A stretch of DNA of 64,000 bases, taken from the NCBI RefSeq assembly GCF_001306035.1, contig NZ_LGCM01000039.1, positions 124,001 through 188,000 on the forward strand. Reading direction: 5' to 3'. The notes under the pieces are model-generated. The model was not told where the DNA came from, did no database searches, and saw only the letters and a list, made by a program, of their open reading frames with translations. This stretch comes from Levilinea saccharolytica (GTDB taxonomy: Bacteria; Chloroflexota; Anaerolineae; Anaerolineales; Anaerolineaceae). This document shows, in pieces, positions 1 to 64,000 of the stretch. A program made the translations under genes and the position numbers. Position 1 is the first letter of the stretch, and each line of letters opens with the position of its first letter.

Positions 1-408
1 GACGTGATCCTCACCTTCCCCCAGGCTTACAACACCCTGGTGGGCGAAAAGGGCGTCACCCTCTCCGGCGGTCAAAAGCAGCGTGTGGCCATCGCCCGCA
101 CCATCCTCAAGAACCCGCGCATCCTCATCCTGGATGATTCCACCTCCTCGGTGGACACCGAAACCGAAGGTGAAATTCGCCAGGCCCTGCAAAGCCTGAT
201 GCAGGACCGTACCACCTTTGTCATCGCCCACCGCATTCAGAGCATCATGAACGCCGATCTCATCCTGGTCATGGACGACGGCCGCATTGTGCAGCGCGGC
301 CGCCACGAAGACCTGCTGGCCCAAGACGGCATCTACCGGCAAATCTTCAATATCCAGACGCGCATTGAAGACGAACTCGAAAAGGAGATCGCCAGTGTCA
401 GTGAATAA
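1..408 (+). CDS. ABC exporter half-transporter, C-terminal end (5' cut by window)
   Basis: This is the last 135 or so codons of an ABC exporter. The frame is open from base 1, so the start lies outside the window. The remaining piece is the back half of the nucleotide-binding domain: a canonical LSGGQ signature (nt 61-75), Walker B ILILDD followed by the D-loop SSVD, and the switch histidine in IAHR. The residue after the Walker B aspartate is Asp where a catalytic Glu is usual. The next gene starts inside this one at 395, so the two are almost certainly co-translated partners of one heterodimeric exporter. Substrate unknown. Confidence 0.9.
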   Translation, partial: DVILTFPQAYNTLVGEKGVTLSGGQKQRVAIARTILKNPRILILDDSTSSVDTETEGEIRQALQSLMQDRTTFVIAHRIQSIMNADLILVMDDGRIVQRGRHEDLLAQDGIYRQIFNIQTRIEDELEKEIASVSE

Positions 409-2233
409 TTACTTCGAAGAAGAAGAGTTCAGCGCGCAGTTTAACGGCAAAACCCTGCGCCGCATTCTGGGCCTCACCGCCCCACATTGGAAGTGGGTGG
501 CGGGATTCCTCATCAGCATCCTCATCGTCTCCGGCCTGGATGCCGTCTTCACCTACATCAGCAAGCTGGTGATTGATCAGGGCATCCTGGCGGCAGACCG
601 CGCCCGCATTTACGAGCTTTTGGGTATGTACGCGGGCTTGCTGGTGGTTCAGGCCCTCTTCGTGCTGTGCTTCATTTATTTGGTCGGCATCCTCGGCGAG
701 CGCATTCGCTACGACCTGCGCCAGAAGATGTTCAACCACCTGCAGAACCTGTCCCTATCTTATTTCAGCCGCACCCCTGTCGGCTGGATCATGTCGCGCG
801 TCACCTCGGATTCGGACCGGGTGGCCGATCTGGTCACCTGGGGTATCCTCGACTCCACCTGGGCGGTCATGAACATCCTCACTTCGATGATCTTCATGTT
901 CGTGATCAACTGGAAGCTGGCCCTCATCGTGCTCATCATCCTGCCCATCCTGCTGGTCATCGCTGTCGAATTCCGCAAGCGCATCCTGGTACAGTTCCGC
1001 AACGTGCGCAAGTTTAATTCCAAGATCACTGGCGCCTACAACGAGAATATCACCGGCGTGCGCGTGGTGAAGGCTCTGGGGCGCGAAGGCGAGAACATGC
1101 GCGAATTTGGCGGGCTGACCCAAGAAATGTACCGCTCCGGTTACCGCGCCGCCTGGCTCAGCGCTCTCTTCCTGCCCACCGTCCAGCTTGTTTCGGCCTT
1201 TGCGGTCGGCGCCGTCATCTGGTACGGCGGCCTGCAGGCCCAATTGGGCGGCATCTCCGCCGGCGGCATCCACGCCTTCGTTTCCTACATCACCTTCATG
1301 ATGTGGCCCATTCAGGACCTGGCCCGCGTGTATGCCGAAATCCAGCACGCCATCGCCTCCGCCGAGCGCATGTTCTCGCTGATTGACACCGTGCCCGAAG
1401 TGGCCGACCGCGAGAACGCCGCCGACCCAGGCAGCATCTACGGCGATATTGAATTCGATCACGTCTCCTTCTGGTACGAGGATGAGAGCCAGCCGGTTCT
1501 CAAAGATTTCAGCCTCAAGGTCAAGCGCGGCGAAACTATCGCCCTGGTCGGCCCCACCGGCGGCGGCAAAACCACCACGGTGAACCTGCTGGCCCGCTTC
1601 TACGAACCGCGCAGCGGAGCCATCCGCATCGGCGGGCAGGATTACACCTCCTTCTCTCTGCACAGCATCCAATCGCGCATCGGCATCGTGCTGCAAACCC
1701 CGCACCTTTTCTCCGGCACCATCCGCGAGAACCTGCGCTACGGCCGCCTGGATTCCACCGACGCCGAGATCGAAGAGGCTGCCCGCCTGGTGGGCGCGCA
1801 CGACTTCATTATGAAATACCCCAAGGGTTATGATGAACCCGTCGGTGAAAGCGGCAATCTGCTTTCCGTGGGTCAAAAACAGCTCATCAGCCTGGCGCGC
1901 GCCGTGTTGGCCCGGCCGGAGATCTTCATCATGGACGAAGCCACCTCCTCGGTGGATACCCTCACCGAAGCCCTCATCCAGCGCGGCATGCAGGCCATCA
2001 TGCAGAAATGCACCAGCTTTGTGGTGGCGCACCGCCTGTCCACCATCAAGCGCGCCGACCGCATCCTGGTCATCGAGGACGGGCACATCTCTGAAATGGG
2101 CTCGCATAACGAGCTGCTGCGCCTGCGCGGCAAATATTACCAGCTTTACACCCGCCAATTCCGAGAGCAGATGACCCAGACTCTGGACGTCTTCCAAAGC
2201 AGCCCCGCCCAAGAGGCCCTGCCCGCCGACTGA
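395..2233 (+). CDS. ABC exporter half-transporter (fused membrane and ATPase domains)
   Basis: 612 aa. The N-terminal half is a six-helix exporter membrane domain, followed by an ATPase domain with Walker A GPTGGGKT near residue 385, Walker B IFIMDE with an intact catalytic Glu, and the AHRLST switch region. The signature is LSVGQ rather than LSGGQ. GTG at 395 is chosen over the GTG at 401 because AAGGAG (382-387) sits 7 nt before it; the gene overlaps the upstream partner by 14 nt. Family knowledge says such pairs act as heterodimers exporting drugs, lipids or peptides; the cargo cannot be read from sequence. Confidence 0.9.
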   Translation: MSVNNYFEEEEFSAQFNGKTLRRILGLTAPHWKWVAGFLISILIVSGLDAVFTYISKLVIDQGILAADRARIYELLGMYAGLLVVQALFVLCFIYLVGILGERIRYDLRQKMFNHLQNLSLSYFSRTPVGWIMSRVTSDSDRVADLVTWGILDSTWAVMNILTSMIFMFVINWKLALIVLIILPILLVIAVEFRKRILVQFRNVRKFNSKITGAYNENITGVRVVKALGREGENMREFGGLTQEMYRSGYRAAWLSALFLPTVQLVSAFAVGAVIWYGGLQAQLGGISAGGIHAFVSYITFMMWPIQDLARVYAEIQHAIASAERMFSLIDTVPEVADRENAADPGSIYGDIEFDHVSFWYEDESQPVLKDFSLKVKRGETIALVGPTGGGKTTTVNLLARFYEPRSGAIRIGGQDYTSFSLHSIQSRIGIVLQTPHLFSGTIRENLRYGRLDSTDAEIEEAARLVGAHDFIMKYPKGYDEPVGESGNLLSVGQKQLISLARAVLARPEIFIMDEATSSVDTLTEALIQRGMQAIMQKCTSFVVAHRLSTIKRADRILVIEDGHISEMGSHNELLRLRGKYYQLYTRQFREQMTQTLDVFQSSPAQEALPAD

Positions 2234-2255
2234 CCCTGAGGTTCACCGCCTTTCC

Positions 2256-2290
2256 ACCGCCCTCCGCATTAACGCCGGGGGGCGGTTTCG
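2256..2290 (+). terminator. Hairpin after ABC exporter pair
   Basis: ACCGCCC (2256-2262) and GGGCGGT (2280-2286) form a 7-bp GC-rich stem about 20 nt after the exporter stop codon. The trailing U-tract is weak (TTTCGTT), so termination may be partial. Confidence 0.55.
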
Positions 2291-2330
2291 TTGGGCGCCC
2301 AAGTGTTAACCTATAGCAAACTCAGAGTTC

Positions 2331-2358
2331 TTGACACACTCCAGAAACAAGGCATAAT
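2331..2358 (+). promoter_or_regulatory. Sigma-70-type promoter of the c-di-GMP/Hsp100 operon
   Basis: TTGACA (2331-2336), a 16-nt spacer and CATAAT (2353-2358). It lies about 65 nt upstream of the first gene and is the only strong promoter seen before 13416, which supports a four-gene transcript. Confidence 0.7.
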
Positions 2359-2423
2359 AAAAAAGGGTATCTTTTTTCTCCAACCCAATCGCCATTATCT
2401 GAATTCAGCTTTTTCGAGGCCCA

Positions 2424-4634
2424 ATGACCGACACTCAACCGCAACCGCTTTCCGCCGCCGCCCAAAAATTTCAAGAAGCGGCCTTGAAAAAACAAAAAGA
2501 AAACCAGCACAGCCTGCTGGGCACACATCATTGGCTGTCTGTCCTCATGGACCGCTACCCCACCCTGATTGAGTCCCTGGTGCGCGGCCTGAAAATTTTT
2601 GATACCCGCAAACAGATCACCGAAAAGATGAAGCAGGGCGACCCCGGTGCTGCGCTGGATGGCGAGACGGTGGATCAACGCGCGTTGGAATACGCTGCAG
2701 CCCACGGCCAAAACCAGCCCTCCGAACGGGACGTCGCCGCCGCCATTCTGATCTCTGCCGGATACAGCCTGACCCAGCTCCCGGCCGATTCTCAGCCCCC
2801 GGCGGCTCCCCCGCAAACCGCGCCCGCCCAACCCGCCGAGTTGCAGCCCGGCGCCGCCGAGCCCAACCAGCCGGCCCTCAAAACCCTCACCACCCCCATG
2901 CTCAACCAGTTCGGCCGCGACCTGACCGAAGAGGCCAAAACCGGCAAGCTTTCTGCTCTGCTGGGGCGTGAAGCCGAAATTCAGCTCACCATCGAAACCC
3001 TCTGCCGCCGCACCAAGCGCAACCCCATCCTCGTGGGGCCAGCCGGCGTCGGTAAAACCGCCATTGTTGAAGGTCTGGCCCAGCGCATCGCCGCGGGGGA
3101 TGTGCCCGCCATGCTCCAGGATCACCGCATCATCGCCCTGCAGCCCTCGGTGCTGGTGGCGGGTTCCTCCATGCACGGCCAGTTGGAGCAGCGCATTAAA
3201 GAAATCTTGCAGGAGGCGCGCCACCCCGGCATTTTGCTCTTCATTGATGAAATCCATTCCATCATGGGCGCGGGGGGCATGTTGGGCACCTCCGACCTGG
3301 CCTCCATCCTCAAGCCCGCCCTGGCCCGCGGCGACCTGGCCTGCATCGCCGCCACCACCGACGACGAATACCGCCGCTTCATCGAAACCGACGCCGCCCT
3401 CGAACGCCGCTTCCAGCCCATCCGCATCAACGAACTGACCCCCGCCCAGACTCTGCCCATCATGGAGAGCCTGGCGGAAGACCTCAGCCGCCACTACAAT
3501 CTGACGGTGGATCCTAAGGTGCTGCCCTGGCTGGTGGATTTCGCCGACCGCTACCTGCGCAACCGCCACTTCCCCGATAAAGCTGTGGATTTGCTGGAAC
3601 AGTGCTTCGCCCACGCCGCCACCCTCAACCAGACTGAAATCACCGAAGCAGATGCCAAAGAAGTGGCCCAGCGCCTCATCGGCATGCCCCTGGCCCTCGA
3701 TCAGCGCATGAGTAACCTCACCGCCGCCCTGGATAAGCTCAACCTGTTCAACAAAGAAGACCGCGCCGCCCTCATCAACCGCCTGCAGGTCACCCTGCGC
3801 GGCCTGGATCTGCGCAACACGCGTCCCAACATGGTCGTGCTCCTGGGCGGTGATGCCGCGCGTCAATCTGACCTGCTGGCCGAAACCCTGGCCGAACATC
3901 TCTTTGGTGATCCCGACCGCGTCATCACCATTGACCTCTCGCGCATGCTCCACCCTGAAGATGTCAACCTGCTGGTGGGGGCTCCTCCCGGCTACGTGGG
4001 CTATTCCGACTCGCTGCCCCTGCACCGCCTGCTGCAATCCCCCTGGAGTGTGGTGCGCTTTGAAAATGTGGAAGCCTGCCACCCCTACATCCGCGAAGTT
4101 CTCGCTCAGGCTCTGGCCGACGGCTGGATCTTCGACGGCCGCGGCAAGCCCATCTATTTCAGCGACTCGGTCGTCCTGCTCACCGCCGAAATCGCCGCGC
4201 AGTCTCGCCGCCAGGCCGGATTCATGGGCGCGGCCGGGGCCGAAGAGCCGCTTTATCTCGAGCAGCTCCTCACCTCAGCCCTGGGCGACGCTATGGCCGC
4301 TCAGGTGGATCTGTTTGCCCTGGGGCTGCCCTCGGCCAACACCTCGCCGCAGGATTGGATTCAGGAGACCATCTTCTCCCGCCTGGATCAGCGCTACCTC
4401 TCGCTCGGCATCCGCCTGCGCTGGTCGCCCTCTGCCCTGGCCTGGCTGAGCGAACAGGCCCAGCAAACCCTCTCGCAGCACAGCTGGGAAGAATGGGCCG
4501 ACCGCGTCCTGACCCCCAGCGTGCTGCAAGTGCTCAACAGCCAATCCCAGCCGCCCGCCGAGCTGGAAGTCCAGGTCATCGAGGGCAAGCTGAATATTCA
4601 GCCTGTCCCCACGGAGGCCCCTCCCACCCCATGA
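2424..4634 (+). CDS. Hsp100/Clp-like AAA+ protein with degenerate second AAA domain
   Basis: 736 aa, a ClpA/B/C-type architecture. A short Clp-N-like helical region (about residues 15-110) and a Pro/Ala-rich linker precede AAA domain 1, which has Walker A GPAGVGKT (about residue 205), Walker B LLFIDE (about 271) and an arginine finger in ALERRF. The second AAA domain keeps GAPPGYVGY (about residue 519), the pore-loop region of the family. It has [12 protein letters not shown] where Walker A belongs and VVRFENVEA where Walker B (usually LLDEIEKA) belongs, so it probably cannot bind or hydrolyse ATP. It overlaps the next start by ATGA. No ClpP-docking loop was identified. It may remodel the signalling proteins encoded with it; that role is inference. 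Confidence 0.85.
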
Positions 4635-7462
4635 CCACGCCCCCATCCGTACCGCCTCCCACTCGTCTTCTGGTGGTTGAAGATGAAGCCATCATCGGCC
4701 GCTATCTTCAACGCAGTCTGGATAACCTTGGGTTTCAGGTGGTTGGTCTGTGCATCACGGGGGAAGAAGCCGTCCGCTGCGCAGCAGAGCTGCAGCCAGA
4801 TCTGATCCTGATGGACATCTCCTTGCAGAATGACCTCGACGGCATCGAAGTGGCGCGCCGCATTCAGGCCCAGAACCCCATCCCCATCATTTACCTCACC
4901 GCCTACACCGACCCCGAAACCCTGGATCGAGCGCGATCCACCAACCCCTACGGCTACATCCTCAAACCCTTTGACGACCGTTCCCTGCAGATCGCCGTCA
5001 ACATGGCCCTGCATCGCTACGGCCTGGAAATGCGCCTGCGCAAAAGCGAGAACCTGTTCCGCATGGTGGTGGAACATCAAGGCGAAGGCGTGGTCATCGC
5101 CGATCTCGAAGAGAACCTGATCTTTGCCAACCCAGCGGCCGGTGAAATTTTCGGTGTTCCGGCAGAAGACCTGATCCAGATGAACATGCGCGACTTCACC
5201 AGCGAAGAGGTCTTCCAATTCATCCGCACTCAGGTTCCGGCCCGCCGCGCCGGGCAAAAATCCGTCTACGATATTCAGATCATCCGTCCCAACGGCGAAG
5301 CGCGCGATCTGGTGGTCACCGCCACACCCTGGTTCAACGAGCAGAACCACTTCTCCGGCTCATTTGGCATTTTCCACGATATCACCGAGCGCAACCGCGC
5401 TATCCGCGCTGAACGCGACCAGCGCGCCCTGGCCGAAGCCCTGCGCGATTCCGCCGCCGCCCTGAACAGCACCCTGGAGCTGAACAACGTCTTCGACCGC
5501 ATCCTTGCCAATATTGATCGGGTGGTGCCGCACGAAGCCGCCAACATCATGCTCATCGAGGGGGATATGGCCTGTGTCAAGCGCTCGCGCGGCTACGCCG
5601 AACACAATGTGGCCGAGACCATCGCCGAGCTGGCCTACAATTTTCGCCAACTGTCCACCCTATTCGAAATGTACCGCACCTACAAGCCGGTTTTCATGCC
5701 CGACACGCGCGCCGCGGATAACTGGTCTGTGGACGGCTCCTCTGCCTGGATCCGCTCTTACGCCGGCGCGCCCATCATCGTGCAGGACCAGGTGGTGGGT
5801 TTTATCAATGTGGACAGCGCCCAGCCCAACTTCTTTACCGAAACTCACGCCGAACGCCTGAAAGCCTTCGCCGATCAGGCCGCCACCGCCATCCGCAACG
5901 CGCAGCTTTTCAGCGAGGTGGAACGTCATGTGCTGCGCCTCAGTCAGTTCAACACCCTCACCCACACCGCCCTGCGTGCCTCTAGCCTGGCGGAGCTGCT
6001 GGATGATATTGCCCTGCAGTTAAGCAAAATCTTTCAATCCACCGATGTGTATATCTACATCGCCGAAGGCCAGGACGACCAGCCCGCCTATGCCGCGCAC
6101 ACCCTGTGCACCCCGCCTACCCCTGCCCAGCAGGCGCAATACCAGCGCATGGCTGTGCAGGCCATGAACTTCCACAGCGCGCAAGTCATCAGCTCCCCGG
6201 CAGACATCCCCTGGAAAACCATTTTGGGCCTGCCGCTCATCCGCCTGGAAAACACCCTCGGCGCAGTTCTCATCGGCTATGCGCAGGTCACTCAATTTAC
6301 TGCGGATCAGCTGCAGGAGTTGGAAGGTGAGGCCGCCCAGGTAGCCCTGGCCGTGGCCCGCGTGCGCCTGTTGGAAATGGAACACCAAAAATCGGACCAG
6401 CTGCTGCACGCCAACCACCTCATCACCGCCCTGGCGCATGTGGCCACCCGCATGGACGCCGCCGCCAGCCTGGAAAGCGTCTTCGACATCCTCGGTATCG
6501 AGATGGAACAGCTCGGCATTCACTGCTTGCTGGCCCTGGCCGTGCCCCCCAAAAATGCCTCCTTCCGTGTTCGTTATATCTCCATCCTCCAGCCGTCCGG
6601 TTACGGCCCAGCCCCCAACCTGCAAACCGATCCCATCTTCATCAACCTCAGCCACTCGCCCCTCTATGACGATCTGGTGCAGGCTCGTCAACCCGTCTTC
6701 CATACCGGCCCCATTGAAGAGGCCGCCTATTTGCTGCCCGGCATCAACGCCCTCTATCATGGCCAGCTGCCCGCCGTCATCTCCATGGACCCCACCACCC
6801 ACAGCATGTTTCTGCCGTTGGTGGCAGGCAAAGGGCTCACCGGTCTGCTCATCCTGTGGGGCACAGCCCTCAAACCGCAGGACATCTCGGCCATGTCCGT
6901 TTTTGCCTCCCAGGTGGCCATCACCATCGAAAACACCCGCCTGTACAACGAAGTGCAGCGCCTGGCCATCACCGACGAACTCACCACGCTCTACAACCGC
7001 CGCGGCCTGTTTGAACTGGCCCGCCGCGAATTGGAAAGGGCGCGCCGCTTCAAACGCCCTCTGTCCGCCGTCATGCTGGATGCCGATCATTTTAAAGAAA
7101 TCAACGACACTCACGGCCACCCGGTGGGCGATCAGGTGCTGCGCCAACTGGCCCTGCGGCTGAATGAAAACATCCGCGAAATTGACCTGATCGGCCGTTA
7201 CGGAGGAGATGAATTTGTCATCGTGATGCCCGAAACCTCCCTGGAAGACGCCGCTGCCGCCGCTGAGCGTCTGCGGGAAAATCTGGTGGCGAAGCCCATC
7301 CACGTCGCCGGAACCGCCTTCCAATTGACGATCAGCCTGGGGGTCACCCACCTCCTGCCCACCGACACCAGTCTGGAAGCCACCCTCCAGCGCGCCGACC
7401 GTGCGCTGTATAAGGCCAAACAGAACGGCCGCAACCGAGTTGACACCATTGACAGGGAATAG
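4631..7462 (+). CDS. Response regulator with PAS, GAF and GGDEF domains (diguanylate cyclase)
   Basis: 943 aa. Receiver domain at residues 10-130 with phospho-acceptor Asp62 (LILMD) and Lys in ILKPF; PAS at about 140-255; two or three GAF-like domains at about 275-775; GGDEF domain at the C-terminus. The GGDEF motif is intact at about residue 858. An inhibitory I-site RxxD (REID) lies exactly five residues before it, so both cyclic di-GMP synthesis and product inhibition are expected. The ATG at 4631 overlaps the upstream stop (ATGA), indicating translational coupling. No membrane segment, so a cytosolic output protein. The likely kinase partner is the next gene. Confidence 0.92.
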   Translation: MTTPPSVPPPTRLLVVEDEAIIGRYLQRSLDNLGFQVVGLCITGEEAVRCAAELQPDLILMDISLQNDLDGIEVARRIQAQNPIPIIYLTAYTDPETLDRARSTNPYGYILKPFDDRSLQIAVNMALHRYGLEMRLRKSENLFRMVVEHQGEGVVIADLEENLIFANPAAGEIFGVPAEDLIQMNMRDFTSEEVFQFIRTQVPARRAGQKSVYDIQIIRPNGEARDLVVTATPWFNEQNHFSGSFGIFHDITERNRAIRAERDQRALAEALRDSAAALNSTLELNNVFDRILANIDRVVPHEAANIMLIEGDMACVKRSRGYAEHNVAETIAELAYNFRQLSTLFEMYRTYKPVFMPDTRAADNWSVDGSSAWIRSYAGAPIIVQDQVVGFINVDSAQPNFFTETHAERLKAFADQAATAIRNAQLFSEVERHVLRLSQFNTLTHTALRASSLAELLDDIALQLSKIFQSTDVYIYIAEGQDDQPAYAAHTLCTPPTPAQQAQYQRMAVQAMNFHSAQVISSPADIPWKTILGLPLIRLENTLGAVLIGYAQVTQFTADQLQELEGEAAQVALAVARVRLLEMEHQKSDQLLHANHLITALAHVATRMDAAASLESVFDILGIEMEQLGIHCLLALAVPPKNASFRVRYISILQPSGYGPAPNLQTDPIFINLSHSPLYDDLVQARQPVFHTGPIEEAAYLLPGINALYHGQLPAVISMDPTTHSMFLPLVAGKGLTGLLILWGTALKPQDISAMSVFASQVAITIENTRLYNEVQRLAITDELTTLYNRRGLFELARRELERARRFKRPLSAVMLDADHFKEINDTHGHPVGDQVLRQLALRLNENIREIDLIGRYGGDEFVIVMPETSLEDAAAAAERLRENLVAKPIHVAGTAFQLTISLGVTHLLPTDTSLEATLQRADRALYKAKQNGRNRVDTIDRE

Positions 7463-7471
7463 AAGGTCTCT

Positions 7472-10400
7472 ATGCAGACCCCTCTCAACCAACTGGTGAT
7501 CCAAAGCATCCAGCGGTTCGGCGCCCAAGACCGGCAGCTGCGCCAGCGTCAACTGCTGAACATGTTCATCACCATCACGCTGCTCATCGGTGTGATCTAC
7601 GTTACCGCCAACCCTATCTACATCTTCCTGAGCACCGGCCAATTTTCGCTGAATTTTTTGCTGGTTGATCTGCTCGCCCTGGGGGTGCTGGCGGTGCTGC
7701 GGCTGCTCAACCGCCGCGGTTACACCCGTTTGGCCGCCCTAGGCTACATATTTCTCCTGGTCCTGTTGCCCCACGCAGTCTTTGCCCCCAAGACGCAGGA
7801 TTCTGTCCTTATTCTGTATACCCTGCCCATCGTTTTTTCCAGCTTCATTATTGCCCCCTACGCCTCGTGGATCGTATCCGGCGGCGCCACCATTGCTTAT
7901 ACGCTGGTGTTGGTACAGGCCGACCGCCTGAACGCATTTAACTTCACAGCTTTTCTCACCTTCTTCACCCTGGCGGCCCTTTCCTGGCTCATCGCCGCCA
8001 GCTTTGACCACCTGGTGGTTAAAATCGAAACCGACCGGCATCTGTATTCCACCCTGGTGGAACACAGCCCCAGCGTGGTGTACATCGCCGAAGGGGGGCG
8101 GGCGGGCCATTGGACTTACATCAGCCCCCAGGTGGAGCAGCTCCTCGGCTTCACCCCTCAGGAATGGCTGTCCGTGCCCAACCGCTGGCTGGAACAAATC
8201 CTCCCCGAAGACCGCCTGCGCATATTGGACGAAGACGCCCAAATTCACAGCCTCAAAACCACCCAGCGCTGTGAATACCGCGTCCGCAGCCGCAGCGGAG
8301 AAATTCGCTGGGTGCGCGACGACGCCAACCTGCTCCTCACCCCGCCCCTGGGCCGCATTCAGGGGGTCATCATGGATATTTCCGTGCGCAAGGAGATGGA
8401 ATTCCGCCTGCGCGAATCGGAAGACCGCTACCGCACCCTCATCACCGCCTCGCCTGACGCCATCACCGTCACCGACCTGAATGGGGTCATCACCTATGCC
8501 TCCAAGCGCGCCCATGCCCTCTTTTTAACGGATGAAAGCCGCGGGGAAGGCCTGGGCACTTCCATTTTCGATTGGGTCGCACCCAGCGACCGTCCCCTGG
8601 CCCAACAGCAAGCCAGCCGCATCACCTCTGGCCGTGAAAGCATCCCCAATATCTACGAATTCGTCCGCAAAGACGGCGTCCACTTCTTTGGCGAAGTCTC
8701 ATCCGCCGTCCTACGCGGCCTCAACGGCGAAATCACAGGCATCATCGCCACCATTCGCGATATCTCACGGCGCAAAAAAGACGAATCCCTCCAGGAAGCC
8801 CTTTACCAAATCTCCGAGGCGGCCTATTCCACCGATTCCCTCGAGGATCTCTATGCGCGCATCCATGCCATTTTGGGCACCTTAATGCATGCGGAAAATT
8901 TCTTCATCGCCAATTATGACTCCAAAACCGAAACGATTTATTTCCCCTACTTTGTGGACGCCTACGACGACAAACCTGCCCCGCGCAAACCCGGCCGAAC
9001 CCTCACCGACTATGTCCTGCGCACTGGCCAGCCGATTTTGGCTTATCCCATGCATTTCGAGCACCTGCGCGAAACCGGCGAGGTCGTTTCGCAAGGCACG
9101 GCTTCGGTAGATTGGATGGGCGTCCCGTTGAAATACAAAGGCGAGTCCCTGGGCATTATGGCGGTGCAGTCTTATACCGAGGGTATTCGCTTTGACCAGG
9201 AAGACCTGCAAATTATGACCTTCGTGTCCAACCAGGTGGCCCTGGCCATCGCCCGCAAGCGCGCCGAAGAGGCTTTGCGCGAATCCAACCAGCTCAACCA
9301 GGAGGTCATCTCCGGGGCCAAGATTGGAATCTTCCTGCTGGATACCGATTTAAAGGTGCTCATCTGGAATCCGGTCATGGAAAATCTCACCAGTCTGCCC
9401 GCCCGCGAGGCCGTAGGCAGCCCAATTTTGGAACTCTTCCCTCGCCTGGACGAAATCGGCATCGGCGGTCAGCTTTTACAGGCTCTTTCCGGCAAAACCA
9501 TCTTCCTGCCCGACCAATACGTACTTTTCTCCCGTACCCAACGGCCGGTGTGGATTTCCAGCATTTTTGCCCCCCACCGCAGCGCCCAGGGGCAAATTGC
9601 GGGCGTCATCGGCGTCATTTCCAACATCACCGAGCGCAAACAGTTTGAAGATGCGCTGCGCTTTTCCGAGAACTTGTATCACACCACCCTGGACGCCCTG
9701 CAAGAGTGGATTCACGTGGTCGACTCCGATCTTAATCTCATCCTGGCCAACCAATCTCTGCGCGCCCTGCTGCACCCGTCCAACGCCCATGCCGATATTT
9801 ACGGCCAAAGCGTGGAAAAAGCCTTCCCCTTCCTCCCCGCCCAACACCACCTGGATGACCAAGAAATATTAAAGACAGGCCACGCTTTGTTTTCCACCGA
9901 GCGCATCGAAATTGACCAGCACCCCTATTTCACCGAAACGCTGAAAGTGCCGGTTCTGGAAGAAGGCCAGGTGGCCCGCGTCATCACCGTCATCCGCGAC
10001 ATCACCGCCCAAAAAGAGGCCGAAGAGCAAATTCGCACCGCCCTGCACGAGAAAGAAATCCTCCTGCAAGAGATTCACCATCGGGTCAAGAACAACCTTC
10101 AGGTCATGTCCAGCCTGTTGGGGCTGCAAACCGATTTCATCCAGGATCCCCGCGCCCTGGAGGTCATCCAGGCCACCCAATCGCGCATCCGCTCCATGGC
10201 CCTCATCCACGAAGAGCTGTACCAATCCAAAGACCTGGCCCACATCAACATGGTGGAGTACCTGCAAAAGCTGTCCTACAGCCTGGTGAACGCCTTTGCC
10301 TCGCACCCCGGCATTCATCTCCAGGTTGAGATCGAAGATATCTTCTTTGGGGTGGATACGGCCACCCCCTGCGGTCTGATCGTGAATGAATTGGTATCCA

Positions 10401-10648
10401 ACGCCCTCAAATACGCCTTCCCCCACGGTCAAAAAGGCACGGTGCGCGTGGTGCTGCATGCCGACCCGGAACAGGCGGGGAAGCACGTGCTGGTCGTTGC
10501 GGATGACGGCGTGGGCCTGCCCGCGGGGCTGGATTTTCAAAACACCGATACCCTCGGTTTGCAGCTGGTGAATATCCTCAGCCAGCAGCTTAAAGGCAGC
10601 ATTCACCTGCAAACCAGGCCAGGAACCATCTTTACGCTTCGCTTTTAA
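7472..10648 (+). CDS. Membrane PAS/GAF sensor histidine kinase (HisKA_2 type)
   Basis: 1058 aa. About six hydrophobic segments fill residues 30-185, followed by PAS (about 195-310), PAS (315-435), GAF (445-600), two more PAS (610-845), then a HisKA_2 dimerisation domain with phospho-accepting His in HHRVKNN (about residue 870) and a HATPase domain with N-box NELVSNALK (about 972) and DDGVGL. There is no receiver domain of its own. Start ATG at 7472 follows GAAGGT, 9 nt after the upstream stop. Flanked on both sides by receiver-bearing output proteins, it is the natural phosphodonor for both; that pairing is inferred from the operon. Confidence 0.92.
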   Translation: MQTPLNQLVIQSIQRFGAQDRQLRQRQLLNMFITITLLIGVIYVTANPIYIFLSTGQFSLNFLLVDLLALGVLAVLRLLNRRGYTRLAALGYIFLLVLLPHAVFAPKTQDSVLILYTLPIVFSSFIIAPYASWIVSGGATIAYTLVLVQADRLNAFNFTAFLTFFTLAALSWLIAASFDHLVVKIETDRHLYSTLVEHSPSVVYIAEGGRAGHWTYISPQVEQLLGFTPQEWLSVPNRWLEQILPEDRLRILDEDAQIHSLKTTQRCEYRVRSRSGEIRWVRDDANLLLTPPLGRIQGVIMDISVRKEMEFRLRESEDRYRTLITASPDAITVTDLNGVITYASKRAHALFLTDESRGEGLGTSIFDWVAPSDRPLAQQQASRITSGRESIPNIYEFVRKDGVHFFGEVSSAVLRGLNGEITGIIATIRDISRRKKDESLQEALYQISEAAYSTDSLEDLYARIHAILGTLMHAENFFIANYDSKTETIYFPYFVDAYDDKPAPRKPGRTLTDYVLRTGQPILAYPMHFEHLRETGEVVSQGTASVDWMGVPLKYKGESLGIMAVQSYTEGIRFDQEDLQIMTFVSNQVALAIARKRAEEALRESNQLNQEVISGAKIGIFLLDTDLKVLIWNPVMENLTSLPAREAVGSPILELFPRLDEIGIGGQLLQALSGKTIFLPDQYVLFSRTQRPVWISSIFAPHRSAQGQIAGVIGVISNITERKQFEDALRFSENLYHTTLDALQEWIHVVDSDLNLILANQSLRALLHPSNAHADIYGQSVEKAFPFLPAQHHLDDQEILKTGHALFSTERIEIDQHPYFTETLKVPVLEEGQVARVITVIRDITAQKEAEEQIRTALHEKEILLQEIHHRVKNNLQVMSSLLGLQTDFIQDPRALEVIQATQSRIRSMALIHEELYQSKDLAHINMVEYLQKLSYSLVNAFASHPGIHLQVEIEDIFFGVDTATPCGLIVNELVSNALKYAFPHGQKGTVRVVLHADPEQAGKHVLVVADDGVGLPAGLDFQNTDTLGLQLVNILSQQLKGSIHLQTRPGTIFTLRF

Positions 10649-10698
10649 TGGGTTGAAACACTTGCAGTATCGGCTTGAGGCAGTTAGAAAGGGGCATC

Positions 10699-13416
10699 AT
10701 GGCAGCGAAAATAATGGTGGTTGAAGATGACGGCATCATCCGCGTCCATCTTCAAAATGTCCTCAAAAAAAACGGTTACGAAGTCTGCGGGATGGCCAGC
10801 AGCGGGCCGCAGGCTGTTGCCCTGGCGCTGGAAACCCGCCCCGACCTGATTCTGATGGATATCGTTCTCGACGGCCCCATGGACGGCATCGAAGCCGCGG
10901 CCGAGATCCACACCCAGGCCGATATTCCCATCATCTACCTGACCGCCTACGCGGACGCGCACATCATCGAACGCGCGCGCATCACCGACGCCTTTGGCTA
11001 CCTGCTCAAGCCGTTCGAAGAGCGCAGCCTGCTGGCCACGTTGCAAATGTCGCTCAAGAAATTCGAGCTGGAGAACCAACTGCGACTTTCCGAGGCTCGC
11101 TTCCGCAATTACTTTGAACTCAGCCTGGTGGGAACCGCCATCACCGGTCTGGACGGCCATCTGATCAACGGCAATCAGCGCTTTGCCGAAATCATGGGCT
11201 ATACCATTGACGAGATGCGCCAATTGAAATGGCAAGACATCACTCACCCCGATGACGTCGGCATCTCAGAATATTGGGCCGAGCGCATGCTCCAGGAAAA
11301 CCTGGATCAATATTCGCTGGAAAAGCGCTATATCCGCAAAGACGGCCAAACCATCTACACCCGCATTCAGGTGCGCAGTCTGCGCGGCGCTGACGGAGAA
11401 ACCAACTCCTTTTTATCCCACATCGAAGACATCACCGAAAGCAAGCTGGCCGAAGAAGCCCTGCGCCAGTCCGAAGCCACGCTGCGGGCCATCTTTGATT
11501 CCAGCCAGGAATCTTTCATCCTGTTGGACCGTCAGCGCATCATCCAGGCTTTCAACCGCGCGGCCAGCGAGCATTTTGAAACCATGACCGGCAAGAAGCT
11601 GCAAAAAGGTCTGGGGATTGAAATCTTCATTCCACAACCGAACCAGAAAAATTTCTTTCATAACATCCTCTCCGCTCTGCAAGGGCGCTACATCGAAGTA
11701 CAGCGCGAATTTCGCGTCCCCAACGCCTCTCCGCGCTGGTTCCGCCTGGGGTATAACCCGGTCAAAGATGAGGAAGGCAAAATAATCGGAACCTGCCTGA
11801 CCGCGATGGAGATCACCGAAAGCAAGCTGCACGCCCGCGAACAGCGCGCCATCGCCACCATCGCCTCGGCCCTGCGCGAAGCCACCCTGGCCAAAGATAT
11901 GTACCGCATCATCCTGGATAACGCCGCCGACTTGATGGAAGCCTCCAGCGCCTTGCTGATCATCCAGGCTTCTTGCCCAGGGGAAGATCAATGCGTTGAG
12001 GCCGTGGGGCAATGGCAGGCGCTTTCAGGCGGCGCCCCCCCCTCAGAAGAAATTCACCAGGCGGTGCTGGCATCGCGCCAGCCGTACATCAACAACGATC
12101 TGCCCATCCCCTTGCCCAGCCCGCTGGCGGCCCTTTCGGGCGGCGGGACGCGTTCGCTCATCTGCGTGCCCCTCGTCACCCGCGACCTGGCTCTCGGCAC
12201 GCTGTGGGTGGGCCGCAGCGTGCCCACCACCACCGCCGAAATTCGCGTGCTCACCGCGGTGGCAGATCTGGCCGCCAGCGCCATTCAGCGCGAAATCCTC
12301 TATGAGCAAACCCAGCGCCGCTTGCAGCAGGTGCAGACTCTGCGGCAGGTGGATGCCGCCATCAGCGCCAATCAGGACCTGGATCAGATTTTATCTCTGC
12401 TCACCCAGCACGCCGCCGCTCAACTGCAAGTCCCGGCCATTATCGTCCTGCGCTATGACCCTGCCGCCAACACCCTGCTGCCGCAGGCTCTGTACGGCCA
12501 GGTCACTTCTAACCCGCCCCCGCCGGTGCACATGCAGTTTGATCTGGCCGCCGAGGCGCTCTTTAAGCAAGCTACCTTGCAGCTCACCCGCCAAACCAGC
12601 CAGGTGACCACCGGCCGGCGCACCGCCTGGATGGCGGCCCACGGTTTTCATGATTATCTGGCCGTGCCCCTCATCGCCAAAGACGCCCCCAAAGGCGTTT
12701 TGGAGGTCTTCCTCGACCGTCCCCAACCCCTCGACCCGGATTGGTGGAACTTACTGGAAGCCATCGCCATCCAGGCTGCCATAGCCTTTGACAATTTCGA
12801 AATGGTGGATAATCTTCAGCGCAGCAACCAGGAGCTGATCCAGGCCTACGAGGCCACCCTGGCCGGTTGGGCGCGCGCCCTGAACCTGCGCGACCAGCCC
12901 ACCGAAACCCATTCACAGAATGTCATCAACCTCACCCTGCGCCTGGCCAGGCAGGTGGGCATCCCCGAAGAACAGCTGCCCCACATCCGCCGCGGGGCTT
13001 TGCTGCACGACATCGGCAAATTGGGCGTCCCCGACCGCATCCTGCGCAAACAAGGTCCCCTCAGCGAGGACGAAGCCGCCATCATGCGCCAGCATCCCCA
13101 ATACGCCTACGACATGCTCTACCCCATTGAGTTTCTGCGGCCCGCCCTCAACATCCCCTATGCCCACCACGAGCGCTGGGACGGCAGCGGCTATCCGCGC
13201 GGGCTGCGCGGCGAAGAAATTCCCCTGGAAGCGCGCATTTTCTCCATCGTGGATGTGTGGGATTCGCTCTGTTCCGACCGCCCCTACCGCAAAGCCTGGA
13301 GCCGCAAGCGCGCCTACGATCATATCCGCGCCCAGGCCGGCACCCAGTTTGACCCCCAGCTGGTGGAAGCTTTTCTGGCGATGGAGCCGTCCTTCCCCTG
13401 CGCGCAGGAAGAATGA
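10699..13416 (+). CDS. Response regulator with PAS, GAF and HD-GYP domains (c-di-GMP phosphodiesterase)
   Basis: 905 aa. Receiver at residues 5-120 with Asp54 (LILMD), two PAS domains (about 135-385), two GAF domains (about 390-715), and an HD-GYP domain at the C-terminus. The HD pair is in LLHDIGK (about 770) and the GYP in DGSGYPRGL (about 831), so the phosphodiesterase should be active. ATG 10699 is chosen because AAAGGGG lies just upstream and the receiver begins immediately; an in-frame extension to 10675 has no such support. It ends the operon and opposes the GGDEF protein, so the same kinase could control both making and destroying c-di-GMP. Confidence 0.92.
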   Translation: MAAKIMVVEDDGIIRVHLQNVLKKNGYEVCGMASSGPQAVALALETRPDLILMDIVLDGPMDGIEAAAEIHTQADIPIIYLTAYADAHIIERARITDAFGYLLKPFEERSLLATLQMSLKKFELENQLRLSEARFRNYFELSLVGTAITGLDGHLINGNQRFAEIMGYTIDEMRQLKWQDITHPDDVGISEYWAERMLQENLDQYSLEKRYIRKDGQTIYTRIQVRSLRGADGETNSFLSHIEDITESKLAEEALRQSEATLRAIFDSSQESFILLDRQRIIQAFNRAASEHFETMTGKKLQKGLGIEIFIPQPNQKNFFHNILSALQGRYIEVQREFRVPNASPRWFRLGYNPVKDEEGKIIGTCLTAMEITESKLHAREQRAIATIASALREATLAKDMYRIILDNAADLMEASSALLIIQASCPGEDQCVEAVGQWQALSGGAPPSEEIHQAVLASRQPYINNDLPIPLPSPLAALSGGGTRSLICVPLVTRDLALGTLWVGRSVPTTTAEIRVLTAVADLAASAIQREILYEQTQRRLQQVQTLRQVDAAISANQDLDQILSLLTQHAAAQLQVPAIIVLRYDPAANTLLPQALYGQVTSNPPPPVHMQFDLAAEALFKQATLQLTRQTSQVTTGRRTAWMAAHGFHDYLAVPLIAKDAPKGVLEVFLDRPQPLDPDWWNLLEAIAIQAAIAFDNFEMVDNLQRSNQELIQAYEATLAGWARALNLRDQPTETHSQNVINLTLRLARQVGIPEEQLPHIRRGALLHDIGKLGVPDRILRKQGPLSEDEAAIMRQHPQYAYDMLYPIEFLRPALNIPYAHHERWDGSGYPRGLRGEEIPLEARIFSIVDVWDSLCSDRPYRKAWSRKRAYDHIRAQAGTQFDPQLVEAFLAMEPSFPCAQEE

Positions 13417-13427
13417 CCCTTTGCCCC

Positions 13428-13447
13428 GGTGCAATTGTGCCCTTTTT
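13428..13447 (+). terminator. Weak hairpin plus T-tract after the HD-GYP gene
   Basis: GGTGC and GTGCC (with GU pairs) around an AATT loop, followed by TTTTT at 13443-13447, 11 nt after the stop codon. A short stem, so low confidence. Confidence 0.4.
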
Positions 13448-13453
13448 CACCTA

Positions 13454-13482
13454 TTGACAGATAGGCCTCCCGCTGGTATAGT
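13454..13482 (+). promoter_or_regulatory. Strong promoter of the leader peptide/NSS transporter unit
   Basis: Perfect TTGACA (13454-13459), 17-nt spacer, TATAGT (13477-13482). The predicted transcription start falls at or within 1-2 nt of the ATG at 13490, so the leader peptide would be translated from a leaderless end. Confidence 0.8.
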
Positions 13483-13489
13483 TGCCCCC

Positions 13490-13552
13490 ATGCTTACCGC
13501 CAACCTCCACCTCCATTATTATATTTATATGGAGCACCGCATCGCACCCTGA
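13490..13552 (+). CDS. Tyr/His-rich leader peptide (20 aa)
   Basis: A 20-codon ORF begins at the predicted transcript 5' end and stops with TGA at 13550-13552. Its middle reads HLHYYIYMEHR: three Tyr codons (all TAT, nt 13517-13528) and three His codons within eleven. Such clustering of one or two amino acids, ahead of alternative RNA hairpins and a terminator, is the hallmark of leader peptides in ribosome-mediated attenuation. The downstream gene encodes an NSS-family amino-acid symporter, a family that includes the tyrosine transporter Tyt1 of Fusobacterium and the tryptophan transporter TnaT. No ribosome-binding site is visible or needed if the mRNA is leaderless. Confidence 0.7.
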   Translation: MLTANLHLHYYIYMEHRIAP

Positions 13553-13646
13553 TGACCGGCGGAGGTTTTCGAACCACCTACCCGCCTAGCGGCAAAAGCA
13601 GATTTTTCAAGAAAACGCTCCCCGGTCAACCCCGGGGAGTTTTTTT
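13502..13646 (+). promoter_or_regulatory. Attenuator: mutually exclusive hairpins controlling the NSS transporter
   Basis: Three pairings can be traced by eye. (1) AACCTCC (13502-13508), or the repeat ACCTCC (13509-13514), with GGAGGTT (13561-13567). (2) CCGGCGGAG (13556-13564) with the terminator's 5' arm CTCCCCGG (13618-13625), with one bulged C. (3) The terminator itself. Pairing 1 blocks pairing 2. A ribosome stalled on the Tyr codons at 13517-13528 would cover both CCTCC segments and free the antiterminator; a ribosome released at the stop codon would cover GGAGG and favour termination. A GGTT-TTCG-AACC hairpin (13564-13575) adds a pause-type element. Confidence 0.65.
13618..13646 (+). 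terminator. Intrinsic terminator inside the NSS leader
   Basis: CTCCCCGG (13618-13625), 6-nt loop, CCGGGGAG (13632-13639) and seven T (13640-13646). It lies 50 nt upstream of the transporter start, not behind a gene, which is why it is read as an attenuator terminator. Confidence 0.85.
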
Positions 13647-13695
13647 GTGAATACCGGGATTTTCCCCGTATATCTTATTTTTAGGAGCAGGAACT

Positions 13696-15084
13696 ATGCA
13701 GTCCGCACAACCCTCCCGTCTCTCCGCAGCAGCACGCGGAAGCTTCGCCACCGCCCTGGGGGCGCTGGTGGCCACTATTGGATCCGCAGTCGGCCTCGGC
13801 AACATCTGGAAATTCCCTTACCTGGTTGGCAACAACGGCGGCGCAGCATTTATCATCCTTTATTTGGTTTGCACCCTCCTGGTGGGTCTGCCGGTGATGA
13901 TTGCAGAAATTATGATGGGCCGCAAAGCCCGCGCCAACGCCATCCAAACCATGCGCGCTCTTTCACCCAGCGCCCGTCAGCCCTGGTGGCTCATCGGCGC
14001 AGCCGGGGCATTGGCCGCCTTCCTGATCATGGCCTTCTACACCGAGGTGGCTGGATGGGTGTTTGCCTATGTCTTCAAAGCCATCTCCGGCGCCATCCTC
14101 TCCACCGATCCTCAAGTGACCTCGCAAGCCTTCACCGACCTGGTCACCAGTCCCTTCCAGTCTTTGCTCTGGCAGTGGATTGTGCTGGCCGTCATCAGCC
14201 TGATCATCGTCAACGGCGTGTCCAAAGGCATCGAGGCCACCACCAAACGCCTCATCCCCCTGCTCTTGGTCATGCTCATCATCATCGCCGTGCGCAGCCT
14301 GACCCTCCCCGGCGCAAGCCAGGGCCTCGCCTTCCTCTTCACCCCCGATTTCTCCAAAATCACCGGCGCCGCCGTGCTCACCGCGATGGGTCTGGCCTTC
14401 TTCAAGCTCTCCATCGGCATGGGCACCATGATCACTTACGGTTCCTACTGGAAAGAGGATCAAAACATCCCCACCGGAACCGCGCGGGTGATGTTGGCAG
14501 ACCTCAGCGTTTCCGTCCTGGCGGGTCTGGCGGTGTTTCCCGCGGTGTTCGCCTTCGGCTTCGAACCGGCGGCTGGCCCCTCCCTGCTGTTCATCACCAT
14601 CCCCTCCGTGTTCGCCTCCATGCCTTTCGGCGGTGTCTTCATGACCCTGTTCTTCATCCTGACCGCCTTTGCCGCCACGGGAGCCATGCTCTCCCTGCTG
14701 GAAGTGCCCATCGCTTACATGAACGAACGTTTTGCCATCTCACGCGTCAAAGCCACCCTCATCACCACCGGCCTGCTGGCCGTGGTAGGCGCCCCGGCAG
14801 CCCTCTCCAGCTCCACCTTGAGCGGGGTAAAGCTCTTTGGCATGAACTTCTTCGACCTGTATGATTTCGCCTCCTCAAATCTGCTCCTGCCCATCGGCGG
14901 CCTGTTCATCGCCATCTTCGTGGGCTGGTTCTGGGGCCGCAAGAACGTCTTTGAGGCGCTCACCAACAGCGGTGTCCTCAAGAACGAAGGTGTGGTGCGT
15001 GCCTTCTGGGTGATCGTGCGCTTCGTCACCCCCGTGCTGGTCATCCTTGTGCTGCTCAACGGTCTGGGGATCATCGGCGGGTAA
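13696..15084 (+). CDS. Neurotransmitter:sodium symporter family amino-acid transporter
   Basis: 462 aa, about eleven to twelve hydrophobic segments, the length of LeuT-fold NSS proteins. The first helix carries the family hallmark GSAVGLGNIWKFP (about residues 28-41), which forms part of the Na+ and substrate sites. AGGAG (13683-13687) lies 8 nt before the ATG. Bacterial members carry leucine, tryptophan or tyrosine with Na+ across the inner membrane. The Tyr-rich leader peptide upstream suggests tyrosine or a related aromatic amino acid as the substrate; the protein sequence alone does not settle this. It is transcribed alone, converging on the UDP-glucose dehydrogenase gene. Confidence 0.9.
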   Translation: MQSAQPSRLSAAARGSFATALGALVATIGSAVGLGNIWKFPYLVGNNGGAAFIILYLVCTLLVGLPVMIAEIMMGRKARANAIQTMRALSPSARQPWWLIGAAGALAAFLIMAFYTEVAGWVFAYVFKAISGAILSTDPQVTSQAFTDLVTSPFQSLLWQWIVLAVISLIIVNGVSKGIEATTKRLIPLLLVMLIIIAVRSLTLPGASQGLAFLFTPDFSKITGAAVLTAMGLAFFKLSIGMGTMITYGSYWKEDQNIPTGTARVMLADLSVSVLAGLAVFPAVFAFGFEPAAGPSLLFITIPSVFASMPFGGVFMTLFFILTAFAATGAMLSLLEVPIAYMNERFAISRVKATLITTGLLAVVGAPAALSSSTLSGVKLFGMNFFDLYDFASSNLLLPIGGLFIAIFVGWFWGRKNVFEALTNSGVLKNEGVVRAFWVIVRFVTPVLVILVLLNGLGIIGG

Positions 15085-15108
15085 GCGTTTTCTCCGCCTA
15101 TCCCATAA

Positions 15109-15145
15109 AAAGGGCTGCCGGTGCAAACACCACCGGCAGCCCTTT
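15109..15145. terminator. Bidirectional terminator between NSS transporter and ugd
   Basis: AAAGGGCTGCCGGTG (15109-15123), a 7-nt loop and the exact complement (15131-15145): a 15-bp stem with A/T-rich ends on both strands, placed between two convergent genes. Confidence 0.85.
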
Positions 15146-15173
15146 GGTTTTCATCACACCTTGGGTTGGGAAC

Positions 15174-16541
15174 CTACTTACCCACCCCCACGTAACGGTA
15201 GCCAAAAGCCTCCAGCTCTTCTTCCTTCAGGAAGTTGCGTCCATCCAGCACCAGAGCATTGCGCAGCTTGTGCTTGATCTCTTCCCAGGGCAGCTCGCGG
15301 TACTCCGGCCACTTGGTCACCAGGATGATGGCGTCGGCGTCTTGGATGGCCTCGTGCACATCATCGCAATAATTCACGCCCAGATCGGGGTAAAGCCTGC
15401 GGGCGTTGCCCAGCGCCACCGGGTCGTGTGCGTTCACGCGCACCCCGCGCTGAATCAGCAGGCGAGAAATGTCCAGCGAGGGCGCATCCCGCAAATCGTC
15501 CGTATTTTCTTTGAAAGAAAAGCCTAAAAGCGCCACCGTGCGGCCTTTGAGGATTTTCAGCTCTTCCTGCAATTTTTCCACCACCCACACGCGCTGGCGG
15601 TAGTTCACGTCCCGCGCCGACTGCACAATGGGCATTTCCAGATTATATTCATGCGCGGTGGAAACCAGGGCTGCCGTGTCTTTGCCAAAGCAGCTTCCGC
15701 CCCAACCGATGCCAGCTTCCAGGAAGCGCGGGCCAATGCGCGAATCCAGCCCCATGCCGCGCGCGATCTGGGTGATGTCTGCCCCTACCTTCGAGGCCAA
15801 TTGAGCAATCTCATTCACATAGCTGATCTTCAGCGCCAGGAAAGAATTGGCCGCGTACTTGATCAATTCCGCCGAGGCCAGGTCGCAAGTTACCAAAGCC
15901 ACCGCCCCAAAACGCTCCGGCCGCGGCAGGAAAGACGGCGCGGGGAAATCCTGGTTCAGCAAAGGCCGGTACAGATTGGCCAGCACATCAATGGCGCGGC
16001 TGTCCTCTGCCCCCACCACAATCCGGTCGGGGTACAGAGTGTCGTACAGGCCCGACCCCTGACGCAGGAATTCCGGGTTGGAAGCCACGGCAAAGTGACC
16101 GTTGGGCTTGTGGCCGTTCTGCCGTTCATAGGCGTCTCGCACCAAAGCCCCCACCCAGTTGCCCGAACCGATCGGCACAGTGGATTTGTTGACCACCACG
16201 GTGAAATGCTCGCCCAGGCGCTGACCCACGGCCTCGGCGGCCTGCTGCACATAGCGCAGATCGGCGCTGCCGTCAGGGTTAGAGGGCGTGCCCACGCTGA
16301 TGAAGACCACATCCGTCTCGCCAATCTCAGCTTCATCATAATCGGTGGTGAATTTGAGATTCCCGCGCGCCAGGGCAATCAATTCGGGCAGCCCCGGCTC
16401 ATAAATGGGGGTTTTCCCCGCCTTCAACGTGCGAATTTTCTCTTCGGAAACATCCAAACAAACCACATGGTGCCCCAAATACCCCAGAGCCACCCCAGTG
16501 GTCAGACCAACATACCCCGTACCGACGACGAGAACTTTCAT
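15174..16541 (-). CDS. ugd: UDP-glucose 6-dehydrogenase
   Basis: 455 aa, the usual length for the UDP-glucose/GDP-mannose dehydrogenase family. It starts with the NAD-binding motif GTGYVG (residues 7-12) and has the catalytic Cys in GWGGSCFGKD (about residue 283) and a C-terminal UDP-binding domain with GFSFKENTDDLRDAP. It oxidises UDP-glucose to UDP-glucuronate for surface polysaccharide. Start at 16541 is chosen because the family begins with this Rossmann motif and GAGG precedes it; a 24-codon upstream extension is unsupported. A GDP-mannose or UDP-N-acetylhexosamine substrate is possible but less likely, since the sequence is TuaD/Ugd-like throughout. Confidence 0.9.
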   Translation of the reverse strand: MKVLVVGTGYVGLTTGVALGYLGHHVVCLDVSEEKIRTLKAGKTPIYEPGLPELIALARGNLKFTTDYDEAEIGETDVVFISVGTPSNPDGSADLRYVQQAAEAVGQRLGEHFTVVVNKSTVPIGSGNWVGALVRDAYERQNGHKPNGHFAVASNPEFLRQGSGLYDTLYPDRIVVGAEDSRAIDVLANLYRPLLNQDFPAPSFLPRPERFGAVALVTCDLASAELIKYAANSFLALKISYVNEIAQLASKVGADITQIARGMGLDSRIGPRFLEAGIGWGGSCFGKDTAALVSTAHEYNLEMPIVQSARDVNYRQRVWVVEKLQEELKILKGRTVALLGFSFKENTDDLRDAPSLDISRLLIQRGVRVNAHDPVALGNARRLYPDLGVNYCDDVHEAIQDADAIILVTKWPEYRELPWEEIKHKLRNALVLDGRNFLKEEELEAFGYRYVGVGK

Positions 16542-16695
16542 AAGCCTCAAAAGCCCCTTTTGGATTAGAATACGCCCCCCTGCGGCTGAGAACCAAATGA
16601 CAACCTCGCGCAAAAGTATACTACATTCTGCCCATTCCCGACAACCCGCCCCAACAGGATTTTAACGGCGTACGGCTTTTCTTCTCTGGGTTCCC

Positions 16696-16724
16696 TTGAC
16701 AATATAGAATATATGTTCTATAAT
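16696..16724 (+). promoter_or_regulatory. Promoter with embedded palindromic operator
   Basis: TTGACA (16696-16701), 17-nt spacer, TATAAT (16719-16724). The dyad TATAGAA-N6-TTCTATA (16703-16722) fills the spacer and overlaps the -10 box, the classic place for a repressor to block RNA polymerase. The core GAAT-N4-GTTC is close to, but not, a Gram-positive LexA box (GAAC-N4-GTTC). Confidence 0.75.
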
Positions 16725-16763
16725 CTGGTTACTTGATGATGTTCCTCAGGAGGGAACCCAACC

Positions 16764-17222
16764 ATGACGTACGCCTGTCAAATTGTCCATCAGCTTCCGC
16801 GGCCTGTCCTGGCCGTGCGGACGCGCACCCCGGTAGATAACCTGCCGGTCGTTTTAGACGCCGCCTACAAAGCCATCGAAGAGCATCTGGCCGCCCTGGG
16901 TGAAGAACCCGCCGGGCCGCCCTTTGTGGGCTACTTCAACATGGATATGGCCGACCTCGATCTGCAAATCGGCTTCCCGGTGGCCCGCCCCCTGCCCGGC
17001 AGCGGCGATGTTCAGCCCGACATTCTGCCGGAATGTCATTTGGCCACCTGCCTGCACACCGGCCCCTACCCCGAAATGGCCGCCGCCTATCAGGCCCTGA
17101 CCGGATTTTTGGAACAGGCCAACCGTACGCCTTCGGGTGTCGTGTACGAGACCTACCTGAACAACCCCGTCGACACCCCAGCCGAACAGCTCAGTACGCG
17201 CATTGACTTCATCCTGAAATAA
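16764..17222 (+). CDS. GyrI-like small-molecule-binding domain protein
   Basis: 152 aa, a stand-alone effector-binding domain of the GyrI/AraC-effector family (SRPBCC-like fold). The typical elements are present: a beta strand with YFNMDM, LATCLHTGPYPEM in the middle, and a C-terminal ETYLNNPVDTPAEQL, the conserved 'YxNdPxxtpeeel' tail of the family. There is no DNA-binding domain. Proteins of this kind bind hydrophobic ligands or hydrolyse cyclopropanes; which applies here is unknown. AGGAGGG lies about 10 nt before the start. The operator within its promoter suggests that expression is ligand- or stress-inducible. Confidence 0.82.
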   Translation: MTYACQIVHQLPRPVLAVRTRTPVDNLPVVLDAAYKAIEEHLAALGEEPAGPPFVGYFNMDMADLDLQIGFPVARPLPGSGDVQPDILPECHLATCLHTGPYPEMAAAYQALTGFLEQANRTPSGVVYETYLNNPVDTPAEQLSTRIDFILK

Positions 17223-17237
17223 TCCTCCCCCACGCAG

Positions 17238-17273
17238 CGCCGTCCGGTGATGACTCACCGGACGGCGGATTTT
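17238..17273 (+). terminator. Terminator of the GyrI-like gene
   Basis: CGCCGTCCGGTGA (17238-17250), TGAC loop and its exact complement (17255-17267), followed by GATTTTG. A 13-bp stem placed 16 nt after the stop codon. Confidence 0.8.
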
Positions 17274-17296
17274 GTTCTATTCGATTGAGGCTGGGC

Positions 17297-20200
17297 TTAC
17301 GGAGTAAAAAACGTGCCCGTCTCGCTCCACAGGCTGGGGCCGTTCTTGCCCGTGGCCCGCACCCGCCACCATAACTGTGTGCCCGAGGGCAGCGCCGTAG
17401 GTGGGGTGTATTCCGAAACACCGTTCACCACTGTCACCCCGCGCACCAGCGAGGCAAATTGGTCGCTGCGCGAAATCTCCACACGGTAGCCCAGTGCCCC
17501 TTCGCTGTCCTGCCAATCCAGAAGCGGCTGCAGGCTGGCGGTCACCTCCCCCGGCCCCGGCGACAGCAGCACCGGCTGGGCCAGCGCCGTGCGGAAGCTG
17601 CGCGTTTTCGACCACGCGCTGAAGTCATCGTCCCCATCCTCTGCGATCCCGTTCACGCCCGCGTTCCAGGCCCGCACCCGCCAGTAATAGGTGCGGTTGG
17701 GTTCCAAATCCACCTCCAGCGTGTATTCCGAGGCAGCCATCTGGTTCACGTGCGCCCGCAGCGGGGCCGAAAAAGCCGCGTCCTGATCCAATTCCAACTG
17801 GTAATAGCCAAAGGTCGTCCCCGGCAGCAGCACCACCGTGCTCCAATCCAGCCGCGGGCGCACCTCGCGCACCAGCGCCCCCGCCGCCGGTGATTTCAGC
17901 GCCGGCACGCTGGGCGGCTGACCGGTGGTAAAGCTGCGCACCGCCGAAAACAGGCTGGGGCCGTTCGCGCCGTTAGCGCGCACCCGCCAGAAGAAAGTGC
18001 CGTTGGCAGGCAGATCGCTGCCCGGCGTAAACCAGTTCTGGGCTGTCTTCAGTGTGTAACTGGACATCACCTTGGCAAAATCATCCGTCTTGCTCACCTG
18101 CACGGTGTAGCCTGCGGCCCCATCCACCGGCAGCCATTCAAACATCGGCCGCCGCGTGTGCGTATCGGCCCCATCCGCGGGTTTGCTCAGCTCCGGCGCG
18201 GTCATGGCCGCTCGGAAGGAGCGCACGGCTGACCATACGCTGCTCTCCCCGGCCGTGTTCCAGGCTCTCACCCGCCAGTAGTAGCGCGTGTTGGGCTGCA
18301 AATCTTCGCTCAGCACTGTTTCCGAAGGCCCCAGTCCGGCCGTCTCCAGGGTCACTGCGCCGGTGAAGGCGGCATTGTCAGCATACTGCACCTCATACTT
18401 GAGAAACTCCGTCCCCAGCGGCACGCGGCTGTCGCGCCAGTCCAGGCGCGGGCGCAGCTCGGTGATCAACTGATTGTTCTTGGGCACCTGCAGCACGGGT
18501 GTGCTGGGCGGGTTAGCGGTGACAAATTCCGCCGCCGCCGACCACGGCCCCGCCCCGGCCGCTGTGCGCGCCCGCACACGCCAATACAGATGCTGGTTGG
18601 CGGGCAGACTGGCCTTGGGGATCAGAGCAGAAACGGCCGGTATCACCCGTTTGCTCATCAGCAGCTTTTTGAAATTGGCGCTGCGCGAAATCTGCACGTC
18701 ATACCCCAGCGCGCCGTCAAAATCGCTCCAATCCAGTTCCGGGCGGTTGTTCTGCAGGGTGATCCCGTCCCGCGGCCAAAGGATGAAGGGGCGGCTGCGC
18801 ACAATCTCATAAGGCTCGCCGTCCTCATAGGGCAGCCCGCTCAATGCGTTGCCCGCCAAATCGCTGATCTGGGCGCTGGTCGGGATATCCAGACGCAGTG
18901 TACCATCGCCGCTGGTGCAATCCACAGTTACCTCATAGCTGCTGCCGCTGCCCGTCACGCCGCTGACCGCCGCCGCCAGGGTGTCCGTGGTCATCACCGA
19001 GAAATCGGCGGCGCCCACATCTTTCACCGGCTCTGAGAACTGCACAGCAAAGCGAGCCGTTGGGGTCAGATTGGGGTTGGCGTCCAGGCGGGTGATGCCT
19101 TCCACCGTGGGGGCGGTGAAGTCTTCCACCACGTCCTCCACCGTAATACTCAGCGCTTCGCTGTCATCTGGGCTGGCGGCGGTGGTGGGGTCATCCACAT
19201 TCACCTGCACATCCAGCACCGGGTTGGTCTCATAATCCAGAATTGCGCCCGCCTTGAGGAACACTTCTTCCCCCGACAGGCTGAACATAGCCGCGTCCTC
19301 CCCGCTGAGGGATAACGATTGGATGCCAATACCGTCATCTGTGATCACCGCCCGCGCCACTTTCAACGGTGAGTCAATCGAGGTTTCTTCTACCAGGCTA
19401 GTTACCGTGTTGTCCAGATCTACAACAGGCGCCAGGTTGTCCAGCTCAAAGGCCCCGATGTCGCAGTCCGCCACCCCATCATTCGTCCCCTCCTGCGGCC
19501 GCGGGTGTCCGCGCTGATCGTTATCCCCGCAGAACGTAGACGAACCCCGATCCAGAGCCGAGGAACCTGGCAAAATGGACAGGGTTTGGGTGCTGCCGCC
19601 GTGGTTACCAAAGGTTCCCACCAAGGGGTCGTCTGTGTAGATGAACAATCCTCCCGGAAAGTCGTCCTGCACTACACTAAATTGCACCGATATAGAGCCG
19701 TTAGGCTCATAGATCTGCGCCCCCAATGGGCTGGTGTTCCCCCAGATCAGGCTGTTCCTCACATTGGGACTGGAGTTTTGGGTGAAGATACCCCCACCGG
19801 CCGCAGCGGCCGAATTATTCCAGAGGGTGACATGTCTTAATGAGCCACCAGGGCTGGACTCAAAAACGATCCCGCCCCCCATGCCGTTACCCCCGGAACC
19901 CACCGCCCGGTTCTGCACCAGGGTCACATTCTCCATAGCAATATTCGCCGTACTCAAATAAAGCCCGCCCCCATTGGCATTCGATTGGTTACCATAAAAG
20001 GTTACACCAGACAGCGTGCTGTAGTTTTTCTTACTGTACATACCTCCCCCAGAGCCAATATTGTTTTGTTCGACATCAGAAACATTGGCTTGAAAGGTCA
20101 CATTTTGTAATTGTATGGTTGTGATCTCGCTGTACAGCCCACCCCCATCCCCGCTGGTCTGATTCATGTAAAACAAAACGTTGTATAGGCCAGTGGAGCC

Positions 20201-20872
20201 CCCCCAAATGGTATACATGCCCCCACCTGCGTTCTGGGCATAATTATCTTCAAAGGTCACATGGTTCAAGGTCGGACCGCTGTTGTTTCCGCTGTACAGG
20301 CCTCCGCCCGTATTTGCCCAGTTGCCGCGGATGACCAGATTTTGCAAGGTTAGGCTGGCATTATCGAGATAAACCCCCCCGCCGCTACCAGTGGGGTGAG
20401 CTCCGACAGCATTCCCACCCGTGATGGTAAACCCGTCCAATAGAGTGCTGATTCCCACCGAGGAGGCTGTTACCACGTGCAGGCAGTTATCCGCACTAAG
20501 GCCAACTATACCAATGTCGCAGCTCAGCGTGGTCCGGTTTGCGGCCACATTACGCTGGTTGAGGCTGGTTTCATTCCCAGCAAACCCGCCGTACACCCCC
20601 ACGCCGTCTTTGAGGGTAAAGGTGCTGCTCGCAGAATTGCCAGGATAATGCACACCCGCGGCGGCCCACACTTGCTGGCCGGGCAGCGCCCCGTTTAAAG
20701 CCGTTTGCAGTGTGCAGGCGTTGGCCCACGAGCTGCAGTCGCCGCTGCCAGCCGCGCTGGTTTTGGCGTAACGCACCGGGTCGGTAGGCCCCTGTGCCTG
20801 GACCGTGCGCGTGGGAATCAGCCCCGCCAGGATCCACGCGCAGCACAAACAAACCACCCAAAAGCGTTTCAT
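17297..20872 (-). CDS. Secreted beta-helix / FN3 repeat protein
   Basis: 1191 aa. A signal peptide (MKRFW, hydrophobic core, cleavage near VQA-Q at residues 26-27) is followed by a right-handed parallel beta-helix region (about residues 40-470). This region is rich in GGG, NN and repeated 'GGGLY/GGGIF' turns like those of polymorphic outer-membrane and choice-of-anchor proteins. Next come a cadherin-like segment, a bacterial Ig-like segment, and about five fibronectin-type-III-like units, each with RPxLDW and YYWRVRAWN-type motifs. It ends with an FN3 unit and shows no sorting signal or membrane anchor. Start at 20872 follows AGGAGA; the 26 extra upstream codons are not signal-like. Probably a surface adhesin or glycan-binding protein; function unproven. 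Confidence 0.8.
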   Translation of the reverse strand: MKRFWVVCLCCAWILAGLIPTRTVQAQGPTDPVRYAKTSAAGSGDCSSWANACTLQTALNGALPGQQVWAAAGVHYPGNSASSTFTLKDGVGVYGGFAGNETSLNQRNVAANRTTLSCDIGIVGLSADNCLHVVTASSVGISTLLDGFTITGGNAVGAHPTGSGGGVYLDNASLTLQNLVIRGNWANTGGGLYSGNNSGPTLNHVTFEDNYAQNAGGGMYTIWGGSTGLYNVLFYMNQTSGDGGGLYSEITTIQLQNVTFQANVSDVEQNNIGSGGGMYSKKNYSTLSGVTFYGNQSNANGGGLYLSTANIAMENVTLVQNRAVGSGGNGMGGGIVFESSPGGSLRHVTLWNNSAAAAGGGIFTQNSSPNVRNSLIWGNTSPLGAQIYEPNGSISVQFSVVQDDFPGGLFIYTDDPLVGTFGNHGGSTQTLSILPGSSALDRGSSTFCGDNDQRGHPRPQEGTNDGVADCDIGAFELDNLAPVVDLDNTVTSLVEETSIDSPLKVARAVITDDGIGIQSLSLSGEDAAMFSLSGEEVFLKAGAILDYETNPVLDVQVNVDDPTTAASPDDSEALSITVEDVVEDFTAPTVEGITRLDANPNLTPTARFAVQFSEPVKDVGAADFSVMTTDTLAAAVSGVTGSGSSYEVTVDCTSGDGTLRLDIPTSAQISDLAGNALSGLPYEDGEPYEIVRSRPFILWPRDGITLQNNRPELDWSDFDGALGYDVQISRSANFKKLLMSKRVIPAVSALIPKASLPANQHLYWRVRARTAAGAGPWSAAAEFVTANPPSTPVLQVPKNNQLITELRPRLDWRDSRVPLGTEFLKYEVQYADNAAFTGAVTLETAGLGPSETVLSEDLQPNTRYYWRVRAWNTAGESSVWSAVRSFRAAMTAPELSKPADGADTHTRRPMFEWLPVDGAAGYTVQVSKTDDFAKVMSSYTLKTAQNWFTPGSDLPANGTFFWRVRANGANGPSLFSAVRSFTTGQPPSVPALKSPAAGALVREVRPRLDWSTVVLLPGTTFGYYQLELDQDAAFSAPLRAHVNQMAASEYTLEVDLEPNRTYYWRVRAWNAGVNGIAEDGDDDFSAWSKTRSFRTALAQPVLLSPGPGEVTASLQPLLDWQDSEGALGYRVEISRSDQFASLVRGVTVVNGVSEYTPPTALPSGTQLWWRVRATGKNGPSLWSETGTFFTP

Positions 20873-20988
20873 GATTTTTTCTCCTCTGCTGTTGCTGCTC
20901 AGCCCCTTGTTGCTGAAGCTTCTAGGGCATTCGTTCTCCGGAGGCTCCAAGCTTCCCTCCCAGCCTGGGGCCGCACCTAAGATACTAT

Positions 20989-21017
20989 CCAGTTTAGCAT
21001 AGAAGTTATAAAAAACA
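20989..21017 (-). promoter_or_regulatory. Candidate promoter of the beta-helix gene
   Basis: On the minus strand, TTGTTT, a 16-nt spacer and TAAACT, about 115 nt upstream of the start at 20872. Matches are moderate (TTG kept, TAnnnT kept). Confidence 0.4.
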
Positions 21018-21043
21018 AATTCGGATGAAGCCTTATCTTAAAA

Positions 21044-21084
21044 CAGTGCGCGGGATGCCGGCAAACCGCCAGACATCCCGCGCT
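21044..21084 (-). terminator. Terminator of the GH94 operon
   Basis: On the minus strand GCGCGGGATG (21083-21074) pairs with CATCCCGCGC (21057-21048), followed by ACTGTTTT. It lies 76 nt after the GH94 stop and upstream of the beta-helix promoter. Confidence 0.75.
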
Positions 21085-21159
21085 GTCACCCAACCGCGCC
21101 CAAAGGTTCTCAGCGGTCTCGCCAAAGGCCGCCCAAAAACCCCCGCGCTGGAAATTGTC

Positions 21160-23616
21160 TCAGGCCGTGCCCAAATATGCGCGCACGCGCACTTCCGTCT
21201 GGCCGCCGCTGGGAATCCCCACCACATCCCCTTCCACCGGCGCCCCTTCCACCTCCAGCCGCACGGCGTTACCCGCCCCCACCCGCTCCACGTGGATGAA
21301 GTAGCGCACCCCGCGGAAAGTACGCTGCACGTCAAAGGCCGTCCAATCCTCCGGCACCACCGGGGCGATCTTCAGCCCGTCAAAAGTCGGACGAATCCCC
21401 AAAATCCACTGCGTCACGGCCACATAGCTCCAGGCCGCCGTGCCGGTCAGCCAGGAATTTTTGGCCTCACCGGGTTTGACCGCCTCTTTGCCCGCGATCA
21501 TTTGAGCATAGGCATACGGCTCACAGCGGTGCACCTCGCTGATCTCTTCGCGCGCCGATGGGTTGATGCGCAGATAATAATCCAGCGCCCGCTCCCCACG
21601 CCCCAGGCGCGCCTCGGCGATCTGGATCCAGGGGTTGGTGTGGCAGAAGACGCTGCCGTTCTCTTTGTACCCTGGGGGGTAGGAAGAAATCTCGCCGATG
21701 TGCAGATAGTACTGCTTAAAAGCGGGCCACAGCACCACCACACCGTGCGGTGTGCCCAAATGTTCGCGCACCGCGTTCAGCGCGGATTCTGCACGGCCGT
21801 CTTCCAGCCCCACGCCCGCCATCACACACATGCCCTGAGGCTCCACGAAGATCTGGCCCTCTGTGCATTCCTGCGAGCCCAGCGGGTTCCCAAAATGGTC
21901 ATAAGCCCGCCGGAACCAGCTGCCGTCCCAGCCGGCCGTATTCAGCACAGCCCGCATGTTCACCCGCTGCGCCGCCAGCTCGGCAGCTTTGGCCGTCAGG
22001 CCCAGGCGGTCGTACACCGCTTCCATCTCCGCGGCCGCCAAAACGAACAGCCCGCCGATGAAAACGCTCTCGGCCACTTTGCCTTCGCGGTTGGTGGTGG
22101 TCTGAAAAGACTGCCCAGGTTTATCCGAAAAACAGTTCAGGTTCAGGCAGTCGTTCCAATCCGCCCGGCCAATCAAAGGCAAACCGTGCGGCCCCAGGCG
22201 CTCCTGGGTATAGTTCAGGCTGCGCTCCATATGCGCCAGCAGGCTGTCCTCCGAGCCGTGTTCAAGATCAAAGGGAACCTGCTCCTGCAAGATGCTCCAA
22301 TCGCCGCTTTCCTTCAAATATGCCGTCACTGCCAACACCAGCCACAGGGGGTCGTCGTTAAAATTGCTGCCCACGTCGTGATTGCCGCGCTTGGTCAGCG
22401 GCTGATACTGGTGATAGGCCCCCCCGCTGGCCATCTGCGTGGCCGCCAGGTCCAAAATGCGCTGGCGCGCCCGCTGTGCGTCTAACTGCACAAAACCCAG
22501 CAAATCCTGAGCCGAATCGCGGAAACCCATCCCGCGGCCCACCCCTGACTCAAAATAGGACGAGGAACGCGAGAAATTGAAGGTGACCATCAACTGGTAC
22601 ACATTCCAGATATTGATCATGCGGTTGGCGTGCTCATTGGGCGTATCCACCTGCATCCCTTGCAGCAAATTGCGCCAATACTGCTGGATATCAGCCAGCG
22701 CCTGGCTCACCACATCGGGCTGCAAAAAACGCCGGATGACTGGCAGCACCGTCTTTTTGTTGATGGTCTGCGTTCCCGCCGGGTCAAATTTGTCGTTTTC
22801 CGGGTTTTCGTGATAGCCCAACACAAAAATCACCCGTTTGCTTTCGCCCGGTTCCAGGTGCAGGCGCACATGGTGTGAACCCATCGGCTGCCAGCCCAGG
22901 GCCAGCGATTGCCGTGCTTTCCCTTCCTCCACCGCCGCGGGCGCGTCCCAGCCGCGGTATGGGCCCAAGAAATCCTCACGCTGGGTGTCATACCCCGCCA
23001 ACGGCTCCGAGCAGGCAAAATAGGCAAAATGGTCGCGCCGTTCGCGGTACTCTGATTTGTGGTAAATGACCCCATCCACCACTTCCACTTCGCCGATGGA
23101 GTAATTGCGCTGAAAATTATTTGCGTCGTCAAATGCGTCCCACAGGCAAAATTCCACCGCCGAAAACAGCGAAAGGTTGGCCGCCGTACCGCGCTGGTTG
23201 GTCAGGTGCACATCCCAAACTTCCAGGTCTTGCCCCAGGGGCACGAAATAGGTCGTCTCACAGGTAATCCCCTTGCGCTGCGAGGCGATGCGGGTGTACC
23301 CCAGGCCGTGGCGGCAAGTGTAAGCATCCAGCGGGGTGCGCGTGGGCTGCCAGGTGGGCGACCAGAAATCCGGCTGAGCGGCGTCGTCATCGCGCAAGTA
23401 CACATAGCGCCCGTTACCGTCCAAAGGCGCATTGTTGTACCGAAAACGGATCAGCCGCCGCAGGCGCGCATCTTTATAAAATGAATAGCCCCCCGCTGTG
23501 TTGGAGATAATGCCAAAATAGGACTCGGTGCCCAGGTAATTGATCCAGGGCAAGGGTGTATCCGGTCGGGTAATCACATATTCCAGATGGAGATCATCGA
23601 AAAAACCGAAGCGCAT
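21160..23616 (-). CDS. GH94 disaccharide phosphorylase, probably cellobiose phosphorylase
   Basis: 818 aa, matching cellobiose phosphorylases (about 810-820 aa) and shorter than cellodextrin phosphorylases. The N-terminus has the family signature ITRPDTPLPWINYLG and SNTAGGYSFYKDARLRR. The catalytic acid Asp lies in ADWNDCLN at about residue 489. It cleaves a beta-linked disaccharide with inorganic phosphate to give sugar 1-phosphate plus a free sugar, in the cytosol (no signal peptide). GAAGGAGT precedes the start at 23616. It is the last gene of a sugar-uptake operon whose regulator sites resemble CelR/CebR operators, which favours cellobiose; laminaribiose or chitobiose remain possible. Confidence 0.9.
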   Translation of the reverse strand: MRFGFFDDLHLEYVITRPDTPLPWINYLGTESYFGIISNTAGGYSFYKDARLRRLIRFRYNNAPLDGNGRYVYLRDDDAAQPDFWSPTWQPTRTPLDAYTCRHGLGYTRIASQRKGITCETTYFVPLGQDLEVWDVHLTNQRGTAANLSLFSAVEFCLWDAFDDANNFQRNYSIGEVEVVDGVIYHKSEYRERRDHFAYFACSEPLAGYDTQREDFLGPYRGWDAPAAVEEGKARQSLALGWQPMGSHHVRLHLEPGESKRVIFVLGYHENPENDKFDPAGTQTINKKTVLPVIRRFLQPDVVSQALADIQQYWRNLLQGMQVDTPNEHANRMINIWNVYQLMVTFNFSRSSSYFESGVGRGMGFRDSAQDLLGFVQLDAQRARQRILDLAATQMASGGAYHQYQPLTKRGNHDVGSNFNDDPLWLVLAVTAYLKESGDWSILQEQVPFDLEHGSEDSLLAHMERSLNYTQERLGPHGLPLIGRADWNDCLNLNCFSDKPGQSFQTTTNREGKVAESVFIGGLFVLAAAEMEAVYDRLGLTAKAAELAAQRVNMRAVLNTAGWDGSWFRRAYDHFGNPLGSQECTEGQIFVEPQGMCVMAGVGLEDGRAESALNAVREHLGTPHGVVVLWPAFKQYYLHIGEISSYPPGYKENGSVFCHTNPWIQIAEARLGRGERALDYYLRINPSAREEISEVHRCEPYAYAQMIAGKEAVKPGEAKNSWLTGTAAWSYVAVTQWILGIRPTFDGLKIAPVVPEDWTAFDVQRTFRGVRYFIHVERVGAGNAVRLEVEGAPVEGDVVGIPSGGQTEVRVRAYLGTA

Positions 23617-23743
23617 GACCACTCCTTCAAAAAAACCAAAAGCATTGATTAAGCTCGCGGCACTTGCCTCCGCGGCCTGGGTGCAGCCCGCCCCCAATGA
23701 CACTCAGCGGATCGCAGCCGTGCAATATGGATCAGAGGATAGA

Positions 23744-23775
23744 GGAAGGAGGCCGTTCCCCCGAGGCCTCCTTCC
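23744..23775 (-). repeat. Intercistronic stem-loop between permease and GH94 gene
   Basis: GGAAGGAGGCC (23744-23754) and its exact complement (23765-23775) form an 11-bp stem just after the permease stop (23793). No T-run follows in the direction of transcription, so it is more likely an mRNA 3'-end stabiliser or partial attenuator than a full terminator. Confidence 0.65.
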
Positions 23776-23792
23776 GACTTGTTTCCTTGCCC

Positions 23793-24635
23793 TTACTCTT
23801 TGACGGCGCCCATCGAGATGCCGTTCACAATATAGCGAGAGAACAGGAAGTAGATGATGATGATCGGGATCACCGAGGCTGCCAGACCCAGGTAAATGGC
23901 ACCGTATTCTGGGCGGTACACATCCCCACGCAGGGTTTGGATCAGCATGGGCAGGGTATACTTTTGCCGCGAGGTGATTAAGATGAAGGCGTTGAAGAAG
24001 TTGTTCCAGGCGCCCACGAAAGCAAAGATACCCATCGTGAAAGCTCCCGGCGCCGCAATCGGCAGCATGATGCGGTGGAAAATGCCCAGCTCACTGGCGC
24101 CGTCAATGCGGCCCGCATCAATCAAGTCTTGCAGCACTACCGATTCCAGATACTGCTTGCCAAAGAACACCGCACCGGCTGAAGCGATGCTGGGTAAGAT
24201 CAGCGACCAATACGAGTCCGCCAGACCGAGCTTGGACATGTACTGGTAGAAGCCGATGATCGAAAGCTGCATGGGGATCATCACCAGCACCAAAATGCCG
24301 TTGTAGAGCAGCTTGCGCCCTCTGAACTTATACACCACCAAACCGTAGGCCGTCATCAGCGAGAAGTACACGCTTACGACAGTGGTCATAGCGGAGATAT
24401 AGAAGCTGTTAAAGAAGCCCCGCGGCAGATCCAGACCCTTGCTGAGCAGGATCTTATAATTGGTGACCATGTACTTGCTCGGTATCAAGCTGATGCCGTT
24501 TTGAATTTCCACCGTGGAACGCGTCCCGTTCACGATCAGCAGCCAGATGGGCAGGATGACGATGATCAGCAGGATCGTCAGGAAAAGATAAATGAAGAAA
24601 CGCTGGATATTGGTAGAAACGCGGTAGTTTTTCAT
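23793..24635 (-). CDS. Sugar ABC transporter permease, MalG-type
   Basis: 280 aa, six hydrophobic segments, and the MalG-family cytoplasmic loop with EaxxxDGA-like ASELGIFHRIMLPIAAPG that docks on the ATPase. AGGAGGAAAAG precedes the ATG. It follows the MalF-type permease by 9 nt and ends with GAVKE. It forms the inner-membrane channel with that partner for the disaccharide delivered by the lipoprotein at 25630-27108. No ATPase is encoded in this operon, so a shared MsmK/MalK-type ATPase elsewhere must energise it. Confidence 0.92.
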   Translation of the reverse strand: MKNYRVSTNIQRFFIYLFLTILLIIVILPIWLLIVNGTRSTVEIQNGISLIPSKYMVTNYKILLSKGLDLPRGFFNSFYISAMTTVVSVYFSLMTAYGLVVYKFRGRKLLYNGILVLVMIPMQLSIIGFYQYMSKLGLADSYWSLILPSIASAGAVFFGKQYLESVVLQDLIDAGRIDGASELGIFHRIMLPIAAPGAFTMGIFAFVGAWNNFFNAFILITSRQKYTLPMLIQTLRGDVYRPEYGAIYLGLAASVIPIIIIYFLFSRYIVNGISMGAVKE

Positions 24636-24644
24636 CTTTTCCTC

Positions 24645-25562
24645 CTAATCCTCTGCCTCTTCGAGATTAGCATCTTTATCGCGAAGCAAATAGAAGATGA
24701 GCAGAGAACAGATCGTCGTCATGATGAACACCAACACGCCCACCGAAGCCGCCGCGCCGATATGTCCCTTGCTGCTGCGGAACTTCATATACATCAAAAT
24801 GTTGTTGGTCAAAATGGAGTTCGCCGGACTGCCGCGCCCATCGGTCAACAGCATGGGGATGTCAAACATCTGCATACCGCCCACCAGCGAGGTAACCAGA
24901 ATGTAAATAGTCACCGGCTTGATCAGCGGCAGGGTGATGTAGCGGAACATTTGGAAGGAGGTGGCGCCGTCCACCAGGGCTGCTTCGTACACCTGCACCG
25001 AAATAGAGGTCATCCCCGCCATCAAAATGATCGTTGTTTGGCCAAACCACATCCACCATTGGATGAAAACCACCAAAGCGCGGGCCACTGTGGGATTGCG
25101 CAGATAATCAATCGCCTCAGGGATGAAGCCAGCGCGCACCATAAACTGGTTCACCGGCCCGTAGAACGAGAACAGACTAAAAAACAGGGCCGCGATGGCC
25201 GCTGGCATGAGCAAATTGGGCAAATAGAACAGCATACGCCAGACACCCACGGCTTTTAACTTCAGTCGGGTGCTGGTGAACCACACGGATAAAAGCATGG
25301 CAATACCAAGCTGCGGGATAAAGTTCAATACCCACAGCAGCCAGGTGTTCTTGACCGCAGTCATGAACACAGAGTCCGCAAATAAACGCTTGAAATTGGC
25401 CAATCCGACAAAATTGGATTTAGCCGACATCAGGGTGGTATCGGTAAAGCTCAGGGCGATGGTGTTGTAAACGGGGTAGAGGCCAAACAGCAAAAACCCT
25501 ACGACAAATGGTGCAACAAAATAGTACCCATAATTAAAGCGGCTCTTCTTCGGACGGTTCAT
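24645..25562 (-). CDS. Sugar ABC transporter permease, MalF/UgpA-type
   Basis: 305 aa, six hydrophobic segments, with a loop reading VYEAALVDGATSFQMFRYITLPLI, which is the EAA motif that contacts the ATPase. A GGGAGG site lies 7 nt before the ATG at 25562. It is the middle gene of the solute-binding protein, permease, permease order typical of CUT1 sugar importers. A large hairpin sits between it and the binding-protein gene, consistent with higher expression of the binding protein than of the membrane parts. Confidence 0.92.
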   Translation of the reverse strand: MNRPKKSRFNYGYYFVAPFVVGFLLFGLYPVYNTIALSFTDTTLMSAKSNFVGLANFKRLFADSVFMTAVKNTWLLWVLNFIPQLGIAMLLSVWFTSTRLKLKAVGVWRMLFYLPNLLMPAAIAALFFSLFSFYGPVNQFMVRAGFIPEAIDYLRNPTVARALVVFIQWWMWFGQTTIILMAGMTSISVQVYEAALVDGATSFQMFRYITLPLIKPVTIYILVTSLVGGMQMFDIPMLLTDGRGSPANSILTNNILMYMKFRSSKGHIGAAASVGVLVFIMTTICSLLIFYLLRDKDANLEEAED

Positions 25563-25577
25563 CGTGCCTCCCGGTGT

Positions 25578-25613
25578 AGACTGAGTCAGTGCATTGCTGC
25601 ACTGACTCAGTCT
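25578..25613 (-). repeat. Intercistronic 16-bp stem-loop between binding protein and permease genes
   Basis: AGACTGAGTCAGTGCA (25578-25593), a 4-nt loop and its exact complement (25598-25613). There is no T-tract on either side. Position and strength resemble the hairpins of malE-malF type operons that protect the binding-protein mRNA from 3' decay. Confidence 0.75.
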
Positions 25614-25629
25614 TAGTGAAACGTTCAGA

Positions 25630-27108
25630 TTATTCGGGGATAATCAGTTCGGGGAACTCGTTGCGGACCGCGTCTTTCCAGAGTTTCCACATCTCTTCCA
25701 GGGTGACTTTGCCATCCAGGTAAGAGTTCAACGGGTCGTTCAGAGCGCGCTGAATAGCGTCGTCGGAGCCTTGCATCAGTTTGGCGCTGACGGTGGGGGC
25801 CGCCTCGGCGAAACCGCCGTAGGAGTTCTGGCCGCCCAGGAACTTGCTCATTTCGGAGTCATCGAAGGAAGCGGTGATGGCCTTCACAACGTTCCTGCTG
25901 GACACGAAGTCGCCAGCGGCCTGTTTCTGATCGTCCGGAACGGTGGGATCAATGGCTTTGAGGTATTCATTGGTGTACACGCCCGTGGCCCAATTGGTGA
26001 GGTTTTCCTCATCCAGGGTGCAGAAGCGCACGAACTCGGTGGCCAGATCCATCTTCTTGGTTTCTTTCATCACACCCAACCACGTGCCGCCCCACTGGTA
26101 GGGGAGCGGGCCAGTGATGACCGCCCAGTCGCCGGTGGTGTCTTTGGTGCCGTCAGCCGATTTGGCATGGGGGGCCAACACGTAGGGCAGACCCCAGGTG
26201 GGCAGGAAGTAGGAGAAGATCTGCTTGGGGGCGCCGTTGGCATCCACCAGGGTGTCATTCATACCAGCGAACCAACCCTCTTGCCACTGGGTGGCTTTGG
26301 CTTCGTAACCATTGTCGCGGAACAGTTTGGCGGTCGCAACCATCTTTTCGACCATCGGGTCAACCGTCAGGGTGTCGTCCACAACCCAGGGCTGCTCGCG
26401 GTTGGCATAGAACAGGTTCATGAAATCGCCGTTGGAGGCAACCATGTAGGTGTTGCCGCCGGATTTCTCTTTGACCACAGCGGCCGCGGCAGTGTACTTG
26501 TCCATGTCGCCCAGGATTTCCTGGATCTTGGCGGGGTCATCGGTGCCGAAATATTCTTTGGCCAGGCTGCGGCGATAGAAGAGCGCGCCGGGGGTCGCCT
26601 GATAAGCATAGGCCTTGGTCACGCCGTCCGCCGTACCGACGTCGGTCACGAAGGGATAGGTATCCGCAGCTTTGGCTTCGTCGAGCAGACTGCCGAGGTC
26701 AGCCAGGAAATCGCTTTCCACGTAGCTCTTCACGAAGGCGGCTTCCAGAGCCACAACATCGGGAACCTGATCGGTGCCGAGGGTGGCCATGAGCTTGGTC
26801 TGGTATTCGCCGTTGGTCATGGGGATCATGGTGTAGACCACGTCGACTTCGGGGTGCTTGGCTTCGAAGGCGATGGCCATGGTGAGGATTTCATTGGTGA
26901 AAGACCACACATTCAGGACGGTCTTTTCGGTCGCAGCCGGGGCAGCCGGTTCGGCGGGGGCCGCAGGTTCGGCAGGAGCCGCGGGTTCAGCCGGGGCAGC
27001 CGGTTCGGCAGGGGCCGCCGGGGCGGGGGTCGCCGCGGGGGCGCAGGCAGCCAGCATCATGCTGACCAGGATCAAAATGGACATCAACTTCAGGGCAGAC
27101 TTACGCAT
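25630..27108 (-). CDS. Sugar ABC transporter solute-binding lipoprotein
   Basis: 492 aa, family 1 extracellular solute-binding protein. The signal peptide ends in a lipobox LAAC with Cys22 as the lipidated residue. Next comes an Ala/Pro/Glu linker built from four APAEPA-type repeats, then the binding domain beginning KTVLNVWSF. AAGGAGA lies 7 nt before the ATG. It should capture the sugar at the outer face of the membrane and hand it to the two permeases downstream. The GH94 gene in the same operon suggests a beta-linked disaccharide. The sequence does not identify the ligand directly. Confidence 0.92.
   Translation of the reverse strand: MRKSALKLMSILILVSMMLAACAPAATPAPAAPAEPAAPAEPAAPAEPAAPAEPAAPAATEKTVLNVWSFTNEILTMAIAFEAKHPEVDVVYTMIPMTNGEYQTKLMATLGTDQVPDVVALEAAFVKSYVESDFLADLGSLLDEAKAADTYPFVTDVGTADGVTKAYAYQATPGALFYRRSLAKEYFGTDDPAKIQEILGDMDKYTAAAAVVKEKSGGNTYMVASNGDFMNLFYANREQPWVVDDTLTVDPMVEKMVATAKLFRDNGYEAKATQWQEGWFAGMNDTLVDANGAPKQIFSYFLPTWGLPYVLAPHAKSADGTKDTTGDWAVITGPLPYQWGGTWLGVMKETKKMDLATEFVRFCTLDEENLTNWATGVYTNEYLKAIDPTVPDDQKQAAGDFVSSRNVVKAITASFDDSEMSKFLGGQNSYGGFAEAAPTVSAKLMQGSDDAIQRALNDPLNSYLDGKVTLEEMWKLWKDAVRNEFPELIIPE
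26942..27013. repeat. Four tandem 18-bp units in the lipoprotein linker
   Basis: Units start at 26942, 26960, 26978 and 26996, each a variant of gcagccggttcggcgggg, coding on the minus strand for six residues (APAEPA). Copy number is likely to vary between strains. Confidence 0.8.
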
Positions 27109-27168
27109 TGCATTTCTCCTTATGGAAATTGAGTTTGAGTTGGGGCTGCTGAAGTGGTCCTTTGCTTG

Positions 27169-27227
27169 ACATACCCGAAAAAAAAAGGTATGTTAACTTC
27201 AGGCAGCTCCTTGAGTGACGCACTCAA
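27169..27227 (-). promoter_or_regulatory. Candidate promoter and inverted repeats upstream of the binding-protein gene
   Basis: Two dyads: ACATACC (27169-27175) with GGTATGT (27187-27193) flanking a run of nine A, and TTGAGTG-ACG-CACTCAA (27211-27227). On the minus strand a possible TTAACA-N17-TATGTC promoter overlaps the first dyad. The rest of the 273-nt gap shows nothing else clear. Confidence 0.4.
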
Positions 27228-27381
27228 CGGTTCTGCGGGGCGGTTTGCGGGCGGCAGACCGCTCCTCCTTTTAAACGCCAACTTCAGGCGTTCTGGATGG
27301 GGATGAGGGTGTTTTCGCTTCTGCGCTCCTCCTGTCTAAGGTTCCTGGTCTGTCGTGATATGCGCCTGGGCAGGAGGCACA

Positions 27382-28404
27382 TTAATGAAAGAGGCCCAGG
27401 CTGGTGCCGCACGATTCGCGCACCATAAGCTCCGCCGGAAGCACCAGGTGACAAACTTCCGGCGTGGGATTTTCGATACGATCAATCAGTGTTTCCACAG
27501 CCAGCGCGCCCATGCGTTGCGTGGGTTGGCGCACGGTGGTCAGCGGGGGCGCGGTGTGTGCCGCGGCGGGGATGTCGTCAAAACCCACCAGCGAAACATC
27601 CTGCGGAACGCGCAGCCCGGCTTCGGTCAGGGCGCGCAGCGCGCCGATGGCCATCATGTCCGAGGCGGCAAACACAGCGTCCGGGCGGGCGCGCAGCAGT
27701 TGGCGCATGGCGATGTAGCCGCCCATCTCGGTGAAGTCGCCCTCAGCCACCAGCTCCGGTAAAATCGGCAGTCCGCGCTCGCGCAGAGCCGTCTGGTAAC
27801 CTTGCAGGCGGTCAATACCGCCAATCATGTTCTGCGGGCCGGTGATGGTGGCCACGCGGCGGCGTCCCAAGCGCAGCAGATGCAGCACAGCCTGGCGTGA
27901 GGATTGGGCGTTGTCCACATCCACATAGCAGGTCTGCTCGCGCGAGGGATTGCGGCCGATCAGCACGAAGGGCAGCCGCCCCTCCCCTAACGCCTCGATG
28001 ATCGGGTCATCGGTCAGCATGGAGGCCACAATCACGCCGTCCAGCAGGCCGTTGTAGAAAATTTTGGAAATGGTGCGGCGCTCAAATTCCGGCTCGGCCA
28101 GCCACAGCATCACCGAGTAGTCGCAGGCGTTGCAGGCGCTGGAGACGCCTTGAATGAGCATGGGGAAAAAGGGATCCGTGAAGATGGTCGACACACCCAT
28201 CGGGATCACCAGCCCCAAAACCCGCGTGTGCCCGGCAGCCAAACCGCGTGCCGCCAAATTGGGCTGAAAATTGAGCGATTGCAGCACCGTCATCACCCGT
28301 TCCCGCGTCGTCTCCCGCACCGCGTGATCGCCGTTGATGACGCGCGACACGGTGGAGCGGGAGGTGCCGGATAAAGCGGCAATATCTTCGAGGGTGAGGG
28401 GCAT
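27382..28404 (-). CDS. LacI-family transcriptional regulator (CelR/CebR-like)
   Basis: 340 aa. An N-terminal LacI helix-turn-helix (TLEDIAALSGTSRSTVSRVINGD), a hinge with LNFQPNLAARGLA, then a periplasmic-binding-protein-like effector domain (from VLGLVIPMG). Start at 28404 is chosen because the family begins with this helix and AGGAG lies about 10 nt upstream; the 25-codon extension would run across the operator. Two sites almost identical to the CelR/CebR operator TGGGAGCGCTCCCA lie in its own leader, so it is expected to repress itself and the sugar operon until an inducing disaccharide binds. Confidence 0.92.
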   Translation of the reverse strand: MPLTLEDIAALSGTSRSTVSRVINGDHAVRETTRERVMTVLQSLNFQPNLAARGLAAGHTRVLGLVIPMGVSTIFTDPFFPMLIQGVSSACNACDYSVMLWLAEPEFERRTISKIFYNGLLDGVIVASMLTDDPIIEALGEGRLPFVLIGRNPSREQTCYVDVDNAQSSRQAVLHLLRLGRRRVATITGPQNMIGGIDRLQGYQTALRERGLPILPELVAEGDFTEMGGYIAMRQLLRARPDAVFAASDMMAIGALRALTEAGLRVPQDVSLVGFDDIPAAAHTAPPLTTVRQPTQRMGALAVETLIDRIENPTPEVCHLVLPAELMVRESCGTSLGLFH

Positions 28405-28419
28405 GAACGGGGTTTCTCC

Positions 28420-28433
28420 TGAGAGCGCTCCCA
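28420..28433. promoter_or_regulatory. LacI-family operator, promoter-distal copy
   Basis: TGAGAGCGCTCCCA, 13 of 14 matches to the Thermobifida CelR / Streptomyces CebR site TGGGAGCGCTCCCA. It sits in the leader just upstream of the regulator's ribosome-binding site and is the exact reverse complement of the copy at 28500-28513. Confidence 0.8.
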
Positions 28434-28499
28434 ATTCAGTGGGTGGTGTAAGCCGTTTTGAGTGGACTGCAGTGACCAATTGAAAATTTTGGGAGTTTT

Positions 28500-28513
28500 T
28501 GGGAGCGCTCTCA
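28500..28513. promoter_or_regulatory. LacI-family operator at the transcription start
   Basis: TGGGAGCGCTCTCA, 13 of 14 matches to TGGGAGCGCTCCCA, covering the predicted start site just downstream of the -10 box. Centre-to-centre distance to the other copy is 80 bp. Confidence 0.85.
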
Positions 28514-28514
28514 T

Positions 28515-28543
28515 ACTATAGCGCGTTTCAAAGCGAATGTCAA
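28515..28543 (-). promoter_or_regulatory. Promoter of the LacI-type regulator and probably the whole sugar operon
   Basis: On the minus strand TTGACA (28543-28538), 17-nt spacer, TATAGT (28520-28515). The -35 box is perfect and the start site falls inside the operator at 28500-28513. Confidence 0.85.
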
Positions 28544-28636
28544 GCGGTTTATCTTAAAATTTGTTGCGCGGCGCAACATTCCCTCCCCCCTCTCGCCTAA
28601 AGCTGCCCGCCTGCCCAACCCAACCTGAAAAACACT

Positions 28637-28666
28637 TTGACTTTTCCCTGGTTTTATGACTATAAT
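28637..28666 (+). promoter_or_regulatory. Promoter of the 65-aa protein / DUF4332 / mscL group
   Basis: TTGACT (28637-28642), 18-nt spacer, TATAAT (28661-28666), divergent from the sugar-operon promoter. The gap of about 320 nt between the two starts holds these promoters and the operator pair. Confidence 0.75.
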
Positions 28667-28725
28667 GGGATTTAAGATTGAATGGATCTTATATCACTCA
28701 TCTCTAACTACCCAAGGAGGGCTGC

Positions 28726-28923
28726 ATGGACGAACTGGTCAAATTGGTCAGCAAGAAAACGGGCATCCCCGAAGCTCAGGCCAAAATCGCTGTCGAAACG
28801 GTCATGGACTTCCTGAAGAAAAAACTGCCGGCCCCAATCGCCGCGCAGTTGGATGCCGTCATCACCGGCGGCGGCGCCCAGAACTTGATGGACGGCCTGG
28901 GGGGCATGTTAAACAAACGCTAA
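28726..28923 (+). CDS. Small helical protein of unknown function (65 aa)
   Basis: 65 aa, preceded by AAGGAGGG 5-6 nt before the ATG, so translation is well supported. The sequence is amphipathic helical (MDELVKLVSKKTG, then VETVMDFLKKKLPAPIAAQLD) with a Gly-rich tail ending LGGMLNKR. It resembles short DUF2267-like proteins common in Chloroflexota and Actinobacteria, but that is a likeness, not a firm assignment. It leads a row of three same-strand genes ending in mscL. Confidence 0.75.
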   Translation: MDELVKLVSKKTGIPEAQAKIAVETVMDFLKKKLPAPIAAQLDAVITGGGAQNLMDGLGGMLNKR

Positions 28924-28973
28924 GCCCCAGCTCTTACGTACGCTCAACCCAAACGCAAACGGAGGAAATTAGA

Positions 28974-29378
28974 ATGACGAAACTGCTGGATATCGAAGGA
29001 ATTGGCCCTGCATACGCGAAGAAATTGGAAGAGGCCGGAATCGGCAGCCTCGAAGCCCTGCTGAGCGCCGGCAAAAAGCCCGCCGGGCGCAAAGCCCTCG
29101 CCGAAAAAACGGGCATCGCCGATAAGTTGATCCTCGAATGGGTCAACCACGCCGACCTGTTCCGCATCAAAGGCGTTGGTTCCGAATATGCCGACCTGTT
29201 GGAAGAAGCCGGGGTCGATACCGTCCCCGAACTGGCCAAGCGCGTTCCGGCCAACCTGCTCAAGAAAATGGAAGAAGTCAACGCCCAAAAGAAACTCGTG
29301 CGGCGCCTGCCGACTGAGGACATGGTCAAAGACTGGGTCGCCCAGGCGGCTGCCCTCCCGCGAGAAATCGAATATTAG
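28974..29378 (+). CDS. DUF4332 helix-hairpin-helix protein
   Basis: 134 aa, two pairs of helix-hairpin-helix-like repeats: LLDIEGIGPAYAKKLEEAGI (about residues 4-23) and FRIKGVGSEYADLLEEAGVDT (about 63-83), each with the GxGxxxA/xxL pattern. This is the DUF4332 family. HhH units usually bind DNA backbone, but the family's role is unknown. GGAGG lies 8 nt before the ATG. No signal peptide or membrane segment. Confidence 0.85.
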   Translation: MTKLLDIEGIGPAYAKKLEEAGIGSLEALLSAGKKPAGRKALAEKTGIADKLILEWVNHADLFRIKGVGSEYADLLEEAGVDTVPELAKRVPANLLKKMEEVNAQKKLVRRLPTEDMVKDWVAQAAALPREIEY

Positions 29379-29479
29379 TTTTTGCCGTTCTCAACAGCTA
29401 ATCCTCGGGCCGCCCAGGCGCTCCGGTCATCCGGTCAGCCTGTGCGGCTCGTTCCCATGCAGCCTAAGGAGAAATCAGT

Positions 29480-29914
29480 ATGCTCAAAGAGTTTAAGGCT
29501 TTCATCCTGCGCGGCAACGTGCTCGACCTGGCTGTGGCCGTCATCATCGGCGGCGCCTTTGGCAAGATCATCACCTCCCTGGTCAACGACATCCTCATGC
29601 CCCCCATCGGCATGCTCCTCGGCAAAATGGATTTCACCAACCTCTTCTGGGCCATGGACGGCGGCAGCTACGCCAGCCTGAAAGCCGCTGAAGAAGCCGG
29701 TGCACCTCTCCTGAAATACGGCCTGTTCATCAACAACATCATTGATTTTCTGCTCGTCGCCCTGGTCATCTTCCTGGTCATCCGCGCAGCCAATGCCCTC
29801 ATCCCCAAAAAGGCCGAAGAAGCCCCCGCCCCCACCACCAAAGAATGCCCCCACTGCCTCAGCACCATCCCCCTCAAGGCCACCCGCTGCCCGCACTGCA
29901 CCTCGCAGCTTTAG
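29480..29914 (+). CDS. mscL: Large-conductance mechanosensitive channel with zinc-ribbon-like tail
   Basis: 144 aa. Residues 1-105 are a standard Msc[22 protein letters not shown] (TM1 with the GxxxG-type gate residues) and a second transmembrane helix [19 protein letters not shown]. It opens under membrane tension to release solutes during hypo-osmotic shock. After the usual C-terminal helix comes CPHC, ten residues, CPHC at about residues 123-140, a pattern able to bind one zinc. Classical MscL lacks this tail. AAGGAGA precedes the ATG by 7-8 nt. Confidence 0.95.
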
Positions 29915-29934
29915 CTTTTTTCTGATCCTCACTG

Positions 29935-29974
29935 AAAAAGCTCCTTGCGGCCCTTGCAGCCCAGGGAGTTTTTG
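29935..29974 (+). terminator. Terminator of mscL
   Basis: CTCCTTG (29941-29947) pairs with CAGGGAG (29962-29968, one GU), flanked by an A-run and TTTTT (29969-29973), 20 nt after the stop. Confidence 0.75.
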
Positions 29975-30023
29975 GTTTTCGGGTAAAATGAAGACACCAT
30001 CCCATCCCCCCGCGAGGTAACCT

Positions 30024-30734
30024 ATGGACCCCACCTGGGTACAGTATTACGACGCATTCTATTCTTTCAAAGATTACGCCGCAGAGGCTCAAACCCTCGT
30101 CCAGCTTGTTCAGCCCCACCTGCACAGCAGCGGCAAACGCTGGCTGGATGTGGCCTGCGGCACGGGCAAACACATCCAATACCTGGCCGATGATTTCACC
30201 TGCTCCGGCCTCGACCTGGAAGAAGGCCTGCTGGCCGCCGCCCGCCAACGCTGCCCTGGGCTGTCGTTTTATCAGGGCGATATGCGCACCTTCAGCCTGC
30301 CCGAAAGCTTTGATGTCGTCTCCTGCCTGTTCAGCGCCATCGGCCACATGCTCACCCAGGAAGATCTGGAGAAAGCCGTGGCCAATATGGCCCGCCACCT
30401 GCGCCCCGGCGGGGTCTTGGCGGTGGAGCCCTGGTTCCGCCCTGCCGATTGGCACCCCGGCCGCGCCCACATGGTCACCGCCGAGCTGGGCGAAGCCAAA
30501 CTGGTGCGCATGAACACCAGCCTGCCCCCGGTCAACGAGCGCATCACCGTGCTGGATTTCCATTACCTCATCGCCACCCCCCAGGAAACCCAGTACCGCC
30601 GCGAGGCGCTGGAACTGCGCCTGACCGAAGAAGCCGAAATGCGCGCCGCCTTTGAAAAGGCCGGCCTGACAGCCGCCTTCGAGCCGCAGGGCATCACCGG
30701 CCGCGGGTTGTGGCTGGGACAGAAGCCGCTATGA
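30024..30734 (+). CDS. Class I SAM-dependent methyltransferase
   Basis: 236 aa with SAM-binding motif I LDVACGTGKH (about residues 40-49), the acidic residue after strand 2 in GLDLEEG, and a motif resembling VSCLFSAIGHM where strand 4 of the Rossmann fold is expected. GAGG lies about 8 nt before the ATG. The substrate cannot be told from the sequence. It overlaps the following transporter by ATGA, so the two are co-translated. Similar small-molecule methyltransferases often act on phenols or sugars; that is family-level knowledge only. Confidence 0.85.
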   Translation: MDPTWVQYYDAFYSFKDYAAEAQTLVQLVQPHLHSSGKRWLDVACGTGKHIQYLADDFTCSGLDLEEGLLAAARQRCPGLSFYQGDMRTFSLPESFDVVSCLFSAIGHMLTQEDLEKAVANMARHLRPGGVLAVEPWFRPADWHPGRAHMVTAELGEAKLVRMNTSLPPVNERITVLDFHYLIATPQETQYRREALELRLTEEAEMRAAFEKAGLTAAFEPQGITGRGLWLGQKPL

Positions 30735-31618
30735 AGATCAGTACCCGCCTGAAAGCTGATCTGATTCTGCTGCTGGTGGCCGCTGTGTGGGGCGGAGGCT
30801 TCTCTGCCCAGCGGATGGCCAGCGAACATCTCGGCCCCTTTATGTTCAACGCCGCCCGGTTAGCTTTGGGGGCGCTGCTGCTGCTGCCCTTCGCCTTGCG
30901 AGCGGGCGGGCTGCGCAAAAGCCAATGGGGGCTCACCGCCGCCGCCGGGACTATGCTGTTTGCCGCCAGCGCCTTTCAGCAGGCGGGCGTTTCCACCACC
31001 ACCGCTGGGAACGCCGGTTTTCTCACCGGCCTGTACGTGGTCTTCACCCCCATGCTGCTCAGCCTGGTGTGGCGCCGCCGCATTGCACCGGCGGTGTGGG
31101 CCGCCGCGGGTCTCTCGGTGGTGGGCATCTATCTGCTCAGCACCGCCGGACGTTTCGTCCCCAATGCGGGGGATGCGCTGGTGCTGGTGGGGGCTGTTTT
31201 CTGGGCCTTACACGTGATCATAGTCGGGCGGGCGGCCGAATCCCTGCCGGTGATCCCCTTTGCCGTGGGGCAGTACGGCGTGGCCGCCGCCCTCAACCTG
31301 GTCATCAGCCTGTTCATCGAACGCGGTCAGTTGGGCGGCCTCCTCCCTGCCTTTGGCCCCATCCTCTACACGGGCATCTTCTCCATCGCCGTCGGCTTCA
31401 CCCTGCAGGTCATGGCCCAGCGCCATGCCCCGCCCACGGATGCCGCCATCATCCTCAGCACCGAAGCCGTCTTCGCCGCCCTGTTTGGCTTCCTCATTCT
31501 TAGCGAACGGCTGACCCCCTTCCAGTTGGTCGGCTGCGTCTTCATCATGGGCGCCATCCTCCTGGCGCAGGTGGGCAGCCCCACCCCCGCCCCCGCCGAA
31601 AGCACTCCACCCGCTTAA
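30731..31618 (+). CDS. EamA/DMT-superfamily transporter
   Basis: 295 aa, about ten hydrophobic segments in two EamA repeats (about residues 8-135 and 150-285), starting with the typical LLLVAAVWGGGFSAQRMA. Members export amino acids, metabolites or toxic compounds from the cytoplasm. The ATG at 30731 overlaps the methyltransferase stop, suggesting the pair handle the same compound, perhaps methylating and then exporting it; this is inference. Confidence 0.88.
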   Translation: MKISTRLKADLILLLVAAVWGGGFSAQRMASEHLGPFMFNAARLALGALLLLPFALRAGGLRKSQWGLTAAAGTMLFAASAFQQAGVSTTTAGNAGFLTGLYVVFTPMLLSLVWRRRIAPAVWAAAGLSVVGIYLLSTAGRFVPNAGDALVLVGAVFWALHVIIVGRAAESLPVIPFAVGQYGVAAALNLVISLFIERGQLGGLLPAFGPILYTGIFSIAVGFTLQVMAQRHAPPTDAAIILSTEAVFAALFGFLILSERLTPFQLVGCVFIMGAILLAQVGSPTPAPAESTPPA

Positions 31619-31623
31619 AACCC

Positions 31624-31664
31624 ACCGGCACAGGCAGAAGCACAGCCCGTGCCGGTTTCTTTTT
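31624..31664 (+). terminator. Terminator after the EamA gene
   Basis: ACCGGCAC (31624-31631) with GTGCCGGT (31649-31656), followed by TTCTTTTT, directly behind the stop codon. Confidence 0.8.
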
Positions 31665-31764
31665 AATCGCAATCCCGTTTCCGTCCCGCGAAGATCAGGG
31701 AAGGCACACCCCCGGTGAATCGCTGCTTTTTAATAAATTGGGCTGAAGGAATGGAAGCGGTATG

Positions 31765-31773
31765 TGCTATAAT
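31765..31773 (+). promoter_or_regulatory. Extended -10 promoter of the DUF234-type ATPase
   Basis: TGCTATAAT (31765-31773) is an extended -10 box (TGn plus TATAAT). No convincing -35 hexamer is present, as is common with extended -10 promoters. Confidence 0.6.
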
Positions 31774-31782
31774 CCATAAGAT

Positions 31783-31801
31783 AATTATGATTATCATAAT
31801 T
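31783..31801. promoter_or_regulatory. Fur-box-like 19-bp palindrome
   Basis: AATTATGA-TTA-TCATAATT is a perfect dyad with 8-bp arms and matches 14 of 19 positions of the Fur consensus GATAATGATAATCATTATC. It starts about 9 nt after the -10 box, so bound protein would block early transcription. Confidence 0.55.
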
Positions 31802-31844
31802 TAGATTTCTTTATGAGGGTTTCACCTTTGGAATGGAGGCATCC

Positions 31845-33248
31845 ATGTTTGTGAACCGCGTTTCAGAACTCGAATTATTAAAAAAACGCTATGCCTCCGG
31901 GAAAGCTGAGTTCTTTGTCCTCTACGGCCGCCGACGGGTTGGCAAAACTGAATTGCTGGCCCGTTTTTGCGAGGATAAACGGGCGATATTCTTCGTCTCA
32001 GACCTGGGCTCAGAGATCTCCCTTCGGACGGCGCTGTCTGCTGCGGTCAATACAGTCTTATTTGGCCCCAACCAGATGAATGCCGTGTACGCCACCTGGG
32101 AAGATTTGTTCCATGCCCTCGCCCAGGCCGCACAAAACGAGCGGCTGGTGGTGGTCTTGGATGAATTCCCATACCTGGCGACGGCCCACCCCCCGCTTGC
32201 CACCATTCTCCAGCGGGTATGGGACCAGACCTTGAAAAACAGCCAGATCATGCTGATTCTTTGCGGCTCTTACATTGGCATGATGGAAGCCACCGTTTTG
32301 GGATATCAGTCGCCCCTGTACGGCAGAAGGACGGCACAGTACCTGCTGGAACCGTTGCAGTTCCAAGATGCCCGCCTATTTTTCCCATCCTTCGATGCCG
32401 CCGATCAAGTGCGCGCCTATGCGGTGTACGGCGGCACCCCCGCCTATCTGCACACCCTTCAACCGCATCAGTCGTTGAGCGATAATATCCTGGACGGCAT
32501 CCTCAGCCGGGGGTCGTTTCTGTATGACGAAGTGCGCTTCGTGCTCCAACAGGAACTGCGGGAGCCGCGCAATTACTTCGCCATTCTGCAGGCCGTCGCA
32601 GCGGGGAAAACCCGCTTGAATGAGATCAAACAGGCCACGGGCATTGAAGGCGCAACCGCCTATTTGGATACCCTGCAGCAGCTTCACCTGGTGGAGCGCA
32701 CGGTTCCGGTGACGGAAAGTCAGCCGCATAAGAGCCGGCGGGGGATTTACCGCCTGAAAGATCATTACCTGCGGTTTTGGTTTCGCTATGTTCACCCAAA
32801 CCGCTCACAGCTTGAACGCGGCGGGGCGCAAATTGTTCTGGAAAACCAGGTGATCCCGGAAATTGACCACTTCTCCAGCCTGACCTTTGAGGAGGTTTGC
32901 CAGCAAACGTTCTGGCAAGCCGGATTATCCGGGAAACTGCCCTTTGTCCCCACAAAAGTCGGCAGTTGGTGGAATGCCAACGAAGAGGTTGATCTTGTCA
33001 TATTGGGGGAGAAGGATGCCGTCCTGGTGGAATGCAAATGGACGAGCAAACCAGCCGGGATGGATATTCTGGCAGAGCTGGAACGAAAATCCACCCTGGT
33101 CCGACCGGAATTGGAAAACCGTCCAATCCGTTTTGCCCTGTGCTCCCGATCTGGATATACCCCTCAGCTGATGAAAACCGCCGAGGCGCGGACGGATGTA
33201 ATGCTCTTCGAGTTAGCCGATCTGGTCAGATCAGAAACCCAAACCTGA
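31845..33248 (+). CDS. AAA ATPase of the ATPase_2/DUF234 type
   Basis: 467 aa. It opens with FVNRVSELELL, then Walker A GRRRVGKTELL (about residues 28-38), Walker B VVVLDEFPYL, and a sensor region with LILCGSYIGMM. After a winged-helix middle part (KTRLNEIKQATG), the C-terminal DUF234 region carries a PD-(D/E)xK-like stretch (EVDLVILGEKDAVLVECKW) seen in nuclease-fold domains. ATG 31845 is preferred to 31833 because GGAGG (31835-31839) sits 5 nt before it and homologues begin MFVNR. These ATPases are common in archaea and some bacteria; their function is unknown, with a DNA- or mobile-element-related role often proposed. Confidence 0.85.
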   Translation: MFVNRVSELELLKKRYASGKAEFFVLYGRRRVGKTELLARFCEDKRAIFFVSDLGSEISLRTALSAAVNTVLFGPNQMNAVYATWEDLFHALAQAAQNERLVVVLDEFPYLATAHPPLATILQRVWDQTLKNSQIMLILCGSYIGMMEATVLGYQSPLYGRRTAQYLLEPLQFQDARLFFPSFDAADQVRAYAVYGGTPAYLHTLQPHQSLSDNILDGILSRGSFLYDEVRFVLQQELREPRNYFAILQAVAAGKTRLNEIKQATGIEGATAYLDTLQQLHLVERTVPVTESQPHKSRRGIYRLKDHYLRFWFRYVHPNRSQLERGGAQIVLENQVIPEIDHFSSLTFEEVCQQTFWQAGLSGKLPFVPTKVGSWWNANEEVDLVILGEKDAVLVECKWTSKPAGMDILAELERKSTLVRPELENRPIRFALCSRSGYTPQLMKTAEARTDVMLFELADLVRSETQT

Positions 33249-33278
33249 TCGGTGAAACCCCAGAGGCACAGGCTCGGT

Positions 33279-34253
33279 CTATTGAGATCGCAACGAATCC
33301 ACAAAAGGCTGCACCGCCTCTAAAAACGCCTGCGGACATTCCTCCTGGGGCACATGCCCGCAGGCCGGGAACACCGCCAACCCCGCCCCAGGGATTTCCT
33401 CCGCCAGCCGCAGACTATCGGCCGTGGGGATAATCTGGTCGTCATCGCCCGTCACCACCAGCACGGGCAGGCTCAGCTCACTTAGGCGCCCCGCCAACCC
33501 GTGCGGGCCGTTGGCCTTGGTCAGCTCCCACAGCGCCCGATCCCAATTTTCCGCGCGCAGAGGCTTGCGGTAGCCCTCCAAAATCTCCGGTGTCAGAAGG
33601 CTGGGGTCGTGCCAGGCGCTGCGGATAAAGACATCCCCAGGCTCACCCGCGATAGAGCGGGCAAACACTGGCCCCCAGCGGTTGAGCTGCGGTGAGTTCA
33701 ACAGCGGCCCCAACCGGCCAAAGCGGCTGCCCTCGCTGTACACGGCCGCATCCACCAACACCAGCCCCGCCACACGCTGCGGCGCGCTTAAAGCCGTCTG
33801 CATCGCCACAGTTCCACCCGCCGAATTGCCCACCAGCACGGCCTTTTCCACCCCCAATGCGTCCATCAGGCCGGTGAGCAGGCTCACCTGCGCCGTCAGG
33901 CTGTAGGGCGATTCTCCGCTCCACTCACCGGGCATCGGCCGCTGGGTCAGGCCAAAGGCCGGGCGGTCATAGGCGATCACCCGCGCCCCCTCGCCCAGCG
34001 GGGCCAGCACCTCACGCCACGAGAACACGCTGGCCCCAAAGCCGTGCAGCAAAATCACCACCGGCTGCCCCTGGCCGGCCTCTTTGTAATGCACCTGAAT
34101 GCCGTTCACGTTCACAAAGCGGCTGTCCGCCTCCGCCAGCTCAGCCGCGGGTTGGGTATCTTCCAAGGGCGGCAGCGGAATCAGCATGGGCAGCACCAGC
34201 ACCACCAGCGCCAGGGCCGCCAACACCCCGCCAAGGATTTTCAAAGCTTTCAC
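33279..34253 (-). CDS. Membrane-anchored alpha/beta hydrolase
   Basis: 324 aa. A single N-terminal hydrophobic helix (residues 5-27) probably anchors or exports it. The hydrolase fold follows: oxyanion region LLHGFG, nucleophile Ser in GNSAGG, acid in VTGDDDQIIP, catalytic His in CGHVPQEE. The start is GTG and overlaps the upstream gene's TGA, so the two hydrolases are translated together. Likely an esterase or lactonase acting outside the cytoplasm; the substrate is unknown. Confidence 0.88.
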   Translation of the reverse strand: MKALKILGGVLAALALVVLVLPMLIPLPPLEDTQPAAELAEADSRFVNVNGIQVHYKEAGQGQPVVILLHGFGASVFSWREVLAPLGEGARVIAYDRPAFGLTQRPMPGEWSGESPYSLTAQVSLLTGLMDALGVEKAVLVGNSAGGTVAMQTALSAPQRVAGLVLVDAAVYSEGSRFGRLGPLLNSPQLNRWGPVFARSIAGEPGDVFIRSAWHDPSLLTPEILEGYRKPLRAENWDRALWELTKANGPHGLAGRLSELSLPVLVVTGDDDQIIPTADSLRLAEEIPGAGLAVFPACGHVPQEECPQAFLEAVQPFVDSLRSQ

Positions 34254-35014
34254 GGTTGTCCTCCAATCTCCGCCAGCAGGTCAATCACCGCCTGGGCGGC
34301 CTGTTCCTGCTGCGCCTCTGCCGAAATCTGCGCCGTGCCGTCCCCCGACTGAACGCCGTAGCTGCCAAATTGGGCGTGGTTCCCGCCCACAATCTCCACC
34401 CAGCGCGTGCTCTGCGGCAGGCGCGCCGCCGATCCCAACACCGTCTGCGGGTCGGCCAGTCCGTCCTCCGAGGCGTACACCGAAAGCACCCGCCCGCCCC
34501 AATCCGCCAGCGAGCTGGATTCCGCCGGATACGCCGCCCAGAACACCAAGCCGCGCACCCGCAGCGGGTTTTGCAGCACATATTCGGCCGCCATCGCCCC
34601 GCCCAGCGAATGCCCGCCGATCACCCATTGGCCCACCTCGGGGTAAGCCGGGAAGACGGCGTCCGCGCGGTTGGGGGCCGTCACCGCCAGCGACAGGGGC
34701 ATGCGCACCAGCACGGTGGGGTAGCCCGCCGCGGCGATGCGGCGCAGCACCGGCGCATAGGAGCGGTAATCCACGCGCCCGCCAGGGTAAAAGATAAAGC
34801 CCACGGGTTGAGGGTTACTTTCAGGGGCAAAGAGGAGCCAGTTGGCCCCCTCGTTTACGCGCACCCCCGCCCCGCTTTGCAGCGCGGCCTCGGCCTGGGA
34901 ATCGGGGCCCAGGGGCGTAGCCGCCCAAAAAGCAAAACCCAACACCCCCACCAGCAGCCCTAACCCCAGCACCCTTCCGAAAATGCGCAGCAGCCCGCGA
35001 AGTTTTCCATTCAT
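34250..35014 (-). CDS. Alpha/beta hydrolase with N-terminal membrane segment
   Basis: 254 aa. A hydrophobic N-terminal helix (about residues 12-33) is followed by a compact hydrolase: YPGGRVDYRSY, nucleophile Ser in GGHSLGGAMAAEY, an acid in SVYASEDGL, and His in VGGNHAQFGSYG. The motif set matches the dienelactone-hydrolase-like 'alpha/beta hydrolase' family often found as a short lipoprotein or membrane form. ATG 35014 is used; the long in-frame upstream opening runs antisense to a methyltransferase and is not real. AAGGA lies about 10 nt upstream. Overlaps the next gene by GTGA. Confidence 0.85.
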   Translation of the reverse strand: MNGKLRGLLRIFGRVLGLGLLVGVLGFAFWAATPLGPDSQAEAALQSGAGVRVNEGANWLLFAPESNPQPVGFIFYPGGRVDYRSYAPVLRRIAAAGYPTVLVRMPLSLAVTAPNRADAVFPAYPEVGQWVIGGHSLGGAMAAEYVLQNPLRVRGLVFWAAYPAESSSLADWGGRVLSVYASEDGLADPQTVLGSAARLPQSTRWVEIVGGNHAQFGSYGVQSGDGTAQISAEAQQEQAAQAVIDLLAEIGGQP

Positions 35015-35108
35015 GATCGCAGCATCCTTTCCAAAAAGATGATCTGATTCTAGGAGAATCTGCCCCATTCCACAAGCGCACAACCCCCCATAGCCTATAC
35101 GGGCGGAG

Positions 35109-35151
35109 GTAGGCGAACTCGCGGATATCAGCTTGGAAGGCTGATGCCTAC
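35109..35151 (-). pseudogene. tRNA-Gly(TCC)-like fragment
   Basis: On the minus strand 35144-35128 reads as a perfect anticodon arm: TCAGC stem, CTTCCAA loop (anticodon TCC with U33 and A37), GCTGA stem. It is followed by GCGAGTTCG, which looks like the start of a T-arm. The other T-arm half, D-arm and matching acceptor strand are missing, so it is not a functional tRNA. GTAGGC/GCCTAC (35109-35114/35146-35151) closes the element as a hairpin. It may be a tRNA remnant or a chance-derived palindrome. Confidence 0.4.
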
Positions 35152-35172
35152 AGGTCGATACGCGCGCAGGCA

Positions 35173-35201
35173 TTGGACTTGCCGCCGTTTTGTTGTACAA
35201 T
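35173..35201 (+). promoter_or_regulatory. Promoter of the methyltransferase at 35267
   Basis: TTGGAC (35173-35178), 17-nt spacer, TACAAT (35196-35201), 65 nt before the start codon. Confidence 0.7.
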
Positions 35202-35266
35202 ACGGAACAAAGGGGGCAAGCGCGCAGCCAAATGCGGTCGAGTGCGGTCATCAGGAGGTGAAACCC

Positions 35267-36022
35267 ATGAGCCTGTACCAACAATTTGCCAAAGTGTATG
35301 CCAGCGGCTACCGCGGCTATTCGCAAAACATGGCAGAGCTTCTTCCGGCTGTCATCACGCATTATCACCTTGCCCCAGGCGGCCGCCTGCTGGATATCGC
35401 CTGCGGAGAGGGCAGTTTCGCTGTGGCCGCAGCCCAGCAAGGTTGGCAGGTGGTGGGGGTGGATCAATCCTGCGACATGCTCGATCTGGCCCGCGCCCAC
35501 GCCCTGGAAGCCGGCGTCAGCGCCGAATTTTCCTGCATGGACATGCGCGAGCTGGATTTTTCCGGTCAATTTGACCTGGCCACCTGCTGGTACGACAGCC
35601 TGAACTATCTGTTGACCGCGGAAGACCTCGGCAAAGCTTTTCAGGGCGTGGCGCGAGCGCTGAAACCCGGCGGGCATTTCCTCTTCGACATGAACACCGT
35701 CTACGGCCTGGCGGTCAGTTGGCCGCGCCAGCCCAGCGCCGTGCGTCAGGATACCCCCGACCTGATGGAAATCCACCAGACCCGCTACGACCACGAGGCA
35801 CAGATCGCCTCGGTGCGCATTGTAGCCTTCCTGCGCAAAGGCGAGCAGTGGGAGCGCATGGAAGAGGTGCACCAGGAAAAGGCTTATCCCGTCAGCACGG
35901 TGCAGGCCTTGCTGGAGGCCGCCGGCTTTGAAGTGGCCGCCACCCTGGGCAACCTGCGCGAATTCATCCCTCTGCAGCTCGACAGCCCGCGTATGTGGTG
36001 GTTGGCGCGCAAAATCGCCTGA
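35267..36022 (+). CDS. Class I SAM-dependent methyltransferase
   Basis: 251 aa. SAM motif I LLDIACGEGSF (about residues 37-47), acidic residue in VVGVDQS, motif II FDLATCWYDSLNYL and motif III ALKPGGHFLFDMN. AGGAGG 8 nt upstream fixes the ATG at 35267. The 'CWYDSLNYLL' stretch is shared with many uncharacterised small-molecule methyltransferases. It is a single-gene unit ending at a shared terminator. Substrate unknown. Confidence 0.87.
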   Translation: MSLYQQFAKVYASGYRGYSQNMAELLPAVITHYHLAPGGRLLDIACGEGSFAVAAAQQGWQVVGVDQSCDMLDLARAHALEAGVSAEFSCMDMRELDFSGQFDLATCWYDSLNYLLTAEDLGKAFQGVARALKPGGHFLFDMNTVYGLAVSWPRQPSAVRQDTPDLMEIHQTRYDHEAQIASVRIVAFLRKGEQWERMEEVHQEKAYPVSTVQALLEAAGFEVAATLGNLREFIPLQLDSPRMWWLARKIA

Positions 36023-36039
36023 GCCTGCTCCTTAAAACC

Positions 36040-36076
36040 AAAGCCCAGAGGTCTTCGCGGCCTCTGGGCTTTTTTT
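36040..36076. terminator. Bidirectional terminator between methyltransferase and DUF362 gene
   Basis: AAAGCCCAGAGG (36040-36051) with CCTCTGGGCTTT (36061-36072) and a run of T to 36076, between convergent genes. Confidence 0.88.
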
Positions 36077-36088
36077 GCGTTTTATACC

Positions 36089-37255
36089 CTACGAACGGGC
36101 GTGGATGTAGGCCATCGGCGCGAATTTCTTCTCTTCCACCGGCAGCACGTCCACCAGTTCATACTGGCGCGAGCCCAACCCCAGGGCCTCGCCGTATTCC
36201 ACCACCTTATACGGGTCTTTCATCGGCCCGTGCATCCAGGTGAAGGGGTGGCCGTCGTTGGGGATGACTTCCATGCTGGTGGGCACGTTCTCGGTGATCA
36301 GGCGCGACTGGGCGATCACATCCAGCGTGGCCTGATCCAGGGCCACAATGTCGTCTGAGCCGAAAATTCCCGCATCCGGCAGGATGGGCATGCTGGTGAA
36401 GCCAAAGCAGTCGCACACCGGCGTCATGTGGGTGGCCAGGTTGAGGTGAACGGCCTTGCCGGGGTCAAAGGTGCCCAGCACAATGCTGGTGGAAATCGCC
36501 ATAGCCTCCTGGAAGGTCCAGAAGTTGGCCGGGTTAATCTTCCAACTGCCCTCCGGGGCCACCTTCAAACACCGTCCGCACTGATTGCAGGGTTCATAGT
36601 GCAAATGCAGATTCCCCGGCGCATGGCGGTCTTCCACAATCGCCCCGTGCGGGCAGGAGTCGATGATGCGTTGGCGCGTTTCGGCGTCGGGGCACAGCTC
36701 GGGGAACCAGTACGGATCCACGTGGTGGGTGTCGTGCATCAGGCCGCGCGTGCCGCCCACCATGCAGCCCAGGGCCAGATTCTTAAACGCCGCCCCAAAG
36801 GAGCAGCTGGGATGACCCTTGACATGCGCAAAGTTGACCAGGAAAGAGGCATCCTGAATCATGCCGCCCAGCTTCCATTCCTTCATGTTCTTGTACTCAT
36901 GGAAATAGGAGACGTAATAATTATCCTTCAGCCCGCCCACGGGGTACACCGGGCAGCCGATCGTCTCGCTGGCGTAGCCGCGCTTTTCGGCGCCGGAGGC
37001 GTCCCAATCCACATCCACCACAAAAGGCTTGCCGCCCCCATCTTTAATCGCCTGCACCACCTTGCGCACAAACACCGGATGGATCACCGAATAACTCAAA
37101 TTATTGCCCACGTGCATCTTAATCGCCACCAGCTCATCTTTCACCCGGTCGCGTAAATGCAGCGCGTCCAGGATGAGGTCCAGCTTGGCGGGCAGAGTCT
37201 CTGCGGCGTCTAAGCGCGCCTGGCGAGGCGAACCCCAATATACGTTACTGGTCAT
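36089..37255 (-). CDS. DUF362 domain iron-sulfur protein
   Basis: 388 aa, a DUF362 family protein. The middle holds SCPHGAI and CNQCGRC, together four Cys suited to one iron-sulfur cluster. Conserved HVKGHPSCSFGAAFKNL, LGCMVGGTRG and the C-terminal DAGIFGSDDIVALDQATLD are typical of the family. The biochemical role of DUF362 is not established. AGGAGA precedes ATG 37255. The start lies 11 nt inside the end of the uracil-DNA glycosylase gene, so the two are translationally coupled although no functional link is obvious. Confidence 0.85.
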   Translation of the reverse strand: MTSNVYWGSPRQARLDAAETLPAKLDLILDALHLRDRVKDELVAIKMHVGNNLSYSVIHPVFVRKVVQAIKDGGGKPFVVDVDWDASGAEKRGYASETIGCPVYPVGGLKDNYYVSYFHEYKNMKEWKLGGMIQDASFLVNFAHVKGHPSCSFGAAFKNLALGCMVGGTRGLMHDTHHVDPYWFPELCPDAETRQRIIDSCPHGAIVEDRHAPGNLHLHYEPCNQCGRCLKVAPEGSWKINPANFWTFQEAMAISTSIVLGTFDPGKAVHLNLATHMTPVCDCFGFTSMPILPDAGIFGSDDIVALDQATLDVIAQSRLITENVPTSMEVIPNDGHPFTWMHGPMKDPYKVVEYGEALGLGSRQYELVDVLPVEEKKFAPMAYIHARS

Positions 37256-37985
37256 CTTTTTTCTCCTGAATAGTTTCAACCGGCGGTGGTTCTGGCAGCA
37301 GCGCACGGGCGCGCAGCCAAATAGAATCAAACATATCGCGGGTCAAGCGCCCCGTCTGCGTGTTCTGTCGGCTGGGGTGATACGAAGCCAGCAGCCAGGG
37401 GAACCCAGCAGGCGCATCATAAAATACCCCGTGGCCAAACGCCGCTCCTGAGAGCGGCAGCCCATCCTGGCGCAGCATATCCACCACATGATCAAAGGCG
37501 ATCTTGCCCAGGGCCACAATCCCGCACACCCGGCGCAGCAGCCCCATCTCTGCCCGCAGATAGGGCAGACAGGTGCGGATCTCTTCGGGGGTGGGCTTGT
37601 TATCCGGCGGCGCACAGCGCGCCACCGCGGTGATGAAAGCCCCGCGCAGCGTAAGCCCGTCCCCGCGGCCCAGCGAAGTGGGCTGGTTGGCAAGGCCCGC
37701 CCGGTGCAAGGCCCCGTAGAGAAACTCACCCGAGGCGTCCCCGGTGAACATGCGCCCGGTGCGGTTGGAGCCGTGCGCCCCTGGGGCCAGCCCTACAATC
37801 AGCAGCTGCGCCTGCGGGTCGCCAAAGCCGGGCACCCCCCGCCCCCAATAGGCTTCCTCGCGAAAGGCGCGCCGCTTCACCCGCGCCACTTCCTCGCGCC
37901 AACTCACCAGGCGCGGGCACAGGCGGCAAGCTTCAATTTCGGCTTCCAGGGCGGCCAGAGAGGATGTGGGAGGGGCTGCGTTCAA
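37245..37985 (-). CDS. Uracil-DNA glycosylase, family 5 (UDGb type)
   Basis: 246 aa. It has the family-5 active-site motif GLAPGAHGSNRTGRMFTGD and the DNA-binding motif SYHPSRQN, plus cysteines in CRLCPRL, TCLPYL and RVCG that fit a [4Fe-4S] cluster. It removes uracil and other deaminated bases from DNA. The start appears to be TTG at 37985: no in-frame ATG precedes the conserved LEAEIEACRLCP region, GGAG lies about 10 nt upstream, and an ATG nearby (about 38001) is out of frame. Divergent from miaB. Confidence 0.9.
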   Translation of the reverse strand: MNAAPPTSSLAALEAEIEACRLCPRLVSWREEVARVKRRAFREEAYWGRGVPGFGDPQAQLLIVGLAPGAHGSNRTGRMFTGDASGEFLYGALHRAGLANQPTSLGRGDGLTLRGAFITAVARCAPPDNKPTPEEIRTCLPYLRAEMGLLRRVCGIVALGKIAFDHVVDMLRQDGLPLSGAAFGHGVFYDAPAGFPWLLASYHPSRQNTQTGRLTRDMFDSIWLRARALLPEPPPVETIQEKKDDQ

Positions 37986-38017
37986 GCGTTGATTGCTCCA
38001 TCGGAGGGATAAGACCT

Positions 38018-38026
38018 ATTTTACCA
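38018..38026 (-). promoter_or_regulatory. Extended -10 promoter of the glycosylase/DUF362 pair
   Basis: On the minus strand TGGTAAAAT (38026-38018), an extended -10 box about 32 nt upstream of the TTG start; no clear -35. Confidence 0.5.
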
Positions 38027-38093
38027 GATTTTCTGCGCCCGCTTCGGGCGCGTCAATTCAGACTATTTCAGGGTGAATAGATCCAAAAATTCC

Positions 38094-38102
38094 TGATATA
38101 AT
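38094..38102 (+). promoter_or_regulatory. Extended -10 promoter giving a leaderless miaB mRNA
   Basis: TGATATAAT (38094-38102). Exactly 7 nt separate the -10 box from the miaB ATG, which puts the predicted start site at the start codon. Confidence 0.65.
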
Positions 38103-38109
38103 CGGGGGC

Positions 38110-39423
38110 ATGAAATACCACATCTGGACCGAAGGTTGTCAAATGAACGTGGCCGACTCCCAACGGGTCGGCTCTGCGCTGGAGCACATGGGCTACCAGA
38201 TGACCGAGCGCGCGGCAGAAGCCGACGTGATCATCCTCAACACCTGCGTGGTGCGCCAGAGCGCCGAGGATAAGGCCTACGGCCGCCTCAGCTCCCTCCA
38301 GCCGCTGAAAAAACGCAATCCCCATCTGGTGATCAACCTGATGGGCTGCCTGGTGGGCGTGCGCAGCACCGAGCGCCTGCAAAAGCGCTTCCCCTATGTA
38401 GACGTGTTTTCACCGCCCTCCGACCCCCGCCCCCTGGTGGCCTTCTTAAACCAGCGCGACGGGCGCGAGGAAAGTCTGGCCGAGGTGGAAGGCCGCTTTG
38501 CCTTACAGGACGAAGAACTGACCCTGCCGGTGCATGAGCGCGGGCAGTTGGTTTCGGCCTATATCCCCGTGGTGTACGGCTGCTCCCACGCCTGCACCTA
38601 CTGCATCATCCCCTACCGCCGCGGGGTGGAAAAATCCCGCCCGCCCGAAGAAATCATCGGCGAGGCGCGCGCCCTGACGGCCCAGGGTGTGCGCGAAATC
38701 ACCCTGCTGGGGCAAATTGTGGACCGCTACGGCAAAGATGAACCCGCCTACCCCACCCTGGCGGGCATGCTCACCCGCCTCAGCGCCCTGGACGGGCTGG
38801 AGCGCATCCGTTTTCTCACCTCGCACCCCAACTGGATGAATGACGCCCTGCTGGACGCGGTGGCCTCCCTGCCCAAGGTCATGCCCCACATTGAAGTGCC
38901 CTGTCAGGCCGGGGATGATGAGGTTCTGGCCAACATGAAGCGCGGCTACAGCGTGGAAGCCTACCGCCGCCTGGTGGAAAACATCCGCGCGCGCATTCCG
39001 GGCGTGTCCATCGCCACAGACATCATCGTCGGCTTCCCCGGCGAAACCGAGGCGCAATTCCAGAACACCTACGACCTGCTGGCCGATCTGAAGCTGGATG
39101 TCGCCCACCTGGCGCGCTATTCCCCGCGTGAAGGCACGGTTTCGGCGCGGCGCATGGCCGATGACGTGCCCGACGAAGAGAAATGGCGGCGCTTCCGCGC
39201 CCTGGAAAATTTGCAGGAAGGCATCGCCGCCGAAATCCACGCCCGCTATCTGGGCACGGAAACGCCGGTCTTGTTTGAAGAAAAAGTGAAAAAACGCTGG
39301 CGCGGGCGCACCCCCACCAACAAACTGGTCTTTGTGGAAACCGATGAAGATTTGCGCGCCCAGGTGCGGCCGGTGAAGATTAACTGGACGGGCCCCTGGT
39401 CGATGATCGGCGAGCTGGCCTGA
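38110..39423 (+). CDS. miaB: tRNA-2-methylthio-N6-dimethylallyladenosine synthase
   Basis: 437 aa, full-length MiaB. The N-terminal UPF0004 domain has its cluster cysteines in EGCQMN, LNTCVV and MGCLVG. The radical-SAM domain carries CSHACTYC. The C-terminus is a TRAM domain. It inserts a methylthio group at A37 of tRNAs reading UNN codons. The usual LLGQNVNSYG is LLGQIVDRYG here, a change worth noting but not in an iron-sulfur ligand. No ribosome-binding site fits the ATG; the promoter geometry suggests a leaderless transcript. Confidence 0.92.
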   Translation: MKYHIWTEGCQMNVADSQRVGSALEHMGYQMTERAAEADVIILNTCVVRQSAEDKAYGRLSSLQPLKKRNPHLVINLMGCLVGVRSTERLQKRFPYVDVFSPPSDPRPLVAFLNQRDGREESLAEVEGRFALQDEELTLPVHERGQLVSAYIPVVYGCSHACTYCIIPYRRGVEKSRPPEEIIGEARALTAQGVREITLLGQIVDRYGKDEPAYPTLAGMLTRLSALDGLERIRFLTSHPNWMNDALLDAVASLPKVMPHIEVPCQAGDDEVLANMKRGYSVEAYRRLVENIRARIPGVSIATDIIVGFPGETEAQFQNTYDLLADLKLDVAHLARYSPREGTVSARRMADDVPDEEKWRRFRALENLQEGIAAEIHARYLGTETPVLFEEKVKKRWRGRTPTNKLVFVETDEDLRAQVRPVKINWTGPWSMIGELA

Positions 39424-39437
39424 GCCGCCCCCCTGCC

Positions 39438-41333
39438 CTACCCGTTCTCGCCCGCTGGATCGTTATTTTCCAGCGGGTTTTTGCTTCCCTCCCCCAGCGC
39501 CTGATCAAAGAATGCCGCCAGCCGCTCAGCCAGGATGCGCAGATTGGCGGGTTTGTAAATGCCGTGGCCCTCATCCGCAAATTCCAACACTTCAAACGGC
39601 ACGCCGCAGGCCCGCAGCCGCCCCGTCACCTGGCGCACATGCTCCGGCGGCACATTCGGATCGTGCGCCCCCTGTACAATCAGGAGCGGCACGCGGATGC
39701 GCTCGACAAAATGGATCGGGGAACGTTCCGCATAGCGCTGGGGCACTTGCTCCGGCGTGCCGCCCATCATCTCAGCCGTCAGCGGGCGCAGATCCGGGCG
39801 GGTGGTTTCGTAATCCACCACCAGATCGGTCATCCCGCAGATGGGCGCCGCCGCCCCAATCACCTCAGGGCCGTAGTGGGTCGCCAGATGCCAGGCCGAA
39901 TAGCCGCCAAAGGAGGTGCCCGTCACACCCACCCGCCCCGGCTCGGCCAGCCCCGCGGCCATCAGCGCCCGCGCCGCGCAGGCCAGATCCTCCTGCTCCC
40001 GCCCCCCCCAACCGTCCTCTTTAATGCGGTCGCGAAAGTCCACCCCAAAGCCGGTGCTGCCGCGGTAATTGACCGCCAGCACGTTGAAGCCGCAGCGGGC
40101 GTAATATTGCAGCTCGGCCGTCAGCCGGTCTTCCATGTACATCGAAGGCCCGCCGTGCACGCGCAGAATAGCCCGGCGGCGGTTAGGCGCCGCCCGCAGC
40201 AGCCAGCCCTGAATCTCCAGGCCGTCGCTGGAGGCAAAGCGAAAATCTTCGGCGCGGGTCAGCTCCGCGCTGCGCAGGGCGCTGCGCTCCCACGGGTCGC
40301 TCAGCGGCGCGGCCCGCGGCGGCTGGCCCGGCGTTTCGCAAAGCTGCACCAGTTGATCCGGCAGGTGGGCCGCGTACTGCACCCCCACCCAGGCCCCGTG
40401 CGCCGCCCGCCCCAAAGCCAGCCAGTTGCCTTCCAGCCGCGGCAGGGTCTGTTCCTCCCCGCTGTCCAGATCCAAAAACGAAGGGCAGCGCACCGACTGG
40501 CGCACATCGTTGATCACCACCAGCCCGTCCGGCGAAGCCCAGGCGCTTTCGATGTTACGCTGCGGATCGTCCACCCACCAACGCAGTTCCTCGGTCTGCA
40601 GGTCCCAGACCGCCAGGCGCGTATAGCGCCGGGGATCCCCAGGGCGAGCCTCAGATTGGATCAAAATCCGCCGCCCATCGGGCATCCAGCGTGCAAAGGT
40701 CTTCACATCCTCGCCGAAGTTGGCAACCTCGCGCACCTCGCCGGAACGCAGATCGTGAAGCATAAACTGGCGCCCGGCCACATGCCGCTCGCGCAGCGGG
40801 TAGAGCACATGCGTGCCCTGGGCGTTGGGGGTCGGCTCGATCCACATGGCGCGGTGCGGGCGCGCCAGAACTTCACGTTTGCCGGTGTGCAGGTCGTGGC
40901 GAAACACCCAGGCCCTGTCCAGAGCTTCTTCTCGCTCAAAATCGTAATTGGCCGAATAAAACAAATAGCGTCCGTCCGCGCTCAACGCCCCGCCGCGTAG
41001 AAAATACGGCGGGTGCGGCTCGGTCAGCGGCTCCAGGCGCTGCGGCTTGTTTAAATACACGCGGTACAGGCTGCGGCGTTCATCCCCCGCCCGGTCTTCG
41101 GCCACCAGCACCGCCCGCGAATCGGGGCTCCAACTGGCCAGCAGGGTGGCCTCCGGCGTATGCGTCAGCGGGCGCGGCGGCTGGCTGCCGTCCGCCGCAA
41201 CCACAAACACATCCTGGTTTTCATGCCGCCGCAGCCATTCAAAAGCCACCCAACGCCCGTCCGGCGACAGCAGAGCGCGCCGGATAGACGGAAGGGCTAA
41301 CACTTGTGAGAGATAGTCCGAAAATATGTGCAT
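39438..41333 (-). CDS. S9 family serine peptidase (acylaminoacyl-peptidase-like)
   Basis: 631 aa. The N-terminal two thirds are a beta-propeller of TolB/WD-like units (LSPDGRWVAFEW, WSPDSRAVLVAED and others). The C-terminal alpha/beta-hydrolase domain has the catalytic Ser in GTSFGGYSAW (about residue 473), Asp in QGAHDPNVPP and His in DEGHGI. It degrades oligopeptides or removes acylated N-terminal residues. No signal peptide, so cytosolic. Start ATG 41333 is chosen by homology (the product begins with the propeller) and by the promoter at 41348. The last dozen codons overlap the miaB terminator. Confidence 0.88.
   Translation of the reverse strand: MHIFSDYLSQVLALPSIRRALLSPDGRWVAFEWLRRHENQDVFVVAADGSQPPRPLTHTPEATLLASWSPDSRAVLVAEDRAGDERRSLYRVYLNKPQRLEPLTEPHPPYFLRGGALSADGRYLFYSANYDFEREEALDRAWVFRHDLHTGKREVLARPHRAMWIEPTPNAQGTHVLYPLRERHVAGRQFMLHDLRSGEVREVANFGEDVKTFARWMPDGRRILIQSEARPGDPRRYTRLAVWDLQTEELRWWVDDPQRNIESAWASPDGLVVINDVRQSVRCPSFLDLDSGEEQTLPRLEGNWLALGRAAHGAWVGVQYAAHLPDQLVQLCETPGQPPRAAPLSDPWERSALRSAELTRAEDFRFASSDGLEIQGWLLRAAPNRRRAILRVHGGPSMYMEDRLTAELQYYARCGFNVLAVNYRGSTGFGVDFRDRIKEDGWGGREQEDLACAARALMAAGLAEPGRVGVTGTSFGGYSAWHLATHYGPEVIGAAAPICGMTDLVVDYETTRPDLRPLTAEMMGGTPEQVPQRYAERSPIHFVERIRVPLLIVQGAHDPNVPPEHVRQVTGRLRACGVPFEVLEFADEGHGIYKPANLRILAERLAAFFDQALGEGSKNPLENNDPAGENG
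39451..39483 (+). terminator. miaB terminator lying inside the 3' end of the S9 peptidase gene
   Basis: CCCGCTGG (39451-39458) and CCAGCGGG (39470-39477) followed by TTTTTG. It is on the plus strand 28 nt after the miaB stop, yet the same bases encode the antisense NPLENNDPAGENG tail of the peptidase. Confidence 0.75.
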
Positions 41334-41347
41334 CAGAACCCCCGCCG

Positions 41348-41379
41348 ATTGTATCAGCTTTCCCTTCTTCCGGTACAAT
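41348..41379. promoter_or_regulatory. Face-to-face overlapping divergent promoters
   Basis: ATTGTA (41348-41353) and TACAAT (41374-41379) mirror each other. For the plus strand: TTGTAT-N19-TACAAT, serving the gene at 41414. For the minus strand: TTGTAC-N19-TACAAT, serving the peptidase at 41333. Each -10 box overlaps the other promoter's -35 box by five bases, so only one polymerase should bind at a time. Confidence 0.55.
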
Positions 41380-41413
41380 GGTAGCAAAGTAAGTCAAAAC
41401 CCTGGAGGTCATC

Positions 41414-42217
41414 ATGCGCAAAACTGTATACCGCATCACCGGCGTCGCCCTCATCATCGCCACCATCCTGGGCCTGGCGGTCAGCCTGACCGGGCTGGTG
41501 GGGCTGTGGCGGGTGCAGCCCAAAGTCACCGCGCAGCTGCAAAGCAGTGTGGATCTGCTGCAGCGCAGCGCCCAGGCCACCGCCGAACTGCTGGTGGTGG
41601 TGGACGGCTCACTGGAGCAGGTGGAGAAAAACGTGGTGCTGATGAAATCCGCTGTGGATAACGTGGCCGACTCGCTGGAAGGCACGGCCGCCGTCACCCG
41701 CACGGTGGGCACCACCGTGGGCGTGGATCTGGTGCAGGTCATCCGCGACACGCAAAGTTCCCTGCTGGCGGTGGGGGCGGGCGCGCGCCTGGTGGATGAC
41801 ACCCTGGCCGTGGTTTCGGCCTTCCCCCTCATCGGCGCGCGTTACAAGCCCGAACAGCCTCTGCAGGCCAGCATTCAGGACGTCTCCGCCAGCCTGGAAC
41901 CCATGCCCACCTCCCTGCAGAACGTGCAGAAAGGCTTCGAAAACACCGCCGTGAGCTTTGAAAGCCTGAAAAGCAACGTGTCAGAATTGGGCAAAAGTGT
42001 GGAAGGGATCGAAGCCAGCCTGAACAGCGCTCAGGGTGTGGTGGCGCAGTATCAAAGCATCGTCAGCGACACGCAGAAACAGCTCGATGAGCTGCAAACC
42101 GCCCTGCCCGGCGGCGTGCGTGCCGTCACCTGGGTGCTCACCGGCCTGCTGGTCTGGCTGTTCATCGCCCAGGCGGGCCTGCTGACTCAGGGCATTGAAC
42201 TGCTGCGGCGCGAATAG
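41414..42217 (+). CDS. Two-helix membrane protein with long coiled-coil middle
   Basis: 267 aa, not assigned to a family. A transmembrane helix near the N-terminus (about residues 9-32) and another near the C-terminus (about 237-256) flank some 200 residues of mostly helical, heptad-like sequence with repeated Q, S, V and L (SVDLLQRSAQATAELL, SLEQVEKNVV, LKSNVSELGKSVEGIE). The layout resembles MCP-like or tethered coiled-coil proteins facing the outside, but no signalling domain is present. GGAGGT precedes the ATG. Codon use is like its neighbours. Confidence 0.75.
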   Translation: MRKTVYRITGVALIIATILGLAVSLTGLVGLWRVQPKVTAQLQSSVDLLQRSAQATAELLVVVDGSLEQVEKNVVLMKSAVDNVADSLEGTAAVTRTVGTTVGVDLVQVIRDTQSSLLAVGAGARLVDDTLAVVSAFPLIGARYKPEQPLQASIQDVSASLEPMPTSLQNVQKGFENTAVSFESLKSNVSELGKSVEGIEASLNSAQGVVAQYQSIVSDTQKQLDELQTALPGGVRAVTWVLTGLLVWLFIAQAGLLTQGIELLRRE

Positions 42218-42231
42218 CCCCCTGCTCGGCT

Positions 42232-44448
42232 CTACGGCAAAAACTCCACCTCCCACAGGTGGACATTGGACACCTCGGCGGCGTCCACGTCGTTCAGCGC
42301 CAGATCCAGGCGCTCGGCCAGGATGCCGCCGGGGAATTCCAGCGTGAGGCTCTTGTTGCCGTCCGTCTGCGCCCCGTCCACCGCAAAGCTTAGCGCCTCG
42401 CCCCCCGCCGCGGGGTACACCGCCGCGCTCAGGTTCACGCGCTCAGCCCCCACCGCCAGCCGCACCCCGCTCAGGCGGCGCGGTGTGCTGAAGTGAATTT
42501 GCAGCACCAACGGGTTGGCCCCGCCGGTCTTGGTCAGCGTATTCACATCCCCGTCAAACACATTCCCCAGCGGTTCCAACAGCGGCGGGTGGGTGATCTC
42601 CAGCGTCTGCCCGCCCACCGTCAGCGATTCGCTCACCGGCTCAAACAGCGCGTAGCGCCGCGCAGCCATCACCGCCTCAATATCCGCGCGGTAGCTCCAG
42701 CGCGCCAGCACAAAGCCGGGCGAACCGTCGGGGTAATCCAGGCGGGCGGCCACCTGCGGCTCGTTGAACAGTTGGCTTTCGCGCAGGGTCTCAAATTCGG
42801 CCGCGGTGCTCACCCACAGCGTTTCGCCCAGGGCGGGCTCAATGCGCTGCGTGCCCCATTCCGGCCCGGCAATACGCACCTCAACCTCCGGCTGATCCAG
42901 GAAAAACTGGCTGAGCACATCCACCTGCGCGGCCCACTGCGGGGATATGGTCAAACTGCGGCTGGCGGTGGCGCGCTGTGCCTCAGCCACCAGAGGGAAA
43001 AGCTGGCGCGCGCCGTACTGCAGGCCGCCCAGGCCGTAATCGCGGAACCACAGCGGCCCGCGGGTCACCGCGTCCGAAAGCATCACCGTTCCGCTGGCGG
43101 TCAAAATGACCGCCGTCAGCGCCGCCAACAGCGGGCGGTTAAACGGACGGTAGCGTTCCAAAAAGTCAAAGGTCATCCCCAGGCCCAGCGCGGTGACGCC
43201 CACGCCCGCCGCCGCTGCCGGCAGCAGCGCGCCCACAGATGCCCCCGTCACCCAGGCCGCCCCCGGGCTGGCCAACAGCGCCGCAGCCGCCAACCCGCGC
43301 TCGGCCGTCCACGGGCCGCGCAGCAAACGACCCGCCCCCAGCAGGAAAAACGGCAGGAACGCCAGCGGCACGGGCGCATACCCCAACATTCTTTGCAGCA
43401 GCGGGCCGCTTTGGGTGGGCGAGAACCAGAACCAGGGGTTCAGCCCGCTCAGCACGGCCGCCCCCAGCCCCTCCAGCCGCCCGCCCAGGCTCAGCTCAGG
43501 GTCCAGCCAAAAAGAGGCCAACTGCAGCGGCTGCAAGGCTTCATCCGGGTGGGCGAGGGCAAAGCGCACATAGGGCAGCGCCATGGCCGCCGCCAGTCCG
43601 GCCCCCACCGCCAGAGTCAGCCCGCGCCGCGGCAGGCGCCGCGCCGCCAGCAGGGTCACGGCTGCGGCCAGCAGTCCCAACGGCACCACCGCTGGAGGGT
43701 AGGCGTACACCCCCAGCCCGGCCGCCGCCAGCGCACCCCAGTAGGCCCAGCGTCCCCCGTTCAGGGCGCGCATCCCGGCCCACAAGACCAGGCCAAAGGC
43801 CGAGGCTGCCAGCGCGTAGGGCCAGGCCGCCCGCGAATGCAGGAACCAGGCCGGGGTCACCGCCAGCAGCCAGGGGATCAGCCACCAGGTGCGCACATGC
43901 AGCGCATCCCGCCAGGCCCAGCTCAGCGCCGCCGCCCCTGCCAGGCTCACCAGCGCGGTCAACGCGCGCGCCAGAAACACCGATTTTCCCAACAAAAAGA
44001 CCGCCAGGAACTGTAAATAGGCCCCCAACCCCAGCGTGTACTGCCCGTCCACACGGAAGAAGGCCGGCAAAAAATCTCCCTCCGGTCCGCGCAGGCCCGA
44101 TTTTAACAGATACTCCGCCGAAAGGCTGGGCAAAGCCTCCACGGCGGTGAAACTGACCGGAAAACTGGGCAAAAACAGCAGCAGCATCAGGGCGCAGAAC
44201 CCCAGCCCCAGGCGAAAGAGCGCTTTCTCACGGTAGGGCAGGCGGTACACATTCCAGCGTGCCCAGGCTGCCCGCAACCCAGCCAGCCGCCCGGCGGTGC
44301 GCGCCGCCTGGCGGCGAATGCGCACGCTGTTGGGGCCGGGTTCAGGACCCACCAGAATCTCCACCCGTTCCCCCGCGGCGATCTCCACCTCCACCTGCAA
44401 CGGTTCGGCGTTCTCGGGCACATCGGCGCGGGGAGGTTCAAGGCTCAT
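42232..44448 (-). CDS. GT-C-type membrane glycosyltransferase-like protein with discoidin-like tail
   Basis: 738 aa. About 75 soluble residues are followed by some eleven hydrophobic segments (about residues 80-460) in the pattern of family-39-like (PMT/ArnT) lipid-sugar-dependent glycosyltransferases. The last 270 residues are soluble and should lie outside the membrane. Their final part (LVLQIHFSTPRRLSGVRLAVG and the ending VHLWEVEFLP) looks like an F5/8C or discoidin-type beta-sandwich. The first luminal loop (FTAVEALPSLSAEYLL) is where the catalytic acidic pair sits in the family; only a Glu is seen, so activity is uncertain. Start 44448 fits a leaderless promoter. Confidence 0.75.
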   Translation of the reverse strand: MSLEPPRADVPENAEPLQVEVEIAAGERVEILVGPEPGPNSVRIRRQAARTAGRLAGLRAAWARWNVYRLPYREKALFRLGLGFCALMLLLFLPSFPVSFTAVEALPSLSAEYLLKSGLRGPEGDFLPAFFRVDGQYTLGLGAYLQFLAVFLLGKSVFLARALTALVSLAGAAALSWAWRDALHVRTWWLIPWLLAVTPAWFLHSRAAWPYALAASAFGLVLWAGMRALNGGRWAYWGALAAAGLGVYAYPPAVVPLGLLAAAVTLLAARRLPRRGLTLAVGAGLAAAMALPYVRFALAHPDEALQPLQLASFWLDPELSLGGRLEGLGAAVLSGLNPWFWFSPTQSGPLLQRMLGYAPVPLAFLPFFLLGAGRLLRGPWTAERGLAAAALLASPGAAWVTGASVGALLPAAAAGVGVTALGLGMTFDFLERYRPFNRPLLAALTAVILTASGTVMLSDAVTRGPLWFRDYGLGGLQYGARQLFPLVAEAQRATASRSLTISPQWAAQVDVLSQFFLDQPEVEVRIAGPEWGTQRIEPALGETLWVSTAAEFETLRESQLFNEPQVAARLDYPDGSPGFVLARWSYRADIEAVMAARRYALFEPVSESLTVGGQTLEITHPPLLEPLGNVFDGDVNTLTKTGGANPLVLQIHFSTPRRLSGVRLAVGAERVNLSAAVYPAAGGEALSFAVDGAQTDGNKSLTLEFPGGILAERLDLALNDVDAAEVSNVHLWEVEFLP

Positions 44449-44455
44449 GCGCTTA

Positions 44456-44461
44456 ATTATA
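44456..44461 (-). promoter_or_regulatory. -10 box giving a leaderless mRNA for the GT-C-like gene
   Basis: On the minus strand TATAAT (44461-44456) lies exactly 7 nt before the ATG at 44448. No strong -35 or ribosome-binding site. Confidence 0.6.
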
Positions 44462-44639
44462 CGCGAACCCTTAAAAGATGCGGATTTCTGCACGGCCCAG
44501 GCCGCACCCAAACCGAAGATTAAAAAACGAGCCTGAGGGGGCCGCCCATGCTATAATGATTCTGGCCATTTTTTGATTCTCCGCCGGGTTTGAAGTACAA
44601 TAGGGCCGTTTAACGTTTTGGGAATGGAACCGCGCGCAT

Positions 44640-47600
44640 ATGTCCTTTGTCCACCTGCATGTGCATTCTGAATACTCGCTGCTGGACGGCTTCAGCAAAC
44701 TGAAGCATCTGGTCAGCCATGCCAAAGAATTGGGCATGCCCGCTGTGGCCCTCACCGATCACGGCACCATGTTCGGCGTGGTCGAGTTCTTCAACGCCGC
44801 CAAAGCCGCCGGGATCAAGCCCATCATCGGGGTGGAATCTTACATGGCCGCGCGCGGCATGGCAGACCGCGACTACCGCCTGGATAAAACCTCTTCCCAT
44901 TTGCTGCTGCTGGCCCAAAACCAAACCGGCTACCTGAACCTGCTCCAAATTGCCAGCGCGGCCCAGTTGGAAGGCTACTACTTCCACCCGCGCATTGACC
45001 ACGACTTTCTGGCCGCCCACAGCGAAGGGATCATCGCCACCAGCGGCTGCATGTCCGCCGAGGTGCCGCGCGCCATCCGCGAAGGCGATCTGGAAAAAGC
45101 CCAGCGCATGTTGGACTGGTACTATGAGGTCTTCGGCCCCGAGCGCTTCTTCCTGGAGCTTCAGGAGCACAACATCCCCGAGCTGCGCCAGATCAACCGC
45201 ACCCTGCTGGATTGGCGCAGCCGCTATAACGCCCGCTATCTGGCCACCAACGACGCCCATTACGTGCGGCGTGAAGACGCCCGCCTGCAGGATATCCTCC
45301 TGGCCATCCAGACCGGCGCACTCCTCTCCGATCCCAACCGCATGCGCATGAACGACGATTCGTACTACCTGCGCTCGCCGGAGGAGATGCGTTCGCTCTT
45401 TCACGAAGTGCCCGATGCCATCAGCAACACCCTTCTGGTGGCCGAACAGTGCAATGTGGACTTGAGCAAAACCGGCTACCACCTGCCCATGTTTGACGTG
45501 CCGGAAGAATACGGCAGCGCCGAGACCTACCTGCGCCGCCTGTGCGAAGAGGGCGTGCAGCGCCGCTACGGCGAGCATGCTCAGGACCCCCGCGTGCGCG
45601 AACGCCTGGAGTACGAGCTGGGCGTCATCCATCAGATGGGCTTTGACGCCTACTTCCTCATCGTGTGGGATCTTTGCCGCCACGCGCGCGAAACGGGCAT
45701 CTGGTATAACGCCCGCGGTTCCGCCGCCGGTTCCCTGGTGGCCTACGCCCTGGATATCACCCTGGTGGAGCCGCTGGAACACAAGCTGATTTTCGAACGC
45801 TTCTTGAACCCCGGCCGTATCTCCATGCCGGATATTGACCTGGATTTTCAAGATGACAAGCGCGCCCAGATGATGGAATACTGCGCCCGCCGCTACGGTG
45901 ACGACAAGGTCGCCCAAATCATCACCTTCAGCACCCTGGGGGCGCGCGCCGCCATCCGCGACGTGGGCCGGGTGATGGATGTGCCCCTCTCTGAGGTGGA
46001 CCGCATCGCCAAGATGCTGCCCAACATCCCCAGCAAGGCCATGAAAATCAGCGAGGCCGTCGAGCAGATCCCCGAGCTGAAGGCCGCCTGCGAGCAGGCC
46101 GAATACATCCGCGAGCTGGTCAGCACCGCCGCCCTGATGGAAGGGGTGGTGCGCAACGCCGGCACCCACGCCGCCGGGGTGATCATCACCGACAAGCCCA
46201 TCACCGCCTACGCCCCCCTGCACCGCCCCACCAGCGGCTCCGAAGACAGCCCCATCAAATCCGTGGCGCAGTTTGAAATGAACATCGTGGACTACCTGGG
46301 CCTGCTCAAGGTGGACTTCTTAGGCCTGGCTTCGCTCACCATCATGCAGCGCGCCTGCGACCTGATCGCCGCCCGCCACAATGTGCGCTTCAACCTGGAT
46401 AATATCCCCATTGACGACGCCGACACCTTCGCCTTCTTAAGCCAGGGGCACACCGCGGGCGTCTTCCAACTGGAAAGCACCGGCATGACCCGCAACGTGG
46501 TGCAGATGCAGCCCAAGAACCTGGCGCATGTCATCGCCATGGTGGCCCTCTTCCGCCCGGGGCCTATGGATTTCATCCCCAGCTACATCCGCCGCATGCA
46601 CGGCGAGGAGCAGGTGAAGTACCTCCACCCAGCCCTGCAGGCCATCTTCGAAGAAACCTACGGCATCCCCATTTACCAGGAACAAATCATGTTCGCGGCC
46701 ATGGATCTGGCCGGGTACACCGCCTCCGAAGCCGACGAACTGCGCAAAGCCATTTCCAAGAAAAAAGCCGACGTGCTCATGCAGCACCGCGAGAAGTTCA
46801 TCGCCGGAGCCCAGGAGCGCGGCATCTCGGCCGAGAAGGCCAAAGAGATTTTTGAAGAGTGGGAAAACTTCGCCCGCTACGGCTTTAACAAATCCCACGC
46901 CGCCGATTACGGCGTCATCGCCGTGCAGACCGGTTATCTCAAGACGCATTACACCGTCGAATACATGACCGCCCTGCTCTCGGCCTCCAAAAACGACACC
47001 GACAAGGTGGCTTTCTACATCACCGACTGCCGTTCTATGGGTCTGGAGGTTCTGCCGCCGGACCTGAACGCCAGCGATTGGGATTTCAGCATTGAAGACC
47101 GCAGCGACCAGCCCCCCGCCATCCGTTTTGGTTTGGGGGCGGTCAAGAACGTCGGCCAGGCAGCAGTCGAACTGATCCTCGCGGCCCGCCGCGAAAAAGG
47201 CCACTTCCGCGATCTGAACGACCTGGCCAAACGCGTAGATCTGCACGCCGTGGGACGGCGGGCCCTGGAATTTCTCATCAAAGTGGGCGCCCTCGACCAC
47301 TTCGGTCAACGCCGCACCCTGCTGGACAACCTGGATCAAATCATCGCCATCAGCGCCAGCCATTTCCGCGCCGCCCAAAGCGGCCAACTGAGCTTCTTTG
47401 GCGCCGAAACCGGCATCGAAGAAGAGATCCACCTGAAAGAAGCCGCGGTGGTCAACCGACGCGAGCAATTGGAATGGGAGCGAGAGCTGATCGGCCTGTA
47501 TGTCAGCGACCACCCTCTCAACCCCTACATGCCCACCTTACAGCGCAAGATCACCCACCTCAGCAGCCAGCTGAGCGAGGCTGAAGACAACGATAACGTC

Positions 47601-48500
47601 ATCGTGGCCGGCATGATCACCCGTTTCCGCCGCCATCAAGACCGCAAAGGCAAGCCGATGGGTTTCATCACCATCGAAGACACCCAGGGCAGCGTGGAAC
47701 TGGTGCTGTTTGCCAAACCCTGGGAGTCGTTTGGCCGCCTGGCGGTGATTGATCAGGTGGTGGTGGTCAAAGGCCGTGTGGATCACCAGAGCGGCGACCC
47801 CAAAGTGATCGTGAACGAGATGGCCGCTGAAATCCTCAGCGCGGATCAGGCCGTGGAGGCCCAGCCTTTCACCTTCTTCCCCAACGGGTGGAGCGCGGAT
47901 TTTGACGACGAGGACAGCGGCGGCGCGCTGAACGAATCCCCGGCCCCCTATCAGGCTGCACCCCCGCGAGCATCCGCGCCCGCGCCTGCCGCCCCACCGC
48001 CCGCAGATGAGGATTGGGACGTGCCGCCCCCGCCCGAACCGGACGACTGGCACCTGCTGGAACCGGCCGCTTTCCAGGCCGCAGCCCCCCAAGTACCCCC
48101 ACCCCCACCCGCCGAGGAGCCTGCGCCGCCGGTCAAGCCCGCCGCGGCCCCGCTGCCGGTGGCGGCTGCCCCGGCCTATATCCCCCCGCCGGCCTCTCTG
48201 GCCCCCATCCCCCGCCCAACGGAAAAGCCCGCCAGCGACCAGCCCCCGCAGATGGTCACCCTGGTGATGCGCCCCTGCGGCAGCAAAGACCGCGACGTGC
48301 GCCGCCTGAAAGTGCTTTACGGCTTGCTGCGCTCCTATGCCGGAAAAGACCGCTTCGCCTTCATGGTGTTTGAAGGCAGCCATTATTACGTCATAGAATT
48401 CCCCAATGAATCGACTTGCCTCACGCCCGAACTCTTATCCAAACTCCGCGCCAAGATCGGCGATGAGAACGTGCGCGTCGAGACGATTAAAATCCAATAA
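44640..48500 (+). CDS. dnaE: DNA polymerase III alpha subunit
   Basis: 1286 aa. PHP domain at the N-terminus (HLHVHSEYSLLDG, residues 5-17), catalytic palm aspartates in PDIDLDF (about residue 398), helix-hairpin-helix region, a beta-clamp-binding-like QLSFF (about 916), and an OB-fold (VAGMITRFRRH). It synthesises the chromosome as the replicase core. An unusual tail follows: about 110 residues very rich in Pro and Ala with two acidic Trp motifs (DEDWD, PDDWH), then a 75-residue folded-looking end (TLVMRPCGSKDRDVRRL to VRVETIKIQ). Only a weak GGAATGGA site precedes the ATG. TATAAT at 44552 and TACAAT near 44599 are promoter candidates. Confidence 0.95.
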   Translation: MSFVHLHVHSEYSLLDGFSKLKHLVSHAKELGMPAVALTDHGTMFGVVEFFNAAKAAGIKPIIGVESYMAARGMADRDYRLDKTSSHLLLLAQNQTGYLNLLQIASAAQLEGYYFHPRIDHDFLAAHSEGIIATSGCMSAEVPRAIREGDLEKAQRMLDWYYEVFGPERFFLELQEHNIPELRQINRTLLDWRSRYNARYLATNDAHYVRREDARLQDILLAIQTGALLSDPNRMRMNDDSYYLRSPEEMRSLFHEVPDAISNTLLVAEQCNVDLSKTGYHLPMFDVPEEYGSAETYLRRLCEEGVQRRYGEHAQDPRVRERLEYELGVIHQMGFDAYFLIVWDLCRHARETGIWYNARGSAAGSLVAYALDITLVEPLEHKLIFERFLNPGRISMPDIDLDFQDDKRAQMMEYCARRYGDDKVAQIITFSTLGARAAIRDVGRVMDVPLSEVDRIAKMLPNIPSKAMKISEAVEQIPELKAACEQAEYIRELVSTAALMEGVVRNAGTHAAGVIITDKPITAYAPLHRPTSGSEDSPIKSVAQFEMNIVDYLGLLKVDFLGLASLTIMQRACDLIAARHNVRFNLDNIPIDDADTFAFLSQGHTAGVFQLESTGMTRNVVQMQPKNLAHVIAMVALFRPGPMDFIPSYIRRMHGEEQVKYLHPALQAIFEETYGIPIYQEQIMFAAMDLAGYTASEADELRKAISKKKADVLMQHREKFIAGAQERGISAEKAKEIFEEWENFARYGFNKSHAADYGVIAVQTGYLKTHYTVEYMTALLSASKNDTDKVAFYITDCRSMGLEVLPPDLNASDWDFSIEDRSDQPPAIRFGLGAVKNVGQAAVELILAARREKGHFRDLNDLAKRVDLHAVGRRALEFLIKVGALDHFGQRRTLLDNLDQIIAISASHFRAAQSGQLSFFGAETGIEEEIHLKEAAVVNRREQLEWERELIGLYVSDHPLNPYMPTLQRKITHLSSQLSEAEDNDNVIVAGMITRFRRHQDRKGKPMGFITIEDTQGSVELVLFAKPWESFGRLAVIDQVVVVKGRVDHQSGDPKVIVNEMAAEILSADQAVEAQPFTFFPNGWSADFDDEDSGGALNESPAPYQAAPPRASAPAPAAPPPADEDWDVPPPPEPDDWHLLEPAAFQAAAPQVPPPPPAEEPAPPVKPAAAPLPVAAAPAYIPPPASLAPIPRPTEKPASDQPPQMVTLVMRPCGSKDRDVRRLKVLYGLLRSYAGKDRFAFMVFEGSHYYVIEFPNESTCLTPELLSKLRAKIGDENVRVETIKIQ

Positions 48501-48527
48501 AAGATCTTATAGAATGTGAGTGTGTGT

Positions 48528-49511
48528 ATGGTTCAACAAAGCAGAATTAAAACAATCGGGGTCCTGACTTCCGGCGGCGACGCGCCGGGCATGAACCCCT
48601 GTATCCGCGCCGTCGTGCGTTCCGCCCTGGCTCAAAATGTCAATGTGCTGGGGGTGGAGGACGGCTACGAAGGTCTCATCCGCGGCAATTTCCACAGCAT
48701 GGGCGCCCGCGACGTGGGCGGTATTTTGCAGCGCGGCGGCACCATCCTGCGCACCGCCCGCTCCGAAGAGTTCCGCACCCCCCGCGGCCAGCGCGAAGCC
48801 ATCCGCCAGATGAACAATGCCGGCATGGACGCCCTGGTGGTCATCGGTGGGGACGGCTCGCTCAACGGGGCCATGCGCCTGGTGGAACAGGGCGTGCCGG
48901 TGGTGGGCGTGCCGGGCAGCATTGATAACGACATCTACGGAACCGATATGTGCATCGGCGTGGATACCGCCCTCAACACCATCGTGGACGCCATTGACAA
49001 GATCCGCGACACAGCCTCTTCCCACAGCCGCGCCTTCATCGTGGAAACCATGGGACGCATGTCCGGTTATCTGGCCGTCCAGGCGGGCATCGTCACCGGC
49101 GCCGAAATGGTGCTCATCCCCGAAGTGCCGGTGAATGTGGAAGAGGTGGCCAAGAACGTGGATGAGGCCTACCGCCGCGGCAAAACCCACTGCATCATCG
49201 TGGTGGCCGAAGGGGCCGACCCCGGCACCACCGAGATCGCCAAAGAAATTGACGCCATGGATTTGGGCTTCACCACCCGCGTCACCATCCTGGGCCACAT
49301 CCAGCGCGGCGGCAAACCCAGCGCCTTCGACCGGCTGATCGCCTCGCGCTTTGGGCACAAGGCCGTGGAATTCCTCATGCAGGGTCAAACCGGCGTGATG
49401 GTGGGTCTCAACGGGCGTGAGATGGAGCCTGTGCCCATTTCCGTGGTCACCTCAAAAGTCAAAACCCTCTCGCCCGAATACGTCGAGATGGCGCGCATCC
49501 TGGCCCGCTAA
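48528..49511 (+). CDS. pfkA: ATP-dependent 6-phosphofructokinase
   Basis: 327 aa, typical PfkA length. TSGGDAPGMNP at the N-terminus, GGDGS (about residue 108), GSIDNDIYGTD with the catalytic Asp, and GHIQRGG. The Gly in GGDGS, rather than Asp, is the family mark of ATP rather than pyrophosphate as phosphodonor. It commits fructose 6-phosphate to glycolysis. ATG 48528 follows a TATAGAAT box only 13 nt upstream, and no clear ribosome-binding site is seen. It follows dnaE by 27 nt. Confidence 0.95.
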   Translation: MVQQSRIKTIGVLTSGGDAPGMNPCIRAVVRSALAQNVNVLGVEDGYEGLIRGNFHSMGARDVGGILQRGGTILRTARSEEFRTPRGQREAIRQMNNAGMDALVVIGGDGSLNGAMRLVEQGVPVVGVPGSIDNDIYGTDMCIGVDTALNTIVDAIDKIRDTASSHSRAFIVETMGRMSGYLAVQAGIVTGAEMVLIPEVPVNVEEVAKNVDEAYRRGKTHCIIVVAEGADPGTTEIAKEIDAMDLGFTTRVTILGHIQRGGKPSAFDRLIASRFGHKAVEFLMQGQTGVMVGLNGREMEPVPISVVTSKVKTLSPEYVEMARILAR

Positions 49512-49533
49512 TCCGAGCTTACTTCAAAAAACA

Positions 49534-49576
49534 AACAGCCGGAGGGTTTTTCAACCCGTTCCGGCTGTTCTATTTT
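49534..49576. terminator. Bidirectional terminator between pfkA and lysS
   Basis: AACAGCCGGA (49534-49543) with TCCGGCTGTT (49560-49569), an inner GGG/CCC, and T-runs on both outer sides, between convergent genes. Confidence 0.88.
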
Positions 49577-49593
49577 TATTTCAGCGTGCGCAC

Positions 49594-51108
49594 TTACTCG
49601 TCTTCGCGCTCGCGCAGATGGGGGAAAAGCAGCACTTCACGGATCGAGCGCTGGCCGGTGAGCAGCATCACCAGGCGGTCAATGCCCATGCCGAAGCCGC
49701 CGCAGGGCGGCATGCCGTAGCGCATGGCCCGCAGGTAATCTTCATCCAGCGGGTTGCTCTCTTCGTCCTCCGCGTCATACGCGCGGCCCATCTCCAAAAA
49801 GCGCGCTTCCTGATCCAGCGGATCGTTCAGCTCGGTAAAAGCGTTGCACAGCTCCATGCCGCCCACAAAGCCCTCAAAGCGCTCCACCGTCTGCGGGTCG
49901 CCCGGCATGGATTTGGCCAGCGGGGAGATGTCGCGCGGGTAGTTGTACAAAAAGGTCGGCTGGATGAAATTCGGCTCCAAAAAGTCGCCGATCATCTGGT
50001 CAATCAGCTTGCCGCGCGGCGCGCCGGGTTTGGGTTTTAGGCCTTTGGCGTCCATCGCCGCGAACAGAGCTTCGTCCGTGCGGTGCTCCTGAATATCAAT
50101 CCCGCAGGCCTCGATCAGCCCCTGGCGCAGCTCCACCCGCCGCCACGGGGGGGTGAAGTCAATCTCGTGGCCGTTAAAGGTCGTCTTGCGGCTGCCCAGC
50201 ACCTGATCGCAGATGTAGGCCACCATGTTCTCGGTCAGTTCCATCACCTTCAGGTAATCCAGGTAGGCCGCATAAAATTCCATCTGGGTGAACTCAGGAT
50301 TGTGCTTGAAGGAGATGCCCTCGTTGCGGAAATCGCGGCCAATCTCGTACACGCGGTCGAACATGCCCACCAGCAGGCGTTTGAGGTACAGCTCGAAGGA
50401 AATGCGCAGGAACAAATCCTGTTTCAGCTGGTTGTGATGGGTGATGAAGGGCCGCGCCGCTGCCCCGCCGTAAATGGGCTGCAGGATGGGGGTCTCCACT
50501 TCCAAAAAGCCCTCCCCATCCAAAAATTCGCGCATGGCGCGCGTGATCCCCGCGCGGGTGCGGAAAATCTGGCGCACATCCGGGTTCACCGCCAGATCGG
50601 CGTAGCGCTGGCGGTAGCGGGTTTCGGGGTCGTTGAGCGTGGCGTGGCGCACCACTTCCCCATCCACCACCTCATCTTTGGCCGCCGGAAGCGGGGTGAT
50701 GGCCTTGGCCAGCATACGGAAAGCCGTCACTTGCAGCGAAATTTCGCCCGTGCGGGTGCGCATCATCGTGCCTTCGGCCTCGATGAAATCACCCAGGTCG
50801 TAATGCTCTTTGAGGGTGTTCATGGCCTCTTCACCCAGCTCGTTGATGCGGAAGAAAAGCTGAACGCGCCCGCTGCCGTCTTCTGCATGGGCAAAGCCCA
50901 GCTTGCCCATCAAACGCATGGAGCGCACCCGTCCGGCCAGAATCACCTTCGCAGGAGCAGTCCCTTCCTTCTCAGCAGCCTCAAACTGCTTCACCGCCTC
51001 AGCGATGGTGTGCGTGTTGTGGACACGGGTCGGGTACGGCTCGATACCGGCAGCGCGCATGCGCTCCAGTTTTTCCAGACGAATACGTTCCAAATCATTC
51101 AGCTCCAT
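49594..51108 (-). CDS. lysS: Lysyl-tRNA synthetase, class II
   Basis: 504 aa. An N-terminal OB-fold anticodon-binding domain (ILAGRVRSMRLMGKLGFAHAEDGSG) is followed by the class II catalytic core with motif 2 FRNEGISFKHNPEFT and motif 3 GGFGMGIDRLVMLL. It charges tRNA-Lys. AAGGTGA precedes the ATG at 51108. It lies downstream of greA on the same strand with a terminator between them, so it may have partial read-through plus its own promoter. Confidence 0.95.
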   Translation of the reverse strand: MELNDLERIRLEKLERMRAAGIEPYPTRVHNTHTIAEAVKQFEAAEKEGTAPAKVILAGRVRSMRLMGKLGFAHAEDGSGRVQLFFRINELGEEAMNTLKEHYDLGDFIEAEGTMMRTRTGEISLQVTAFRMLAKAITPLPAAKDEVVDGEVVRHATLNDPETRYRQRYADLAVNPDVRQIFRTRAGITRAMREFLDGEGFLEVETPILQPIYGGAAARPFITHHNQLKQDLFLRISFELYLKRLLVGMFDRVYEIGRDFRNEGISFKHNPEFTQMEFYAAYLDYLKVMELTENMVAYICDQVLGSRKTTFNGHEIDFTPPWRRVELRQGLIEACGIDIQEHRTDEALFAAMDAKGLKPKPGAPRGKLIDQMIGDFLEPNFIQPTFLYNYPRDISPLAKSMPGDPQTVERFEGFVGGMELCNAFTELNDPLDQEARFLEMGRAYDAEDEESNPLDEDYLRAMRYGMPPCGGFGMGIDRLVMLLTGQRSIREVLLFPHLREREDE

Positions 51109-51148
51109 GCGATCACCTTCCTATTATTCAAACGAAATTCAACAAAAA

Positions 51149-51175
51149 GCCCCGCCCTTTGAACGCGGGCGGGGC
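51149..51175 (-). terminator. Terminator between greA and lysS
   Basis: GCCCCGCCC (51149-51157) and GGGCGGGGC (51167-51175); on the minus strand the stem is followed by TTTTTG. It lies 20 nt after the greA stop and about 40 nt before lysS. Confidence 0.85.
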
Positions 51176-51194
51176 CTGTTTTATTGGCCCTGAA

Positions 51195-51659
51195 TTACAC
51201 GATCTTTAAAATCCGAACGGTAAAGGCCCCAGCCGGCGCGTCCACTTGGACAATGTCGCCCACCTTGCGGTTGAGCAGGGCCTTACCCAGGGGAGACTCG
51301 TTGGACACACGGCCAATGGCGGGGTCGGCTTCCGCCGCGCCCACAATGGTGTAGTCCTCCGGCTCCCCATCACCTTCTTGAATGGTCACAGTATCGCCCA
51401 CCTGAGCGGTCTCCGAAGCCGGAGCGTCCAGGCTGATGACGCGCGCTGTGGCCAGGATGAGTTCCAGTTCTTTGATGCGGCCCTCCACAAAGGCCTGTTC
51501 GTTTTTCGCGGCCTCATACTCGGCGTTTTCAATCAGCTCTCCGCCTTCCATAGCCTCATGCAAACGCTCAGCAATTTCCTGCCGTTTAATTGTGCGCAGA
51601 AATTCGAGTTCTTCCTGTAGTTTCTGGAACCCTTCTTGGGTCAGGAACGTGGTTGCCAT
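51195..51659 (-). CDS. greA: Transcription elongation factor GreA
   Basis: 154 aa. An N-terminal coiled coil with the tip GGELIENAEYEAAK (both acidic tip residues kept, as Glu and Glu rather than Asp and Glu), then the C-terminal FKBP-like domain. It stimulates RNA cleavage by backtracked RNA polymerase. GAAGGA lies 6-7 nt before the ATG. The leader upstream contains a hairpin plus T-tract at 51730-51760. Confidence 0.95.
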   Translation of the reverse strand: MATTFLTQEGFQKLQEELEFLRTIKRQEIAERLHEAMEGGELIENAEYEAAKNEQAFVEGRIKELELILATARVISLDAPASETAQVGDTVTIQEGDGEPEDYTIVGAAEADPAIGRVSNESPLGKALLNRKVGDIVQVDAPAGAFTVRILKIV

Positions 51660-51729
51660 AGCATTCCTTCGTGATCTTATGATGTGGATAGTGGAAAAAC
51701 CGAGGACACAGCCCCCATTTTTATCCGCT

Positions 51730-51760
51730 TAAAATAAGAAAAACCACTCCGGTTGGAGCG
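51730..51760 (-). terminator. Minus-strand terminator-like hairpin upstream of greA
   Basis: On the minus strand CGCTCC-AACC-GGAGTG followed by GTTTTTCTTATTTT. It could end transcripts from the acylase gene at 52053 or attenuate a long greA leader. Confidence 0.6.
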
Positions 51761-51929
51761 ATTCACCGCGTGGAATGAGCGATATACTCATTCTGTGGCC
51801 TCGCGGTTAATATACCACAGAATCACCCGCCTGACAAGCCGCAGTTCACCTGCACACCGGCCAGGCGGGTTCGCCGCTCTGAGTTGTCTTCTGCCCTCGT
51901 CAATTTCACCCCATTTCCACGCGCATTCG

Positions 51930-51958
51930 TTGACAAAACCAAAAACCCGTAGTAAACT
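51930..51958 (+). promoter_or_regulatory. Promoter of the tRNA gene
   Basis: TTGACA (51930-51935), 17-nt spacer, TAAACT (51953-51958), 16 nt before the tRNA. Confidence 0.75.
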
Positions 51959-51974
51959 TTCACCCGCATGAGCT

Positions 51975-52046
51975 GGCGAGGTAGCTCAGTGGTAGAGCAG
52001 GGGACTCATAAGCCCTTGGTCGTGGGTTCAACCCCCACTCTCGCCA
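51975..52046 (+). tRNA. tRNA with CAT anticodon (elongator Met, or Ile2)
   Basis: 72 nt. Acceptor GGCGAGG/TCTCGCC, D-arm GCTCAGTGGTAGAGC, anticodon loop CTCATAA, T-loop TTCAACC, discriminator A; CCA is not encoded. The first pair is G-C, so it is not initiator tRNA. The CTCATAA loop followed by a CTTGGTCG variable region is found in both elongator tRNA-Met and lysidine-modified tRNA-Ile2, and the two cannot be separated by eye. A T-run follows at 52050-52054. Confidence 0.93.
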
Positions 52047-52052
52047 CTCTTT

Positions 52053-54425
52053 TTATTTAACCGCATCCCCCGATCGCAAAATCAACCGTCCTTCCAATTC
52101 GCCTTCCACCTGACTGCGCGTCCACAGCATGGGCACAAACTGCCCGCCCAACCAGCGCGGCAGCATGTCGTCATAATGCGGGCTGCCCAGCTGCCCCGAC
52201 TGCCCAATGGGCAGCACCAGTTGGCAGCGGGTCAGGTCGCCCATGTCAAACAGGTGGCGCATGGAGGGCGCCCACAGCTTGTTTTCGTAAGGCTCTCCCG
52301 GCGCCCAGGCCGCCTGCCAGGGCGTATCCGTATCCCCGCCCACCGGCAGCGGCCCGCGGTTAAACACCTCGTCCAGCGGCTTCTGAATGCCCATAGCGTG
52401 CGCAAAGGTGATGGTATGAAGCCTGCCCCAGCGCCACTCGGCCGGGTCTGGCCCCAGCTCCGCGCGCAGATAGGCCGCCCCCTCGCGCAGCGCGCGCTCG
52501 ATGAGGGCTTGCTTGCCGCCCGCCTGGGCCAGCCACCAAGACTGAGGATCGTCCAGAATGCGCAGCACCGCCTGCATATCGTTGCCGTAAAATTCATGGT
52601 CAGGGAAGAGCACAGGGTTAAAGCCCTTGCCCAGCAGGTCCGCGCTCAGCTCAGCGCCCAGCACCGGCTCCAGCAGCCCCTTCACCAGGTGCGCCCGCGC
52701 CGCCTCGTACACCGCCGCCGCGGTCGAATCCGCCGCCAGCACCGCGTCCCAGCCTTCCAGCAGTTGCAGCATCTGGCGCACATCCGCATCCTGGCTTTCG
52801 CAGCCGCGCAAATGCGGCAGCAGCAAGCGTGCCGGAACACAGGTGACATCCGTCTGCATGGCCGCGCAGTCTTCCAGGCTCAGGCGCGGGCGGCTGGCAA
52901 AAAACTCCTCCAGGCGCGCCAGCCGATAGCCGTTCATCCAATGATCGCCCAGGTAGTGCGGGTACGTGTCTGGCACGATTTTGTTGTTGCAGGTGGCAAT
53001 GTAGCCTTTGGCCGGGTTCAGGGCGTGGGGCATTTCCTCAAAGGGGATTTCCCCCACCCATTCATGCGTGCCCGTCCAACCCGGGGCAGGGATTTTACCC
53101 GTCCCCTGGGCGCGCACGGGCGTGCGTCCCGTCACCCAATAACCGATGTTGCCCTGCGTGTCCGCATAAACCACGTTCAGCTGCGGGGCCTCCACGCAGC
53201 GCGCCGCCTCCACAAAATCATCCCAGCCAGCCGCCTTGTTCAGCCGGTACCAACCCTCCAACGCCAGGCAGGGGCGCAGGGCCATAGACTGCACCGCCAG
53301 GCGCTGCTGCTTTTCGCCCACCGCATCCGAAATCACCGGCCCGTGGTCGGTCAGCACCACCTTTTCCACATGCTCCGCCTGCCCCTTGACCGCGATGCGC
53401 TCCTCCAGCACCTGGGCCGTCTTCCACTCGCCCGCGAACTGGTAACGGGTGGGGTCCGCAGGGTCAAACTGCTCCACATACACATCTTCGCAGTCGGTAA
53501 ACGCCAGGGTGATGCCCCAGCTGATGTCGGCGTTGTGCCCCGCCAGCACCAGCGGCGCGCAGGGGATGCTCACCCCGCTCACCTGGGTGGTGGGCGAAAC
53601 CAGATGGTTTTCGTACCACAAATTGGGCAGGCTAAGGATCAGGTGCATGTCGTTGCACAGCAGGGCCGTGCCCGATTGGCTGCGCTCACCCGACACGCTC
53701 CAGGCGTTGCTGCCCAGCCCGCGCTGCAAAAACGGCCCGCGCACCGCGCTGAGGCCGCCTTTGGGGTCCAGCGCGTTCATCTCCACCCCCTCCGGCAGGG
53801 TCAGCGGGTTGCCCTGCGGGTACGACAGGTCAAATTCCGCCGCGTGTTCGGCCCCCACCCGCTCCACCAGGCGCGCACGGGTCAATTCGGAATACCAGGC
53901 GTGCGAAAGCTGCCAGATCATCAGGCGCGAAAACGCCAGGGTGTCCTCCACCGTCCACGGACGCGCTTTTTGGCCCAGCAGGGTGAATTCCAGGGGCAGC
54001 TTGTTGGGATAGGCGCTCAAATAGGCGTTCACGCCCGCGGTGTAAGCCCGCAGCGCCTCTTGCAGCTCCGGGCAAAAGCGCGCAAAATCCGCCCGGCCCA
54101 CGCGCGCAAAACCAAAGGTGCGCGCCGCCCGATCCGTATCCAAGGCCAGCGGGCCAAACCATTCGCTCAGGGTTCCGTTGGCCGTGCGCCGGTTCAATTC
54201 CATCTGCCAGAAGCGCTCCTGCGCGTGCACCAGACCCTGCGCAAAGAACAAATCATGGTCGTCCTGGGCGTAAATGTGGGCGATGCCGTAACGGTCGCGC
54301 AGCACCTCTACCGACTGGTGCAGCCCCGCCACATCCAGCGAGCCCTCAATTTTGGCCAGTTTTTGCTTGCCCATCCAGGTCAGCCCTGCGCGCGCAATTT
54401 TCCCCAGCAGTGTGCTCTTACCCAT
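52053..54425 (-). CDS. Penicillin acylase family (S45) N-terminal-nucleophile hydrolase
   Basis: 790 aa. The N-terminal alpha part ends before GLGSNAW, where the Ser at about residue 239 is both the autocleavage point and catalytic nucleophile of the family. The beta part has the usual ADTQGNIGYWVTGR and a C-terminal Asn/Arg-rich core. Family members hydrolyse amides such as N-acyl homoserine lactones, penicillins or acyl-amino acids. Unlike most secreted members, it shows no signal peptide: the N-terminus (MGKSTLLGKIARAGL) is only weakly hydrophobic. GGAGGGT precedes the ATG. It ends 6 nt from the tRNA on the other strand. Confidence 0.88.
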   Translation of the reverse strand: MGKSTLLGKIARAGLTWMGKQKLAKIEGSLDVAGLHQSVEVLRDRYGIAHIYAQDDHDLFFAQGLVHAQERFWQMELNRRTANGTLSEWFGPLALDTDRAARTFGFARVGRADFARFCPELQEALRAYTAGVNAYLSAYPNKLPLEFTLLGQKARPWTVEDTLAFSRLMIWQLSHAWYSELTRARLVERVGAEHAAEFDLSYPQGNPLTLPEGVEMNALDPKGGLSAVRGPFLQRGLGSNAWSVSGERSQSGTALLCNDMHLILSLPNLWYENHLVSPTTQVSGVSIPCAPLVLAGHNADISWGITLAFTDCEDVYVEQFDPADPTRYQFAGEWKTAQVLEERIAVKGQAEHVEKVVLTDHGPVISDAVGEKQQRLAVQSMALRPCLALEGWYRLNKAAGWDDFVEAARCVEAPQLNVVYADTQGNIGYWVTGRTPVRAQGTGKIPAPGWTGTHEWVGEIPFEEMPHALNPAKGYIATCNNKIVPDTYPHYLGDHWMNGYRLARLEEFFASRPRLSLEDCAAMQTDVTCVPARLLLPHLRGCESQDADVRQMLQLLEGWDAVLAADSTAAAVYEAARAHLVKGLLEPVLGAELSADLLGKGFNPVLFPDHEFYGNDMQAVLRILDDPQSWWLAQAGGKQALIERALREGAAYLRAELGPDPAEWRWGRLHTITFAHAMGIQKPLDEVFNRGPLPVGGDTDTPWQAAWAPGEPYENKLWAPSMRHLFDMGDLTRCQLVLPIGQSGQLGSPHYDDMLPRWLGGQFVPMLWTRSQVEGELEGRLILRSGDAVK

Positions 54426-54619
54426 CGCTACCCTCCAGAAGATGATGTCAACTCAGGCTCCCCTGCGAATCATTATACCCCCGCGCCGCGCCAGGGGCTG
54501 CCCAGCGCCAGGGGGTAAAACCGGGCACAAAGCCGAACAAACAGCGATTGTTTGATACAATAGATGCAGCCGCGCTCTCCGCCTCTTGCGGGGCGGCGTT
54601 GGCATTTTTGCGCTTCCCG

Positions 54620-54628
54620 TGCGATAAT
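54620..54628 (+). promoter_or_regulatory. Extended -10 promoter of eutA-eutB
   Basis: TGCGATAAT (54620-54628), 18 nt before the eutA ATG. No clear -35. Confidence 0.5.
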
Positions 54629-54646
54629 CACAGCAGAGGTTGGAGC

Positions 54647-56092
54647 ATGAACTCACCCGCACGACAAATGATCAGCGTTGGCATTGACATCGGTACCACC
54701 ACCACCCAGGTGATCTTCAGCGAATTGACTCTGGTCAACGTGGCGCGCGCAGGCCAGATCCCGCGCGTAGATATTGCCGCGCGCCGGGTGATTTACGAAA
54801 GTGAAATCGTCTTCACCCCCCTGCTGGACAGCGAAACCATCGACGCCCAGCGACTGGCGGCCGTCATTCAGGGCGAATATCAAAAAGCCGGGGTGTCCCC
54901 TGCCCAGGTGGAAACCGGCGCGGTGATCATCACCGGTGAGACCGCCCGCAAGAAGAACGCCGACCCCATCCTTTCGGCGGTGGCTGGGCTGGCGGGTGAC
55001 TTTGTGGTCACCGTGGCCGGGCCCAACGTGGAAGGCATGATCGCGGGCCGCGGCTCAGGGGCTGCCAGCTACAGCCGTCAGCATTTCACCACCGTCACCA
55101 ATGTGGATATCGGCGGCGGCAGCGCCAACAGCGCCGTCTTCCGCCAGGGGCACGCCGCCGCATCCGCCGCCATGAATTTTGGCGGGCGCGTGGTGGAAAT
55201 TGACCCCGCCAGCGGTCAGGTCACGCACATCACCCCCGCGGGTGCGCGCATCGCCGCCGCGGCCGGGGTGCGGCTGGCGGTGGGCGACCGGCCTGCCCTC
55301 TCCGATCTGCGCCGCCTCACCGACCAGATGGCCGAGCTGACCCTGCATCTGATCCAGGGAACCACCAGCCCGCTGGCCGACCAGTTGTATCAAACCCCGC
55401 CTCTGGAAGTGACCGGGCGCGACAAGCCGGTGATGTTCTCCGGCGGGGTGGGTTATTACTACTACCAGCCCCCGCGCCTGACCAGTGTGGCGGATGTGGC
55501 CCGTCACGGTGATATCGGCCCGTTGGTGGCCGAAAGCCTGCGCGAATCACCCGCCCTCAGCAGCTGCACGGTGGTGCGCCCGGCCGAAACCCTGCGCGCC
55601 ACGGTCTTGGGGGCCAGCGCCCAAACCGTCACCCTCTCCGGCTCCACCATCTGGGCCGAAGAGTCCATCCTGCCCCTCAAGAATGTGCCCGTGGTGCGCG
55701 TGGATCTGCGCGGCCAGCCCCTGCAGGCCGCGGTCATCGCCCCCGCCATTGAAAGTGCTCTCACCCGCTGGGACCTCAACCTGGCCGCGGATCCCTTTGC
55801 CGTGGCCTTAGAGCTGGATGGACGCCTGGATTATCCCTTGCTGGTAGCCCTGGCCGACGGCGTAGCCGCCTTTGAACGCAGCCTGCCCGCCGGACGCCCG
55901 CTGATTGTCATCATCCGCCACGATTACGCCCAGGCCCTGGGGCAAACCGTCAAATCCAAAACGGGCAGCCGCCCCCTGCTGGTCATTGATCAGGTCGGCC
56001 TGGAAGAAGGCGATTACATGGATATCGGTGCGCCGCTCATGGATGGGCGCGTGGTGCCGCTGGTGGTCAAGACTCTGGTTTTTTATCATTAG
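54647..56092 (+). CDS. eutA: Ethanolamine ammonia-lyase reactivating factor EutA
   Basis: 481 aa, EutA family, an actin-like ATPase fold: GIDIGTTTTQVIF (phosphate-1 loop) near the N-terminus and VDIGGGSANSAVF (phosphate-2 loop) in the middle. It exchanges damaged cobalamin from inactivated ethanolamine ammonia-lyase. The ATG at 54647 follows GGTTGGAG. It is followed by eutB after 7 nt, the usual gene pairing. It is only meaningful if an active EutBC lyase is present, and eutC here is broken. Confidence 0.92.
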   Translation: MNSPARQMISVGIDIGTTTTQVIFSELTLVNVARAGQIPRVDIAARRVIYESEIVFTPLLDSETIDAQRLAAVIQGEYQKAGVSPAQVETGAVIITGETARKKNADPILSAVAGLAGDFVVTVAGPNVEGMIAGRGSGAASYSRQHFTTVTNVDIGGGSANSAVFRQGHAAASAAMNFGGRVVEIDPASGQVTHITPAGARIAAAAGVRLAVGDRPALSDLRRLTDQMAELTLHLIQGTTSPLADQLYQTPPLEVTGRDKPVMFSGGVGYYYYQPPRLTSVADVARHGDIGPLVAESLRESPALSSCTVVRPAETLRATVLGASAQTVTLSGSTIWAEESILPLKNVPVVRVDLRGQPLQAAVIAPAIESALTRWDLNLAADPFAVALELDGRLDYPLLVALADGVAAFERSLPAGRPLIVIIRHDYAQALGQTVKSKTGSRPLLVIDQVGLEEGDYMDIGAPLMDGRVVPLVVKTLVFYH

Positions 56093-56099
56093 AGGCCGC

Positions 56100-57467
56100 A
56101 TGATCTTAAGAACCAAACTGTTTGGTAAAACCTACGAATTCCCAGACCTGCGCGTCCTGATGGGCAAGGCCAACGAGGAGAAATCCGGCGATCAGTTGGC
56201 CGGGGTGGCCGCCGCCACCACCGCCGAGCGGGCCGCCGCCAAGCACGTCCTGGCCGCCGTGCCCCTGTGGGCGCTGCGAGAGAACCCGGTGGCCCCCTAC
56301 GATCAGGATGAGGTCACCCGCCTGATTCACGACGCCCTCAACGAGACCGTCTATAACGAAATCAAAGATTGGACGGTGGGCGAGCTGCGCGAATGGATTC
56401 TGGACGACGAACACGAAAGCAATGATTTGCAGCGCCTGTCCAGCGGCCTGACCGCCGAGATGATCGCCGCGGTCACCAAGCTCATGTCCAACATGGATCT
56501 GATCTATGCCGCCAGCAAAATCCGCGTGGTGCGCCACTGCAACAATACCATCGGCCTAGGCGGAACCCTTTCCAGCCGCCTGCAGCCCAACCACCCCACG
56601 GATTCACCCGAAGGCATCCGCGCCGAGATCTACGAAGGCCTGTCCTACGGCTCCGGCGACTCGGTCATCGGCATCAACCCCGTGGACGACAGCTACGCCT
56701 CGGTGGCGCGCCTGCTGGATATGACCTACGATATCGTGCAGACCTGGAAAATTCCCACCCAAACCTGCGTCCTGGCGCACGTCACCACCCAGATGCGCTG
56801 CATGCAGAACGGCTCCCCCGTGGGGCTGGTGTTTCAATCCATCTGCGGCACGCAGAAAGGCAACGAGTCCTTCGGCATCTCCGTGGGTATGTTGGACGAG
56901 GCCTACGCCCTGGCGCGCAAATACTGCTACCCCACCGGCCCCAATTACATGTATTTTGAGACCGGTCAGGGATCGGCCCTGTCGGCCAATGCCCATCACG
57001 GCTGGGACCAGCTCACCCTGGAGGCGCGCAATTACGGCCTGGCCAAACGCTATGCCCCCTTCCAGGTGAACACTGTGGTCGGCTTCATCGGCCCCGAATA
57101 TCTCTATAACAGCGAGCAGATTCAGCGCGCTGGGCTGGAAGACCATTTCATGGGCAAGCTCACCGGCATCTCGATGGGCTGCGACGTGTGCTACACCAAC
57201 CACGCCCGCACCGACCAGAACAACAGCGAGAATCTGGCTGTGCTGCTCACCGCCGCGGGCTGCAATTTCTTCATGGGCGTGCCCATGGCCGATGACTCGA
57301 TGCTTTCCTACCAGTCCACCTCCTATCACGACACCGCCGCCCTGCGCCGGATTTTTAAACTGCGCCCAGCCCCCGAATTTGAACGCTGGATGGAAGAATT
57401 GGGGCTGCTCAAAGACGGCCGCCTGACCCGCAAGGCGGGCGACCCCACCTTGTTCCTGTCGCGTTGA
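56100..57467 (+). CDS. eutB: Ethanolamine ammonia-lyase large subunit EutB
   Basis: 455 aa, the normal EutB length (453-467). Family motifs are intact: LSYGSGDSVIGINPVDD, CVLAHVTTQ, GLVFQSICGTQKGNESFG, and the C-terminal GVPMADDSMLSYQSTSYHDTAALR. It is the catalytic alpha subunit of adenosylcobalamin-dependent ethanolamine ammonia-lyase, which converts ethanolamine to acetaldehyde and ammonia. AGAGG lies 5 nt before the ATG. The small subunit EutC is required for activity in known enzymes; here the next gene is only an EutC stump. Confidence 0.95.
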   Translation: MILRTKLFGKTYEFPDLRVLMGKANEEKSGDQLAGVAAATTAERAAAKHVLAAVPLWALRENPVAPYDQDEVTRLIHDALNETVYNEIKDWTVGELREWILDDEHESNDLQRLSSGLTAEMIAAVTKLMSNMDLIYAASKIRVVRHCNNTIGLGGTLSSRLQPNHPTDSPEGIRAEIYEGLSYGSGDSVIGINPVDDSYASVARLLDMTYDIVQTWKIPTQTCVLAHVTTQMRCMQNGSPVGLVFQSICGTQKGNESFGISVGMLDEAYALARKYCYPTGPNYMYFETGQGSALSANAHHGWDQLTLEARNYGLAKRYAPFQVNTVVGFIGPEYLYNSEQIQRAGLEDHFMGKLTGISMGCDVCYTNHARTDQNNSENLAVLLTAAGCNFFMGVPMADDSMLSYQSTSYHDTAALRRIFKLRPAPEFERWMEELGLLKDGRLTRKAGDPTLFLSR

Positions 57468-57484
57468 GGCCGGGGAGAGAAAAA

Positions 57485-57607
57485 ATGTCAGAAGACCCGC
57501 AGAAAGACCCCATCGAAGCCCTGATCCAAAACGTGCTGAAAGAGCTGCAAGCCGCCGGACTGGCCCAAAAGCCCGCCCCGGCCGCCCATCCCCCGCCGCC
57601 CACAGCA
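57485..57607 (+). pseudogene. eutC: eutC, truncated after about 40 codons
   Basis: ATG 57485 follows GGGGAGAG 17 nt after the eutB stop. The first 29 or so residues (MSEDPQKDPIEALIQNVLKE and what follows) look like an EutC N-terminus with its Pro/Ala linker. From roughly 57600 on, the frame reads low-complexity, non-homologous sequence to a stop at 57877, antisense to a membrane-protein gene. The EutC core of about 240 residues, including the cobalamin-binding part, is absent. Known EutC is about 290 aa. The break could be a real deletion or an assembly join. Confidence 0.8.
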
Positions 57608-57863
57608 GCGCCAACGGCAGGCTCGCACGCAAGCGCAGCGCCCATGCCAGCCAGCCCGGCTTCCACAGCAGCACCGCACCCAAAAGGGCTGCCCCCACAG
57701 CAAAGGCTGCGCTCACCAAAAACGAGCGCGGCATGCCCCCCGCCTCAAAAAACGGGCGGAAACGCGTGTCAAAATCGCTCGCCACCCCCACCATTAATGC
57801 CGTCAGCAGTCCGCTGGTGGCCCACCTCAGCAGCCGCTCGCGGTTACGCTGCATCCAAGTCAT
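57608..57863 (-). pseudogene. 5' stump of a membrane-protein gene, cut at the eutC junction
   Basis: ATG 57863 starts inside the end of the glycosyltransferase gene (stop 57844-57846). The product begins MTWMQRNRERLLRWATSGLL and has two or three hydrophobic segments, ending near RASLPLALLW. Beyond 57608 the frame continues only as antisense of eutC and eutB. The intact protein was probably a polytopic membrane protein of the polysaccharide cluster. The family cannot be fixed from 85 residues. Confidence 0.7.
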
Positions 57864-59031
57864 CGTTACCCTCCTGAAAAGCAGGGATCAGCCAGCGGGC
57901 GTACTGCGTGCACATGGTATCCACCGTGTACTGCGCGCGCACGCAGGCCTGGCCAGCTCGGCTGAGCTTGCCGCGCAGCTCTGCGTCTTCCAGCAGCCGC
58001 AGCAGCGCCTCGGCCAGGCCCGCCGCATCCTCCGGCGTGATCAGCAAGCCGTTCTCCCCATCCGTAATGACTTCATCCACACCTTCCACCCGCGTAGCCG
58101 CCACCGCCGCGCCCATACCCAGGGCTTCCAGCAGCACCATCGGCAGCCCTTCCCAGCGGGACGGCAGGGCGAACACATCCGCCGCCGCCATGCACTGCGG
58201 CACATCCCCGCGAATGCCGGGCATGCGCACCTGGGCGGCAATCCCCAGGGCGCGCGCTTCGGCTTCCAGCTCGGCGCGCAGCGGGCCGTCGCCCACAATG
58301 GCAAACACCGTGCGGGGGAAGCGCGCCAACACCGGCACAGCGGCCTGCAGCAAAAAGGTGTGAGCTTTTTGGGCGGTCATGCGCCCCACCGCCAGCACCA
58401 GCGCATCTTCCGCGCCCAGGCCCCATTCGGCGCGCACCCGCTGCACAGCCGCCGGGTCTGCCGCGGGCAAATTGACCCCGTTGGGGATCACCGTCACCTT
58501 CTCGGCGCGCACTCCTTCGCGCACGGCCTCGCCCAGCACCCGCCGCGAAACCGCCACCAGACGGGTGGTCAGGCGGCTGTTCATGAGAGCTGCGTGCAGG
58601 CGTTCCAACCCGCGCGGGAAACCCAGAATATGCCCGTGGTGCGAGGCCACCCGCACGGGCACGCCCGCCAGCCAGGCCAAAGGGATGCCGATCAGGTTGG
58701 CGTGATGGGTAAAGGTCTCCACCGCCGAAAAAGGTTGGCTGCGCAGCAAGCGGAACAGGCGAAGCAGCCCCCCCGCCAGGCGAAAAGCGGAACGCAGTCC
58801 GCCCTCGCCGCGCTGACGGGCCTGCAAATTGACAATGGGGAAATCGGCGCGCGCCTGCCAGTCTGCATGCAGGCCTTCTTTATCGTACAGGAACACCGCC
58901 GTCACGGGTATGCCGCGGGCGTGGAACCAGGCGGCCTGATCCAGCAGCACGCGCTGCGCGCCGCCAGTTTCCATCTGGCTGCCCAGGAAGAGCAGGGCCG
59001 GTCTTTGAGGGGACGGCTGGGAGGGTTTCAC
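57844..59031 (-). CDS. GT4-type glycosyltransferase
   Basis: 395 aa, GT-B fold. N-terminal LLFLGSQMETGGAQRVLLDQA, then HHANLIGIPLAWLAGVPVRVASHHGH; the C-terminal donor site has VIPNGVNLP, AVGRMTAQKAH and a GLPMVLLEALGMGAAVAATRVEGVDEV Glu motif (EX7E). It transfers an activated sugar onto a growing surface glycan at the inner membrane face. GTG start at 59031, 33 nt after the neighbouring gene's stop. It is the middle of a small same-strand group with another glycosyltransferase and a deacetylase-like protein. Confidence 0.9.
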   Translation of the reverse strand: MKPSQPSPQRPALLFLGSQMETGGAQRVLLDQAAWFHARGIPVTAVFLYDKEGLHADWQARADFPIVNLQARQRGEGGLRSAFRLAGGLLRLFRLLRSQPFSAVETFTHHANLIGIPLAWLAGVPVRVASHHGHILGFPRGLERLHAALMNSRLTTRLVAVSRRVLGEAVREGVRAEKVTVIPNGVNLPAADPAAVQRVRAEWGLGAEDALVLAVGRMTAQKAHTFLLQAAVPVLARFPRTVFAIVGDGPLRAELEAEARALGIAAQVRMPGIRGDVPQCMAAADVFALPSRWEGLPMVLLEALGMGAAVAATRVEGVDEVITDGENGLLITPEDAAGLAEALLRLLEDAELRGKLSRAGQACVRAQYTVDTMCTQYARWLIPAFQEGNDDLDAA

Positions 59032-59038
59032 GGGTTGA

Positions 59039-59047
59039 ATTTTACCA
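59039..59047 (-). promoter_or_regulatory. Extended -10 box giving a possible leaderless mRNA for the GT4 gene
   Basis: On the minus strand TGGTAAAAT (59047-59039), exactly 7 nt before the GTG start. The gene may also be read from the upstream operon. Confidence 0.45.
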
Positions 59048-59063
59048 GAATTCAGGCAGGGGT

Positions 59064-60164
59064 TCAGCGCGCGATGGACTCCAGAAAGGCCAGCCGCTGT
59101 TCCTCTTTGGCGCGTTGATCCAGCAAAGGCCGCAGCGCCTCACGGTCGGCACGCTGACCGCGCATGCGCGCCGCAAAGGCGGCGATCTCGGCGGCGTGGG
59201 TTTCCACCCCGTCGGGGCGATTGGGAATTTGCAGAATGAAGGGGAAATCCCGGCCGCTCAGGTCGGTGTCTTCATACCCCAACACCACCGGAATGCCGTA
59301 CCCCAGGGCTTCGCGCACTTTGAGAGGCGAGGCTTCTTCCATATTCTTGCGGTACAGCCCCAGCGTGCCGCAGGCCGCATCCGCCTGGGCCAACACCTGG
59401 AGCAGGGGCTCGCCGCGCAGAAAGCCGTGCAGGCGCACATTTGCCGGCAGCTCCCCGGGCACATCCTGCGGCCCGTAGCCCACCACATCCACGTGCAGTT
59501 CCGGGCGCAGCTGCGCCAGGCGCAGGAGATGATCCACCCCGTGCCAGTCGTAGCCCGGCGTGGCCACCATTACCAGGTGCGGCTGGGCATGGTTGGGCGC
59601 GGGCAGCGGCTCGAAGGCCGAAAAATCAATACCGTTGGCCAGCACCAGTCCCGGTTTACCCCAGCGGCGATTGGCCGCCAACTGCCCGATCTCACGGCTC
59701 AAATACACCAGCCCCGCCGCCGGTCCCAGCGTCCAACGCCGCGACTCACGGTTCAGGTAGTAATAAAACGACCCGCGGTAGCGGTATTCGTCCACATCGT
59801 TGGTGTTGATCTCCACCACCGTGGGGGCGGTACGCAGCAAACGCGGCAGCGGCCAGGTGAACAGGCCGTAGCGCAGGTAAATGACATCCGGCTGATAAGC
59901 CGCCGCCGCCGCGATCAGCTCAGCCAAAGCCCGGCTGCGGGAGGCCTCACGGCGCAGGGTACGCACGCCCGGCGGTCCCCCAGCGCGCAAGTCGTAGCGA
60001 AAACGGGTGATCTCTGGGTCGTCCACGACGTCGGGGGTGTGCAGGAACAGGCGCGCCTCGTGCCCCAGCGCGCGCCATAAGCGGCATTGGGTGCGCAGCT
60101 TTTGCCCCACCCCGCCGGAGATGATTTCCTGTCCCAAATGAATGGCTACCGAAGCGATGCGCAC
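59064..60164 (-). CDS. Glycosyltransferase (GT4-like)
   Basis: 366 aa. GT-B fold with N-terminal GGVGQKLRTQCRLWRALGHEARLF, NGIDFSAFEPLP in the hinge, and donor-site MVATPGYDWHGVDHLL and KVREALGYGIPVVLGYEDTDLSG. The usual EX7E Glu is represented by MEEASPLKVREALG. The start is GTG at 60164, five bases from the stop of the upstream deacetylase-like gene, so they form an operon. Probably surface polysaccharide synthesis; the sugar is unknown. Confidence 0.85.
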   Translation of the reverse strand: MRIASVAIHLGQEIISGGVGQKLRTQCRLWRALGHEARLFLHTPDVVDDPEITRFRYDLRAGGPPGVRTLRREASRSRALAELIAAAAAYQPDVIYLRYGLFTWPLPRLLRTAPTVVEINTNDVDEYRYRGSFYYYLNRESRRWTLGPAAGLVYLSREIGQLAANRRWGKPGLVLANGIDFSAFEPLPAPNHAQPHLVMVATPGYDWHGVDHLLRLAQLRPELHVDVVGYGPQDVPGELPANVRLHGFLRGEPLLQVLAQADAACGTLGLYRKNMEEASPLKVREALGYGIPVVLGYEDTDLSGRDFPFILQIPNRPDGVETHAAEIAAFAARMRGQRADREALRPLLDQRAKEEQRLAFLESIAR

Positions 60165-60168
60165 CGGT

Positions 60169-61575
60169 CTAAGCCCTCCCCGCCTGCAAATCGGCCAGAC
60201 GGAGGATCAGCTCACGGTAGGCCGCGCTCCAGGCCGCCCATTCCTCAATCAGCGAGGTGTTGTGCCACAGCAGCACAAAGTCGCCTTCCACGCGCCGGCA
60301 GCGTTCGGCCATCTCCAGCGCCAGGGCACAGCCCGCCTGCGGGGTGCGCCCCCCTGCGGCCAGGGCCGCGTCCATCACGATCAGCGGGCGTTCCACCAGG
60401 GTCATCTCCGCGTCGCGCTCCAGGTCAAAGGGGCGGTAGGGGTGGCAGGTACTGGCACGAAAACCCACCAGGCTGGAGGATCCCAGGCTGGAATCGTGGG
60501 TGAAACCCGCCTCTTGGAAATGACGCCAGGTGTCGGGCACGCGAAAGCGCAGGAAATGGGCACGCACCTCGCGCAACGGCTCGCCCGCGGCGGCCTCCAG
60601 GCGGGTTTTCTCCTCGGCCAGGCGCTGCGGGTCCAAGAAAGCCTCGTAGCCCGGGTGCAGCCCCAGGGTGAAGCCCTGCGCCTGTGCAGTGCGGATCAGC
60701 GCGCGCGCCGCCGGGTGAGCCGGGTCATAGCCGCCCTGATAGCGTCCCGGACGCGCCGCCATGAAGTAATACGTGCCGCCCAAACCGGCGCGGGTAGAAA
60801 GCTCCATCAGTTCGCCCACGGCGCGGACCGCCGCGGTGCTGCCCAGGGCGCCGGCCTGTTCGCGCAGTTGGGCGGCGGTGTGCGCCGCCTGGCGCAAACT
60901 GCGCCGCCGCAGTACATCCGCCCCCAACACCAGCAGTCCCCGCGAAAGTGAGACAAACGGGCGCAGGTGGTCAATGTCATGCGTCAGCCGCACCGAAAAA
61001 GCGCGCCGCTTGGGCTGCCAGCCCGGCTGTATATGCTGAAGCCAGGCGCGCAGCACCAGGGCAGTTTCATCCACCAGCGGACGGTCCAAAAAACCGTGGC
61101 GGGCCGCCGCGCTTTTTTCCATCGGGAAGCGCCCATGCACATCGAAGGCGCTGGCGTCCGTCTCTTCCCAGCGTGAAAGCAGGAAGACGGTTGACGCCAG
61201 AATGTCGGCGTAGAACACCAGACACCCGTCCGCGCGCACCTCGGCGAAGGGCCGGGTGCCGTCCGCGGCGCACTGCCCCCACAGCAGCACCGGCATGCGT
61301 TCCGTGTGGGCCGCGGCCTCGCGCGGGGGGAAAACCCGCTGCGGCAGCAGCCAGTCCAGGCTGTGGGCGCTGCGCTGCACCAGGGTATCCCAGGCCTGCG
61401 GCGCACAGGGGGCCACCACCACCGCCGGGCGGTCGGGGCGCACCGTGTCCGGCGAAGCATACACCAGAGTCATGCCCAATGCCTCCAGGCGGTCGTGCTC
61501 CAATCCGGCGCGGCGGGTGAGCTGGCGCCAGGCATAAGCCGCGGCTTGGGGGGTGAGAGGCAAGGGGGTATGCAT
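60169..61575 (-). CDS. Polysaccharide deacetylase-like protein (DUF7033 type)
   Basis: 468 aa. An N-terminal alpha/beta domain of the sort found ahead of deacetylases in exopolysaccharide clusters is followed by a NodB-like region: RLTHDIDHL carries the metal Asp pair, FTLGLHPGYEAF the metal His, and VRAHFLRFRVPDTWRHFQEAGFTHDSSLG resembles the catalytic groove. Canonical deacetylases have HxxxH; here only HPGYE is seen, so activity is doubtful. It has no signal peptide. Five to eight bases separate it from its neighbours on both sides. Confidence 0.78.
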   Translation of the reverse strand: MHTPLPLTPQAAAYAWRQLTRRAGLEHDRLEALGMTLVYASPDTVRPDRPAVVVAPCAPQAWDTLVQRSAHSLDWLLPQRVFPPREAAAHTERMPVLLWGQCAADGTRPFAEVRADGCLVFYADILASTVFLLSRWEETDASAFDVHGRFPMEKSAAARHGFLDRPLVDETALVLRAWLQHIQPGWQPKRRAFSVRLTHDIDHLRPFVSLSRGLLVLGADVLRRRSLRQAAHTAAQLREQAGALGSTAAVRAVGELMELSTRAGLGGTYYFMAARPGRYQGGYDPAHPAARALIRTAQAQGFTLGLHPGYEAFLDPQRLAEEKTRLEAAAGEPLREVRAHFLRFRVPDTWRHFQEAGFTHDSSLGSSSLVGFRASTCHPYRPFDLERDAEMTLVERPLIVMDAALAAGGRTPQAGCALALEMAERCRRVEGDFVLLWHNTSLIEEWAAWSAAYRELILRLADLQAGRA

Positions 61576-61582
61576 GGTAGGT

Positions 61583-62383
61583 CTACATCCCGTCCATTTC
61601 CAGTTCTTTTTCGACTTCTTCGCTCAGCAGGCTCAGCACCGCCTCGCGGATATCCAGGTAAGAATCGTCCGTGTATTCGCGCGGGCGCGGCAGGTTCACG
61701 TCAATGATGCCCTTGACCATACCGGGGCGGGCGGTGAGCACCACAATGCGGTCCGCCAAAAACACAGCTTCGATCACGCTGTGGGTCACAAACACCACCG
61801 TCTTGTTGGTCTGCATCAGAATGCGCTGAAGCTCCTGCTGCATGTGCTTGCGGGTCTGCGAATCCAGCGCGCCAAAAGGCTCATCCATCAGCAGAACCCG
61901 CGGGTTATAGGCCAAAGCGCGGGCAATGGCCACGCGCTGCTTCATGCCGCCCGAAAGGGTGTGCGGGAAGGCGTTTTCAAAGCCGTTCAGCTTGACCATG
62001 GCGATATATTCGCGCGCCTTGGCGTCCGCGTCGGCCTTGCTCCAGCCGTTGCTGCGCAGCCCAAAAGTGATGTTGCCCAACACCGTGCGCCAGGGGAACA
62101 AGGCGTAATCCTGAAACACAAAACCGCGGTCGGGGCCGGGCTTTTCCACCGGCTTGCCGTCCAGCAGCAAACTGCCGCGGGTGGGTTTTTCAAAGCCCGC
62201 CAGCAAATAGAGCAGGGTGGATTTTCCGCAGCCCGATGGGCCAATCAGCACCGTGAATTTGCCTTCCTCAATATCCAGGTTGATGTCGCGCAGCGCCTCA
62301 ACCGTGTTCTTGGATTGGGGGTCAAATTCTTTGGCGAGATCGCGAATTTGAATTAAAGCCGGAGCGTTTTCATTTTGCAGCAT
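61583..62383 (-). CDS. ABC importer ATPase, SsuB/TauB type
   Basis: 266 aa. Walker A GPSGCGKST, Q-loop FQDYALFPW, signature LSGGMKQR, Walker B LLMDEPFGALD and switch His in VTHSVIEAVF. The pattern is that of nitrate/sulfonate/taurine importers. ATG 62383 is chosen because the frame upstream is antisense to the permease. It powers the two permeases encoded just upstream on this strand. The binding protein is presumably beyond the right edge. Riboflavin-precursor or pyrimidine (ThiY/RibY-like) substrates are also possible for this family. Confidence 0.9.
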   Translation of the reverse strand: MLQNENAPALIQIRDLAKEFDPQSKNTVEALRDINLDIEEGKFTVLIGPSGCGKSTLLYLLAGFEKPTRGSLLLDGKPVEKPGPDRGFVFQDYALFPWRTVLGNITFGLRSNGWSKADADAKAREYIAMVKLNGFENAFPHTLSGGMKQRVAIARALAYNPRVLLMDEPFGALDSQTRKHMQQELQRILMQTNKTVVFVTHSVIEAVFLADRIVVLTARPGMVKGIIDVNLPRPREYTDDSYLDIREAVLSLLSEEVEKELEMDGM

Positions 62384-62396
62384 ACCGTTCTCACTT

Positions 62397-63215
62397 TCAG
62401 CGTCGGCGCACCATGCCCCAGCGCTCCACCGTGGCCATCTCCAGCCAGCGCAGGAAGGTGCGGTCCAGCAGATAGCCCGAAAGGCCAATCAGCAAGATGC
62501 CGACAAACATAATCGAAACATTGTTAAAGAAGCGCGCCTGAAACACCATCTTGCCGATGCCCCATTCAATCATGGCCGCCAGCATTTCGCCGCCCACCAA
62601 CGCGCGCCAGGCATAGCCGATCCCCAGGCGCAGGCCGGTGATCAGCGAGACCAACGAGCCGGGCAGCAGCACCGCAAAGAACAAGTGCGCCCCGTTCACG
62701 CCCATCTCGCGCGCCGCCAGAATCTGGTTGCGCGGGACCATCTCGATACCGCGCATGGTGTTGTAGGTGATGGCGAAGAAGCCGCCCAGGAAGACCGTGG
62801 TGATCACCGTTCGGTCGCCCAGTCCCATAGTGATCAGCAGCACCGGCAGCCAGGCGATGGTGGGCACAGACACCAACAGGCTCAGCACGGGTTCAAACAG
62901 GCCGCGCAGCAGCGGGCTGAGCGAAAGCAGCGCACCCACCGTCACGCCAATGCCCACCGCCAGGAAATAGCCCACCGCCAGGCGGTAAAAACTGGCGCTG
63001 AAATGCTCCCACAAAACACCCTGGGTCACCGCCAGACGCCAAAATTCAGCGGCGATCTGCGAAGGCGCGGGCAGAGAAACGCTCTGCACCCACCCCAAGC
63101 GCAGTGCCGTTTCCCAGATCAAAGCCACCACCACAAAGGGATACACAAACCGCACCACCCCCCACACCGAGCGGGCGGCCGTCTGCTGCGTTACAACCGG
63201 TTCTTGGGTCAGCAT
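62397..63215 (-). CDS. ABC importer permease, SsuC/TauC type
   Basis: 272 aa, about six hydrophobic segments, with the coupling-loop EAA motif AAREMGVNGAHLFFAVLLPGS. ATG 63215 is 2 nt after the stop of the next permease. Two different permeases in one operon suggest a heterodimeric channel, which is unusual for taurine/sulfonate importers (normally homodimers) but is seen in hydroxymethylpyrimidine- and riboflavin-type uptake systems. Confidence 0.9.
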   Translation of the reverse strand: MLTQEPVVTQQTAARSVWGVVRFVYPFVVVALIWETALRLGWVQSVSLPAPSQIAAEFWRLAVTQGVLWEHFSASFYRLAVGYFLAVGIGVTVGALLSLSPLLRGLFEPVLSLLVSVPTIAWLPVLLITMGLGDRTVITTVFLGGFFAITYNTMRGIEMVPRNQILAAREMGVNGAHLFFAVLLPGSLVSLITGLRLGIGYAWRALVGGEMLAAMIEWGIGKMVFQARFFNNVSIMFVGILLIGLSGYLLDRTFLRWLEMATVERWGMVRRR

Positions 63216-63217
63216 GG

Positions 63218-64000
63218 TTAAGCCTGCCGGATCATCCCCCAGCGAGCGATGGTGCGGCTCTCCAGGCGGTTGATCAACGCTTTCTCAAGGATAAAGTAAA
63301 TCACAATCAGCAGCAAAATGCCGCCGTAGACCACATCGGCGCGCAAATTCTCCGCGGCGTTCCAGATCATGTAGCCCATGCCCCAGTTGCTGGCGGCCAC
63401 AAACTCCACCGCGATGATGGTCATCCAGCAGCGTGCCAGGCCCAGCTTGACCCCGTTGAACACATAGGTGGCCGCCCAGGGCAAATACACGTTCAGCACC
63501 ACGCCTATCGGGCGGGAACCCATCATCTGCGCCGCCCGCACCAACTGGGGATCCACGCTGCGCACCCCCGCCACGGTGGTGTACACCACCGGGAAGAAGG
63601 CCGAAAGCACTCCCAACGAAACGATGGTCTGGTTGCCAAAACCCATCCACACAATGAACAGGGGGGCCAGGGCGATACCGGGGATGGGCATCAGCACAGT
63701 AATGAGCGGGTCGAAAAAGGAGTACACTGCGCGGTTCAGGCCCATGGCCACGCCCACGATCACCCCGGCCACAATGCCCAACACCACCGAAAGCAGCACC
63801 CGCCACAGGGTCATGCCCACATGCATGAGCAAGGCTGATTGGGCGGGCATGCCCTTCATAAACAAATTGCCCAGCTCCATCAGAATGGTCGTGGGCGGCG
63901 GGAATAAATACGGATTGAGGAGGCTCCCTCGTGAGAGAGCCTCCCAACCCAACAGAAAAATGACAATTGGAATGGCTGCCAGAGCAGCTTTTCGCTTCAG
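63218..64000 (-). CDS. ABC importer permease, SsuC/TauC type (5' end beyond window)
   Basis: The frame stays open to base 64000 (reading LKRKAALAAIPIVIFLLGWEAL from the edge), so the start lies outside. A start at 63952 would use TTG and delete a good transmembrane helix. The coupling loop is RAAQMMGSRPIGVVLNVYLPWA. It resembles the adjacent permease in layout but is not a duplicate. It should form the channel with that protein. Confidence 0.9.
   Translation of the reverse strand: MKRKAALAAIPIVIFLLGWEALSRGSLLNPYLFPPPTTILMELGNLFMKGMPAQSALLMHVGMTLWRVLLSVVLGIVAGVIVGVAMGLNRAVYSFFDPLITVLMPIPGIALAPLFIVWMGFGNQTIVSLGVLSAFFPVVYTTVAGVRSVDPQLVRAAQMMGSRPIGVVLNVYLPWAATYVFNGVKLGLARCWMTIIAVEFVAASNWGMGYMIWNAAENLRADVVYGGILLLIVIYFILEKALINRLESRTIARWGMIRQA

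Follow-up and report, generated by a model that had tools for sequence, protein, structure and literature searches.

The classical Trp, His, Phe, Leu, and Ilv attenuators of Proteobacteria combine a leader ORF carrying the relevant codons with mutually exclusive helices and a stop codon at the switching arm, and the same elements are found at the locus described here, upstream of an amino acid importer gene in Levilinea saccharolytica. The best-known classical attenuators, equipped with Shine-Dalgarno sites, stand ahead of operons for biosynthesis or tRNA synthetases, whereas the present one precedes an importer gene, has a predicted leaderless ORF, and belongs to another phylum. Leaderless sensor ORFs reportedly occur in Actinobacteria: judging by the titles, Canestrari in 2020 (cited in PMC9031893) described leaderless polycysteine ORFs of mycobacteria and cysteine-responsive operons, and Neshat in 2014 (cited in PMC11995493) is said to have described leaderless attenuator sites in C. 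glutamicum, one of them aromatic and with biosynthesis as its target. These reportedly share with the Levilinea leader a short sensor ORF at or near the RNA 5′ end (for the mycobacterial ORFs, the title says so), and they differ, as far as the titles go, in serving cysteine operons or aromatic biosynthesis rather than an importer, and in phylum. TnaC, the tna operon leader peptide, regulates a Trp permease along with tryptophanase and responds to excess Trp by nascent-peptide arrest and Rho. It likewise stands ahead of an aromatic permease gene, and it differs from the present leader in its response to excess Trp and in its use of arrest and Rho. In the Bacillus cereus group, NSS transporters are controlled by T-boxes for Leu, Phe, and Trp (PMC2494555), which link the same carrier family to a tRNA-charging signal and to starvation-induced uptake. 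A T-box reads uncharged tRNA directly, whereas a translating ribosome is the predicted sensor in Levilinea; the logic that T-boxes achieve for NSS carriers in Firmicutes would thus be achieved here by the ribosome.

A survey in 2010 added Firmicutes to Proteobacteria and Actinobacteria, previously the only groups with leader-peptide systems (PMC2965389), and leaderless genes make up about 4.7% in the Chloroflexi genomes where they are detected (PMC3160421). The multidrug transporter BmrC/BmrD is a known case of ribosome-mediated attenuation (PMC4191407), and PMC9413887 mentions His attenuators that possibly include a transporter. Searches of open-licence papers, which leave room for an earlier mention elsewhere, returned no leader-peptide attenuator in Chloroflexi or on an NSS carrier. 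The preliminary description of the locus had considered a tyrosine- or His-sensing attenuator on Na+-coupled uptake in a Chloroflexota-type genome to be undescribed. The well-known leader-peptide cases serve biosynthesis; here the target is an importer, in organisms many of which are apparently unable to make aromatic amino acids. On the best reading, the locus would be mechanistically a leader-peptide attenuator, and what is new would be its transporter target, its putative leaderless leader peptide, and its Chloroflexota host. This suggests that leader-peptide attenuation extends to uptake and to Chloroflexota.

Leader anatomy upstream of the symporter gene

The window (the whole stretch of L. 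saccharolytica DNA analyzed, 64 kb) was scanned on both strands for a promoter followed by a leaderless ORF of 8 to 40 codons and a strong terminator, and the sole match was the leader at positions 13454 to 13647 (Table 1). The promoter lies where the preliminary description had placed it, but it is near-perfect rather than perfect, matching the consensus at 11 of 12 bases. The leader ATG is 7 nt past the −10 hexamer, and the RNA 5′ end is therefore expected on the start codon or 1 to 2 bases off. The 20-codon ORF that had been described as starting on an ATG at the transcription start point is present with its three TAT (Tyr) and three His codons, and so are the terminator hairpin and the short arm motifs AACCTCC (13502 to 13508), CCGGCGGAG (13556 to 13564), GGAGGTT (13561 to 13567), and CTCCCCGG (13618 to 13625). 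A strict arm pattern had four matches in 147 genomes of the family, all four before the gene for this transporter, and the same pattern read backwards had none. On the same strand upstream of the attenuator, positions 10675 to 13416 encode a large protein with response-regulator, PAS, GAF, and HD domains.

Table 1. Features of the putative attenuator and its regulated gene, in window coordinates
Feature	Position	Strand	Basis
Sigma-70 promoter: −35 TTGACA (13454-13459), 17-nt spacer, −10 TATAGT (13477-13482)	13454-13482	+	Sequence; orthologous promoters equally distant from the ORF
Putative leaderless leader-peptide ORF MLTANLHLHYYIYMEHRIAP, 20 codons; ATG at 13490, stop TGA at 13550-13552	13490-13552	+	Sequence, orthologues
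Control codons TAT TAT ATT TAT (Tyr Tyr Ile Tyr), predicted stall site	13517-13528	+	Sequence; aromatic codons at the equivalent orthologue position
Arm 1, within the first ORF codons, pairs with arm 2	13495-13512	+	Folding; weakly supported across orthologues
Arm 2, antiterminator 5′ arm (TGACCGGCGGAGGTTTTC), immediately 3′ of the leader stop codon	13553-13572	+	Folding, covariation
Arm 3, antiterminator 3′ arm, overlaps the terminator 5′ arm (13617-13625)	13612-13628	+	Folding
Intrinsic terminator, 9-bp stem GCTCCCCGG/CCGGGGAGT and T run; hairpin at 13617-13640	13617-13647	+	Sequence, folding
Regulated gene, NSS (SNF) sodium-coupled amino acid symporter, MhsT-like, 462 aa, SD-like AGGAG upstream	13696-15084	+	Family and structure matches

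Orthologous leaders

The transporter was found in 30 of the 147 Anaerolineaceae genomes, and a search of the order added two in another family. The attenuator anatomy is present at 18 loci. One of them (L128) belongs to the other family; the remaining 17, among them the window and the sister species, are in the window's family. The preliminary description had proposed that orthologues be checked for a short ORF, Tyr codons, and covarying arms, and the ORF is indeed kept: the 17 further loci share a short, usually leaderless ORF, with an antiterminator arm where the ORF stops and then a terminator. A promoter-like sequence is found at nearly all 18 loci. The orthologue leader peptides include MKAFYTCYFRFHHTFFPAWICDGE, VNERMKNSCFYWLPIILFCPRQWVTGGGCKFN, MSELIHISMYMYLYLKPTSPAEV, MMFSPSLTQSDAHYFIIWRHTSPQPVERLPRA, MYKQMTMIAFRHNILPFWYITKKVFGG, MQASLKINLSQIAIAWYLFTKPNQRVRF, and MPNTNLASFIIFWHIIDLPRRLPG. 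Between the window and the sister species (L002), the whole ORF differs by one synonymous base, and four differences fall in the promoter spacer and in the bases that follow the −10 hexamer. The near-identical sister was left out of the covariation set, which comprises 17 leaders; manual choices fixed the leader starts, the aromatic clusters, and the terminator arms. The start codon lies 6 to 10 nt past a −10-like hexamer in 15 of 17 leaders; in nearly every leader this spacing is precisely 7 or precisely 10 nt, values that differ by one codon. All 17 leaders have their stop codon between −5 and +30 nt relative to the start of arm 2. In L014, a tmRNA gene (767 to 1160) lies directly upstream of the transporter leader.

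A complete copy is absent at 14 of the 32 orthologous loci, and some of these are half-way loci, with arms and no ORF (L017), a frame continuing into the transporter (L018), or a six-codon ORF, VFLYIQ, without a terminator (L009). In L018, the leader frame (MGPYRSMPHVLLYWHRERKK...) lacks a stop codon; it stays open through the terminator sequence and joins the transporter frame, as in a fusion of the two. The leaderless ORF of L009 stands behind a promoter, roughly 163 nt ahead of the point where the transporter alignment begins, with no terminator found, and genomes of its genus keep the promoter-like sequence without the attenuator. No such leader was found outside the order, in 18 upstream regions of orthologues from Geomonas, Aquitalea, Carboxydothermus, Clostridium, and others, or ahead of an additional two NSS genes (L130 and L131) from other parts of the phylum. 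In relatives, the regions ahead of DAHP synthase, trpE, and leuA-like genes yielded no convincing leaderless candidates.

Mutually exclusive helices and covariation

The antiterminator and the terminator, which have one arm in common, are mutually exclusive in the folds of the window and its orthologues, as had been proposed; the antiterminator is longer than was described, with positions 13553 to 13572 pairing with 13612 to 13628 over about 17 bp (TGACCGG-C-GGAG-GTTTTC with GAAAAC-G-CTCC-CCGGTCA). The folding energies in the window are −22.4 kcal/mol for the antiterminator, −19.6 kcal/mol for the terminator core, and −17.2 kcal/mol for the arm 1:arm 2 helix. Masking of the RNA to position 13543, as by a ribosome stalled at the Tyr codons, leaves the antiterminator as the fold of lowest energy (−35.3 kcal/mol), even with the terminator 3′ arm included. 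When the RNA is masked to 13534 only and the terminator is complete, the terminator is the minimum, which indicates that the margin of the antiterminator is small and that the order of transcription matters. Once the ribosome has moved to the stop codon, the terminator becomes the minimum and is the sole helix left. As read from the structures, the stalled-state minimum includes the antiterminator in 15 of 17 leaders.

The arms also covary, as the proposed check had anticipated. The pairing of each arm 2 with its own arm 3 was better than that of randomly re-paired leaders, with 54 of 100,000 permutations as good; with equal-length regions, 66 of 200,000 re-pairings were as good, and with a longer arm 3 and an arm 2 that was not preselected by pairing, 4 of 200,000. 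Shuffling of the arm-2 region gave a combined p of 2.7e-7 across the 17 leaders. The usual CCGGYGGAG/CTCCCCGG is replaced by GGCGGTT/GACCGCC in L026, and the arms of L128 are CCGGG-TAA-GATTG/CAATC-CCCGG. The arm 1:arm 2 pairing has a p of 0.002 in the window and is weak over the set of 17 (combined p 0.004; 1090 of 20,000 permutations as good).

Leader codons and the sensed amino acids

Phe, Tyr, and Trp codons number 61 in the pooled leaders, compared with 45.3 (sd 5.5) in base-shuffled versions, and 4 of 3000 shuffles were as high. Among the 17 leaders, Trp accounts for 10 of 352 in-frame codons and for 1 of 680 codons read in the two alternative frames (about 20-fold, p 1.5e-4), and Ile and Met are likewise enriched in frame. 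Tyr and Phe alone are equally frequent in the other frames of these leaders and give no frame-specific signal, which can be attributed to T-rich sequence; the tyrosine claim is therefore not generalizable, and it is Trp, Ile, and Met that carry the in-frame signal. The window ORF has no Trp codon, and another of its frames is equally rich in aromatic residues. Together with the stop-codon positions, the codon statistics indicate that the reading frame is in use and that the sensed class is aromatic.

Tyr-only control codons occur in the window's genus and in L014, and the other orthologues have FYW, YFIIW, WYLF, YLW, FIIFW, and similar runs; the leader of L027 has a single aromatic codon. The tyrosine sensing that had been claimed would thus hold as aromatic-type attenuation, with aromatic codons kept at the equivalent place, and would not extend as Tyr-only sensing beyond that genus and L014. 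The His codons, which had been offered as an alternative signal, are not conserved in orthologues. Tyr is the natural reading of the window's own leader, and sensing across the group would be best described as aromatic rather than tyrosine type, as the leaders mix Tyr, Phe, and Trp with Ile. Alternatively, what the leader peptide senses may be not the aromatic amino acids but any slowing of translation, or the hydrophobic class with Ile, Leu, and Met among its members. The in-frame enrichment of Ile and Met besides Trp and the joint share of F, Y, W, I, L, and M (45.5% in frame, compared with about 37% in the other frames) favor this, as does the acceptance of aliphatic besides aromatic substrates by MhsT-type carriers. 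However, the enrichment of Trp is the largest, and the control run of the window is Tyr-Tyr-Ile-Tyr, which makes such broader sensing unlikely; the aromatic class is perhaps widened to aliphatic hydrophobic residues. A more tentative proposal, possible yet somewhat doubtful, is that the leaderless attenuators of Anaerolineales form a family whose control codons shift between genera (Tyr only, Phe-Tyr-Trp, and Phe-Ile), tracking the substrates of a broad importer or the limiting aromatic amino acid. If so, the leader peptide could be read as a record of the carrier's substrates. The leader may serve as a sequence-based hint at transporter substrates in this largely uncultured group.

Proposed mechanism and alternative explanations

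The locus is very likely a ribosome-mediated transcription attenuator that senses the charging of aromatic tRNA, here tyrosyl-tRNA, and controls the MhsT-like importer. RNA polymerase would initiate on the leader AUG or 1 to 2 bases off, and a ribosome would load on the leaderless 5′ end and trail the polymerase. When aromatic aminoacyl-tRNA is scarce, the ribosome would stall at Tyr-Tyr-Ile-Tyr and occupy arm 1, leaving arm 2 free to pair with arm 3; the terminator would then be blocked and the importer gene transcribed. When aminoacyl-tRNA is plentiful, the ribosome would reach the stop codon and cover arm 2, the terminator would form, and transcription would end at about 13647. Transcription of the importer gene is thus probably decided by a ribosome stall on a tiny tyrosine-rich frame.

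Nascent-peptide arrest as in TnaC or SpeFL, in which a free aromatic amino acid holds the finished leader and excess rather than starvation alters transcription, would also account for a short aromatic-rich leader ahead of an amino acid gene with its stop codon adjoining the switching arm. However, the leader peptides differ in sequence among genera, unlike arrest peptides, which depend on fixed residues, and the helices are mutually exclusive in the classical attenuator order, so arrest is highly improbable. A metabolite riboswitch, a T-box, or an RNA-binding protein site that drives the terminator, with the ORF incidental, is brought to mind by the T-boxes before trpE in relatives of the family and by those on the NSS carriers of the B. 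cereus group. Little credence is given to it, as no Rfam family reached the threshold at the window or at nine orthologue leaders, no conserved aptamer was seen, and conservation is confined to the arms and the ORF geometry. The T-box model RF00230 had no match at the window or the nine orthologue leaders, and the same search was positive before trpE-like genes of three relatives. A match to the Rfam His_leader family (E 3.7) was at chance level. A fixed terminator without regulation, limiting read-through from upstream genes, fits the response-regulator type gene that ends at 13416 on the same strand, but it can practically be dismissed, as the hairpin is 3′ of a strong promoter and the competing antiterminator covaries in 17 leaders.

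Transporter and aromatic amino acid metabolism

The identification of the controlled gene as an NSS symporter is upheld: its product is a sodium:neurotransmitter-symporter (SNF) family protein whose closest solved relative is MhsT (4us3, E 1.6e-99), with the GMG motif in the TM6 segment conserved as in MhsT. The protein has one match in its own genome. MhsT transports aromatic and aliphatic hydrophobic amino acids, and the substrates in L. saccharolytica would likewise be aromatic or hydrophobic amino acids. The mix of Tyr, Phe, and Trp in the leaders fits these substrates of MhsT-type carriers.

In the window genome (97.65% complete), chorismate synthase, a TrpE-type enzyme, type I DAHP synthase, and an HMGL-like (LeuA-type) enzyme were not found, and chorismate synthase was likewise not found in the sister genome, which suggests that both species are probably aromatic auxotrophs. 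In such auxotrophs, control of uptake would stand in for control of synthesis. Across the family, the association of the attenuator with the absence of chorismate synthase is not significant (11/18 versus 5/14, p 0.29). T-box leaders (RF00230) precede trpE-like genes in three family genomes (L132, 2987 to 3304; L133, 503 to 801; and L134, 2753 to 3094), and a single lineage would therefore regulate synthesis through T-boxes and uptake through a leader sensed by the ribosome.
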